From positions 1 to 41,260 of IMG/VR virus record IMGVR_UViG_3300046794_000282: 41,260 bases of DNA; one strand, 5' to 3'. Made by a program: the position numbers and the translations under genes. This DNA is from a virus. This document shows, one piece after another, positions 1-41,260 of this stretch; the stretch's first letter is position 1; each line of letters starts with the position of its first letter. Under the pieces are notes generated by a model. The model saw only the letters and a list, made by a program, of their open reading frames with translations. It did not search any database and was not told the DNA's origin.

Positions 1-127
1 TGGCCCGCCAGGCGGAGAACGACGCCTCAACCGCCGACATGGCGCGCGAAGCCAAGGCCATCGATGCGTTGCTTAATCAGGCCGATTTGCAGGGCATCTT
101 GGTCGGTCGGGATCGTGAATTCTATGC
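1..127. repeat. Terminal direct repeat (contig overlap), left copy
   Basis: Bases 1-127 are identical to 41134-41260. An exact 127-base overlap at both ends is typical of assembler output from a circular or circularly permuted molecule. It lies inside an open reading frame that continues across the join in the same frame, so it is an overlap of one locus and not a biological terminal repeat. Confidence 0.93.
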
Positions 128-3100
128 CGCGCGCCTTGCTTACCTCGATATCGAGATCGGCAAGCGAAAGACCTTGTCCGGCCTGTTCGCCACCGGCGCC
201 GACCTCGAAGCAGGGGCCAAGGCCGCTGCCGACCTGGACAAATACCTGGATCCGGAGAAGGCCAAGGAGTTCGGCAATGCGCTGAAAGGTTCACTTGGTA
301 CCGCCGCGGCATCGATGATCGCGCTGACCAACGCCATGCAGAAGTATGGCAAGGAGCAAGGAGACATCGAGAAGCAGTACAAAAACGCCGAGATCTCGCG
401 CCGGACGGGGCAGAGTACCCAGGCTGAATATCTGGACGAGATCAACCGGCTGAACGCTCGCAACACGAAGGAACAGCTAAACAGCTACGGCAACATGGCA
501 AGCGCTGCCGCCGGCTTCTTCGACGAGCACAGCCGCGGCTACCAGGCGTTGACGACGGTGTCGCAGGTGTTCCACGCTGCAGAGCTGGCGATGACGATGG
601 CGGAGCTGGTGCCGAAGGCAATCAGCGCCGTCCTGACCCAGGGCCAGGGCGATCCGTACACCGCATTCGGCCGCATGGCTGCCATGGGTGCGCTGGTGGC
701 CGGGCTCGGCGTTGCGATCGGTGGCATTGGCGGCGGAAACGTCGCCAGGGACCGTCAGGCGGCTCAGGGCGCGGGTTCGGTGCTGGGTGACAGCGATGCG
801 AAATCGGAGTCACTCAAGAAGTCGCTCGACCTGATCGAGAAAAACACCTACCAGGACCTGGCCATCAGCAACAGCATGCTGGCCACCCTGAAGAGCATCG
901 ACAGCAATATCAGCAGCTTCGCCAGCCAGCTGGTGCGCAGCACTGACATCACAAACCCGGACGTCGCGCTGAACACCAACAACGGTCTCGCCTCAACGGC
1001 AGGCATGTTGGGCATGACGGCTGGCGGTGCTGCTCTGGGCGGTATGGCTGGCGCCGGACTCACCGCCTTCACCTCCCTTGGTGCTGTTGGTGGCCCGATA
1101 GGCATGGTTGCCGGCGCTATTGCAGGGGCGATCCTTGGGAAAATCCCGGCAGTAGCGAACCTGATGACCTCGGTCTTCGGCGGTAAGCAGAGCGTCGAGG
1201 ATTCCGGCTTCAAGATGGATGCGACCAGTCTGGCGAGCATCTTGAGCAATGGTGCGCATGCTTATCAATACGCTGACATCAAGACCTCCGGCGGCTGGTT
1301 CCGCAGCGACAAGCACAGCGAGCAGTCCAACCCGCTGAGCGACGCCGCCAACCAGCAGTTCACCAGCATCATCACCTCGCTGGCGGACAGCATCAAGGCC
1401 GCAGGCGGGATGCTGGGCCTGTGCGCAGATGACTTCACCAACAAGCTGAACAGCTTCGTGGTCGACATCGGCCATGTGAGCCTGAAGGACTTGAAGGGCG
1501 ACGAACTGCAGAAGGCGCTGGAATCGGTCTTCTCGAAGCTGGGCGACGACATGGCGCAGTATGCCGTCGGCGGGCTGCAGGACCTGCAGCAGGTGGGCGA
1601 GGGCTACCTCGAAACCCTGGTGCGCGTCGCATCCGAATATCAAACCATCGACGTGGTGTTCCAGTCGTTCGGTAAGACGTTCGGCGAAGTTGGCCTGGAA
1701 TCGATCGCCGCGCGCGACCGCTTGGTGCAGCTGGCCGGTGGGTTGGACAAGTTCACCAGTCAGGGCGAGTACTTCCTGACGAACTTCTTCAGCGAACAGG
1801 AGCAAGCCGCGGCGCTCAAGGCGCGGGTGCAGCCTGTGCTGGACCAGTATGGCCTGCAGGCGTCCGGCGAGGGCGCGATGCGGGCCCTACGCGACTTTGT
1901 GGTTTGTCTGGACACGACGACCGAGGCCGGCGCGCAGGCCTACGCGACGCTGATGCAATACGCACCAGCAATCAAGCAGATCGCTGACGCCGAGCAGCAC
2001 GTCTACGATGAGCGCAAGGACCTGCAGGACAAGCTCGACGAGCTGACCATGACGTCGGCCCAGCTGCGGGAAAAGGAGCGCGCAGCGATCGACGCCAGCA
2101 ACCTGGCGCTCTACGACGAGGTGCAGGCGGCCCAGGCAGCGAAAGACGCAATCGAGACGCACAACTCGCTGCTCGAGATTCAGGCCCAGATCTACCAGCT
2201 GACCGGGGACAAGGCGGCAGCCGCCGCGGTGCTGGAACAACAGCATGCTGCAGCGCTGGCGACACTGGATCCTGCCCTGGTCGGGGCAACCCAGAAGCTG
2301 TGGGACCTGCAGGCAGCGGCGAATGCTACCCAGCAGGTCAAGGCCGATGCCACCACGCTGCTTGGCGGGGTCGACGACGCGTTTTCCGCCCTCCAGAAGG
2401 TGGTCGATCGCGAGAAGACCGCAACGCAGCAGATCGTTGACGCGCACACGGCGGCCGTGACCAGGCTGCAAGGGCTTTCGCAGGCCCTGCATAGCGCATT
2501 CGATGGCAGCCTGACGGCCGACCAAAAGTTGGCCGCACGTGCGCAGGCACAGGCGGAGATCCGCGCTGACCTGGCCATCACCAAGGCCGGCGGCACGCTG
2601 TCGGAGGCACAAGTCGAGTCGCTGAAGAAGGCGCTCGGCGCGGTCACGCAAGACGCATCGAAGCAGTTCGGCTCGCGCGAAGACTACATGTTCGATCTGT
2701 TACGGACGCAGAGTGAAATCGCGCAGCTGGGCGACATTACCGACGATTCGCTGTCGATCGAACAAAAGGCCCTCGATGTCGCCAAGGACAACCTAAAACG
2801 TCTCGATGACATCGTTGCGAATGGCCAGGCACAGATCGACGAACTGAAGGGGCAGTCGGTCGCAACGCTGTCTCTGGCGCAAGCCATTGCAGCGCTTCAG
2901 GGCGCAATCGGTGGCGCGAAGTCGAATCCGGTCGTTGGCGGCACATCAACCATCGCCGGCTTCTACCAGGATCTGCTTGGCCGGGCGCCGGATCAGGACG
3001 GCCTGAAGTTCTGGCAGGACCAGCTTGCCCACGGCATTTCGCTCGACGCGATTCGCGCCGCCTTCATGAGGGGCGACGAGTACAAGGACCACCAGAAGGC

Positions 3101-3464
3101 GCTGGGCATACCGGGCTTCGCCAGAGGTGGGGACTTTGGCGGCGGCTGGCGGCTTGTGGGCGAGGATGGGCCAGAGCTGGAGGCAACCGGGCCGGCGCGC
3201 ATCTTCAACGCTCAACAGACCTCGGGCCTGCTGAGCCGGATCGGGGCTTCGTCAGAGGGCAGCACAGCGCTGGTGAACGAAATGCGCGGCCTTCGTGCCG
3301 ACAATGCGGCGCTCCGCGAAGAAGTGAAGGGTCTTCGAGCAGAGACCCGTGCGGTGGCCACTCATGCCGCCACGACCGCAGGCCGGTTGAAACGGGCGAT
3401 TAAGAACGACACGCTGGAAATCAGTGCGCCGAAGCCGATCGCCGTGATCGTAACAACGGAGTAA
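1..3464 (+). CDS. Tail tape measure protein, C-terminal part (gene continues from 39327)
   Basis: This is the 3' part of the tape measure gene. It is open from base 3, and position 39 corresponds to 41172, which is 615 codons in frame after the ATG at 39327, so the full protein is about 1756 residues. Tape measure proteins set tail length and help DNA enter the cell. The part here has a Gly/Ala-rich hydrophobic segment near 1010-1160, long helical Gln/Ala/Glu-rich stretches between about 1980 and 2900, and a segment at about 2950-3090 with the pattern FYQDLLGRAPDQDG, which fits a DUF4214 domain. The end contains ARGGDFGGGW followed by GEDGPEL, a C-terminal signature common in tape measures. 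The ATG at 39 is internal and not the true start. The next gene begins 8 bp after the stop. Confidence 0.93.
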   Translation, partial: ARQAENDASTADMAREAKAIDALLNQADLQGILVGRDREFYAARLAYLDIEIGKRKTLSGLFATGADLEAGAKAAADLDKYLDPEKAKEFGNALKGSLGTAAASMIALTNAMQKYGKEQGDIEKQYKNAEISRRTGQSTQAEYLDEINRLNARNTKEQLNSYGNMASAAAGFFDEHSRGYQALTTVSQVFHAAELAMTMAELVPKAISAVLTQGQGDPYTAFGRMAAMGALVAGLGVAIGGIGGGNVARDRQAAQGAGSVLGDSDAKSESLKKSLDLIEKNTYQDLAISNSMLATLKSIDSNISSFASQLVRSTDITNPDVALNTNNGLASTAGMLGMTAGGAALGGMAGAGLTAFTSLGAVGGPIGMVAGAIAGAILGKIPAVANLMTSVFGGKQSVEDSGFKMDATSLASILSNGAHAYQYADIKTSGGWFRSDKHSEQSNPLSDAANQQFTSIITSLADSIKAAGGMLGLCADDFTNKLNSFVVDIGHVSLKDLKGDELQKALESVFSKLGDDMAQYAVGGLQDLQQVGEGYLETLVRVASEYQTIDVVFQSFGKTFGEVGLESIAARDRLVQLAGGLDKFTSQGEYFLTNFFSEQEQAAALKARVQPVLDQYGLQASGEGAMRALRDFVVCLDTTTEAGAQAYATLMQYAPAIKQIADAEQHVYDERKDLQDKLDELTMTSAQLREKERAAIDASNLALYDEVQAAQAAKDAIETHNSLLEIQAQIYQLTGDKAAAAAVLEQQHAAALATLDPALVGATQKLWDLQAAANATQQVKADATTLLGGVDDAFSALQKVVDREKTATQQIVDAHTAAVTRLQGLSQALHSAFDGSLTADQKLAARAQAQAEIRADLAITKAGGTLSEAQVESLKKALGAVTQDASKQFGSREDYMFDLLRTQSEIAQLGDITDDSLSIEQKALDVAKDNLKRLDDIVANGQAQIDELKGQSVATLSLAQAIAALQGAIGGAKSNPVVGGTSTIAGFYQDLLGRAPDQDGLKFWQDQLAHGISLDAIRAAFMRGDEYKDHQKALGIPGFARGGDFGGGWRLVGEDGPELEATGPARIFNAQQTSGLLSRIGASSEGSTALVNEMRGLRADNAALREEVKGLRAETRAVATHAATTAGRLKRAIKNDTLEISAPKPIAVIVTTE

Positions 3465-3472
3465 GGAGACAT

Positions 3473-4387
3473 ATGCCCAATTGCAAGGTGATCAAGCCGG
3501 TGCCGATCACGACCGCAATGTTCAGCTACTGCACTGTGACGCAGCCGGCGCCCGGGGAAGTTCTCTGGCGTCCGGACGCGGCATACGCGGTAGGTGACAA
3601 GGCCATTCGCACGGAGACGCATCTGGTCTACAAGCGGCTGGTCGCCGGCACCACAGCTACGCCACCCGAGGACGACCCCGCAAACTGGTACCCCTACAGC
3701 TCCACTCAGCAATGGGCGATGTTCGATCGAAAGGTGGGCAGTCAGACCTCGACAAATGGTGATCTGGTTATTGTGCTGACGCCCGGCCAGATCAACAGCA
3801 TGCTCTTCCTCGAGGTGGAAGGGCGCTGGGTCCACGTCATCATGAAGGACCGCCCAGGCGGAACGATTGTTTACGACAAGTTGGTGGATCTGGACGTCAC
3901 TGAGGTCAACAGCGTCTACGACTTCCTCTTCGAGGAGCGAGAGCAGAAGAAGGACTTCGCACTGACAGACCTTCCGTCGATCTTTATCACGTGCGAGGTG
4001 ACGATCACGATCTCGTCGACGTTCCGGTCCTCGATTGGTGTGCTGCAGGTCGGGCAACTTATTGAGGTTGGTGACACGCAGTACGGAGCGTCAGTTGGGA
4101 TTGACGACTACTCGCAGAAAGAGCGCGACACCTTCGGAAACCTCGACGTGGAAGAGGGCTCGTACAGCAAGACGAATACCTTGTCGGTGGAAATCGCCAA
4201 GAAAGACTTCAACCGCCTGTACCGAATGTTTGCTTCATTGCGCGCGACTCCCTGCGGGTACATCGGTGTCGATGCAGAAGGATTTGAGCCGATGCTCAAT
4301 TACGGGTATTACAGGAGCTTCTCCATCACGGTTGAATACCTAAATTCCTACCTTTGCGCACTCGAAATTGAAGGACTAAGCACATGA
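3473..4387 (+). CDS. Tail tip structural protein, unknown function
   Basis: This 304-residue protein directly follows the tape measure, where distal tail proteins are normally encoded. The start has the upstream sequence AAGGAGACAT. Residues about 24-70 have a W-x(4)-AYAVGDK...VYK...W spacing that resembles small carbohydrate-binding modules of the chitin-binding type 3 kind; this is only a resemblance. The rest is beta-rich with no recognised catalytic motif. Its stop overlaps the next ATG by four bases, so the tail-tip genes are translationally coupled. It may be a distal tail (Dit-like) or adhesion protein. The family was not recognised with certainty. Confidence 0.75.
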   Translation: MPNCKVIKPVPITTAMFSYCTVTQPAPGEVLWRPDAAYAVGDKAIRTETHLVYKRLVAGTTATPPEDDPANWYPYSSTQQWAMFDRKVGSQTSTNGDLVIVLTPGQINSMLFLEVEGRWVHVIMKDRPGGTIVYDKLVDLDVTEVNSVYDFLFEEREQKKDFALTDLPSIFITCEVTITISSTFRSSIGVLQVGQLIEVGDTQYGASVGIDDYSQKERDTFGNLDVEEGSYSKTNTLSVEIAKKDFNRLYRMFASLRATPCGYIGVDAEGFEPMLNYGYYRSFSITVEYLNSYLCALEIEGLST

Positions 4388-5259
4388 CCTCTGCTATTAC
4401 CCCGATCCCACCGCTTGATTGGACCTCCCCCACGTTCAAGAATGACGTGGGGGCGATGTTCTCTACCTACTTCCCGAACTTGACGGTCGAGCTGACGGCG
4501 TTCTTCTCCGCGCTTACCACGCTGGCCGGCGGTGGTGGATTCAGCATTCCCTATAAGTTCTCGACGACGACGACCGCGGGCGACCCGGGCCCTGGCTTCC
4601 TGCGCCTGAATACGGCAAGTGCGGCCACGGCGACGACCTTGTATCTCGACCTGGTGGGGAGTGACGCCAAGGACTACACCACGCTGCTCGACACGATGGA
4701 CGACTCGAGCAGTGCCGTGCTGGGCCAGCTGCGCCTGATGAAGGTGACGGACCCCACGAAGTTCATGTGCTTCAACCTGACGCTGCTGACGACCGCCTCC
4801 GGGTATCGCCAGCTCACGGTCGTGAGCACCGGCTACAGCGACACCGCGCCCTTCCTGAACAATGATGTCGTGCTGCTCCACTTCACCCGGACTGGTGACC
4901 GCGGATCTACCGGCCCGGCCGGCACGATCGTTCGTCGCACGGTCTCCGTGGCCTCGAACACGGCGCCAGCACCGGACATCAGCACCACCGATCTGTACGC
5001 AATCACTGCTCTGGCCGGTGCTGCAGTTGTCGGCGCGCCGACGGCTTCGGGCAACGGCGCCAGCGACGGGCAGGGCCTCATGTTCCGTATCAAGGACAAC
5101 GGCACGGCACGTGCGCTGAGCTGGAACGCCATGTACCGCGCCGGTTCGGACGTGATCCTACCGACGACAACCGTGCTCGGAAAAACCCTGTACGTGGGCT
5201 TCATCTATAACGCGGCCGACAACAAGTGGGACCTCGTCTCGACCTTGGGTAACATCTGA
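4384..5259 (+). CDS. Tail fibre-like protein
   Basis: A 291-residue protein whose ATG overlaps the preceding stop (ATGA). The last 110 residues hold the pattern GQGLMFRIKDNGTARALSW followed by KTLYVGFIYN and KWDL. This C-terminal beta domain is common in phage tail fibres and other receptor-binding proteins. The N-terminal half has no recognised domain and is rich in Thr, Ser and Ala. The protein probably sits at the tail tip and may contact the host surface. The next gene starts on the A of this gene's TGA stop. Confidence 0.72.
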   Translation: MTSAITPIPPLDWTSPTFKNDVGAMFSTYFPNLTVELTAFFSALTTLAGGGGFSIPYKFSTTTTAGDPGPGFLRLNTASAATATTLYLDLVGSDAKDYTTLLDTMDDSSSAVLGQLRLMKVTDPTKFMCFNLTLLTTASGYRQLTVVSTGYSDTAPFLNNDVVLLHFTRTGDRGSTGPAGTIVRRTVSVASNTAPAPDISTTDLYAITALAGAAVVGAPTASGNGASDGQGLMFRIKDNGTARALSWNAMYRAGSDVILPTTTVLGKTLYVGFIYNAADNKWDLVSTLGNI

Positions 5260-6311
5260 TGACTATCCTCTATGCCCGCCCAAACCTGGTGGATCTTGGT
5301 GACGTCACCGGATATTCGCTGACTTCTGGAGGTCCGAGCGCCAACAAGACGCCGACGAACGCCCTCGATACGCTGGTTTTCGATAGCAATTCAGGGCCGA
5401 GGCGTTCAATTGCCGGCTACCTCCCCGGCTACGCCGTCCAGCTCCTGATGAGTGTGCCGATGGATATCGTGGGGACAGTCAATCTGACCAAGGACTCGGT
5501 CCTGATGGGTACCGTCGGGGGTGTGACACTGCAGGGGTATAACGGCAACTCCTTCGACAACATCTACCATCTTGACGCCTCCCAGTGCGTCGTCGGCAGC
5601 CAAGGTCTGGCTATGTCTGGCGATACCTACTGGCAGCTGCAAGGCAATTTCACTACCATCGGGCAAATCCGCATATATGGTGGCACCTTTGACGAATATC
5701 TGTACTGTACAGACGGGTCTACCATTACCTGCAATACTATTTTCGTGACCGGTTCGAGTCCAACCACGAACGGCACCTTGTTCACCGGCAACGGCATCAA
5801 TCTAGTCGTAACTGGGGCTGACAACGGGACCAGCGTCACCTGCAATATTGCGAACATCAACGCGCCAGGCCAGGTTTCGATCACCTTCACGGACAAGAGC
5901 TCCACCCTGAAGACCACGCTCCTTGGATCCGCTACCTGGAACTTTACTAATGACACCGGCAATGCACAGGGCACTGGTGGGGTTCAGTTCAACGGAGCGG
6001 TCAGTTTCGGCACTTTCAACGGCGGCAAGGGTGCGATAAATATTTTTAACGCTGGCAGTTTCTACACAGCCACGACTTGGAATCTTGATGGTAGTGGGCA
6101 ATACACCGTTCTTAAGTCGACAAGCACTACGCCGGTCCAGCTGGGCAAGCCAGCCGGCGGCACCATTGCCGCCAACTTCTGCAACTTCAACTACATCAAC
6201 TGTGCCACATCACCGCTAACTCTAATTCGCGCCACCAATTCGAAACTGACCGGCGGTGGCACGGGTATCACGCTGGTCGGGATGACCTCCCGTTTCATGC
6301 CTTTCTTTTAA
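5259..6311 (+). CDS. Probable tail spike or fibre protein, beta-solenoid-like
   Basis: This 350-residue protein is rich in Gly, Asn, Thr and Ser, with short alternating hydrophobic strands, as expected for a beta-helical or beta-rich surface protein. No enzymatic motif was found. Start and preceding stop overlap as TGATG, so it is coupled to the fibre gene before it. Local base composition is more AT-rich than the head genes (for example around 5640-5760 and 6000-6070), which often marks exchanged receptor-binding segments. Its position suggests a receptor-binding protein. The role is inferred from context. Confidence 0.65.
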   Translation: MTILYARPNLVDLGDVTGYSLTSGGPSANKTPTNALDTLVFDSNSGPRRSIAGYLPGYAVQLLMSVPMDIVGTVNLTKDSVLMGTVGGVTLQGYNGNSFDNIYHLDASQCVVGSQGLAMSGDTYWQLQGNFTTIGQIRIYGGTFDEYLYCTDGSTITCNTIFVTGSSPTTNGTLFTGNGINLVVTGADNGTSVTCNIANINAPGQVSITFTDKSSTLKTTLLGSATWNFTNDTGNAQGTGGVQFNGAVSFGTFNGGKGAINIFNAGSFYTATTWNLDGSGQYTVLKSTSTTPVQLGKPAGGTIAANFCNFNYINCATSPLTLIRATNSKLTGGGTGITLVGMTSRFMPFF

Positions 6312-6319
6312 GGATAGCT

Positions 6320-6973
6320 ATGTACATTCGCAATGGGCAGCCCTTCGACATCTCCGCGCCGCAGGTATTGAACGATGTGCAATACCCGCCTGGTTGGTTC
6401 TTCGACGCCGAGCAGCGGGCTGCCAATAACATCCTCCAGATCCCTGACCCAGTGCCGCCGGCGACCACGGCCACGCAGATCGCAACCCTCGTCGAGTTCC
6501 GACTGTCCAGCGGCGTCTGGGCGCCGCGATGGCAGGTCGTTGAAAAGACGTCGGAGCAACTGGAAGCCGAAGCCGCTGCGCTCAAGACGGACATCGAAGC
6601 GGCCGTGGCCCAGTGCTATGTCGATGTCGATGCCGTTACCAAGGACGCGGTTGGCGCGCGCACCGAGGAGTACCGCGAGGCCGAGGAAGCCGCCCGTACC
6701 TTCGCCACCGCTGGCTACCAGGGGGACGTCGCCCTGTCAGTTTCGAGCTACGCGCAATACAACCCAACCCGCCAGGCCCAAACCAACCAGTGGGCAGCGG
6801 ACCAGATCATCGCCAAGGCGGATGCCTACCGTGAGGCCCAGGTGCAGATGCGCGCTAGGCGCTTCGAGTGCCAGACCGGCATGCGCGCGTCGACGACGCG
6901 GGAGCAGCTGGCGGCCGCAGTCGCGAACTGGCGCAACTTCATTGCCGGCATCCGCTCGGCGCTGGGCCTGTGA
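6320..6973 (+). CDS. Tail fibre assembly-like / tail protein
   Basis: A 217-residue protein after the spike-like gene. The N-terminal half (NGQPFDISAPQVL, then YPPGWF) resembles short domains in tail-fibre accessory proteins. The C-terminal half is helical, with the pattern EYREAEEAARTFATAGYQG, a motif seen in many phage tail-associated proteins of unknown biochemical role. It may be a chaperone for the preceding fibre or a small structural protein. The stop overlaps the next start as TGATG. Confidence 0.65.
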   Translation: MYIRNGQPFDISAPQVLNDVQYPPGWFFDAEQRAANNILQIPDPVPPATTATQIATLVEFRLSSGVWAPRWQVVEKTSEQLEAEAAALKTDIEAAVAQCYVDVDAVTKDAVGARTEEYREAEEAARTFATAGYQGDVALSVSSYAQYNPTRQAQTNQWAADQIIAKADAYREAQVQMRARRFECQTGMRASTTREQLAAAVANWRNFIAGIRSALGL

Positions 6974-7512
6974 TGCGCGGCGGCTACGTTAAGGTCCGGC
7001 TCACCAGCCGCTGGCCCTACAACCCACTGAGTCTGGTGATCGGCATCGCAGCCGGTTCCCGCCAGTTCAGCCACGCCATCACCATCATCGGCGACCGGGC
7101 TTATGAAGCCTCGATGACGCACGGCTGCCGCGCAGGCTCTGTCGATGATCTGATGGAAGGCGTAGCGGTCTACCGCGACATGCCGGTCTGGGTTCCGGAC
7201 ATCGATGCCGCGCAGGCGTTTGCCGAGGCCCAGATAGGGAAGGGCTATGACTGGCCTGGGGCCGTCGGCATCCCTTTCACCTATTCGGAGGACTGGAGCG
7301 ACGATAGCTGCTGGTGGTGCTCGGACCTATCCTTTGCCATCGTCCTGGCTGGCGGCACGCGTTTGCTCGATCCGGATGTGATGAAGCGCGCCCGGCCGAT
7401 CGATCTTCACATGGCCGATTACCTCAAAGGGCCGATCATGCGACGGCGACAACCACCGACTCAACCACCTAACCAACCTGCCTCGGCAGGTTTTTTTTCG
7501 CCTAACGCATAG
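6973..7512 (+). CDS. Permuted papain-like (NlpC/P60-superfamily) amidase or hydrolase
   Basis: The 179-residue protein is read from the ATG that overlaps the previous stop (TGATG); a longer reading from 6868 would overlap that gene by over 100 bp and is unlikely. Visible catalytic candidates are H34 (in QFSHAITII), E45 (in AYEAS) and C116 (in WWCSDLS). The order His, Glu, then Cys is that of circularly permuted papain-like enzymes such as the YiiX group. In a tail operon this is likely the enzyme that opens peptidoglycan at DNA entry. It occupies the place held by the lambda K protein. The last 35 codons contain an intrinsic terminator, and the Pro/Gln-rich C-terminus is probably a by-product of that overlap. 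Confidence 0.75.
   Translation: MRGGYVKVRLTSRWPYNPLSLVIGIAAGSRQFSHAITIIGDRAYEASMTHGCRAGSVDDLMEGVAVYRDMPVWVPDIDAAQAFAEAQIGKGYDWPGAVGIPFTYSEDWSDDSCWWCSDLSFAIVLAGGTRLLDPDVMKRARPIDLHMADYLKGPIMRRRQPPTQPPNQPASAGFFSPNA
7475..7498 (+). terminator. Rho-independent terminator at the end of the tail operon
   Basis: The stem AACCTGC/GCAGGTT closes on a four-base loop (CTCG) and is followed by eight T. It lies inside the last codons of the amidase gene, before its stop at 7510-7512. It separates tail genes from lysis genes and would need antitermination or a second promoter for full lysis expression. Confidence 0.85.
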
Positions 7513-7519
7513 GGCAAAC

Positions 7520-7732
7520 ATGAACCAAATTACTCCTCCCGAAGCGGGCAGCTACGCCGGCGCCGTCGTGGCCATCGTCGCCTCCATGACCCTGACGCAG
7601 TGGGGCATCATCGTCGGCATCATTACCGCGTTGGCGACGTTCTTCCTTAACGCGTTCTACATGCGTCGCCGTGACCTGCGTGAGGAGCGCGAGAGCGCGG
7701 CAACCCTTGCAGCACTGGGAGCGAAACAATGA
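7520..7732 (+). CDS. Holin, HP1-type
   Basis: A 70-residue protein with a short N-terminus, one or two hydrophobic helices (about residues 12-46, including QWGIIVGIITALATFFLNAF) and a charged tail RRRDLREERE. This pattern fits the small HP1-like holin family. Holins form membrane lesions that release the endolysin at a set time. It starts 7 bp after the amidase stop and overlaps the next gene by four bases (ATGA). The position directly before two further lysis genes supports the call. Confidence 0.82.
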   Translation: MNQITPPEAGSYAGAVVAIVASMTLTQWGIIVGIITALATFFLNAFYMRRRDLREERESAATLAALGAKQ

Positions 7733-8196
7733 TCTCCGCACTCATTTCCTTTTTCGGTGGCTCGGTCTTCCGGATGATGTGGGGCGAGATCTCGTCCTGG
7801 ATGACGGCGCGTCAAGACCATTCGTTTGAGATCGAGCGCCTTCGCCTGCAGGGCGAGCTGGACGCCGCGGCGCACGGGCGCAACATGGAAGCCATCAAAG
7901 TGCAGGCCGACCTAGGCGTCCAGACCATCCGCGTGCAGGGCGAGACCGACCTGGCGCGCATTGATGCCGGCGTGTTCGGCCAGGCCGTCGAACTGACCGG
8001 CAAGCTGACGGGTTTCGCCGTGGTCGACATCTGGAACGGCGTCATCCGCCCGATGCTGGCCACCGAGTGCATGCTGCTCTGGCTCTTGCACCTGTACCGT
8101 CACAACTGGACGCTGGACGAGCAGGGCTGGGCGCTGGTGGGCGCGGCGTTGGGCATCTTCGTCGCCGATCGCACGCTGCTCAAACGGGGAAAGTGA
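7729..8196 (+). CDS. 3TM holin-like membrane protein
   Basis: A 155-residue protein with a short N-terminal hydrophobic segment, a central charged helical region (about 25-90, rich in Glu, Gln, Arg) and two C-terminal hydrophobic helices (about 107-122 and 133-148). The layout and the motif DIWNGVIRPML resemble the 3TM holin group found in gene transfer agents and many prophages. It may be a second holin, or a membrane partner that modulates lysis. It is coupled on both sides, by ATGA upstream and TGATG downstream. Confidence 0.68.
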   Translation: MISALISFFGGSVFRMMWGEISSWMTARQDHSFEIERLRLQGELDAAAHGRNMEAIKVQADLGVQTIRVQGETDLARIDAGVFGQAVELTGKLTGFAVVDIWNGVIRPMLATECMLLWLLHLYRHNWTLDEQGWALVGAALGIFVADRTLLKRGK

Positions 8197-8657
8197 TGAC
8201 CCGGGCCGAGTTCGAAGCGCTGGCCGTCCAGGTGGCGGGAGCGCTGGCTAGGCGCTTCGAGGGCCTGTTCCTCCTGCCGTACCTGTGCCCGGCCGGCATT
8301 CCGTCGATCGGGTACGGCGCCACCTACTACGAGGATGGCGTACGGGTGACGTTGAAGGATCCGGCGATCTCGCGGGAGCGCGCCGAGGCGCTGCTGCTGT
8401 GGATGGTGCGCACAATCTACCTGCCGGCGGTGCTGCGCCTCTGTCCTGGTGCGGACACGCCGGAGCGGCTGGCGGCGCTGATCGACTTCGCGTTCAACCT
8501 CGGTACTGGCAATCTGGCGGCGAGCACCCTGCGCAAGCGTGTGAACGCTAGCCGCTGGGCCGATGTACCTGCTGAAATTCGGAAGTGGAACCGCGGGGGC
8601 GGGCGCGTCCTACGGGGGCTGGTGCTCCGGCGCGAGGCAGAGGCGGCGCTGGTCTGA
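8196..8657 (+). CDS. Endolysin, GH24 (T4/P22-type) lysozyme
   Basis: Read from the ATG overlapping the previous stop, this gives 153 residues, normal for the family; the longer reading from 8067 is rejected because it overlaps the 3TM gene by 130 bp. The active-site stretch has Glu22 in RRFEGL and the IGYGAT motif. Measured against T4 lysozyme E11/D20/T26 spacing, the Asp position is Cys31 and the Thr position is Ser37. Cys at that place is found in a subgroup of phage lysozymes and is compatible with activity. The enzyme hydrolyses the glycan chain of peptidoglycan. No signal peptide is seen, so it should rely on the holin. No Rz/Rz1 pair was found nearby. Confidence 0.9.
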   Translation: MTRAEFEALAVQVAGALARRFEGLFLLPYLCPAGIPSIGYGATYYEDGVRVTLKDPAISRERAEALLLWMVRTIYLPAVLRLCPGADTPERLAALIDFAFNLGTGNLAASTLRKRVNASRWADVPAEIRKWNRGGGRVLRGLVLRREAEAALV

Positions 8658-8826
8658 TCTGACAACCGGACGGCCGTTTCACGCAGTATTGCGAGACGGC
8701 AGCTTGAGCCAGCCCAGAAGTCAAGTCATTAAATAAACGTTTCAATAACGCGACAGATCAATTACAAATTCCATTTGTATTTTGAACGCTGTGAACAAAG
8801 GAATCGTTATACGTCGTAAAGAAAAC

Positions 8827-8854
8827 TTGCATAACGTGGATTTATCAGTATATA
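8827..8854 (+). promoter_or_regulatory. Candidate rightward promoter
   Basis: TTGCAT and TATATA are separated by 16 bases in the AT-rich gap. The match to the sigma-70 consensus is moderate. It would serve the small gene at 9071. Confidence 0.35.
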
Positions 8855-9013
8855 TCTGTTTATCTGATTGCAACAAAAGCCACGAAATGTAGTATTTGGC
8901 GACTGCGAAATGAAGACGAAATTTTATTTCGCGAAAACGCTGTAACCAATCCCTATCCTTGCGAGAGTGACGGCAACCTTGCTATTCTGTTCCTTGCTGG
9001 AGACAGCAACGAA

Positions 9014-9050
9014 AAAGCCCCGGGACACTTCTCACGGCATCCGGGGCTTT
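9014..9050 (-). terminator. Strong hairpin, probable terminator, mainly for leftward transcription
   Basis: A perfect 10-bp stem AAAGCCCCGG / CCGGGGCTTT encloses a 17-base loop. On the minus strand it is followed by a T run (five T including stem bases), so it best stops transcripts coming leftward through int and the exported-protein gene. It may also end late rightward transcripts. Confidence 0.7.
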
Positions 9051-9070
9051 GAATCGTCAACCTACTTACG

Positions 9071-9397
9071 ATGACTCAGTCATCAGAAAGACAATCCGAT
9101 ATGGACGATACCTCTGTCACATCACAAGGTCAACATCCGGTCATCATTACGGCATCACAATTGGGCCAATTGGCGGATCTGTGCAACTTTATGCAGTTGC
9201 TGCGCGCCTGGTGGGACCATTTCGAAGCGGTGATCCGGCAGCTGGATAAAACCGCTGCGGCAAAAGCCTACGACATCATGATCGACGGCGTCATTGCCGC
9301 CCGCCAGCTGGCCAGGGATCTGGGTTTCGACATGGCGGACCCGGCGTCTTTCAACTGGTCTGCTTCAATCCGGGTTGAGCAACCAGCATTCGAGTAA
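9071..9397 (+). CDS. Hypothetical protein, 108 aa
   Basis: An open frame on the rightward strand, between the late terminator and the leftward lysogeny genes. No good ribosome binding site precedes the first ATG; a second ATG at 9101 is an alternative start. Residues about 25-95 are predicted helical (QLGQLADLCNFMQLLRAWW...). No family was recognised. Being single, rightward, and preceded by an AT-rich possible promoter, it could be a lysogen-expressed accessory gene. Confidence 0.5.
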   Translation: MTQSSERQSDMDDTSVTSQGQHPVIITASQLGQLADLCNFMQLLRAWWDHFEAVIRQLDKTAAAKAYDIMIDGVIAARQLARDLGFDMADPASFNWSASIRVEQPAFE

Positions 9398-9422
9398 GGC
9401 AGCGCCCTTGAGCGCCGGCGGG

Positions 9423-9785
9423 CTACTTGGCTTCGGCCGGCGCCGTGATGGTTTGGCCGGCAGCCTGCTGGGCGCAGAGTTCGTGCAGCTTCTCGGATAC
9501 ACCCTTCGCCTTAAGTATCCGGAGTATGCGTTCAATCTGACCGTTGCACTGATCCTGATTCGACTCGGCGTTCGGGTATGGCTTTGGCCCTCGCCGCGTG
9601 TCGATATTGGTCATCGCCTCGTTGAAGTTCTCCTTGTTGGCCTCCCGTGCCTTGCAGGCGGCCGCGGCCAGTTCATCTGCCGACATATCCTTCATCTCCT
9701 GGTACTCGAGCGCGACGCACGGACCGGCGAACGCAGGTGTTGCGCAGGCCAGCAGGAAGGCGAAAACAGGAACGAGCTTCTTCAT
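9423..9785 (-). CDS. Small exported protein with four cysteines
   Basis: From the ATG at 9785 the product is 120 residues with a clear signal peptide: MKK, a hydrophobic core (LVPVFAFLLA) and a type I cleavage site ATPAFA before Gly. A longer reading to 9866 would put 27 non-signal residues in front and is rejected. The mature part has four Cys, which could form two disulfides in the periplasm, and ends in a Gln/Ala-rich tail. The function is unknown. It sits downstream of int on the same strand but has its own -10-like sequence, TATACT at 9840-9835, with a perfect palindrome upstream. A lysogenic-conversion role is a reasonable guess. Confidence 0.7.
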   Translation of the reverse strand: MKKLVPVFAFLLACATPAFAGPCVALEYQEMKDMSADELAAAACKAREANKENFNEAMTNIDTRRGPKPYPNAESNQDQCNGQIERILRILKAKGVSEKLHELCAQQAAGQTITAPAEAK

Positions 9786-9834
9786 GGGGCATCCGGAGTA
9801 GGGCGGCAGCTGAGCGTGCCGGGTCGCACGCGGA

Positions 9835-9868
9835 AGTATAGCCCACTGTAAACTTGTGATTATCACAA
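9835..9868 (-). promoter_or_regulatory. Promoter-like site with perfect 15-bp palindrome
   Basis: TTGTGAT-T-ATCACAA at 9854-9868 is a perfect palindrome, and a -10-like TATACT lies 13 bases downstream on the minus strand. No good -35 box is present, and the palindrome occupies that region. The spacing between half-sites (TGTGA-N3-TCACA) is too short for CRP. It may be an operator for the exported-protein gene. It lies between that gene and the int stop. Confidence 0.55.
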
Positions 9869-9872
9869 ATTA

Positions 9873-11111
9873 TCACGCTGCCGCATCACGCCTCAGCGGG
9901 GAGACGCTGGCGCTGGCAGCCGGCTTACCGCAGTAGTCGGCCCAAACCTGCATCAGCACTTTCCGCTTTTCGATCAGGTCGCCTCGACGGTAGGCTGCTT
10001 CGACCTTGTCGGGCAAGCTATGCGCGAGCGCATGCTCGCATACCTCGCGCGGGAACGAATTGCCGACCGACTCGGCGCACCAGTCACGGAACGTCGAACG
10101 GAAGCCGTGCACGGTAATTTCGCTGCGATCCATGCGACGCAGCACCGCCGTCAGACTCATATCCGATAGCGGAACGTCGCCACGCTGGCCCGGGAAGACG
10201 TGGTCGCCGAGCCGAGGCATGGCTTTCAATAGACGGAGCGCTGCGGTTGAAAGCGGCACGCGATGTTCGCGGCCGGCCTTCATCCGTTCCGCCGGTACGG
10301 TCCAGACTGCATTGTCCAGGTCAATTTCACCCCACTTGGCTCCGCGGATCTCACCCGACCTGGCGGCGGTCAGAATCCCGAACTCGACCGCACGCGCGGC
10401 GATGCCTTCGCGCTGGCGCAGATCAGCCATGAATTCGCCGACTTCCTGCCAGGGCAGGGCGGCATGGTGCTCTACGCGCGCCACCTTGTTCGGATCGGCC
10501 AACAAGTTGTCCAGGTGGCCCTTCCACCGTGCCGGGTTCTCGCCCGCGCGGAACTTGCTGACCGTGGCCCAGTCGAGGATATTTTCGAGGCGGCTGCGCA
10601 ACCTGGTGGCCGTCTCGGTCTTGGTTTGCCAGATTGGCTGGAGCACCTTCACGACCAAGGCGGTGTCGATCGAGGAAACCGGCAGACTCCCGATGATTGG
10701 GCTCGCGTAGGTCGCAATGGTGCTTTTCCACTGCGCCGCATGCTTGGCGTTTTTCCAGCTGCCGCGGTGCGCTGCGATATACTCGGTGGCGCAGTAGTCG
10801 AACGTGACCGTTTTGGCTTCTTCCAGCTTGCTCGCGAGCTTCTCGGCATTCCGGGCGTCAAGCGGATCAGTCCCGGCGAGCAGAGACGCTCGGCACTCCT
10901 TTGCCTTGTCGCGGGCGTCGCTCAGGCTGACAGTGTGCAGCGCTCCGAGCCCCATCTGGCGCTCTTTGCCGGCCCGCGAATAGCGGAAGATCCAGCTCTT
11001 TGTGCCGGTACTGGACACCTGCAAATAGAGCCCGGCGCCGTCGCCGTAATAGCCGGGCTTGCTTGCCCGACTCACGGCCGCCGCCGTCAACTTCTCAACT
11101 GTCTTAGCCAA
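9873..11111 (-). CDS. int: Tyrosine integrase, DUF4102/P4-type
   Basis: This 412-residue site-specific recombinase integrates and excises the phage genome. Residues about 8-85 form the DUF4102 arm-binding domain (DGAGLYL, KSWIFRY). The catalytic residues are visible: R251 (ARSGEIRG), H335 and R338 (HGFRSTF), H364 (ALAHSL) and the nucleophile Y374 (EAAYRRGD). The start is a TTG at 11111; a GGGGGTAGGAA stretch just upstream is part of a repeated motif likely bound by Int itself. The gene runs leftward away from the attP-like segment. Length and motif order are normal for the family. Confidence 0.95.
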   Translation of the reverse strand: MAKTVEKLTAAAVSRASKPGYYGDGAGLYLQVSSTGTKSWIFRYSRAGKERQMGLGALHTVSLSDARDKAKECRASLLAGTDPLDARNAEKLASKLEEAKTVTFDYCATEYIAAHRGSWKNAKHAAQWKSTIATYASPIIGSLPVSSIDTALVVKVLQPIWQTKTETATRLRSRLENILDWATVSKFRAGENPARWKGHLDNLLADPNKVARVEHHAALPWQEVGEFMADLRQREGIAARAVEFGILTAARSGEIRGAKWGEIDLDNAVWTVPAERMKAGREHRVPLSTAALRLLKAMPRLGDHVFPGQRGDVPLSDMSLTAVLRRMDRSEITVHGFRSTFRDWCAESVGNSFPREVCEHALAHSLPDKVEAAYRRGDLIEKRKVLMQVWADYCGKPAASASVSPLRRDAAA

Positions 11112-11153
11112 TTCCTACCCCCGTCTCTACCCCCGTCGATACCGTAGATTGTA

Positions 11154-11232
11154 GTAGAGTTTGGTAGATCATAGTAGACTAAATTCTGAGATTTTTCTCT
11201 ATGAGAGACGCTCAAAAGTAGACTCTGGTAGA
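11154..11232 (+). repeat. Pair of 15-bp arm-type repeats
   Basis: GTAGAGTTTGGTAGA at 11154-11168 and GTAGACTCTGGTAGA at 11218-11232 match at 13 of 15 positions. Both lie between the int start and the core-like sequence. They are likely binding sites for Int or AlpA. Confidence 0.6.
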
Positions 11233-11257
11233 CGCCAAAAGATATGGCGGAGGCGGA

Positions 11258-11271
11258 CCCTCTCTCCGCCA
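11258..11271 (+). other. tRNA-Ser 3'-end-like core (candidate attP crossover)
   Basis: The sequence CCCTCTCTCCGCCA reads as the acceptor strand, discriminator G and CCA of a bacterial tRNA-Ser. No T-loop consensus precedes it, so only the 3' end is present, as expected if the phage restores the end of a tRNA gene upon insertion. It also forms the right half of an inverted repeat TGGCGGA (11245-11251) / TCCGCCA (11265-11271). Confidence 0.5.
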
Positions 11272-11280
11272 AAAACACCT

Positions 11281-11305
11281 AAAAGCCCCTATGAAGGGGC
11301 TTTTT
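11281..11305 (+). terminator. Bidirectional terminator beside the attP core
   Basis: The stem AAAAGCCCC/GGGGCTTTT has a six-base loop (TATGAA) and a T run. It follows the tRNA-like 3' end at the distance expected for a tRNA terminator, so an integrated prophage would supply termination for the restored tRNA. On the other strand it would stop leftward transcripts before int. Confidence 0.75.
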
Positions 11306-11337
11306 CATTTCCGCCTACCCCCGACTCTACCCCCGGC

Positions 11338-11541
11338 CTAAACAAGGTCCTTTTTAACCCCTGTTTGGAGCCCGGCCTGCCATTCCGCGATCGCTGATTC
11401 ATCCCACGCGACGGCCCTCGGGCCCAATTGGACCGGCGCCGGGAAGGTGCCTTCCTTGATCCGCTTATAGATGGTGGCGCGGGCCAGGCCGACGGCGTCC
11501 ATGACAGCCTGAAGGCGCAGAAATTTCTTGGGTGTGCTCAT
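11338..11541 (-). CDS. alpA: AlpA-family regulator / excisionase-like protein
   Basis: A 67-residue MerR/winged-helix-like DNA-binding protein, read from the second ATG (11541), which has GGAG six bases upstream; the first ATG at 11553 lacks a good site. The AlpA pattern is clear: FLRLQAVMDAVGLARATIYK, FPAPVQLG, and W-x-ESAIAEW. AlpA proteins activate or direct excision with P4-type integrases. Its place upstream of attP and int fits an excisionase or int-regulator role. Confidence 0.88.
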   Translation of the reverse strand: MSTPKKFLRLQAVMDAVGLARATIYKRIKEGTFPAPVQLGPRAVAWDESAIAEWQAGLQTGVKKDLV

Positions 11542-11554
11542 CGCTCGCTCCATT

Positions 11555-11923
11555 TCAGTTGTTCTCGCTCGGCGCGCCGGCGCCGATGCTGGTGGTCGTT
11601 TTCGTGTTTCCCGCCCGCGATGCGCTCGACCGAGTATCGGGACGCGGCTTTCTTTTCCCGGAGCGCTTCCTCAGCAGCCTGTGGCGAACGATTCGTTCGA
11701 TTGCATCGCCGAGGGTCATGTCCTTGAACTGGATGTAGGTCGCGAGGGCCTTCTCGACCTCCTGCGACACCACGACCGGCGGGAGCAAGGCTTTCCCCTC
11801 GGCTTCCAGCTTTGCCCGTCGACGCGCTTGCCGCTCTGCTGCCGACAGGGCGGCTCCGGTGGATGGTCGACCGCGCTTCTTCGCGGCTTCCGGCGTCACT
11901 GCTGTGTTATCAATCGTCTGCAT
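11555..11923 (-). CDS. Basic DNA-binding-like protein, KRGRPSTG motif
   Basis: A 122-residue basic protein. The N-terminus holds KKRGRPSTG (an AT-hook-like GRP core) and AERQARRRAKL. Residues about 55-88 (VEKALATYIQFKDMTLGDAIERIVRHRLL) look like a ribbon-helix-helix or short helical dimerisation segment. The C-terminus is low-complexity, Ser/Thr/Arg-rich. It is probably a small regulator in the leftward operon, before alpA. No named family is assigned. Confidence 0.65.
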   Translation of the reverse strand: MQTIDNTAVTPEAAKKRGRPSTGAALSAAERQARRRAKLEAEGKALLPPVVVSQEVEKALATYIQFKDMTLGDAIERIVRHRLLRKRSGKRKPRPDTRSSASRAGNTKTTTSIGAGAPSENN

Positions 11924-11981
11924 GCTCTTTACTCGCGCAAGGAATTAACGTGAGAAATCACGGTTTTTCTATAGGCAGAAT

Positions 11982-12299
11982 TCACCCGATCTCAGCCGCG
12001 GTTAAGGCCACCGGCGTAGGGAAGCCGCCGCAGCCCCCGTTGGCGCCGTAATCGAAGCCGGGGCATCCTTTGCCGGAGTTCGGGCAAGGGTTCGCACAGT
12101 GCGGTCCCAGGGGGATGGTCTCGCGGCCCTGCGCCAGTTCGTCCATCATGGCGTTGATCGCTTCGTCCCGAGACAGGGCGCGGCCCTGGTCGTCGGTCAT
12201 GTAGGTCTTTTGGTTCTTGCGCAGACCCTGTAGCTGGCGGATGCCGCCGCGCACGCTCATGCACATGTATGTGGTGCGGCTCGTTGTGGTGAGGCTCAT
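11982..12299 (-). CDS. Hypothetical cysteine-rich phage protein
   Basis: A 105-residue protein. Its C-terminal half holds a His/Cys cluster HCANPCPNSGKGCPGF and then GGCGG, four Cys and one His within about 23 residues, which suggests metal binding. The N-terminus is basic with no known motif. The start ATG overlaps the stop of the upstream gene at 12296-12299. Function unknown. A 58-bp gap separates it from the next leftward gene. Confidence 0.65.
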   Translation of the reverse strand: MSLTTTSRTTYMCMSVRGGIRQLQGLRKNQKTYMTDDQGRALSRDEAINAMMDELAQGRETIPLGPHCANPCPNSGKGCPGFDYGANGGCGGFPTPVALTAAEIG

Positions 12300-12490
12300 T
12301 CGTCGTCGCCTTTCTTGTCGTTGGTCTTGTTCGGGTTGGGCTTGTTGAAGGGGACCTCGTCGAGCTCGCGGCGCCGGCGTCTCGACAGGTAGAACTTGCT
12401 GGGGCCGTGCGTCCAGCCGGGCTCTTGCTTAAGGCCGAGGCGGGCGAGCTTTTGCGCTATGGTCTCGCGTGGCTTTTTCTCGTTGCTCAT
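12296..12490 (-). CDS. Hypothetical protein, 64 aa, strongly charged
   Basis: Small, highly charged product: RRRRREL near the middle and a Lys/Asn/Asp-rich C-terminus. It overlaps both neighbours by four bases, so it is translated as part of the leftward operon. No domain was recognised; a nucleic-acid-associated role is possible from charge alone. Confidence 0.6.
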   Translation of the reverse strand: MSNEKKPRETIAQKLARLGLKQEPGWTHGPSKFYLSRRRRRELDEVPFNKPNPNKTNDKKGDDE

Positions 12491-12675
12491 GTCATGGCCT
12501 CGACGCCGACGGCCTTGATATAGGCGGCGCGCAGATCCGCAATCTCAGCCACCATCGCGCGCTCGACGTCGGTGGGCATGAACAGCGGGAAATCGGCTGC
12601 GAGGCCGAGGCGCTGGCGCCAGGTCCGGATCGGCACCGTTGGTGCTGGCGCGCTGGCGATTGTGTTGTTGTCCAT
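12487..12675 (-). CDS. Hypothetical protein, 62 aa
   Basis: First gene of the leftward group that runs toward alpA and int. A good ribosome binding site (GAGGAGATAAGCCAC then ATG) supports the start. The sequence has a Trp-Arg-rich middle (IRTWRQRLGL) and a helical C-terminal half. No family was recognised. Its stop overlaps the next start by four bases. Confidence 0.6.
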   Translation of the reverse strand: MDNNTIASAPAPTVPIRTWRQRLGLAADFPLFMPTDVERAMVAEIADLRAAYIKAVGVEAMT

Positions 12676-12818
12676 GTGGCTTATCTCCTCAGGTATCGTC
12701 AGGGCTGGGCAGCGTCAGGGCGAGCGCGACATTGCGCACGCAGATTGGTGTCGCGCTCAGCACGAAGGCATCTCCGGGGTGGCGTGTTAAGCTTCTCGCA
12801 ATATTTGCGAGGGGAAAT
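12676..12818. promoter_or_regulatory. Divergent intergenic region with perfect palindrome
   Basis: This 143-bp stretch lies between the leftward operon and the rightward membrane gene. CTCGCAA-TAT-TTGCGAG at 12795-12811 is a perfect 7-3-7 inverted repeat whose right arm runs into the ribosome binding site (GAGGGG) of the gene at 12819. It may be an operator, or an RNA hairpin that hides the site. No clear -35/-10 pair was found. Confidence 0.5.
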
Positions 12819-13451
12819 ATGAGAGAGCATGTGCTCCGGTTTATTGGTGCTGTTTTTTTGACGATCCTTGCCCTGCTGGGCATTGGCGCGGTTCTTCACA
12901 TACTCGTCACGCTGCCGTTCGAAGGAAAAGGGCCAGAGTGGGTTGGTGCCATCGGCACGGTGGCGACCCTCATTCTCACTATCTGGCTGGCGACTGAGAG
13001 CGAAAGGAAACGTAAGCGTGAGGAGCTCGACCTTGCGCTCATTACCGCAGCAGAATTTGCTCTTTGGATCCCCAACATGCAGCTCACACTGGAGACGGTC
13101 CGCAGCATGCTTCCCATGACGAGAAATGGTTCTTTCGGCGAGGTCTACGCAAACTGCCACGAGCAAATACAAAGTGCGGGAATCTGGAGCACCGACTCTC
13201 TGAAGCCGCTTGTCGTTCTCCCGGAACACGCCGCAGCTCATCTCGCCTTCGCATCCACACGAATCAGGTCCATAAGTGCCGCCTTTATTGAAGGTAAAAA
13301 CGCCGAGATGCCCTACGTAGCCGATGTCCACAAAATGGAAGAGATCCTCACGCGGCAGCTTGATGAAGCTATCGAACAGCTCGAGGGCCCTTTGCGCGCC
13401 TGTGTTGGATTCCTGATCGAACATGGTTTTGGAAACGAGCTGCCCGCCTAA
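12819..13451 (+). CDS. Two-TM membrane protein, moron candidate
   Basis: A 210-residue protein on the strand opposite to all its neighbours. The ATG at 12819 follows GAGGGGAAAT; an upstream in-frame start at 12639 has no such site and would run through the intergenic palindrome. Two N-terminal helices (about residues 9-31 and 40-60) are followed by a charged RKRKREEL stretch and about 145 helical cytoplasmic residues. No family was recognised. The opposite orientation, single-gene unit and lower GC suggest an acquired gene expressed in the lysogen, possibly for superinfection exclusion or defence. This role is inference. Confidence 0.7.
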   Translation: MREHVLRFIGAVFLTILALLGIGAVLHILVTLPFEGKGPEWVGAIGTVATLILTIWLATESERKRKREELDLALITAAEFALWIPNMQLTLETVRSMLPMTRNGSFGEVYANCHEQIQSAGIWSTDSLKPLVVLPEHAAAHLAFASTRIRSISAAFIEGKNAEMPYVADVHKMEEILTRQLDEAIEQLEGPLRACVGFLIEHGFGNELPA

Positions 13452-13474
13452 CGTCTCACGAACATGTACTTGAT

Positions 13475-13861
13475 TCACAATTCGGCCTCCGAAGACAGCC
13501 GGGGCTGCACTCGCCCCGGCCCGTATTCAACGCTGCTGTAGACACTGGTGAAGCCTAGGTACGGTTTGAAGGGATCACCGGGCCGCTCGGCGCCGAAGTA
13601 AATCTTTTGTACAACCGCCCGGCCGTCGTGAACTAAACCGTGCAGCACGTGCCCGAGGCAGAAGCCGATCTTGTACCGCTCGCGGATGTCGTTGAAATCG
13701 CTCCGCCTAAGCCACACCCCGATGCACTCATTCAGACGTGCCACCAACTCGGCCTTCACCGGCTCGGAGAAGGCCAGGTTCCAACGGCGTTCTACGTCGG
13801 GAGGCTGACCGCCACTCCTGCGAACTGGCGCAGGCTCCGTGAACAGGGCCAGCTGGTTCAC
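13475..13861 (-). CDS. Hypothetical early-left protein, 128 aa
   Basis: Read from a GTG at 13861 that overlaps the DUF551 stop (GTGA). A longer reading to 13972 would overlap that gene wholly out of frame. The sequence starts NQLALFTEP and has a helical middle (VKAELVARLNECIGVWLRRSDF) then a Tyr/Val-rich beta-like end. Similar small proteins occur in early-left operons of temperate phages without known function. It is the last gene of this group and converges on the moron at 12819. Confidence 0.62.
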   Translation of the reverse strand: MNQLALFTEPAPVRRSGGQPPDVERRWNLAFSEPVKAELVARLNECIGVWLRRSDFNDIRERYKIGFCLGHVLHGLVHDGRAVVQKIYFGAERPGDPFKPYLGFTSVYSSVEYGPGRVQPRLSSEAEL

Positions 13862-14052
13862 GGGGCTGCTCCCGGCGGCGCCGGCATCGGCATCCAGTGC
13901 GTCACGCGCTCGACCGTGATCAGCATGGCGTCGACGTAGCGCCACGTGTCGCCAGTGCGGAAGCCCGGCCACACGTCGTCATCGTTCAGCGCGAGCAGCA
14001 CAAGGGTTTCGTCATCGGGCAGGCGGTCCGCGACGGGGATCCAGTCGCTCAT
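13858..14052 (-). CDS. DUF551 domain protein
   Basis: A 64-residue protein starting MSDWIPVADRLPDDETLVL and ending with THWMPMPAPP. The W-I-PV-x-RLPDDE start and the HW-MP end are the recognisable DUF551 pattern, common in early-left regions of lambda-like phages. The molecular function is not known. It overlaps the upstream and downstream genes by four bases each, so the four-gene group is tightly coupled. Confidence 0.85.
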   Translation of the reverse strand: MSDWIPVADRLPDDETLVLLALNDDDVWPGFRTGDTWRYVDAMLITVERVTHWMPMPAPPGAAP

Positions 14053-14345
14053 TTCCCCGCTCCCCGGCAGCCCATGTGCGTGTACCCGTCGGCGGCGACG
14101 CGCTTCGTGACGGCTTCGCCATACACGCCAAGGTATTGGCAGCCGGTAGCGGGGTCGGTGATGATCGCGATGGCGGTGCCGCTGCCGATGGTCGCGGTCG
14201 GCGTGCCCGGACTCGGCGAGCACCCGGTGCAGGTGGCCAGCAGCGCTAGCACCAGGATCAAGCCGACCAGGGCGCGGCCGGCGAGGCCGGCCAGCTGCAG
14301 GTGCGTATCGCGCTGTGCGGGGGACGGGGCGGGCTGGCGCTTCAT
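14049..14345 (-). CDS. Small membrane-anchored or lipoprotein-like protein (DUF6440-like end)
   Basis: A 98-residue product from the ATG at 14345. One hydrophobic segment (ALVGLILVLALLATCTGC, about residues 25-42) ends in a lipobox-like TCTGC, although the preceding N-terminus is long for a lipoprotein signal. The C-terminal 40 residues (ATGCQYLGVYGEAVTKR, DGYTHMGC) resemble the DUF6440 family. It is probably exposed outside the inner membrane. The role in the phage is unknown. Coupled by ATGA overlaps on both sides. Confidence 0.65.
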   Translation of the reverse strand: MKRQPAPSPAQRDTHLQLAGLAGRALVGLILVLALLATCTGCSPSPGTPTATIGSGTAIAIITDPATGCQYLGVYGEAVTKRVAADGYTHMGCRGAGK

Positions 14346-14686
14346 TGCATGCGCCCCTTGACCAGCGTGTTCACGTCCTTGAAGCCGTAGTGCGCGGCGA
14401 CGCTGGCCAGCAGCGACGTCTGGCAGCGAGCATCGAAGTAATCGAGATGCTGCAACACCCACTCGATCGATTCGGTGAAGCAGCGCTGACCGCGGCTGTC
14501 CGCAAGGCTGATGACAGGCGCATATTTACTCGCGTCGGCATAGCCCAGGGTGCCGCCTTTATAGAACAGCGGTGGATGCAGGTCCACCTCCACGTATCCT
14601 TCAACGTGCAGCACTGACTGTTGCGCAGGTTGAACGTCGGATATTGATTTTCCTGCAACGCCCGTGTTATTCTTACCATTCCCCAT
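14342..14686 (-). CDS. Hypothetical protein, first gene of the PL operon
   Basis: A 114-residue protein with a good ribosome binding site (TTTGGAGATGAGC before ATG). No known domain; the second half is helical (ESIEWVLQHLDYFDARC...). It lies directly downstream, on the minus strand, of the structured leader and OL-like operators, so it should be the first product of the leftward early operon. In related phages this position is often held by N, anti-RecBCD or anti-restriction genes, but no such motif is visible here. Confidence 0.62.
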   Translation of the reverse strand: MGNGKNNTGVAGKSISDVQPAQQSVLHVEGYVEVDLHPPLFYKGGTLGYADASKYAPVISLADSRGQRCFTESIEWVLQHLDYFDARCQTSLLASVAAHYGFKDVNTLVKGRMQ

Positions 14687-14705
14687 TGCTCATCTCCAAA
14701 AGTAA

Positions 14706-14758
14706 GGGGCGTAAGACGCCATCTGATGCTCGAACATCAGGTGGCTTTTTTTTGCCCC
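14706..14758 (+). terminator. Rightward terminator / structured leader of the leftward operon
   Basis: An 11-bp stem (14718-14728 with 14735-14745, one G-T pair) and eight T follow on the plus strand, a textbook rightward terminator, yet no rightward gene ends here. On the minus strand the same DNA is the 5' leader of the early-left operon, where GGGGC/GCCCC (14706-14710, 14754-14758) adds an outer stem. It may be an RNA control element, or may stop antisense transcripts from entering the operator region. Confidence 0.65.
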
Positions 14759-14849
14759 GAACGGGTACTCGAATGGCGTGGCGCCAAGCGAGAGCTGATC
14801 AGGGAGTGGCCCGGAACACGAGCGACCACTCCTTGACTTGGAGGTTATA

Positions 14850-14899
14850 TTAGCTTGAGGCTAAACAATGTGCAAGAAGAATATTTAGCTCACGGCTAA
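14850..14899 (-). promoter_or_regulatory. OL-like operators and candidate PL promoter
   Basis: Two operators fit TTAGC-N5-GCTAA exactly: 14850-14864 (spacer TTGAG) and 14885-14899 (spacer TCACG). A third half-site GGCTAA is at 14911-14916. The same motif is repeated between cI and cro. A weak minus-strand promoter overlaps: TTGCAC at 14873-14868, then TAATAT about 17 bases on. The sites should let the CI-like repressor shut the leftward operon. Confidence 0.72.
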
Positions 14900-14912
14900 A
14901 GAAATGACGGGG

Positions 14913-15206
14913 CTAAAACGGCAGGGGATTATCGTCCGGCGGCGGAACTGAAATGTCCAGGTCGTACCAGTCGAGGTCTTGGTCGCCAAGAGCCTCAGCA
15001 ATGCGCTGCGTTTGGAAGGGCGCATACGACAAGATTCGGTCATCGTCGGCTGCGACGAGCAGGACAGGCCTTGGAGTGAAGTAGGGTTGTAGGCGCGCCA
15101 GCAGCTGATCGCCTGCAGCGGTGCCGATATAGCTTGCGTCGACGAGTACGACGGCGAGGGAAATGCCGAGAGCTTCGGCGGTTGCGACTTTGAAGATCGT
15201 ACTCAA
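14913..15206 (-). CDS. Hypothetical protein in the position of lambda rex
   Basis: A 97-residue protein beginning at TTG (15206) with a good site AAGAGG that includes the stop of the repressor gene. It follows cI by only 9 bp on the same strand and ends before the OL-like sites, so it should be made together with the repressor in lysogens. The sequence has a hydrophobic beta-like segment (GISLAVVLVDASYIG), another (PVLLVAADDD) and an acidic, Pro-rich C-terminus. No family was recognised. In lambda, genes in this place (rexAB) exclude other phages; a similar role here is only suggested by position. Confidence 0.6.
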   Translation of the reverse strand: MSTIFKVATAEALGISLAVVLVDASYIGTAAGDQLLARLQPYFTPRPVLLVAADDDRILSYAPFQTQRIAEALGDQDLDWYDLDISVPPPDDNPLPF

Positions 15207-15215
15207 CAGGACCTC

Positions 15216-15962
15216 TTAGAAATGGCTGCTTTCGCGTAGCACCACGCGCCCCACGACCAGGCATTCGACACCGTCGCAAAGCTTCCGATGGTACTTGCGC
15301 TGGTCCTGGTGGTCGGAGCTGAGCCACCAGCGGCCGGCGTCGCGGATCATCCTCTTCACCACCGCCTCGCCCTCGTAATTGACCGCGTAGACCTTGCCGT
15401 CGACCGGTGTGGTTTCCAGTGTGTTCACCAGGATGACGTCGCTGTCGTACAGCGTCGGCTCCATGCTTTCACCCTTCACCCTCATGGCGATCAACTTCTC
15501 GGGGATATAGCCGTTCTTCCGCATCCAGTGCACGTTCACCGACAGTGCATTTTCCGGACCTTCTTCCGGCTCAGTCCTGAATCCGCGGATCCCAGCCGAA
15601 AGGCGCAGCGTGACCATCCGGACCTTCACGAAAGCGAGGTCGTCGGGATCGAACGACAGCGGAACAAGCTGGGCCGCGTTCACGCCGTATGGGGCCGGCT
15701 CTTGCTCGACGCGTAGCGGCTGGCCATCGGTGTGTTCGGTGTCCATCCAACCTGGCGGAAGCTCAAGCGCTTCTTCAACAGCGCGGCACGATGCTGTGCT
15801 GATCACGCGCGGGCGGCCAGTGATCGAGTTCGGTGAACGGTTCAGCCACTGGCTGACTTGCGAGGCGCTCTTCCCCGTCCTCTCGGAGAACTTGGTTGTC
15901 CCTTCGCATTGCTTGACCAGGGTCTGCAGATTCTCGGTGCGGATGTCGTCGATGGTCTTCAT
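15216..15962 (-). CDS. cI: CI-type phage repressor, HTH plus S24 peptidase
   Basis: A 248-residue repressor. The N-terminal third holds a helix-turn-helix (about 22-45, FSERTGKSASQVSQWLN). The C-terminal half is a LexA/CI S24 domain: cleavage site A123-G124 in LRLSAGIRG, catalytic Ser166 in VKGESMEP and Lys203 in EAVVKRMI. Spacing of Ser and Lys equals that of LexA. It should keep the prophage silent and self-cleave on RecA activation. The start at 15962 is preferred because a promoter (TTGCGA-17-TGTAAT) ends six bases before this ATG, giving a leaderless mRNA as for lambda PRM. An ATG six codons upstream (15980) overlaps that promoter. Confidence 0.93.
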   Translation of the reverse strand: MKTIDDIRTENLQTLVKQCEGTTKFSERTGKSASQVSQWLNRSPNSITGRPRVISTASCRAVEEALELPPGWMDTEHTDGQPLRVEQEPAPYGVNAAQLVPLSFDPDDLAFVKVRMVTLRLSAGIRGFRTEPEEGPENALSVNVHWMRKNGYIPEKLIAMRVKGESMEPTLYDSDVILVNTLETTPVDGKVYAVNYEGEAVVKRMIRDAGRWWLSSDHQDQRKYHRKLCDGVECLVVGRVVLRESSHF

Positions 15963-16046
15963 CCAGCTATTACATAGCATTCGGCTAAAAATCGCAAGCT
16001 AAATTTAGCCTTGCGCTTTATTTAGCCTTGGGCTAATCTACGGTAT
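15963..16046. promoter_or_regulatory. OR-like control region between cI and cro
   Basis: Operators of form TTAGC-N5-GCTAA: 15974-15988 (first base A), 16005-16019 (right half degenerate) and 16022-16036 (perfect 6-3-6 palindrome). GCTAAATTTAGC at 15998-16009 adds two more half-sites. The leftward promoter (PRM-like) is TTGCGA at 15997-15992 and TGTAAT at 15974-15969 with a 17-base spacer. A weaker rightward candidate has TTGCGC at 16011-16016 and TAATCT at 16034-16039, overlapped by the rightmost operator. The layout matches a lambda-type switch. Confidence 0.8.
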
Positions 16047-16289
16047 ATGAACCTACATCAATATCTCAGCGAACAACGCGGCCGCCTGACCGCACTGGCG
16101 AATGAGATCGGCGCGCACTACCCGGACGTGAGCCGTTGGGCCGCGGGTAAGCGCCCGATCCCAGTTGAGTATGGCGCCCCCATTGAGAAGGCGACCGGCG
16201 GCCTGGTCACTCGGCGGGATCTTTACCCGCCCGAGGTCTGGCAGCGAATGTGGCCGGAGCTCGTTGAGGCCGCCGCCGCGCCCAGCTAA
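16047..16289 (+). CDS. cro: Cro-like / YdaS-family transcriptional regulator
   Basis: An 80-residue protein divergent from cI. A helix-turn-helix covers about residues 14-35 ([21 protein letters not shown]), followed by [18 protein letters not shown] and [15 protein letters not shown]. This is the signature of YdaS/Cro-type proteins that start the lytic programme. No Shine-Dalgarno sequence precedes the ATG, and the nearest -10-like box would put transcription at or next to it, so this mRNA too may be leaderless. Confidence 0.88.
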
Positions 16290-16370
16290 CCCTCTCTGAT
16301 TCTATCGAACGCCGACCGGTCCGCCGCTCGGTGCAGGGACTTCTTTTGCCTAAATTCTGCGAGCACGCCC

Positions 16371-16478
16371 ATGAAGACCATCATCAAGCGCATCGTCATC
16401 AACCTGTATTGCTGCGACCTCGTCAGCAGCATGACCGTCGCCCGCGTGTTCGCGCGCCTCAACCTGAAGAAGGCCTGA
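16371..16478 (+). CDS. Small basic protein, 35 aa
   Basis: A short frame starting [15 protein letters not shown] and ending RLNLKKA, between cro and the ParB-like gene; its stop is 2 bp before the next ATG. It is basic and amphipathic. Small proteins of this general look are common just after cro in betaproteobacterial phages, which is why it is kept despite its size and weak ribosome binding site. Function unknown. Confidence 0.5.
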
Positions 16479-16480
16479 CC

Positions 16481-17644
16481 ATGGCGCTCGACGACACCAC
16501 AGTGGCGCTGGCGCTGCACCCGCTCTGCACTCTTTTCCCGCGCCTGACCGGCGCCGAGTTCGATGCGCTGAAGGCGGACATCCTCGCGAATGGTCAGCGC
16601 GAGCCCATCGTGGTGCACGAGGGCCTGGTGCTGGACGGCGGCAACCGCTACCAGGCATGTATCGATGCCGGCATCGAGCCGCTGCTGAAGGAGTTCGCCG
16701 GCGTCGACCCGGTTGCATACGTCCTGTCTGCGAACCTTCACCGCCGCCACCTTACGCCCGGCCAGCAGGCCGCCATCGTCGCCAGCGCCCAGGACTGGAC
16801 GCGCGCGCGCGGTGCTGGCGGCGACCGCAAGAGCGATCAAACGGCAACGTTGCCGCTTGATTCCGTTGCCGACCGCGCCGCCCAGTCCGGCGCCAGCGAA
16901 CGCACCCAGCGTATGGCGGACAAGGTCGCCAAGGCGTCTCCGGAGCTGGCGCGCCAGGTGGCGCATGGCGACATCAGCCTGCCGAAGGCGCTGGAGCAGC
17001 TTGCGCCGCGCGCGCCGGCCGCTGTTGCCGAGGATGACCACGACGACCTGTGCGACCAAGCCTTGCAGGTGGTGCTGAAAACCCGCCGCGCCTCGATCTC
17101 CCTGATCCAACGCCACCTCCGCATCGGCTACAACCGCGCAGCCCGCCTGCTCGAGCAGATGGAGAAGCGTGGCGTGGTGTCCCCGATGCAATCGAACGGC
17201 AACCGCGACATCTTGGCACCGACGGGCGTGCTGGCGCCGGTGGTGGATGGGTCGACCGTGCCAGCCGAAGAAGCGCCAGCTGACGACGTCGTTGATCTCG
17301 ACCCGGCGGTGCATGGTGGCGACGCTGCACCGACAGGCGGCGAAGACGAGCCATTCGATCAGCTGCTGGCCGACTTCCACGCGCTGCGGGCCGTGAACGC
17401 CGCGCTCGAGCAGCGTATTGCGGTGCTGACCGGCGACGACCTTGCCGCCCAAGTCGACCAGCTGGCGCTGAAATGCGCCCAGTTCGACAGCCTGGCCGCC
17501 ACGCGCTTCAACGAGATCGCCGAACTCAGGGCCATGGTCGAGCGCCAGCGCAGCTTCCTCGACGGCCTGCGTCGCGCCGCCGGCCTGCCGAAGGGCGGTG
17601 ACCTGGCTGCCTGGATCAAGCACGCCGCGCAGAGGGCAGCATGA
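16481..17644 (+). CDS. ParB-like nuclease-fold protein fused to an FtsK-gamma DNA-binding domain
   Basis: Read from 16481 the protein has 387 residues; a longer frame from 16331 covers the 35-aa gene and is rejected. Residues 11-90 form a ParB/Srx N-terminal domain ([32 protein letters not shown]). A helical linker with [10 protein letters not shown] follows. Residues about 188-246 match the FtsK gamma winged helix closely: [19 protein letters not shown] then [20 protein letters not shown]. In host FtsK this domain reads KOPS signals and activates XerD. A coiled coil follows at about 292-360. No motor domain is present. It likely binds DNA in replication or partitioning. It is the first large gene of the early operon and overlaps the helicase by four bases. 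Confidence 0.85.
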
Positions 17645-19140
17645 CCGCCGAGAAGATCACCCTTCGGCCGTACCAACTGGACAGCGTCGAGGGTCTGCGT
17701 GCGCTGCTGCGCGCCGGCAAGCGCAACGTCATCCTCTCAGTGCCTACCGGCGGCGGCAAGACCGTCATCGGATCGCACCTCGTGGCCGAGTGCTACGGGA
17801 AGCCCGGCCGCCGAGCTGTCTTCGTCGCCGACCGCATCGCGCTGATCGAGCAGACCAGCGCCACCTTCGACAAGTACGGGATTCCGCATGGCGTGATCCA
17901 GGGCGACCATCCGCGCTTTCAGCCTTGGGAGCGCATCCAGGTGGCCAGCATCCAGACGCTCACGAAACGAGGCTGGCCGGACGCGGACCTCATCATCGTC
18001 GACGAATGCCACACCATGATGAAGACCGTTACCGACCGCATCAAGGGCCGGGATACGGTCGTCATCGGCCTGAGCGCCACCCCGATGACGAAGGGGCTGG
18101 GCAAGCTGTACGACGGCATCGTGACGACGATCACCACCAACGAGCTGATCGCTGGGCCGACGCTTGTAGACGGCACGCGCGACCAGCCGTACCTGGTGCC
18201 GTTCCGCGTGTACTCCGCCAGCGAGCCGGACATGAGCGGCGCCAAGACGGTGGCGGGCGAATGGACCGAGAACGAGGCCGCATCGCGGGCGATCCCCATC
18301 GTCGGCGATTGCGTCGCCGAGTATCTGCGCTACGGCCAGGACAAGAAGTTCATCGCCTTCGGCTGCAACGTGGCGCACTGCGAGGAAATGCAGCGCCAGT
18401 TCGCCGCCGCCGGCGTCATCACCGACATGTACACCTACCGCACGGACGACGATGCGCGCACGGCGCTTGTGGAGGAGTTCCGCAAGCCGGACAGCGCCGT
18501 GCGCGGCCTGATCAGCGTCAGCGCCCTCAGCAAGGGTTTCGACGTGTCCGACGTCGAAGTGATCATTATGGCGCGCCCGCTCAAGTCCAGTCTGGCCGAG
18601 CACATTCAGATCCTGGGCCGCGGCCTGCGTATCCACCCCGGCAAGACCGAATGCATCGTTCTCGACCACAGCGGCAACTGCGCACGGTTCTGGGGCCCGA
18701 TGCAGTCCTTCCTCGCGAAGGGTGTCACCGAGCTGGATGACGGTACCCGGAAGCCGCGCGCGCCGGCGCCCGAGTTCGAGCAGAAGCCGGCGAAGTGCCC
18801 GAACTGCTCTTGCGTCCACACCCCGCTGCCAGCGTGCCCGTCGTGCGGCCACATGTACAAGAAGCGCCCGGCGATCGAGCACAAGCCCGGTTCGCTGCAT
18901 GAGGTCACCGGCCAGACCGACAGCGGCCCGACCAAGCAGGAAAAGCAAGAGTTCTACGCCCAGCTGCAGTACATCGCAGCCGAGAAGGGGCGCAAGCCGG
19001 GCTGGGTCTCGCACAAGTACAAGGAGAAGTTCGGCACTTGGCCGAACTACCACGACGTGCCGCCGATGGCGCCGTCGACCGCCGTTCTCAAGTGGGTGAA
19101 ATCCCGCGAGATCGCGTTTGCAAAGAGTAAGCGGACATGA
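17641..19140 (+). CDS. SF2 DNA helicase (DEAD/DEAH, ResIII-like)
   Basis: A 499-residue ATP-dependent helicase. Motif I PTGGGKT is at 35-41, motif II DECH at 121-124, motif III GLSATP near 142-147 and motif [14 protein letters not shown] near 328. A zinc ribbon CPNC...CPSC follows at about 388-405, then a C-terminal helical domain. This architecture is typical of phage replication helicases, probably loading at the origin or restarting forks. It overlaps the ParB-like gene and the primase by four bases each. Confidence 0.92.
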
Positions 19141-20093
19141 GCACGTTCCACCAATTCGTCGAGGCCAACGGCATCATCGTGCCCGACACGTTCACGCCCG
19201 GCCGCTGGATCCGCTGCCGCACCACCAGCCACCCGCGCAAGAAGAACGGCAGCATCAAGCTGGCGGACGACGGCCAGGTGGGCTGGTGCCAGGATTATGC
19301 GGTCCACACTGAGCCGCTGACCTGGCGCGCGGGCGACGGCGCTGCGCTGGCGGCGCCAATCGACCGCGCAGAGATCGCCCGGCGCCAGGCTGAGCGGCGC
19401 GCGGCACTCGTCCGCGCCACCCATGAGGCACGAGCCTTTTACGCCGCGTGCGCGCCGCTGCGCGACGGCCATCCGTACCTGGCCGACAAGGGCCTGGGCG
19501 TGGCCGGCTGCCGTGGCCTGCGCGTCGATGCCGCCGGCTGGCTGGTGATCCCGATGCTCTACAACGGCAAAGTCCTGAGCCTGCAGCGCATTTCACCTGC
19601 CGGCGAGAAGAAATTCCACTACGGCGCGACGACCAAGTACGCCTACTACACCATCGAGCGCCCGCGCGCCAGCTTGACGATCCTCGTCGAGGGCTTTGTC
19701 ACCGGCCTGACGGTCTTCAACGCCGTCCCAAACAGCCGCGTCATCGTCGGTTTCAATGCCGGCAACCTGGCGCTGGTCGCCGAGCGCATGGAGCGCGCGG
19801 GGATGGCTGTCGTCTGCGCCGACAACGACCACGAAACCGAAGAGCGGATCGGCCGCAATCCCGGCCTGGACGCCGCGCGCGCCGCCGCCGAGGTGCTGGG
19901 CGTGGGCGTCGCCTTCCCGAAGTGCGAGGGCACCGACTGGAATGACTACGTGATGGAGCAGATGGAGCTGGCGCACGCCGGCCAGTCCTTCAGCTTCGTC
20001 CGCAAACGCACGGCGGTGCAGATCCAGTCCGCCGTGTTCGCCGACGTGAAGCTGAAGGTGATGCGCGAGGCGCGGCTGATGCGCGCGAAGTAG
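19137..20093 (+). CDS. Toprim-domain primase-like protein
   Basis: A 318-residue protein. The N-terminus has a short region with GRWIRCRTTSHPRKKNGS, similar to the P4-type primase N-terminal region but without a clear Cys4 zinc motif. Toprim motifs follow: LTILVEGFVTGLTV (catalytic Glu) and AVVCADNDHE (DxD), then the helical NPGLDAARAAAEVLG. It should make primers for phage DNA synthesis. The usual fused helicase is absent; the separate SF2 helicase just upstream may take that role. Confidence 0.85.
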   Translation: MSTFHQFVEANGIIVPDTFTPGRWIRCRTTSHPRKKNGSIKLADDGQVGWCQDYAVHTEPLTWRAGDGAALAAPIDRAEIARRQAERRAALVRATHEARAFYAACAPLRDGHPYLADKGLGVAGCRGLRVDAAGWLVIPMLYNGKVLSLQRISPAGEKKFHYGATTKYAYYTIERPRASLTILVEGFVTGLTVFNAVPNSRVIVGFNAGNLALVAERMERAGMAVVCADNDHETEERIGRNPGLDAARAAAEVLGVGVAFPKCEGTDWNDYVMEQMELAHAGQSFSFVRKRTAVQIQSAVFADVKLKVMREARLMRAK

Positions 20094-20474
20094 CGCCAGC
20101 ACCAGGTGGAGCGGACGACACCTCAAAAAACGTGCAGGGGCTTGAAATCGGCCCACACCGCGAAAAGACCGGCCGCACCGCCGAACACCAGGGCACAGCG
20201 AGAACAAGGCGCAGAGGGGGCCTTGCCGAGGCCTGAGAGCACAGGCCGGAGCGAACAGAGGTACAGAGTTGGAAGGCTTGGCCGATGTGGCTGGCGCATT
20301 CAAACGAGTGCGCCAGCCAGATGGGCAGAGGGGGCGGCCTGGGCGAGCCGTAGCGGGATTGACCACCCGTGAATACGTCACTTTCGATAGCAGTTTTTGC
20401 TGAATTTTGCTCAGGGGCCGGGAACATCAACCCCCTACATCAACAAGGCCGAGGGGTCCAACCAACCCCTCTAA
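20094..20474. other. Hairpin-rich non-coding gap after the primase (candidate origin or structured RNA)
   Basis: No credible gene is seen in these 381 bp. Stems include TGGCTGGCGCA/TGCGCCAGCCA at 20288-20319 (11 bp, perfect), GGCCTG/CAGGCC at 20230-20247, a competing GGCCT/AGGCC pair just upstream, and GAGGGGT/ACCCCTC at 20451-20471 directly before the next gene. The middle is purine-rich. It lies beside helicase and primase genes, so an origin or a leader RNA is plausible. Confidence 0.5.
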
Positions 20475-20687
20475 ATGACAACTATGGCTGAACGAAAAGT
20501 GAAAGAAAACATGCGCGCGCTGCCACACAAGATCGAGATGCGCCTGGCCGCGCTGGTGCAGCTGGGCGACTTCGACCAGAACGACGTAACGCACTGCCGC
20601 CGCACCTACTGGGGCGCGCGCCACGACTGGCACACGATCCTCGTGGACTGCTACGACCGGGCCGTGCAGCGTCAGGGCCAGCACTGA
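20475..20687 (+). CDS. Hypothetical protein, 70 aa
   Basis: A small protein with many Arg, His and Asp (MRLAALVQLGDFDQNDVTHCRRTYWG). No ribosome binding site is visible before ATG 20475 or the in-frame ATG 20484; a GAGGGGT/ACCCCTC hairpin ends four bases before the start, which might control it. No family was recognised. It is in the early operon, before the gene at 20732. Confidence 0.55.
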   Translation: MTTMAERKVKENMRALPHKIEMRLAALVQLGDFDQNDVTHCRRTYWGARHDWHTILVDCYDRAVQRQGQH

Positions 20688-20731
20688 TTTCGCGCGCGAG
20701 CGCACTGACTACGATAAGGAGAACCTAGAAG

Positions 20732-20992
20732 ATGAACTGCCCTGATTACACCGAATTCGACCAGGCCTTACTGCAAATGATCTCCGAAGGATGGAGCACT
20801 ATGGCGCAGCTGGAGACGAACAGCAAACTGCGGGCACTGGCCGAACCTCATCGCGTCAAGCAAGGCCTATGGGGAGTGCCAACGCCAACCTTCCGCGTTA
20901 TTGATCGGCGCCTGCAAGCCCTGCGCAAACGTGGCCAGATCCGCTACGACGGGAAGGCTTGGGCACGCGTCGACAAAATGGGAGCAGTATGA
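20732..20992 (+). CDS. Hypothetical protein, winged-helix-like, 86 aa
   Basis: Start supported by AAGGAG upstream. The pattern ALLQMISEGWSTMAQL ... FRVIDRRLQALRKRGQIRYDGKAW looks like a small winged-helix domain with a terminal beta-hairpin. Proteins like this precede ninG in several lambdoid early operons. The role may be DNA binding in replication or recombination. The stop overlaps the ninG start as ATGA. Confidence 0.62.
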   Translation: MNCPDYTEFDQALLQMISEGWSTMAQLETNSKLRALAEPHRVKQGLWGVPTPTFRVIDRRLQALRKRGQIRYDGKAWARVDKMGAV

Positions 20993-21657
20993 AGCGATCG
21001 CCGATCACGCGCAAAACGCCGATGCCGCGCACCTGCATGAAAGCGAAGGCGCCAACTGCTGGCGCTGGCCAGCTGCGCCTTGCTGCTGTCCAGCGCCAGG
21101 CCCGGCAGCGGAAGTGCGCGGTCAAGGGCTGCGGCAACCGCTTTCAGCCACGGAACCTGTCGCACAAGGTCTGCGGCACCGGCTGCGCGGCCGTGTTCGC
21201 GGTCACCCAGCGCAAGCGCCTGGACGCCAAGCAGACCAGGGAGCGCAAGCTGGCGCTAAAAACCCTGCCTGACTGGACCAAGGACGTGCAACGCGTCTTC
21301 AACGCCTACATCCGCGCGCGCGACCACGCCCAGACGTGCATCTGCTGCGGCCGCACGTCGAGCAAGCAGTTCCTGACGGGCTCGAATTGGGACGCCGGCC
21401 ATTACCGAAGCACGGGCAGTGCGCCGCACCTGCGCTTTGACGAGCGCAACGTACATCGCCAGCTGGCCCAGTGTAACCGTCATGGCGCTGGTCGCGCGGT
21501 CGATTACCGCCGGGGCCTGATCGCACGGATTGGCCTTGCGGCTGTCGAAGCGCTCGAAGCCGACCAGGCCCCGCGCCACTACACCATTGACGATTTGAAG
21601 CGCCTGAAGGCCGAATACTCGGCCAAACTGCGCGCACTGAAGGGGAAGGCACCGTGA
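20989..21657 (+). CDS. ninG: NinG-like recombination protein
   Basis: A 222-residue protein from ATG 20989, which has GGAG at a good distance; the frame is open further upstream but that would overlap the previous gene. It starts with basic KRSPITRKTPMPR. A Cys cluster (CAVKGCGNRF, SHKVCGTGC) comes next, then an HNH-like zinc region: CICCGR, NWDAGHY, HLRFDERNVHRQ, CNRH. This is the pattern of lambda NinG, which supports recombination together with NinB. It is directly followed by the Q-like gene, as in lambda. Confidence 0.9.
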   Translation: MKRSPITRKTPMPRTCMKAKAPTAGAGQLRLAAVQRQARQRKCAVKGCGNRFQPRNLSHKVCGTGCAAVFAVTQRKRLDAKQTRERKLALKTLPDWTKDVQRVFNAYIRARDHAQTCICCGRTSSKQFLTGSNWDAGHYRSTGSAPHLRFDERNVHRQLAQCNRHGAGRAVDYRRGLIARIGLAAVEALEADQAPRHYTIDDLKRLKAEYSAKLRALKGKAP

Positions 21658-22157
21658 ACGCCGAACGCACGAAAATCACGTTGAACTGGCGACCGGCTGG
21701 CGCGCCAGCCCAGCGCCTGGACGACTTCGAGGAAGTAGGGGGCGAGGTCACGCAGCGTCAGGAACGCCGCCAGCGGATCGAGGTGGTCCCGGAGCGATGC
21801 AGCATCGGTCGCCGCCTGGAGAACTGGGGCGCCTGGGCCAACATGGACGACCGGGGTGGCCGTGGCGGCAATGACTGCATGACCGGGGTCATCTGCGAGA
21901 GCATGCGTCGCCACGCGGTCGGCGAGCTGCACCCGGCAGCACCCGTCAACGATCGCATCGACGTGCCGGACGCTGAGCGCATCAATCGTGGCATCACCAA
22001 GATCGACGAGGCGCACCGATGGGTTTTGCACTGGACCTATGTCGTGTGTGCGAAGCCGTGGGGCGTGGCCGGGGCATGCGGCTTCTCGACCCGCGAGTAT
22101 CCTACTCGGCTGGCCAATGCTCAGCGTGCCATAGAAATTGTCGCTTCTAAATCTTAA
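21654..22157 (+). CDS. Q-like late antiterminator
   Basis: A 167-residue protein starting at GTG 21654, overlapping the NinG stop by four bases. The middle has RRLENWGAWANMDDRGG and the end has EAHRWVLHWTYV, REYPTRLANAQRAIE, which resembles phage antitermination Q proteins of the PF06530 type (LENW...YRWVL). Its place as the last early gene and the terminator directly after it agree with a Q role in late gene expression. Sequence similarity alone is moderate. Confidence 0.68.
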   Translation: MNAERTKITLNWRPAGAPAQRLDDFEEVGGEVTQRQERRQRIEVVPERCSIGRRLENWGAWANMDDRGGRGGNDCMTGVICESMRRHAVGELHPAAPVNDRIDVPDAERINRGITKIDEAHRWVLHWTYVVCAKPWGVAGACGFSTREYPTRLANAQRAIEIVASKS

Positions 22158-22158
22158 A

Positions 22159-22194
22159 AAAAAACCACAGGACACCGCGTTCCTATGGTTTTTT
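22159..22194 (+). terminator. Bidirectional terminator after the early operon
   Basis: AAAAAACCACAGG (22159-22171) pairs with CCTATGGTTTTTT (22182-22194) with one mismatch; the loop is 10 bases. T runs are present on both strands, so it ends the early rightward operon and the leftward toxin gene. Confidence 0.85.
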
Positions 22195-22215
22195 CTCATC
22201 ACTGCTGAACTCACG

Positions 22216-22488
22216 CTACTTCATGCGATCCCAGATTTTGTACACATCACCATCGTTACGCGCCCCGATCACCAAAATCGAAACGGTATCATTCTCGACA
22301 GAGTACACAACCCGATACTCCCCGACATCTACGCGGCGCTCCCCCTTCTCCGCACCTTTTAGTTCGGCGCTGTCATGAGGATAAGGCTCTTTCAGAAGGC
22401 CCAAGATCGTGTTACCGATCTGTTTGTACTGCTTTGCTTGCAGGTCGCTCAAAAACTTATGTGCCTGCTTCGTGATTTCCAGCTTCAT
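22216..22488 (-). CDS. relE: RelE/ParE-family toxin
   Basis: A 90-residue protein from ATG 22488, preceded by AAGGAAA; a TTG nine bases earlier is less likely. The sequence follows the RelE pattern: MKLEITKQAHKFLSDLQ, SAELKG, RRVDVGEYRVVYSV, ISILV-like VSILVIGARNDGDVYK. RelE toxins cut mRNA at the ribosome. It overlaps the antitoxin gene by 32 bp. The DNA is visibly more AT-rich than the phage core, consistent with transfer. Confidence 0.9.
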   Translation of the reverse strand: MKLEITKQAHKFLSDLQAKQYKQIGNTILGLLKEPYPHDSAELKGAEKGERRVDVGEYRVVYSVENDTVSILVIGARNDGDVYKIWDRMK

Positions 22489-22765
22489 TATTGTCAATTT
22501 CCTTATCTAAATTGCTAAGGAATGCATTGACGGTATCTGGACCCACAAATCCTTCTTTGCGAGCAAGCTCAGCTTTGGCTAACCAAAGCTGATCATCAAG
22601 TTCTTGAATGCGTTGTGACATAGCCTCGAAATGAGAACGCGACACAACGTAAGCAGTGAGCCGGTCATGCTTCGTAATCCCAACCGGTTTCCCCAATGCT
22701 TCATCCAACAACTCACCAAAACGCATCTTTGCATCCTTCGCACTAAAAGTGGTCAGGGTCTGCAT
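22457..22765 (-). CDS. Phd/YefM-family antitoxin
   Basis: A 102-residue antitoxin upstream of relE. The N-terminal fold QTLTTFSAKDAKMRFGELLD ... GITKHDRLTAYVVSRSHFEAM is the Phd/YefM DNA-binding domain; the C-terminal acidic helix neutralises the toxin. GGAG lies eight bases before the ATG. The pair would be autorepressed by its complex. Low GC like relE. Confidence 0.9.
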   Translation of the reverse strand: MQTLTTFSAKDAKMRFGELLDEALGKPVGITKHDRLTAYVVSRSHFEAMSQRIQELDDQLWLAKAELARKEGFVGPDTVNAFLSNLDKEIDNNEAGNHEAGT

Positions 22766-23173
22766 AACCTAAGCTCCAGTTCGGTCGCCATTCTCGTGAA
22801 CGACAAATATAGTTTTAATCCGGACACACTATGGCTCCAACATTCGCCATCCCCTAGTGTGCCGGTCCGGTCGGTTTCTATCCGACGAAGCACATTATAG
22901 GCACAATGCACAAAATAGTCAAACTGGTCCAAAATGACCATTTTTTGTTGCTTTGAAGATACGTGCGAGAGAAAGCTTGACAGATGGAAATCTCAGTAGT
23001 ACATTCCACAGGTAAACATTTTCCGATCGGACAGAAGTGGGTTCCCAGTGGGAGCCCTTCGCACGTCTGGATAATTACTAAAGCGCGACGATTGAGTAAT
23101 TCGCTCGTTGATGCAAGAAAAAGCCCGCCAAATCTGGCGGGCTTCTTCGTTTACTGCAAAGTGAGCTCTGGCG
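22766..23173. other. Gap between the two accessory units
   Basis: These 408 bp contain the Phd/RelE promoter side (22770-22940, AT-rich with several short inverted repeats such as GGTCCAAAATGACC) and a terminator at 23121-23144. An open frame at 22984-23211 runs through the terminator and is not believed. No other gene was seen. Confidence 0.5.
23121..23144 (-). terminator. Leftward terminator of the 62-aa gene
   Basis: Perfect 10-bp stem AAGCCCGCCA/TGGCGGGCTT with loop AATC; the minus strand continues with TTT after the stem. It is about 30 bp after the stop of the gene at 23174. Confidence 0.8.
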
Positions 23174-23362
23174 TTATTTCTTCGACAAATTTTCGATCAG
23201 GTTATCGATAATGCCATTCAAGTAGGCAGAATCCTCCTTGATGTTGGCGATATTGTAATTACCGCTTGCCGGACCCTGCAGCTTGATGGTGCCCGACTGC
23301 AGTGCAGCAGTCACCATGTTAACAGCGTGATTAATCACGGCATGCGAATTAAGTGTAGCCAT
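23174..23362 (-). CDS. Hypothetical protein, 62 aa
   Basis: A small acidic-helical protein (NHAVNMVTAALQSGTIKLQG ... LNGIIDNLIENLSKK) with its own terminator and an AGGGAAT site upstream. No family recognised. It stands alone between two toxin-antitoxin units, on the same strand, in AT-richer DNA. It may be part of the accessory island; a link to either unit cannot be shown. Confidence 0.6.
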   Translation of the reverse strand: MATLNSHAVINHAVNMVTAALQSGTIKLQGPASGNYNIANIKEDSAYLNGIIDNLIENLSKK

Positions 23363-23447
23363 CGTATTCCCTAGCTCAAGTTGTTGGAAGCACGATCATA
23401 GCACCGCGCCTTGCCTAATAAACATTACGTACATCTTTCCACGTCGT

Positions 23448-23720
23448 TTAAACGTAGAGCTGCTCGGGCCAGATACCGAGCGCGGCCGCAATCTTCTCAT
23501 GAGTGGCCTTTCGGTTCCTCGGCGAGGTTTCCTGCTGTGCATAGGCGCCCTGCGTGATGCCAATGCGGCTGGCCACCTTAGCCTGAGTCAGGCCAAGGTA
23601 TTCGCGCCGGGCGCACGCCGGCGTCATGTCCTGCACGACCATTAGCATGACGACCTCATGCGGGATCAGGGCATCTGCCTGTTTGGCCACGTCAGCCCGC
23701 CAGTGCGTTGCTGTTGTCAT
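23448..23720 (-). CDS. XRE-family HTH protein, third gene of the MqsRA unit
   Basis: A 90-residue protein with a helix-turn-helix at about 43-67 (LTQAKVASRIGITQGAYAQQE) and the following PRNRKATHEKIAAALGI helix. The ATG lies inside mqsA, so the genes overlap by 29 bp and must be co-transcribed. Its N-terminus (DVAKQADALIPHEVVMLMV) is of a type found in HigA-like antitoxins. There is no toxin partner beside it other than MqsR. It may be an additional regulator or a remnant of another unit. Confidence 0.82.
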   Translation of the reverse strand: MTTATHWRADVAKQADALIPHEVVMLMVVQDMTPACARREYLGLTQAKVASRIGITQGAYAQQETSPRNRKATHEKIAAALGIWPEQLYV

Positions 23721-24129
23721 CGGTTGCCGTGCGAATTTCCGCTAGCAGGTCGGGATGGCGATCCAGCAGCGCCAGCAGCTTGACGAGGGATACCGGCGGC
23801 TCGGCCTTGCCTGTTTCGTACCGCGAGAAGGCGTTGACGCCACCGCCGAAGATCGCGCCCGCTTGGCGCTGGTCCAAGTCGAGTTTCTTACGAACGGCGC
23901 GGATGAACTCCGGCGCGCCCGCACTCGCGTTCACCTGTTTGATGAACGCCTGAATCGCTGCGCCATAGCGGTCACCCGCTTCACGCGAAAACACAGCATC
24001 TCCGCACGCATCGCAGTAATCCCCCTCGATGCCGTGGATGGTAGTCGTCTGGCCTTTGTAGGTGTAAGGCAGGTCCCGAGTCTCATGGACAGCGGACGCT
24101 GCCCCGCAAGCGAGGCATTTCATTTTCAT
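23692..24129 (-). CDS. mqsA: MqsA antitoxin
   Basis: A 145-residue antitoxin, slightly longer than E. coli MqsA (131). The zinc-binding N-terminus has CLAC and CDAC; the middle DLPYTYKGQ and the C-terminal Xre domain FGGGVNAFSRYETGKAEPP are close to E. coli MqsA, including the conserved Asn/Arg DNA-contact motif NAFSRYE. It neutralises MqsR and represses the operon. It overlaps mqsR by four bases and the XRE gene by 29. Confidence 0.95.
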   Translation of the reverse strand: MKMKCLACGAASAVHETRDLPYTYKGQTTTIHGIEGDYCDACGDAVFSREAGDRYGAAIQAFIKQVNASAGAPEFIRAVRKKLDLDQRQAGAIFGGGVNAFSRYETGKAEPPVSLVKLLALLDRHPDLLAEIRTATDDNSNALAG

Positions 24130-24428
24130 AGCTCCTTGAAGGACACGATCAGCAGGTCATCTACCACGGTTAGTTTGACATAGAGCGCAATGCCGTCAGC
24201 GGTTTTGCCGTGGTACACGTCCTGCCAGACGCGGTGGTCGTTGTGAGTGGTCATGCTCTTGTAGAAGTCAGCTTGGGTCAGGCCCATCACGACTTCGCAC
24301 ATACCGGCGAGGGTGCTGATACCGACCAGTGCGGCGCCGTCGTAGGCAACGCGAGTGGCGCGGACTTTGTCAGCCTCGATCAGGGCTTTGACTTTCGACA
24401 GTTTGCAGTGGGCGGTGTGCTTTTCCAT
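24126..24428 (-). CDS. mqsR: MqsR toxin (mRNA interferase)
   Basis: A 100-residue RNase toxin of the MqsR family. Diagnostic stretches are MEKHTAHCKLSKVKALI, GLTQADFYKSMTTHNDH, VWQDVYHG and the end LLIVSFKEL, very close to E. coli MqsR (SDFYKSMTTYSDH, IWQDVYR, VLIVSFKEK). The catalytic Lys/Arg/Tyr residues known in MqsR appear kept. MqsR cleaves mRNA at GCU-type sites. As usual for this family, the toxin gene precedes the antitoxin gene. The promoter places transcription at or beside the ATG, so the mRNA may lack a leader. Confidence 0.95.
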   Translation of the reverse strand: MEKHTAHCKLSKVKALIEADKVRATRVAYDGAALVGISTLAGMCEVVMGLTQADFYKSMTTHNDHRVWQDVYHGKTADGIALYVKLTVVDDLLIVSFKEL

Positions 24429-24435
24429 GTGAAGA

Positions 24436-24471
24436 ATAATACACCTATTCGGTTAATAAACCAAGTAGGTT
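24436..24471 (-). promoter_or_regulatory. mqsRA promoter with MqsA-type operators
   Basis: On the minus strand TTGGTT (24464-24459) and TATTAT (24441-24436) are 17 bases apart. Two operator-like palindromes overlap it: AACC-AAGTA-GGTT at 24459-24471 and ACCT-ATTC-GGTT at 24443-24454. Both resemble the known MqsA box AACCT-N2-4-AGGTT. Binding would block the promoter, giving autoregulation. Confidence 0.75.
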
Positions 24472-24505
24472 AATGAAGTATTTTCAAATTATTTTGAGGT
24501 GCGCC

Positions 24506-24709
24506 ATGCGTCCAGTCCCACAGATGAGGGTTGAGGTTGCTGGCGCTGTAGTGCTGCGCCCCGCCCAGCTCGACGTGCTCAAGCACGACAGCACCGGCAG
24601 GCCGACCATCTCGCACATGCGCCCAAAGCTTGAACCGGGCGAACTGCTGCAAGAGCGCCCCGGTCGCATCCCCGCAATCATTCAGGAACAGCCATGCCCA
24701 TCGATATGA
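24506..24709 (+). CDS. Hypothetical protein, 67 aa
   Basis: First gene of the late rightward run. ATG 24506 has GAGGTG eight bases upstream; an earlier ATG at 24473 overlaps the mqsRA promoter and is not favoured. The sequence (VEVAGAVVLRPAQLDVL...) has no known domain. It overlaps the next gene by 16 bp. Confidence 0.55.
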   Translation: MRPVPQMRVEVAGAVVLRPAQLDVLKHDSTGRPTISHMRPKLEPGELLQERPGRIPAIIQEQPCPSI

Positions 24710-24921
24710 AGCTCGTGCAGCGCGACCGCGTCATCCGCGCTGTCACCAGCATCCGCCCGGCCATCGCCGTGAAGGAAGCCGACGTGGTGGCGCTCGACCG
24801 CATCTGTCAGTCGCTGGTCGATGTCGAGGAAGCGAAGCAGATGCTGTGCGCCGCTGGCCATGGGTTCCCATCGCAGACGCTTCCCGACTTGGTGCGTGTT
24901 GCGCTGGGGATCAAGCCGTGA
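24694..24921 (+). CDS. Hypothetical protein, 75 aa
   Basis: A small helical protein (VIRAVTSIRPAIAVKEADVVALD...) with AGGAAC upstream. It overlaps the HNH gene as GTGA. Small unknown genes directly before HNH and terminase genes are usual in HK97-like phages. No function is proposed. Confidence 0.58.
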   Translation: MPIDMKLVQRDRVIRAVTSIRPAIAVKEADVVALDRICQSLVDVEEAKQMLCAAGHGFPSQTLPDLVRVALGIKP

Positions 24922-25247
24922 GTGTGGAGCGCTTGCGTGGCCGCGCCCTACAGCGCCAGCGTGAGCGCGTCTGGCTGCGCGATCAGGGTATCTGTGCCCG
25001 CTGCAAGCGTGTCACCACATTCCCCTCCGGCTTCGAGCTGGATCACATTGTGGCGCTGGCCAACGAGGGCACGAACGATGACGCCAACATGCAGATCCTG
25101 CATCACGGATGTCACGACGAGAAGACCAACGAGGACCTTGGCCACAAACCACGCGTCGCCATTGGGCTGGACGGATTCCCCATCCAGGAGCCGGCTGATT
25201 CGGTGCGCCGCCGGACGGCACGATGGAAGCGTGTGGCTCGGTCCTGA
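24918..25247 (+). CDS. HNH endonuclease
   Basis: Starting at GTG 24918 the protein has 109 residues. The HNH fold is visible: CARCKR, the ELDHIVAL histidine motif, and MQILHHGCHDEKT. Such HNH proteins beside the terminase (for example gp74 of HK97) assist DNA cleavage at cos during packaging. The location just before a cos-like dyad and TerS agrees with this. Confidence 0.9.
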   Translation: MSVERLRGRALQRQRERVWLRDQGICARCKRVTTFPSGFELDHIVALANEGTNDDANMQILHHGCHDEKTNEDLGHKPRVAIGLDGFPIQEPADSVRRRTARWKRVARS

Positions 25248-25353
25248 CCCTACCTAGGGCGGGTGAAAAGGATTTCCGGCGCTCGCGGGAAACCGGCCAT
25301 GCAGCCTTTTTTTCGCGCGTGCAGGATAGAAAAAACGGTTTTGAGGAGTTTGC
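25248..25353. other. cos: Candidate cos region between HNH and TerS genes
   Basis: A 106-bp gap holds TTTCCGGCGCTCGCGGGAAA at 25273-25292, a 20-bp dyad that pairs at 8 of 10 positions, and a run of seven T soon after. Phages with HNH, P27-type TerS and TerL normally carry cos near here. The exact nick positions cannot be seen. Confidence 0.4.
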
Positions 25354-25779
25354 ATGCCCGGCCCACCGAAAAAGCCGACTGCCCTGAAGGTGATCTCGGG
25401 CACGAACCAGCCCTGCCGCGCGGCGCCGCCGGCCGTTGAGCTACCGCCGATCGCCGCGGTGCCAGCGCCGCCGAAGTGGCTAAAGAACAAACATGCTGTC
25501 GAGGAGTGGAAGCGCTTGGCGCCGATCCTGACGGCGAACAAATTACTCACGGAGGGCGGCCTTTCCGCGTTCGGGCATATGTGCGCGTTGCACGGTGCCG
25601 TCATCCAGCTTTGGATGGCCGACGAGACCCCGACTGCCAGCATGATCAGCACCCTCCAAAGCATGATCAATGACTTCGGCCTGACGCCGGTGGCCCAGGG
25701 GAAGGTGAAGCCAAATGGCGGCGAGGAAAAGAAAGGAAACAAGTTCGCCGGCAACGGCAAGCGACCAGGGGCCGCGTGA
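25354..25779 (+). CDS. terS: Terminase small subunit, P27 family
   Basis: A 141-residue protein with GAGGAG before its ATG. The start GPPKKPTALKVISGT and the central helix region WLKNKHAVEEWKRLAPIL are typical of P27-type small terminases, which recognise the packaging site. The C-terminus is Lys/Gly-rich. It overlaps the large-subunit gene by 65 bp, more than most junctions in this operon. Confidence 0.9.
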   Translation: MPGPPKKPTALKVISGTNQPCRAAPPAVELPPIAAVPAPPKWLKNKHAVEEWKRLAPILTANKLLTEGGLSAFGHMCALHGAVIQLWMADETPTASMISTLQSMINDFGLTPVAQGKVKPNGGEEKKGNKFAGNGKRPGAA

Positions 25780-27511
25780 TTACATCCAGATCGCGATCGA
25801 TTACGCGAAAGCTGCGGTCGCCGACAAGAAGGGCAAGCGCTTCGGGCGCTGGTTCCGGCTGGCAGGCGAGCGCTTTCTCGCCGACCTGAAGCGCGCGAAG
25901 TACGACCACGCGACCGGGGTGTCGAGTGCGACCTCGAAAGCACCGTTCAAGTTCGATCCCTGGCACGCGTGCGACCCATGCGACTTCATCGAGAAGCTGC
26001 CGCACGTCGAAGGGGAGTGGGACACCGAAAACGTCGTGATGCACGAGTCCCACATCTTTTTCGTGGTGAATCTGTTCGGTTTCCGGAACCACGACGGCAC
26101 GCGCCGCTTCACCACGGCGCTATTCGCGGTGGCGCGGAAGAACGCAAAGTCGTTCCTGTGCTCGGCGATCCTGCTGTACTGCTTCTGCTGTGAGCCCACG
26201 AACGGCCCGCAGGTGATCAGCGCGGCGACGACCGGCTCCCAGGCGCGAATCGTGTTCAACACGGCGAAGAAGATCGTCGACAAGGTCGGCGACCTGCGCG
26301 AGGCGTTCACGCTGGAGGGCTTCGCCAACTCGATTTCGCGGTATGAGGTCGGCGGGTCGTTCAAGCCGATCAACGCGAAGGCGAGCACCCAGGACGGTCT
26401 AAACCCATCGCACTGTGGCATCGACGAGGTGCACGCGCACAAGTCTCACGACCTGCTGAACGTGCTGAAGTCGGCGGCCGGCGCGCGCAAGAACCCGCTG
26501 TTCCTGTACACGACGACCGAGGGCTACACGAATCCGGGGCCGTGGGGCGAGATCCGCCACTTCGCCAAGCAGCTGCTGCAGGGCCTGGTCTCGGCCGACC
26601 ACTTCTTGGCGGTCTACTTCGCCGTCGACGACGAGGACAAGAGCGCCGGCATCGAAGCCGACAGCGACTTCGACGAGACGAAGTGGATCAAGGCCAACCC
26701 CCTGATGGAGGTGAACCCGCTCCTGATGAAGGAGATCCGGAAGGAGGCGGTCGAGGCCAAGTCTATGCCTGGCCGGCACGCCGAATTCAAGATCAAACGG
26801 CTTAACCGTCCATCAGCCGCGGCCGGCGGCTGGGTGAATCTGGTCAAGTGGAAGGCCTGCAAGGGCGCGGTCGACCTGGAATGGCTTCGCGAGTACCCGT
26901 GCTGGGGCGGCCTAGACCTTGCGAGCACGCGCGACTTGACGTCGTTCCGGCTCGTCTGGAACGTCAACGGCGTCCTGTACACGCATGGCTGGCGCTTCGT
27001 TCCGGCGGCTCAGGTGGCTGACCGTACTGAGCGCGGCCTGGTGCCGTACCACGCCTGGGTTCAGTCCGGCCACCTGATCGAAGCTGGCGCCGAGGTGACG
27101 GATTACGACGCCATCCAGGCTTGCATCCTGGAAGCCAAGGAACGGTTCAACATCCAGATGGTCGGCTACGACTCATGGAACGCGAAGCAGCTGGTCCAGA
27201 AGCTCCAGGCTGCTGACGTGCCGCTGCAGGAGTTCATCCAGGGCGGCAAGAGCTATCACCCGGCAATGCAGGCACTGGAGCTCGCGTACACCGAGGGCAA
27301 CCTCGCTCACGGAAACGACCCGGTGCTGAACTGGTGCGCGTCCAACCTGGTCGCGCGCACGGACCCGAACCTGAATACCGCACCGGACAAGAAAAAGGCG
27401 CCCGAGAAGATCGACGACATCGTCGCGCTGCTTATGGCGATCGGCGTCATGCAGAGCGCAGAGCCGGCCGACGACATTAACGATTTTCTGAATGCACCCA
27501 TCAGCGCATGA
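25715..27511 (+). CDS. terL: Terminase large subunit, HK97-type
   Basis: A 598-residue packaging motor. The ATPase half has a Walker A-like ARKNAKS at 140-146 and Walker B IDEVH at 236-240. The nuclease half begins with GGLDLASTRDL near 394-404 and contains a C-terminal acidic KIDDIVALL motif. It cuts concatemeric DNA and pumps it into the prohead. The length is normal. The ATG at 25715 follows AAGGTG. Its stop overlaps the portal start by four bases. Confidence 0.95.
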   Translation: MAARKRKETSSPATASDQGPRDYIQIAIDYAKAAVADKKGKRFGRWFRLAGERFLADLKRAKYDHATGVSSATSKAPFKFDPWHACDPCDFIEKLPHVEGEWDTENVVMHESHIFFVVNLFGFRNHDGTRRFTTALFAVARKNAKSFLCSAILLYCFCCEPTNGPQVISAATTGSQARIVFNTAKKIVDKVGDLREAFTLEGFANSISRYEVGGSFKPINAKASTQDGLNPSHCGIDEVHAHKSHDLLNVLKSAAGARKNPLFLYTTTEGYTNPGPWGEIRHFAKQLLQGLVSADHFLAVYFAVDDEDKSAGIEADSDFDETKWIKANPLMEVNPLLMKEIRKEAVEAKSMPGRHAEFKIKRLNRPSAAAGGWVNLVKWKACKGAVDLEWLREYPCWGGLDLASTRDLTSFRLVWNVNGVLYTHGWRFVPAAQVADRTERGLVPYHAWVQSGHLIEAGAEVTDYDAIQACILEAKERFNIQMVGYDSWNAKQLVQKLQAADVPLQEFIQGGKSYHPAMQALELAYTEGNLAHGNDPVLNWCASNLVARTDPNLNTAPDKKKAPEKIDDIVALLMAIGVMQSAEPADDINDFLNAPISA

Positions 27512-28746
27512 ACTTTAATTTCATAAAATCTTTCGGCAGCTGGTGGGGCCGCGGTGGCGCCCTTGCCGAGACCGTCGGCACCCAGCTGCCGCTGCCAGGC
27601 ACATCCCTCATCCCTGACACGCAAGGCGTGGGCGTTGATGGCGCGCTGCAGATCAGCACCGTGTGGGCCTGCATCGACCGCCGCGCGATAACGATCGCCA
27701 GCCTGCCATTTTTCGCCTATCAGCAAATCGGCGGCGAGAAAGTGCTCGCGCGAGCCGCGCGGCTCTACGCGATCCTGCACGACTCGCCCAACAGCCGCAT
27801 GACGCCGTTCGAGTTCTGGCGCGCCATGATGATGAACTACGACCTGCGCGGGAACGCATACGCCAGGATCGACCGCGACGACGCTGGCGAGGCCATGGCG
27901 CTGTGGCCGATGCCGGCCGACCAGGTCGAGCCGATCGTGCTGCCTGACGGCTCGATGGTCTACAAGTACTCGATCGGGTACGACGTGGCGGTGCTGGCGG
28001 AAGCCAACGTGCTGCATTTGAAGAACCTGGGCAACGGTACGGTCGGCCTGGCCAAGCTTGAGTTCATGCGCGCCACGACGGATGAAGTGGCCAAGGCTCA
28101 GACCGCAGCGGCGAAGACGTTTGCTTCTGGCGGCAAGCCGACTGGCGTCCTTATGGTCGACAAGGTGCTCGACCCAGCGCAGCGCAAGGCCGTACAAGAT
28201 CGCTTCGCTGAGATGGCGATGGGCAGCACGAATCGCCTCTGGGTGCTCGAAGCGAGCATGAAGTATGAGCAGGTCAGCATGTCGCCCGAGCAGCAGCAGT
28301 TGCTGGAGACCCGGAATTACGGCGTGGTCGAGCTTTGCCGCTGGTACGACGTGCCGCCTGTCTTGGTGCATCACCCAAGCGAAACCGGCTGGGGAACTGG
28401 CATCTACGAAATCAAGGACGGTTTCTACACGCTGTCGATCCGCCCGATGATTGTCAACATCGAGCAGGCGGTTCGTAAGCGCGTTATGACCCCCCGCCAG
28501 CGAGCGTCGATGACTGCGGAGTTCAGTTTGGACGCGCTGCTGCGCGGCGACCCGGTCAAGCGCGCCGACATCAATGCGAAAAACGTCCAAAACGGCCTGA
28601 AATCGCGCGCGGAGATCCGCCAGCTGGAAGGCGACCCATTCATCCCCGGCACCGACGTGTTGACGGCCCAGAGCAACCTGGTGCCGCTGGATATGCTCGG
28701 CCGGATTACCGCCCGCGGCGGTTCTGGCGCCGATATCGCGCAATAG
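27508..28746 (+). CDS. Portal protein, HK97 family
   Basis: A 412-residue protein that forms the dodecameric ring for DNA passage and tail attachment. Typical features: VWACIDRRAITIASLPF, LLHDSPN-like ILHDSPNSRMTPFEFW, LRGNAYARI, and the region YDVPPVLVHHPS. Order TerL-portal-protease-capsid is that of HK97-type phages. Confidence 0.95.
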   Translation: MNFNFIKSFGSWWGRGGALAETVGTQLPLPGTSLIPDTQGVGVDGALQISTVWACIDRRAITIASLPFFAYQQIGGEKVLARAARLYAILHDSPNSRMTPFEFWRAMMMNYDLRGNAYARIDRDDAGEAMALWPMPADQVEPIVLPDGSMVYKYSIGYDVAVLAEANVLHLKNLGNGTVGLAKLEFMRATTDEVAKAQTAAAKTFASGGKPTGVLMVDKVLDPAQRKAVQDRFAEMAMGSTNRLWVLEASMKYEQVSMSPEQQQLLETRNYGVVELCRWYDVPPVLVHHPSETGWGTGIYEIKDGFYTLSIRPMIVNIEQAVRKRVMTPRQRASMTAEFSLDALLRGDPVKRADINAKNVQNGLKSRAEIRQLEGDPFIPGTDVLTAQSNLVPLDMLGRITARGGSGADIAQ

Positions 28747-28758
28747 CGAGGAAAACAC

Positions 28759-29433
28759 ATGCTGATCAAGAAAACCCTGCCGTTGGGCGACACCGAATTC
28801 AAGTTCGCTGAGGATTCCGGCGTTTTCAAGGGCTATGCAAGCGTCTTCGGCGGCGTCGATACGTACCGAGACACCATCTTGAAGGGCGCCTATATGGACA
28901 CCCTGCGGGAAAACGGCATGCCGAAAATGTTCTACAACCACAAGTGGGACATGCCGATCGGGAAATACACGAACGTCGACGAAGATTCGAAGGGTCTCTG
29001 GGTCGAAGGTGAGCTCACCCCTGGCCACAGCCGCGCGTCCGACGTCCGCGCCTCGATGCTGCACAAGACGCTGGACGGCCTGAGCATCGGCGGCGTCCTG
29101 CGCAAGGGCGACTACAAGGACGGCAACGACGGCGGTCGCATCATCCATAAGTGGACGGTGCTGAAGGAGATTTCGCCGGTGGTGTTTCCTGCGGATGGCG
29201 CTGCCCGGATAGACCTGGACAGCGTGAAGTACGACGACGAGATGGCCGCGATCGAAACCATCCGAGATTTTGAGTATTTCCTGCGGGATGCGGGGAATTT
29301 CAGCAAAGGGGCGGCACAGGCACTGACCGCTCGCGCCAAGGCGCTGTTCACCCTGCGGGACGCAGGCAACACCGACGAAGCGAAGCAGCTGGAGGGCCAG
29401 CTCCTGGACCGCCTGCTGAAAATGAGCCAATAA
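28759..29433 (+). CDS. Prohead protease, HK97 family (S78-like)
   Basis: A 224-residue maturation protease. The fold pattern FKGYASVFG is followed by the likely catalytic His61 in FYNHKWDMPIG and Ser109 in LDGLSIGG. It removes the delta domain of the capsid protein during head maturation and degrades itself. A terminator-like hairpin lies between this gene and the capsid gene. Confidence 0.93.
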   Translation: MLIKKTLPLGDTEFKFAEDSGVFKGYASVFGGVDTYRDTILKGAYMDTLRENGMPKMFYNHKWDMPIGKYTNVDEDSKGLWVEGELTPGHSRASDVRASMLHKTLDGLSIGGVLRKGDYKDGNDGGRIIHKWTVLKEISPVVFPADGAARIDLDSVKYDDEMAAIETIRDFEYFLRDAGNFSKGAAQALTARAKALFTLRDAGNTDEAKQLEGQLLDRLLKMSQ

Positions 29434-29452
29434 CCCGCATCACAACCCATCG

Positions 29453-29476
29453 AAGCCGCCCTGAGCGGCTTTTTTT
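29453..29476 (+). terminator. Attenuator-like terminator before the capsid gene
   Basis: Stem AAGCCGC/GCGGCTT with loop CCTGA and a run of seven T. Being inside the late operon, it needs antitermination or leakage to let the capsid gene be transcribed, or it stabilises the upstream mRNA end. Confidence 0.75.
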
Positions 29477-29493
29477 ACGACCGGAGAAACCGC

Positions 29494-30669
29494 ATGTCCG
29501 AAGCAATTAACAAAGCCCTCGACTCGATCGAGGCTAAGCTGCAAAAAATGTCCGAGCAGGCCGACAACGAAATGAAGTCGCTCGGCAAGGTGACCACCGA
29601 AACCAAGGCCGCGATCGACGCCCTGGGTGTCGAGCAGCGCACCATGGCCGACCGTCTGCTGCAGCTCGAGCAGAAACAGTCCGCCAAGCAGGACGACGAG
29701 ACGCCGAAAGCCGAGAGCTGGGGTGAACAGTTCATCAAATCGGCCACTTACAAGAGCCTGCTGGGCGCGGGCGCCCAGTCGTTCGGTCGCGCATCGGTCG
29801 AAGTAAAGAACACCGTCACCAACGCCATCGGCAACACCTTCAGCGAGCGTCGTCCGGGCATCGTCGAGGGCGCGTTCCGGGTCTTCACCATCGAAGACCT
29901 GCTGACCGCAATCCCGACCTCGTCGAATGCAATCGACTGGGTGCGCGAGAACGTGTTCACCAACGCCGCGGCCGAAACGGCCGAGGGCGGCGCCATGCCG
30001 CAGTCGAGCATCACCTTCGCGCCGGGCACCATGCCGGTCCAGAACGTGGGCCACTTCATCAAGATCACCCGCCAGCTGGCGATGGACAACGCCGCCCTGG
30101 CTGCGTTCATCAATCGCCGCATGGTCTACGGCGTGAACCTGCGCGCGGAGACGCAGATCGTCGGCGGCAACGGCACCAACCCGAACCTGTCGGGCCTGAC
30201 CAATGCCGGCAATTTCACGGCGCACGGCTATACGGCTGCCACCCTGACCGCCGCCGGCCTGTCGGCAACCAACCGCTTCGACCTGATCGGCAAGATGATC
30301 GGCGACTGTGCGCTGGCCGACTACCCGGCTGACGTCGTGATCCTGAATACCGCCGACTGGTGGACCATGCGCCTGGCCAAGGACAACCAGGGTCGCTACC
30401 TGCTGGGTGATCCGGGCTCGAACGTCGTGCCGAGCCTGTTCGGTCGCCCGGTCGTGGCCTCGAACGCCATGGTCGCTGGCAAGGTGTGGGTGGGCTCGCT
30501 GTCGCAGGCTGCCACGCTGCACAACCGCGAAGGCATCGCACTGGATCTGTCGGATTCGGACGAGAACAACTTCCAGCTGGGCCTGGTGACCGTCCGCGCA
30601 ATGCGCCGCATGGCGCTGACCGTCGAGAAGCCGGCCGCCGCCCGTTACGGCGACCTGGTCCCGGCGTAA
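29494..30669 (+). CDS. Major capsid protein, HK97 fold
   Basis: A 391-residue protein. Residues 1-75 are a charged coiled-coil delta domain (IEAKLQKMSEQADNEMKSLG) that serves as internal scaffold. The HK97 core follows, with typical stretches VREN, EGGAMPQSSITFAP, KITRQLAMDN and LYLLGDP-like RYLLGDPGSN. GGAGA precedes the start. The length agrees with HK97 gp5 (385). Confidence 0.95.
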   Translation: MSEAINKALDSIEAKLQKMSEQADNEMKSLGKVTTETKAAIDALGVEQRTMADRLLQLEQKQSAKQDDETPKAESWGEQFIKSATYKSLLGAGAQSFGRASVEVKNTVTNAIGNTFSERRPGIVEGAFRVFTIEDLLTAIPTSSNAIDWVRENVFTNAAAETAEGGAMPQSSITFAPGTMPVQNVGHFIKITRQLAMDNAALAAFINRRMVYGVNLRAETQIVGGNGTNPNLSGLTNAGNFTAHGYTAATLTAAGLSATNRFDLIGKMIGDCALADYPADVVILNTADWWTMRLAKDNQGRYLLGDPGSNVVPSLFGRPVVASNAMVAGKVWVGSLSQAATLHNREGIALDLSDSDENNFQLGLVTVRAMRRMALTVEKPAAARYGDLVPA

Positions 30670-30717
30670 TCGCCACCGGGGTGAGTGGCAACGCTCGCCC
30701 CGCTACAGGAGGACAGC

Positions 30718-31032
30718 ATGGTAGAAGTTGAAATTCTCGGCCAGGTGATCACCCACCAGTACGGCACGTTGAACACCGGCGATGTGTTGCGCACCAGTGC
30801 CGAGTTCGCGAAGCACCTGGTGGACGACTGCGGCGCCGCGAAGTATCGCAAAGTGGCCGGCAGCGATGCCGCTCAGCAGCAAACCGCAGTTGCGGCAGCA
30901 CAGGCGGCATCCGATGCCGCACCGGTTGAAACCTCGCCGACCCCGGCTACCGACCCTGCGGTAGAAACCCCGGCAGCACCAGCGGCAGCACCAGCGGCAC
31001 CGGCGGCGCGCGGCGCCCGTACCAAGAAGTAA
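30718..31032 (+). CDS. Hypothetical head-associated protein, Ala/Pro-rich tail
   Basis: A 104-residue protein with GGAGGACAGC before its ATG; a start at 30685 has no such site. The first 45 residues (VEILGQVITHQYGTLNTGDVL) may form a small beta-domain, and the rest is a low-complexity Ala/Pro/Thr tail ending in Arg/Lys. It directly follows the capsid gene, where decoration or head-completion genes often are. Function unknown. Confidence 0.6.
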   Translation: MVEVEILGQVITHQYGTLNTGDVLRTSAEFAKHLVDDCGAAKYRKVAGSDAAQQQTAVAAAQAASDAAPVETSPTPATDPAVETPAAPAAAPAAPAARGARTKK

Positions 31033-31035
31033 TCC

Positions 31036-31230
31036 ATGAGCCCCGCCGACGCTGCCCTGGTCGCCTTCGTGCGCGCCGAGGCTGCGGCGCCGGGCGCTGT
31101 GATCGTCGCCGTCAAGGGCAGGGTGGCGATCTTCCCCGAAGACATAGTCGGCAAATCCGACGATGAGCTGCTTTCGTTTATCGAAGCGCGGCTCGCTGAA
31201 CGAATCCCTCACATCAAGAGAACCCAATGA
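31036..31230 (+). CDS. Hypothetical protein, 64 aa
   Basis: A small alpha/beta protein (VIVAVKGRVAIFPEDIVG ... LLSFIEARLAERI). No family recognised. It starts 3 bp after the preceding stop and overlaps the next gene by ATGA. Its role in head assembly is inferred from position only. Confidence 0.55.
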   Translation: MSPADAALVAFVRAEAAAPGAVIVAVKGRVAIFPEDIVGKSDDELLSFIEARLAERIPHIKRTQ

Positions 31231-31697
31231 GCGCCAATACCGACGCATTCGAAAACAAACTGATTGACTTCCTGTTCCGTGGTCAGGCGCTCGGTCTGGC
31301 GAACACCACTGCCGCCGCCGGCACCGGACCGTCGACGCTGTACGTGGGCCTGATCACCGCTGCTGGCAGCGACGCCGCAGTCGGCACCGAAGTCACCGGC
31401 GGCAGCTATGCGCGCGTGGCGGTGACGTCCAGTCTGGCGAACTGGGCGGGCACGCAGGGCGCGGGCACCACGACCGCGTCGACCGGCTCCAGCGGCACCA
31501 CGTCGAACAACAACGCGATCACCTTCCCGACGCCGACGGCGGCCTGGGGCCAGGTGGTCGAGTGGGGCATCTGGGACTCGCAGACCGGTGGCACCGAGCT
31601 GATCCGCTCCGCGCTGGGCACGGCCAAGACGATCAACAACGGCGACCCCGCGCCGTCCTTCGCAGCCGGCGCGCTGACCTACCAGATCGACAACTAA
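31227..31697 (+). CDS. Phage structural protein (Gp80/tail-fibre-like family)
   Basis: A 156-residue protein with the pattern ENKLIDFLFRGQA, TLYVGLITAA, GTEVTGGSYARVAV, ANWAGTQ and a final INNGDPAPSFAAGAL. This family is widespread in phages and carried as head decoration or tail-fibre-like protein; the exact location in the virion is not fixed. Here it lies between capsid and connector genes, which favours a head-surface position. Confidence 0.7.
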   Translation: MSANTDAFENKLIDFLFRGQALGLANTTAAAGTGPSTLYVGLITAAGSDAAVGTEVTGGSYARVAVTSSLANWAGTQGAGTTTASTGSSGTTSNNNAITFPTPTAAWGQVVEWGIWDSQTGGTELIRSALGTAKTINNGDPAPSFAAGALTYQIDN

Positions 31698-31703
31698 ACC
31701 GCC

Positions 31704-32144
31704 ATGTTGACGACGTCCACTTTTGCCGCGGCCCCGTCGGAAGTGGACGGGCGCTTCTACGTCACCGAAACCCACCTCGCCGACGATGGCCAGAAATATT
31801 CCTACACCTACCTGTGCGACCCGACGACGACCGATCCGCAAATGGTCCTAGAGGAACGCGCGGACAAGATCAACGATACGCTGCAGAAGCGGGCTAACGC
31901 GAAGCAGCTGGCAGAAGGCACACTCGTTCCGCTGACCCGGTTCGAACTCTTGAGCCGCTTCACCGTCGAGGAACGCGTTGCCATTCGTGCGCTGGGTAAT
32001 ACCGATCCGATCGTCTTCGACTTCATGGACCTGATGCGCCAAAGCGGCAACGTGACCCACGCGAACGCCCGCGCCGGCCTGGCGTATCTCGTGTCCGTGG
32101 GTGCTATCAGCGCCGAGCGCGCCACCGTGATTGGAGCTGAATAA
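31704..32144 (+). CDS. Hypothetical protein, 146 aa
   Basis: The first half has GRFYVTETHLADDGQKYSYTYLCDP, the second half is helical with VEERVAIRALGNTDP and MDLMRQSGN. Proteins of this type accompany the preceding structural gene in related phages and have no assigned function. Its stop overlaps the next start as TAATG. Confidence 0.6.
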   Translation: MLTTSTFAAAPSEVDGRFYVTETHLADDGQKYSYTYLCDPTTTDPQMVLEERADKINDTLQKRANAKQLAEGTLVPLTRFELLSRFTVEERVAIRALGNTDPIVFDFMDLMRQSGNVTHANARAGLAYLVSVGAISAERATVIGAE

Positions 32145-33427
32145 TGGGCGTTCCGTATTACGTCAAAGTGGGCGGTAGCGACTCGGCTGACGGTCTGACC
32201 TGGGCCACGGCCAAAGCGACAATAACCGGCGCGTACAACGTAATGGTCAACGTCGACGACGTGTGCTACGTGGGCCACAACGTAGTCGATGCTACGACAG
32301 GCTGGGCGCTGGATGGCGGCCTCGCGTTTGTAAGCATTGACGCCACCCTCATGCCGGGGACACTCTCGGCGCGCGCGGGTGCAAGTTCGACGGCCAACGT
32401 ACCAAATGGTACTGGCTATGTCGAGGGGATTTACTTCTCCAGAACGACCGCTGCGAACTTGGTGTTTGCGGCAACCCGGACCAAGTTCAAGAGCTGCCAG
32501 ATCACGGCCAATGCCAGCAACAATGTGGCGGCGGCCATCACGGTCGGCAAGTCCACTCAAGGGATGCACCTGGAGTTCGTGGACACGGACTTCAAGTTCA
32601 CCGGGGCGGCGCAATCCATCAGCCTGTCCAACCCGAGAATGATCGTCATGGGCGGGTCCGTGAGCACCACGGCGGGAAAGCACGCCTGTCTGCTGAGCAT
32701 GCTCGGTGGTTCCAGCACCCTCCACGTCGACATCCTGTTCGATGGCGTGGACTTCACCGGATTTGACGCAACGTCGCTGCTCAACGCCACGTTCCCGGCG
32801 TCGGGCACTGTGGTTTTTCGTCGCTGTAAATTCAATGCGTCTTTTGCAGGGGTGCTGAGTTCAGGCGGGGTGTCGAGCGATGCATTTCAGGTCCTCATGC
32901 TGGAGTGCGACGTGGCGGGTGTCGCGCCCACGTATCGATATGAGCTGGACACGCGCTGCGGGACCATCAAGGCCGGCACCAGCACCTATCGGGTGGGTGG
33001 TGCTTCGATTTCGGGGTTCAACGTAGCATGGAACGTCGCAATTACTACGTTCCAGCCGCCGCTGGCCATGTGCACGCCCGATCTGACGGCGTACAACGAA
33101 AACATCACGTCGCCGGTGAGCGTGACAATCGAGTTCCTCGCGCAAAAGTCAAATCTGATGGCGTACGAGGCGTGGCTGGAGATTTCGTACCTGGTCGACG
33201 CCACCTCTTCGAAGGGTGCTTTTGCGACGTCCTATCCCGCCTCGTATGTCAGTCGCAATGTGGCTGTGCAGTCGTCGAGCGCAACTTGGGTCGGGACACC
33301 CGCTGGTTATTATCCATACAAGATCACCCTCACCATGAGTCCCAAGCAGATAGGCGCCCTGACCGCGCAGCTCAAAATGGCGGGCGCGTTCGGCTTCATT
33401 GTTGATCCGTACCTGACGGTGGCCTGA
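32144..33427 (+). CDS. Beta-helix-like surface protein of the head region
   Basis: A 427-residue protein that begins YYVKVGGSDSADGLTWATA, the usual opening of right-handed parallel beta-helix (pectate-lyase-like) proteins. Repeated short strands with Gly, Ser, Thr and Asn fill the middle, and residues 320-425 form a different beta-domain. No catalytic residues could be assigned. Because the gene lies between capsid and connectors, not at the tail tip, it may be a head fibre or surface decoration that binds glycans. It overlaps both neighbours by one base. Confidence 0.62.
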   Translation: MGVPYYVKVGGSDSADGLTWATAKATITGAYNVMVNVDDVCYVGHNVVDATTGWALDGGLAFVSIDATLMPGTLSARAGASSTANVPNGTGYVEGIYFSRTTAANLVFAATRTKFKSCQITANASNNVAAAITVGKSTQGMHLEFVDTDFKFTGAAQSISLSNPRMIVMGGSVSTTAGKHACLLSMLGGSSTLHVDILFDGVDFTGFDATSLLNATFPASGTVVFRRCKFNASFAGVLSSGGVSSDAFQVLMLECDVAGVAPTYRYELDTRCGTIKAGTSTYRVGGASISGFNVAWNVAITTFQPPLAMCTPDLTAYNENITSPVSVTIEFLAQKSNLMAYEAWLEISYLVDATSSKGAFATSYPASYVSRNVAVQSSSATWVGTPAGYYPYKITLTMSPKQIGALTAQLKMAGAFGFIVDPYLTVA

Positions 33428-34716
33428 TGGTCGGCCTGTACACCTCGCGAGGTGCAATCCTCCAGACTGACCCGGGGTCGTACTACCTGGCGTCCGGTCA
33501 GGTGGTGCGTGCCGTAGTGCCCGCGGCTGCGGACACTTCGCTGACCGGCGTGGCGCAGGCCGTGGCCACCGCCGCAGCATCACTCGCGGTCACGACCGCT
33601 GCAGCCGCGCTGTCCGGATCGGCCCTGGTTGCCACATCGGGTTCTGGCACCCTGAGCACCAGCGTGCGCATGGCCGGCGGTGCCTACGCCATCGCGAGTA
33701 CGACTGGCGTCCTCACCACCGCAGTCCGTTTCACCGGCGCGGCCCAGGCTGCGGCAACCGGTTCGGGTGCGCTGTCGACTGCCGTGCGATTCGCTGGTGC
33801 TGCTGCGGTCGTCGCGGCCGCCGCCGGCGCGCTGTCCACCTCGATCAAACTGACCGGCGCAGCAGCCGCACAATCGTCCGCCTCGGCCACCCTGACTGGT
33901 ACCGCCACCGCGCTGGCCGGAACCGCTGCGTGCGTCGCTGCTGGTACTGGAACGCTGACGACTGCCGTACGCCTGGCGGGTAGCGGTGTCGCACTGGCGG
34001 CTGGCGCTGGCGGGCTGACAACCATCGTCCGCCTAACCGGTACAGCCACTGCTCGATCGACCGGATCGGCAAGTTTTTCCAGCGTCGCGGCGCTCTTTAC
34101 GGGGACGGCAGCAGCGCAAGCGAGCAGCACCGGTGTACTCACGACCAAGATCGGACTGCAGGGCATTGCCACTGTGGTGGCATCGGCGCTTGGCGCGCTG
34201 AGCAACAGTACTCCGCCTCAACCGGGTCATGTCATCGATGTGTCGCACATCGCCCTGGACCGCATCGTCGTATTCGACGGCAGCGGCAGCAGGGTGGTTG
34301 TGTTCGAAGGAAGTGGGAGCCGGACAGTGATTTTCGAAGGCAGCGGCAACAGAGTGAGGTTTGAGGAGATGAGTGTGAGTGCAAAAGTACCGGAGAAGGT
34401 TGGCGAGAAGTGGACGGTCGACCGCGACCCGGACGAGATCAGCTACTACGCCGCGGACATCACCCAGGAACTCGTCGACCGCAACACGACTGCCGATCCG
34501 GACAAGATCACTCCGGTGCTGTTCGGCGTGGAGCTTCTTGAAGGCCCCGAGCTCCAGGTGGCGACGATCGACGGAGTGCAACGCACGTTCGTGGTGGTGA
34601 AACTCGGCGGCGTCCCGGAAGAGCTGCCTGCAGACTGGCGTTGGGTGGCCCGCGTCGGCTGCATGAACGGCGAGCGCTTCGATAAAACAACCTGGTTCAA
34701 CAAGGTCGACCCCTGA
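33427..34716 (+). CDS. Repeat protein with 20-residue units fused to a decoration-like domain
   Basis: A 429-residue protein in three parts. Residues about 38-255 carry some eleven copies of a 20-residue unit with the pattern (L/F)(T/A)G-x-A ... G-x-L(S/T)T-x-(V/I)(R/K), Ala/Thr/Gly-rich. Residues about 279-312 have three 10-residue units VVFEGSGSR-like. The last 115 residues (WTVDRDPDEISYYAADITQEL ... VARVGCMNGERFDKTTWFN) resemble a small protein that is a separate gene in many phages. The repeats probably form a solenoid or fibre on the head. An in-frame GTG/ATG near 34369, right after TTGAGGAG, might allow separate translation of the last domain. Confidence 0.65.
   Translation: MVGLYTSRGAILQTDPGSYYLASGQVVRAVVPAAADTSLTGVAQAVATAAASLAVTTAAAALSGSALVATSGSGTLSTSVRMAGGAYAIASTTGVLTTAVRFTGAAQAAATGSGALSTAVRFAGAAAVVAAAAGALSTSIKLTGAAAAQSSASATLTGTATALAGTAACVAAGTGTLTTAVRLAGSGVALAAGAGGLTTIVRLTGTATARSTGSASFSSVAALFTGTAAAQASSTGVLTTKIGLQGIATVVASALGALSNSTPPQPGHVIDVSHIALDRIVVFDGSGSRVVVFEGSGSRTVIFEGSGNRVRFEEMSVSAKVPEKVGEKWTVDRDPDEISYYAADITQELVDRNTTADPDKITPVLFGVELLEGPELQVATIDGVQRTFVVVKLGGVPEELPADWRWVARVGCMNGERFDKTTWFNKVDP
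33538..34192 (+). repeat. 60-bp coding repeats (20-residue units)
   Basis: Roughly eleven units, diverged at DNA level but clear in protein, for example FTGAAQAAATGSGALSTAVR and LAGTAACVAAGTGTLTTAVR. Such arrays can change copy number by recombination. Confidence 0.75.
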
Positions 34717-34892
34717 TGATCAAGATCGCTGACAACCCGGCCGTGCGCGCGCAGCTCGCGCAGGCCACCTCGCAGGCCGATGAAATACCGCGGCCGCGCG
34801 CGAAAGCGCCGGAGTATGCCCGCGCCCCGGCGGCGCCCGGGCCGCAGCCCGCCGGCAGCCGGCCTCCCGCGACTCAAGGAAGCTCCCGATGA
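34716..34892 (+). CDS. Small Pro/Ala-rich protein, 58 aa
   Basis: It starts inside the previous stop (TGATG) and ends over the next start (ATGA), so both junctions are of the coupled type seen all along this operon. The product starts MIKIADNPAVRAQLAQATSQ and continues as an Arg/Pro/Ala-rich tail. No family recognised. The tight overlaps are the main support. Confidence 0.6.
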   Translation: MIKIADNPAVRAQLAQATSQADEIPRPRAKAPEYARAPAAPGPQPAGSRPPATQGSSR

Positions 34893-35452
34893 CCGTACGT
34901 GAAATCTCTCCTCCCGTCGAGTTGGCGGTAACTCTGGCCATGGCCAAGGACCAGCTCCGCATCGGCCAGTACGACACCGCGTTTGATTCGCAGCTGACAA
35001 TCTGGATCGCTGGTATTACCGAGGAGGCAGAGCACGCGTCGGGACGGGTGTTCGTCAACCGACCGATGCGCGTCACGCTGGACCGGTTCGAGCCCTCGAT
35101 CCGCTTGAGCGCGCCGACCTTCAGCGTCGAGAACGTGAAGTTCGTCGACGTCGATGGCCAAGAACGCCTCCTGGCTCCCGCCGATTACTTCGCCGACATG
35201 GTGACCGAACCAGGCTATGTGATACCGGCCACTGGCAAGGCCTGGCCGGCAACGCTCGCGCACGCAAATACCGTGACGGTCGACTTCACCGGCGGTTACG
35301 GTCCCGACGCCAGCACGGTGCCGGCTGCGGCCAGGCTGTACATCCTGGCGCGCCTGACGGAGCTGTGGGATCCGGCTGTGAAGGAGTTCAAGGAAACCGT
35401 GCGTTCAAACTTCACCCAGCGCCTGCTGGACAAGCTGAAGGTGTACGGATGA
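34889..35452 (+). CDS. Head-tail connector, HK97 gp6-like
   Basis: A 187-residue protein: VTLAMAKDQLRIGQYDTAFDSQLTIWI with AEHASGR, then a beta part ending in VDFTGGYG and the helical LYILARLTELWD. This helical start and FTGGYG region is typical for the gp6-like adaptor that docks under the portal. It is followed by the head-closure gene with an ATGA overlap. Confidence 0.85.
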   Translation: MTVREISPPVELAVTLAMAKDQLRIGQYDTAFDSQLTIWIAGITEEAEHASGRVFVNRPMRVTLDRFEPSIRLSAPTFSVENVKFVDVDGQERLLAPADYFADMVTEPGYVIPATGKAWPATLAHANTVTVDFTGGYGPDASTVPAAARLYILARLTELWDPAVKEFKETVRSNFTQRLLDKLKVYG

Positions 35453-35784
35453 CCAACTCTTTCGCTCTAGATAAGCAGGTGATCCTGCAGGCCAAGACCG
35501 GCGGCCGCGACGCGTTGAATGCGCCGACCAGTACCTGGGCAGACGTGCTGCCTGGCGACGGGAAGACCTGGGCGTGGATCAAGGACCTGACCGGCCGGCA
35601 GTACGTTGCCGCTGGCGGCAATAAGAACGAGGTCCAGACCGAGATCGGGATTCGGCGCCGCGCCGGTGTCGTTCCAGACATGCGGGTCGTCCACGGCGGA
35701 TTCGCATACGAGATCGACGCCGTGCTCGAGCGCGACAACGACTGGACCATCCTGATGTGCAGGAAGGAGGTGCTTCGTGCCTGA
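35449..35784 (+). CDS. Head-tail joining (head-closure) protein
   Basis: A 111-residue protein from the coupled ATG 35449; the longer frame from 35365 overlaps the connector gene. The pattern NAPTSTWADV, AWIKDLTGRQYVAAG, TEIGIRRRAGVVPDMRV and NDWTILMCRKE belongs to the phage head-tail joining family (SPP1 gp16-like). It closes the head after packaging. Confidence 0.88.
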   Translation: MTNSFALDKQVILQAKTGGRDALNAPTSTWADVLPGDGKTWAWIKDLTGRQYVAAGGNKNEVQTEIGIRRRAGVVPDMRVVHGGFAYEIDAVLERDNDWTILMCRKEVLRA

Positions 35785-36286
35785 TTTGAAAGTACAAGGC
35801 CTCGACCAGCTGCGCGTTCGCCTGGCCGCCGCCAGCGACAAGCTGTTGAAAGGCGCGTTGCGTACCGGCCTGCGAAAGGGCGCTACCGTCGTACGCAACC
35901 AAGCGCGTGACAACTTCAATAAGGCAGGCGGGCCGAACGACATCACCCGGGCCCTGAAGTCGTCGATTCGGGTCACGCAGCGCCGCGGCACGCCGACCAG
36001 GGTGGTTTTCAGCGTATCGGCCGGCGCGCTGACGAACGCGCAGACCAAGAAGTTCGGCGCCGATTCGGCGTACTACGCGCTATGGGTCGAGAAGGGGCAC
36101 ATCAACCGCAAGCTGGGCCAGGCGCTGCGCGGCGGTAGCCGGAAGAAGGCTGCAGCGCGCGCGGCGTCGACGAGCAACACGCCTGCGCACCCGTATATGA
36201 AGCCGGCCATCGAGGCCAAGGCGCAGGAGGCGATCGACATCATGATCCAGACCGTCGCCGACAAGCTGCCCGAGGTGGCCAAGTGA
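35777..36286 (+). CDS. HK97 gp10-family tail/neck protein
   Basis: A 169-residue protein starting at GTG 35777, 8 bp inside the previous gene. The typical pattern is LRVRLAAASDKLLKGALRTGLRKGA, VRNQARDNF, YALWVEKG and HPYMKPAIEAK. Proteins of this family complete the neck between head and tail tube. Confidence 0.9.
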   Translation: MPDLKVQGLDQLRVRLAAASDKLLKGALRTGLRKGATVVRNQARDNFNKAGGPNDITRALKSSIRVTQRRGTPTRVVFSVSAGALTNAQTKKFGADSAYYALWVEKGHINRKLGQALRGGSRKKAAARAASTSNTPAHPYMKPAIEAKAQEAIDIMIQTVADKLPEVAK

Positions 36287-36681
36287 GCGTGCATCTTGCA
36301 ATCCTGGCGCTGCTGCAGGCTTCGCCTGGGCTGGTCGACCTGGTCGGCGACCGGATCTATCCGGACCAGCTCCCGGACGAGCCGCAATATCCGGCGGTGA
36401 CCTTCCAGAAGGTGGGCGGCAGCGGCGCGCGCGGCGCGGTGAGCAACCCAGGCCTCGAGCGGGCGTCCTTCCAGGTGTCGACCTGGGCGCGTTCCCGTCC
36501 TGAGGTCGTGGTGGTCACGCCCCATGTCCGGAAAGCACTGGACCGCAAGCGCCGCGTGGTGATTGCCGGTGTACCGATCGACGACTGCTTCTACGACGAT
36601 GACGTCGATTCCAGCGACGCAGCCGAGAAGGTCTCCTTCAACCACATGACGTTCACCATTCATTACCGAGACCCGCCATGA
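36283..36681 (+). CDS. DUF3168-type tail completion protein
   Basis: A 132-residue protein from a GTG coupled to the previous stop. LQASPGLVDLVGDRIYPDQLP, YPAVTFQKVGG and FQVSTWARS fit the DUF3168 (tail completion, gp17-like) family. It likely sits at the head-proximal end of the tail tube. Confidence 0.88.
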   Translation: MSVHLAILALLQASPGLVDLVGDRIYPDQLPDEPQYPAVTFQKVGGSGARGAVSNPGLERASFQVSTWARSRPEVVVVTPHVRKALDRKRRVVIAGVPIDDCFYDDDVDSSDAAEKVSFNHMTFTIHYRDPP

Positions 36682-37085
36682 CAAAAACCGAACAGATCGT
36701 CGCCGCGATGCGGGCGGCGCTTACCGCCGAAGGCCTTACCGTGCGCGACGACACCGATGCCCTGTACAGCTTCGAGAACAAGCCGTGCATCGTGCTGGAC
36801 GCCGGGGACGAGTACCCAGACCCGGTAGTTGGCATGGGCTTTGTTTACTGGAATTTGGCTGTCCTGGTACAGATCGGCGCCGACGGCCCGGCTCCGAAGA
36901 TGGCGCCAGAACCCATCCGGGCGGCGGCGCACGCTGCACTCTACGCCGACCGTGAACTCGGCGGCCTGGTGATAGACATGAGCGTCGGACCGATCACCCG
37001 CGAGATCGACGAAGAAAACCCGGCCTGCGGCATCACCCGGGTCACCTACAACCTGAAATACCGAACCATGGAAGGAACGGCATGA
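36678..37085 (+). CDS. Minor tail / tail terminator-like protein
   Basis: A 135-residue protein: TEQIVAAMRAALTAEGLTV, SFENKPCIVLDAGDEYP, FVYWNLAVLVQI and TYNLKYRTMEGTA. The order in the operon (after gp10-like and DUF3168, before the tail tube) is that of tail terminator or minor tail proteins. The family was not pinned down. ATGA overlaps on both sides. Confidence 0.68.
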   Translation: MTKTEQIVAAMRAALTAEGLTVRDDTDALYSFENKPCIVLDAGDEYPDPVVGMGFVYWNLAVLVQIGADGPAPKMAPEPIRAAAHAALYADRELGGLVIDMSVGPITREIDEENPACGITRVTYNLKYRTMEGTA

Positions 37086-37285
37086 ACCACGAACACGAAG
37101 GCAAAGGCGGCAGCTACGTCGTCGGCGAGGACGGCGACGTCAAGCTGGTCGAGCGCACCAAGGAGCCCGGCGAGGAATCGCCGCCGGACGACACGGCGCC
37201 CGCCGAAGCAACCAAATCCACGAAGGCCGCGAAAGCGGCCTTTTCTTCGCCGGCCGCCCCGGCTGACCTGTCCTCGAAGGAATAA
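37082..37285 (+). CDS. Hypothetical acidic protein, 67 aa
   Basis: Small, hydrophilic, low-complexity product rich in Glu, Asp, Lys, Ala and Pro. No domain. It starts with an ATGA overlap and ends 2 bp before the tail tube gene. It may be a disordered accessory protein; small proteins of this kind are common before the tail tube gene. Confidence 0.6.
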   Translation: MNHEHEGKGGSYVVGEDGDVKLVERTKEPGEESPPDDTAPAEATKSTKAAKAAFSSPAAPADLSSKE

Positions 37286-37287
37286 GC

Positions 37288-38448
37288 ATGGCACTTCTCA
37301 CCCGCAAGCGCACTATCCTGGCGAAGATCGAATCCACGTATGGCCAGGATCCGACGCCGACCGCCCAGCTCGACGCGATCCTGATGAGCAACGTCAACGT
37401 CAGCCCGATGGAAATGACCCTGGCTCAACGCAACAACGTCAAGGCTTACCTCGGCAACAATCCCCAGGTGCTGGCGGCAATCTACGCCAAAGTCAGCTTC
37501 GATGTCGAAATGGCTGGCTCCGGTACGCCGGGAACTGCCCCGGCCTACGATGAGCTGCTGCGCGCCTGCGGCATGTCGGCGACCACACTTGCCGCAGCTG
37601 TCAGCGGCACCGCGACGGCGGGCAACACCACAAGCATGACCTTGGGCGCCGGCGCATCCGCGGTCGACGGCGCGTACGTTGGTATGACCGTCAACTTGAC
37701 CGGTGGCGCGGGCGCCGGCCAGAGCGCGGTCATCGCAAGCTACGTCGGCGCGACCAAGGTGGCCACGTTCACCGCGCCGCTCGCCACCGCTGCAGCAGCC
37801 ACCACCGCGTACACGCTGCCGCTCCAAGTGGTCTACCGTCCGGTGTCGGACAACTTCGAATCTGTGGCGTTTTACGTCAACGTGGACAGCGTCCGCCACC
37901 TGATGCTGGGCGCGCGCGGTACCGTCTCGCTGAAAGCCAGTGCCCAAGGCATCCCGATGTGGAGCTTCGCGTTTACTGGCCTGTACACCACTCCGACCGA
38001 CGTGCCTATCCCGGCCGTGACGCTGACGCAGTATGCGGATCCGCTGGCCATCAACAATCAGAACACCGGCGGCCTGAACATCTCCGGCTACCTGGGCGGC
38101 GTGGTCAGCGACTTCAGTATCGACCTGGCGACGTCGGTCGGGTTCCGTTCGCTGCCGGGCGGTACCGAGCAGGTGCTCCTGACCGATCGCCAGCCGTCCG
38201 GCTCGGTCACCTTCGAGGCAACCACGGTTGCGGCGAAGGACTGGTGGACGCTGATGAAGAACGTGGTTATGGGGCCGTTCTCGGTCACCCACGGCAAGAC
38301 CGCCGGCAACATCGTCAAGATCGATGCGCCAAAGCAGCAGTTGACCCAGCCCAGCTACGGCGACAAGGACGGCATCACCATGCTGACCACCAAACAGACC
38401 TTCGTGCCGCAGAACGGCAACGACGAAGTGACCTTCTGCTTTATGTAA
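37288..38448 (+). CDS. Major tail tube protein
   Basis: A 386-residue protein at the usual place of the tail tube. The N-terminus LLTRKRTILAKIESTYGQDPTPT is typical of this family. Residues about 104-178 are an inserted small beta-domain with SGTATAGNTTSMTLGAGASA and VDGAYVGMTVNLTGGAGAGQ, a module found in many phage structural proteins. The rest forms the tube subunit. The insertion may project from the tail surface. Confidence 0.86.
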   Translation: MALLTRKRTILAKIESTYGQDPTPTAQLDAILMSNVNVSPMEMTLAQRNNVKAYLGNNPQVLAAIYAKVSFDVEMAGSGTPGTAPAYDELLRACGMSATTLAAAVSGTATAGNTTSMTLGAGASAVDGAYVGMTVNLTGGAGAGQSAVIASYVGATKVATFTAPLATAAAATTAYTLPLQVVYRPVSDNFESVAFYVNVDSVRHLMLGARGTVSLKASAQGIPMWSFAFTGLYTTPTDVPIPAVTLTQYADPLAINNQNTGGLNISGYLGGVVSDFSIDLATSVGFRSLPGGTEQVLLTDRQPSGSVTFEATTVAAKDWWTLMKNVVMGPFSVTHGKTAGNIVKIDAPKQQLTQPSYGDKDGITMLTTKQTFVPQNGNDEVTFCFM

Positions 38449-38549
38449 TCCCGGCGCAAGCCACAACCGAGCACCGACCCGCCGCCGTCGCCCTTCGCGT
38501 GGGCGCGGCGGTAGGCACGGGCAAATTTATCCACGCGAAAGGAAACACC

Positions 38550-38924
38550 ATGCTTGTTATCTCGAAATCGAAAGACAAAACCCTCAACTGGCCTGTGAGC
38601 GTCAGCATCGCCGCAGATGGCGGCCGGACCGTAGAGCACATCTTCACCGGCACCTTCAAGGTGCTCGACGAGGATGAGCGCGAGACCCTGTTCCCCGATG
38701 CGGCTGACAAGCTTCCAACCTCCAGCTCCCTCGAAGCTGCTGTCGACGACATCCTGAAAGTTATGACCGACTGGAAGAATGTGGTCGACGAGAACAGGAA
38801 CCCGATCGACTTCAACCGCGAAACCCTGCTCACGGCTGTGCGCAGTGCTTCCGGGTATAGCGTCCTCCAGGGTATCTGGGAAGCGATGCGCCAGGTTCGT
38901 GTGGGTGCACGCGCAAAAAACTGA
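38550..38924 (+). CDS. Tail assembly chaperone, G-like (frame 0 product)
   Basis: A 124-residue protein with AAAGGAAA before ATG 38550. The sequence (DEDERETLFPDAADKL, DDILKVMTDWKNVVDE, GIWEAMRQVR) fits a tail assembly chaperone. Its last codons are GCA AAA AAC TGA, a -1 slippery heptamer next to the stop. The tape measure follows the second frame, as in lambda G-T-H. It binds the tape measure during tail assembly and is not part of the final virion. Confidence 0.85.
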   Translation: MLVISKSKDKTLNWPVSVSIAADGGRTVEHIFTGTFKVLDEDERETLFPDAADKLPTSSSLEAAVDDILKVMTDWKNVVDENRNPIDFNRETLLTAVRSASGYSVLQGIWEAMRQVRVGARAKN

Positions 38925-39280
38925 AGGAAGCCGCCGCGTATTGGGCGCGCGGTGGCAGGGACGATGGCAAGGCCGCGCTGGATGACTTCGAGCTGTGGGG
39001 CCTTGCCTCTGAAGAAGTGGCGGCCTGGATCGGTGTCGAAAAGGGCCCGATGCAGTTCGAGGTCTGGCAGGAGAACTGGCTCATCGTCGAGGTGTTCCAG
39101 GCGATGGACACTCAGTGGCGCTGGACCGGCGGCATGCAGTCCTTTCAGGCCGGCTTGGATCTCGGCACATTGCCGGTGGTCTACGAGGGCCTGCAGGTGC
39201 CGCGTAAGAGGCGCGCGGAGGTCTTCCAGGGCCTGAAAGTCATGGAGCGTGCCGCCCTTGAAGTAATGCATAAAGCGTAA
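38550..39280 (+). CDS. Tail assembly chaperone GT-like -1 frameshift fusion
   Basis: Shifting -1 at A AAA AAC (38915-38921) joins the first frame to the frame that ends at 39280, with no stop in between. The fusion would have 243 residues: 124 from G and 119 from T. The T part contains ELWGLASEEVAAWIGVEKGP and ends VMHKA. The T frame has only a GTG at 39017 and no ribosome binding site, so expression by frameshift is the best explanation. This pair is conserved in arrangement across long-tailed phages. Confidence 0.82.
38915..38921 (+). other. Programmed -1 ribosomal frameshift site
   Basis: A AAA AAC in the zero frame, directly before the TGA at 38922-38924. Both slipped tRNAs can re-pair (AAA on AAA, AAC site on AAA). 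It is a classic heptamer for tail chaperone frameshifting. Confidence 0.85.
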
Positions 39281-39288
39281 CCACCAGG

Positions 39289-39312
39289 AGCCAGCCTTGA
39301 GCTGGCTTTCTT
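39289..39312 (+). terminator. Weak hairpin before the tape measure gene
   Basis: AGCCAGC/GCTGGCT with a five-base loop and TTTCTTC after it. It is a poor terminator and may only lower expression of the tape measure relative to the tube. Confidence 0.45.
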
Positions 39313-39326
39313 CATTGGAGAATCAC

Positions 39327-41260
39327 ATGTCCAAAGCCGTACAGGTAGGCCAGCTCGTCATCAACATGGCTGCGGACATCGCCGAGCTGAAAGTGAACCT
39401 GGCCGAAGGGGTCCGCGAATCGAAGGCGGGCGCCGAGAAGATGGCTGCCGAACTCGGCGCCATCAAGAAGGGCTTCCAGGAGGCAGTAGGGCCGCTGCAG
39501 GACCTGACCATCAAGATCGGCTCGCTCGAATCAAACCTGGCCCGCGCCCAGTCGACCGCCCTGTCGCTGGGTAAAGGCCTGATCCTCGGCGCCGCTGCCG
39601 GCATGAGCATCGACGCGCTCGCGAAGAAAATCAACGGCGTCATCGACTCCATGGCAACGCTGAAGACGGTGTCGGAAAAGACCGGCTCGAGCGTCGAAAA
39701 CCTGTCGAAGCTGAGTTTCGCGGCGAAGCAGTCGGGCTCCGACCTGGATAGCGTGGCCGGCGCGCTGGCGAAGATGTCGAAGGGCATGGCTGGCGCCGAC
39801 GACGAGACGAAAGGAGCGGGCCGTGCGCTCGCGTTCCTCGGAGTCAGCGCCAAGGACTCTGCCGGCAATCTGAAGGACCCGGCGGCGATGTTCGTCGAGA
39901 TCGCCAAGAAGCTGGACGGCTACACGGACGGCGCCGGCAAGGCCGCGATCGCGCAGGCTCTGTTCGGCAAAGCCGGCGCTGACATGCTGCCGACGCTCAA
40001 GCTGATCGGCGAGCAGGGCGACATCGTCGCGAAGGTGACGGACGCCCAAGCCACGGCAGCGCGCCAGTACCAGCGCGATCTGGCCAAGCTCGACGCGCAG
40101 AAGAACATGGTGTTCAAGACTATCGCGACGGCACTCCTGCCGACGATGACCGACTTCGCCGGCGCCATGCTGGAAGTCTCGAAGAACACGAATCTGGCGA
40201 ACGGCGCTGTGAAGGACATGGCAAAGGACGACGGGCTAACCAGCTGGGCGGATGCCGCCGCCATGGGCGCGGCGCGCCTGGTGGATGTCATCGTGATGAT
40301 TCCGAAGCTGCTGTCGGCGGTCGCCGGTAGCTTCAAGGTGGTCGGCGCCGACATCAACATGATTTCGGTCATGGCCGAGAACGCGAACCCGCTGAAAGCC
40401 GCGTGGAAGAAGATGAATGGCGGCGACCCGGTCGGCGACATCCGAAAAGCGATGGACGAGCGCAACAAGGTCCTGGCCGATGCGAACAAGAAGTATGACG
40501 AGCTGTGGAACTATGAAGGCGATGCCATGGAGAAGGCCATGGCCAAGCGCATCGCCGCGCGCGCCCGGGATCGTGCCGACCGGGACAAGGACGAGAAGGA
40601 CAAGCCGGCGCTCAACTTCAGCACCGTGAACGACGACAGCAAGGGTGGGCCGCGGCTGGCCAGCCTGATCGCGGGCGCGCAGGCTGAGCTCGACGGCGAG
40701 AAGTCGGTGTACGAGTCGCGCATGAAGATGCTCGACCTGTATCACACGAAGTTCGGGCTGGCAGACGACGATTTTTATGCTGGCCGCGCTAATGCACGCG
40801 CCGACTACATCGCGGCGGAGGCGGTCGCATATGCGAAGGAAACTTCGCTGGCGCTGGCAGCCCAGGAACAAGCGCGCAATCCGGCAGAAGTCAGCGCAGC
40901 GAAGGACAAGTACGCCCAGCTGACGAACGCGCACCGGCAGTTCGTTGAGTCGATGCGTGATGCTGGCGGCGTTGACCGCGCCAACCAGGAAGCAGACGGT
41001 CAAAAGCAGTACGACGACATGATCAAGGCGATGCACGCAGCTGGCACCGCCAGCATCATGAGTCTCGACCAGCAGATCGCCAAGCAGAAGGAGCACAACG
41101 CCGAAATTGGCAAGAGCAAGGAGCAGATCGAACTGGCCCGCCAGGCGGAGAACGACGCCTCAACCGCCGACATGGCGCGCGAAGCCAAGGCCATCGATGC
41201 GTTGCTTAATCAGGCCGATTTGCAGGGCATCTTGGTCGGTCGGGATCGTGAATTCTATGC
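39327..41260 (+). CDS. Tail tape measure protein, N-terminal part (continues at position 1)
   Basis: ATG 39327 follows GGAGAATCAC and opens a frame without a stop to the window end; the frame is the same as that ending at 3464. The first 80 residues are helical. Then LKTVSEKTGSSVENLSKLSF, SGSDLDSVAGALAKMSKGM and AIAQALFGKAGADMLPTL are the PhageMin_Tail pattern (about residues 110-220). A hydrophobic stretch near 305-335 and coiled-coil-like Asp/Lys/Ala-rich helices follow. It reaches residue 644 at the window end and totals about 1756 residues. Confidence 0.94.
   Translation, partial: MSKAVQVGQLVINMAADIAELKVNLAEGVRESKAGAEKMAAELGAIKKGFQEAVGPLQDLTIKIGSLESNLARAQSTALSLGKGLILGAAAGMSIDALAKKINGVIDSMATLKTVSEKTGSSVENLSKLSFAAKQSGSDLDSVAGALAKMSKGMAGADDETKGAGRALAFLGVSAKDSAGNLKDPAAMFVEIAKKLDGYTDGAGKAAIAQALFGKAGADMLPTLKLIGEQGDIVAKVTDAQATAARQYQRDLAKLDAQKNMVFKTIATALLPTMTDFAGAMLEVSKNTNLANGAVKDMAKDDGLTSWADAAAMGAARLVDVIVMIPKLLSAVAGSFKVVGADINMISVMAENANPLKAAWKKMNGGDPVGDIRKAMDERNKVLADANKKYDELWNYEGDAMEKAMAKRIAARARDRADRDKDEKDKPALNFSTVNDDSKGGPRLASLIAGAQAELDGEKSVYESRMKMLDLYHTKFGLADDDFYAGRANARADYIAAEAVAYAKETSLALAAQEQARNPAEVSAAKDKYAQLTNAHRQFVESMRDAGGVDRANQEADGQKQYDDMIKAMHAAGTASIMSLDQQIAKQKEHNAEIGKSKEQIELARQAENDASTADMAREAKAIDALLNQADLQGILVGRDREFY
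41134..41260. repeat. Terminal direct repeat (contig overlap), right copy
   Basis: Identical to bases 1-127 over the full length. Removing one copy gives the unique genome of about 41,133 bp. Confidence 0.93.

Follow-up and report, generated by a model that had tools for sequence, protein, structure and literature searches.

A periodic phage protein fused to a putative neck-ring adaptor keeps a conserved internal ribosome-binding site and start codon

The neck fibres of the Ralstonia podophage GP4 reportedly contain a rope protein. PDB entry 8JOU, which covers fibre I of this phage and its adaptor (gp80, PF23140; gp77, PF23148), holds three adaptor chains and ten gp80 chains, numbers that would fit a fifth of a 15-mer together with five dimers of the bead on each fibre. 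The Anabaena myophage A-1(L) has a pentadecameric neck ring bearing five bead-chain fibres (PMC10966104), built from ring and fibre proteins of other folds and with no rope protein described, and DEV shows a 15:12 mismatch like that of GP4 (PMC10925440). In the Alishewanella phage LSH1, gp34, gp35 and gp36 were proposed to be a payload, a GP4-like fibril protein and an Ig-fold anchor, each with its own gene; no rope was recognized in the C-terminal region of gp34, which is of low confidence (PMC13243795). A precedent of another kind is lysA (Lysin241) of mycobacteriophage Ms6, where a shorter protein is initiated in frame inside the gene, at a start served by a ribosome-binding site of its own (PMC3111421).

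The window analyzed here is the whole of a 41,260-base virus record (IMG/VR record IMGVR_UViG_3300046794_000282) that includes an HK97-type head module and a tape measure. Between its capsid and connector genes lies a gene for a putative fibre rope fused to a putative adaptor (Table 1), the ATG of which overlaps the TGA of the preceding gene as TGATG. As in GP4, a bead, a rope and a small Ig-like adaptor would be present in one module, and the payload, fibril and anchor proposed for LSH1 would have their like here. Unlike GP4, the phage of the window has a long-tail gene set, and its adaptor, of far diverged sequence, is joined covalently to the rope and provided with an internal start. Ms6 lysA encodes a lysis enzyme, whereas the gene described here would be a structural fusion.

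Table 1. Positions of the rope-adaptor gene, its parts and its neighbours in the window.
Feature	Position	Strand	Remarks
Major capsid protein	29494..30669	+	Context
gp80-like putative fibre bead protein	31227..31697	+	PF23140, E 5e-33; PDB 8JOU chain a
427-aa protein directly upstream of the rope	32144..33427	+	No family match
Fused rope-adaptor gene	33427..34716	+	Open frame, 429 aa
Eleven 20/21-residue Ala/Thr/Gly units	33532..34197	+	Residues 36–257; two predicted β strands per unit
IDVS..I...R motif between array and decamers	34228..34263	+	Residues ≈268–279; conserved in the alignment of relatives
Three decamers, IVVFDGSGSR / VVVFEGSGSR / TVIFEGSGNR	34264..34353	+	Residues 280–309; end the rope protein in split relatives
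Conserved internal Shine-Dalgarno-like AGTGAGG	34353..34359	+	Made of rare AGA/AGG Arg codons
Second Shine-Dalgarno-like GAGGAG	34363..34368	+	Directly 5' of ATG 34369, six bases before GTG 34375
Internal in-frame ATG (Met315)	34369..34371	+	Start place of the stand-alone adaptor gene; alternative GTG at 34375
Putative adaptor (Gp77-like), Ig-like β domain	34369..34716	+	115 aa from Met315; predicted short product
Head-tail adaptor Ad1-type connector	34889..35452	+	Context

A preliminary description made from the sequence had counted about eleven units of 20 residues and three FEGSGSR-type decamers ahead of the final domain, which was confirmed by lag identity, shuffling and listing of the units. 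Two of the eleven units are 21 residues long, and the first two are degenerate. Identity at a lag of 20 residues is 0.32, compared to a maximum of 0.27 at any lag over 5000 shuffles, and the substitution-score z at this lag is ≈10, which places the period far above shuffled sequence. AlphaFold2 predicted two β strands per 20-residue unit with moderate confidence (pLDDT ≈63–76), and the C-terminal domain, folded alone, gave a well-defined β domain (pLDDT 94). The whole 429-aa protein matched nothing in Pfam or PHROGs, and a search of INPHARED with the protein or its domain gave no match. Since the decamers terminate the rope gene in phages where rope and adaptor are split into two genes, we assign them to the C-terminus of the rope protein. 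The idea that they are always three, fitting three ring subunits per fibre, was ruled out, since counts range from 2 to 5; fused genes mostly have three and split genes mostly four (kinship uncontrolled), as if the covalent link had substituted for one.

The gene had also been described as an array fused to a normally separate, decoration-like protein. The fusion of a separate domain stands, but its decoration-like character was not borne out: neither the protein nor the domain matched a capsid decoration family in Pfam or PHROGs, and the matches were instead to the Gp77 family and fold, within a gp80–rope–adaptor neck-fibre module. PF23148 (Gp77, GP4 fiber-tail adaptor) was matched by 9 of 21 aligned members, up to profile positions 2–81 of 84, and by six of ten members checked singly, with E values of 0.004–0.06, under Pfam's curated cut-off. 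When the AlphaFold2 model of the adaptor was submitted to Foldseek, 8jou_B, the GP4 fiber-tail adaptor, was the third PDB match; NCAM2 Ig1 ranked first and Milano collar proteins came lower in the list. The Ig-like fold by itself is common. Comparison with ten Gp77 proteins by hhalign was weak (E 0.06) and aligned only the conserved DPDE..Y..D segment. By profile and by model, the domain thus appears to resemble the GP4 adaptor family (gp77) and its fold weakly but consistently, and this weak homology, together with gene order, points to the ring as its probable place.

More than 60 loci in IMG/VR encode the C-terminal domain, and a scan of GTDB genomes found it at two loci, both in Massilia. 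The tree contained 53 distinct sequences, 33 fused and 20 split, and these 20 confirm that the domain stands alone in other phages. In 17 of the 20, the adaptor gene starts at the TGA of the rope gene or a few codons from it, mostly as GAATGA, an ATGA overlap; in the other three, the adaptor start is separate from the stop of the rope. In split relatives, then, rope and ring subunit are probably made from overlapping, translationally coupled genes. Programmed frameshifting that would join the split genes was set aside by inspection, the TGA often standing directly before the adaptor ATG in the adaptor frame; the split arrangement is an ATGA overlap, that is, coupled re-initiation. A maximum-likelihood tree of the domain has about three to six changes between the fused and split states, the number and direction of changes being unsure because few deep branches are well supported. 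The spacing from GAGG to ATG is four bases longer in fused than in split genes. At one fused locus (L048, 4805–5101 and upstream), the adaptor frame is broken near the junction by a frameshift or a sequence error.

The GAGGAG beside an in-frame ATG or GTG at about 34369, which the preliminary description had pointed out, is present as described; the Shine-Dalgarno-like element kept in relatives is the AGTGAGG upstream of it. All 33 distinct fused genes have a start codon at the junction, ATG in 29 and GTG in four; 27 of them (23 ATG, 4 GTG) were counted first and the six later finds all have ATG, and the Shine-Dalgarno element was scored in the 27. At the fixed junction site, the median anti-Shine-Dalgarno pairing energy in these 27 genes was −6.7 kcal/mol, close to the −6.6 of split-gene starts (best candidate start), whereas background codons had −2.5 and the position ten codons farther upstream, in the same repeat phase, −3.2; only 3% of background codons reach the strength of the junction. 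The arginine codons at the junction are AGA or AGG in 46 of 50 cases, against 89 of 832 in the remainder of these genes (Fisher p 3e-36; the kinship of the sequences inflates the junction p-values, although separate fused clades show the pattern again). The letters of the element vary among clades (GTGAGG, ATAAGGAT, CGGAGTGAAT-GTG) while complementarity is kept, and the RNA at the internal start of the window is unusually unstructured, 193 of 200 shuffles having more structure. That the old Shine-Dalgarno element and start have not decayed argues for more than one protein from the fused gene. As in embedded genes of the Ms6 lysA type, an in-frame start with a Shine-Dalgarno element inside a longer gene is conserved in relatives, here in 33 of 33. 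The earlier suggestion that the last domain may be made alone has therefore gained strong comparative support from start codons, Shine-Dalgarno strength and AGR bias, and a free adaptor is the predicted product of the internal start.

Besides PF23140, the gp80-like protein of the window matched phrog_240 (E 3e-21) and 8JOU_a (E 2e-6). Within the clade, a gp80-family gene was found 1–3 kb upstream of period-20 ropes at 14 of 14 testable loci and at none of 27 with ropes lacking a clear 20-residue period (Fisher p 3e-11, inflated by kinship, with only three independent contrasts on well-supported branches; z20 cut-off of 5, chosen after looking, with L006 at z ≈4 and without gp80 as a borderline case). 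Relatives with enough upstream sequence were counted, and the class-20 loci L007 and L035, at contig ends, were left out. Ropes without the 20-residue period mostly show other periods. Those of period 22 have a phrog_644 protein near the same place (16/16 within the clade), which suggests that this PHROG of unknown function is a neck-fibre bead, and those of period 21, with their degenerate relatives, have a phrog_3758 protein (8/8 within the clade). Across the three classes, bead and repeat class thus agree at all 38 of the 38 loci that could be tested, which is what one would expect were each type of repeat to serve its own bead as a docking track. The adaptor tree implies about nine changes of class, and root and anchor stay homologous throughout. 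The array is best read as a track on which gp80 beads would dock. Among the three bead families, hhalign gave weak scores and showed no sequence link.

The period-22 class (RRLxVxPAxLxLxGGxVxLRxA) includes L004, L010, L011, L024, L025, L029, L036, L042, L055 and others. The class of period ≈21, with phrog_3758 ("virion structural protein") upstream, includes L013, L038, L040 and L108, and L014–L016 and L022 are degenerate. Ropes of period 14 (DFxGTFSVLAxVxR) were seen in L019, L030, L032 and L125, in L030 behind a lactonase-like β-propeller N-terminus; no bead protein was identified for these four.

The order bead, rope, adaptor gene also occurs in distant phages, namely Lessievirus BcepIL02, Pseudomonas phage Itty13, Sinorhizobium phage PBC5, phage DSL-LC06, Microcystis phage Mae-JY28 and Agrobacterium phage Atu_ph08, and the middle protein of each of the six has a signal at 20 residues or a multiple. 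As in the window, BcepIL02 (gp55-gp56-gp57) and BcepMigl (gp29/gp28/gp26) have a period-20 rope between gp80 and adaptor, but their rope and adaptor genes are separate, overlapping by one base in BcepIL02; BcepMigl gp26 is a true PF23148 member. Beads of the phrog_644 type accompany a 22-residue signal in four of six phages outside the clade, and those of the phrog_3758 type accompany periods of 20, 21 and 23, period 20 occurring in Pan4 and Mae-JY02. The rope of EBPR siphovirus 2 has a period of 38, and no array was detectable in Pam1. A strict bead-period pairing for all phages, which we had considered, fails on these last four; the exact pairing is an observation on the clade, and the association of a bead with a periodic rope is wider. 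Queries with the window protein, BcepMigl gp28 and BcepIL02 gp56 gave no credible match to a GP4 rope among PDB sequences. In Microcystis, Bernal13 and CELFI phages (L163, L165, L160), the ropes end in 6–9 copies of an R...V..E-type repeat of 8–10 residues, the likely counterpart of the FEGSGSR decamers.

In the window, the N-terminus of the rope is short, and the neighbouring gene encodes a separate 427-aa protein, which we propose, solely from its position, to be a distal payload. Among relatives the N-termini differ, including a lactonase-like propeller (L030), a laminin-G-like lectin (L034) and others without a match. The array is absent, leaving only decamers and adaptor, in L134 and in L114 and its genome counterpart L156 (Massilia alkalitolerans); these fused genes encode ≈180 aa (7800–8342 in L156). 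Together, the variable N-termini and the array-less loci support a chain in the order distal payload, rope, root decamers and anchor. The gene upstream of the decamer-adaptor gene in L156 weakly matches GDSL-lipase.

We consider it probable that the gene encodes a neck-fibre rope with gp80 beads, covalently joined to the neck-ring adaptor, and that the internal start adds free adaptor for reasons of stoichiometry. The gene would encode the cord of a GP4-type neck fibre, GP4 being the phage on which such fibres were first seen. The 20-residue units would form a β-rich rope, copies of the gp80-like bead would dock on it, and the decamers would make up its root. The C-terminal Ig-like domain would be a subunit of a ring round the head-tail connector, where the fibres are tied. 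With the start codon of the former ring-subunit gene and its ribosome-binding site still in place, the fused gene would yield two products, a long rope-adaptor and a short adaptor that is free. This is likely to serve stoichiometry, since a GP4-type ring has 15 subunits and five fibres, most ring positions being without a rope; a rope on every subunit would mean 15 ropes, a conflict that free adaptor from the internal start would remove. Plausible, but short of probable in our estimate, is the fuller proposition that the 15-versus-5 mismatch is solved from one frame by the conserved internal start, while the repeat type specifies the bead and matched pairs are swapped onto a constant root and anchor.

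The same fibre might be built from the long protein only, with an unused start at a junction that either marks a module boundary kept by homologous recombination or is left over from a recent fusion. Exchange of rope modules and of N-terminal domains is frequent in this family, and a shared boundary sequence would help it. We nevertheless find this unlikely, since the Shine-Dalgarno letters differ across fused clades with their complementarity preserved, GTG replaces ATG in one clade, and the fused adaptors have diverged to ≈60% identity, enough to erase an unused element. It is improbable to much the same degree that the array is a distal adhesin or a spacer of a neck or head fibre that binds no gp80, its co-occurrence with bead genes coming from block transfer. 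Linked genes do transfer together, and array and bead genes are only 1–3 kb apart; yet swaps affect bead and rope together, whereas other genes between and around them are common to several classes, and period 20 and gp80 are found together outside the clade too.

Least likely, and in our view very improbable, is that the C-terminal domain is a capsid decoration protein displayed on the head by the array. The place of the gene between the major capsid protein and the connectors would suit such a role, but the Gp77 and adaptor-fold matches described above, in place of any decoration family, do not, nor do the strict co-occurrence of array and bead in the clade and the gp80–rope–adaptor triad in distant phages.

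Read as a neck-fibre rope and adaptor, the gene suggests a simple genetic means of setting subunit stoichiometry across a symmetry mismatch, and a fibre built of separable modules, namely the payload, the rope with its bead, and the anchor. phrog_644 and phrog_3758 become probable fibre beads, and widespread, unannotated, low-complexity phage proteins, the periodic ropes near gp80-like genes, would gain a testable function.
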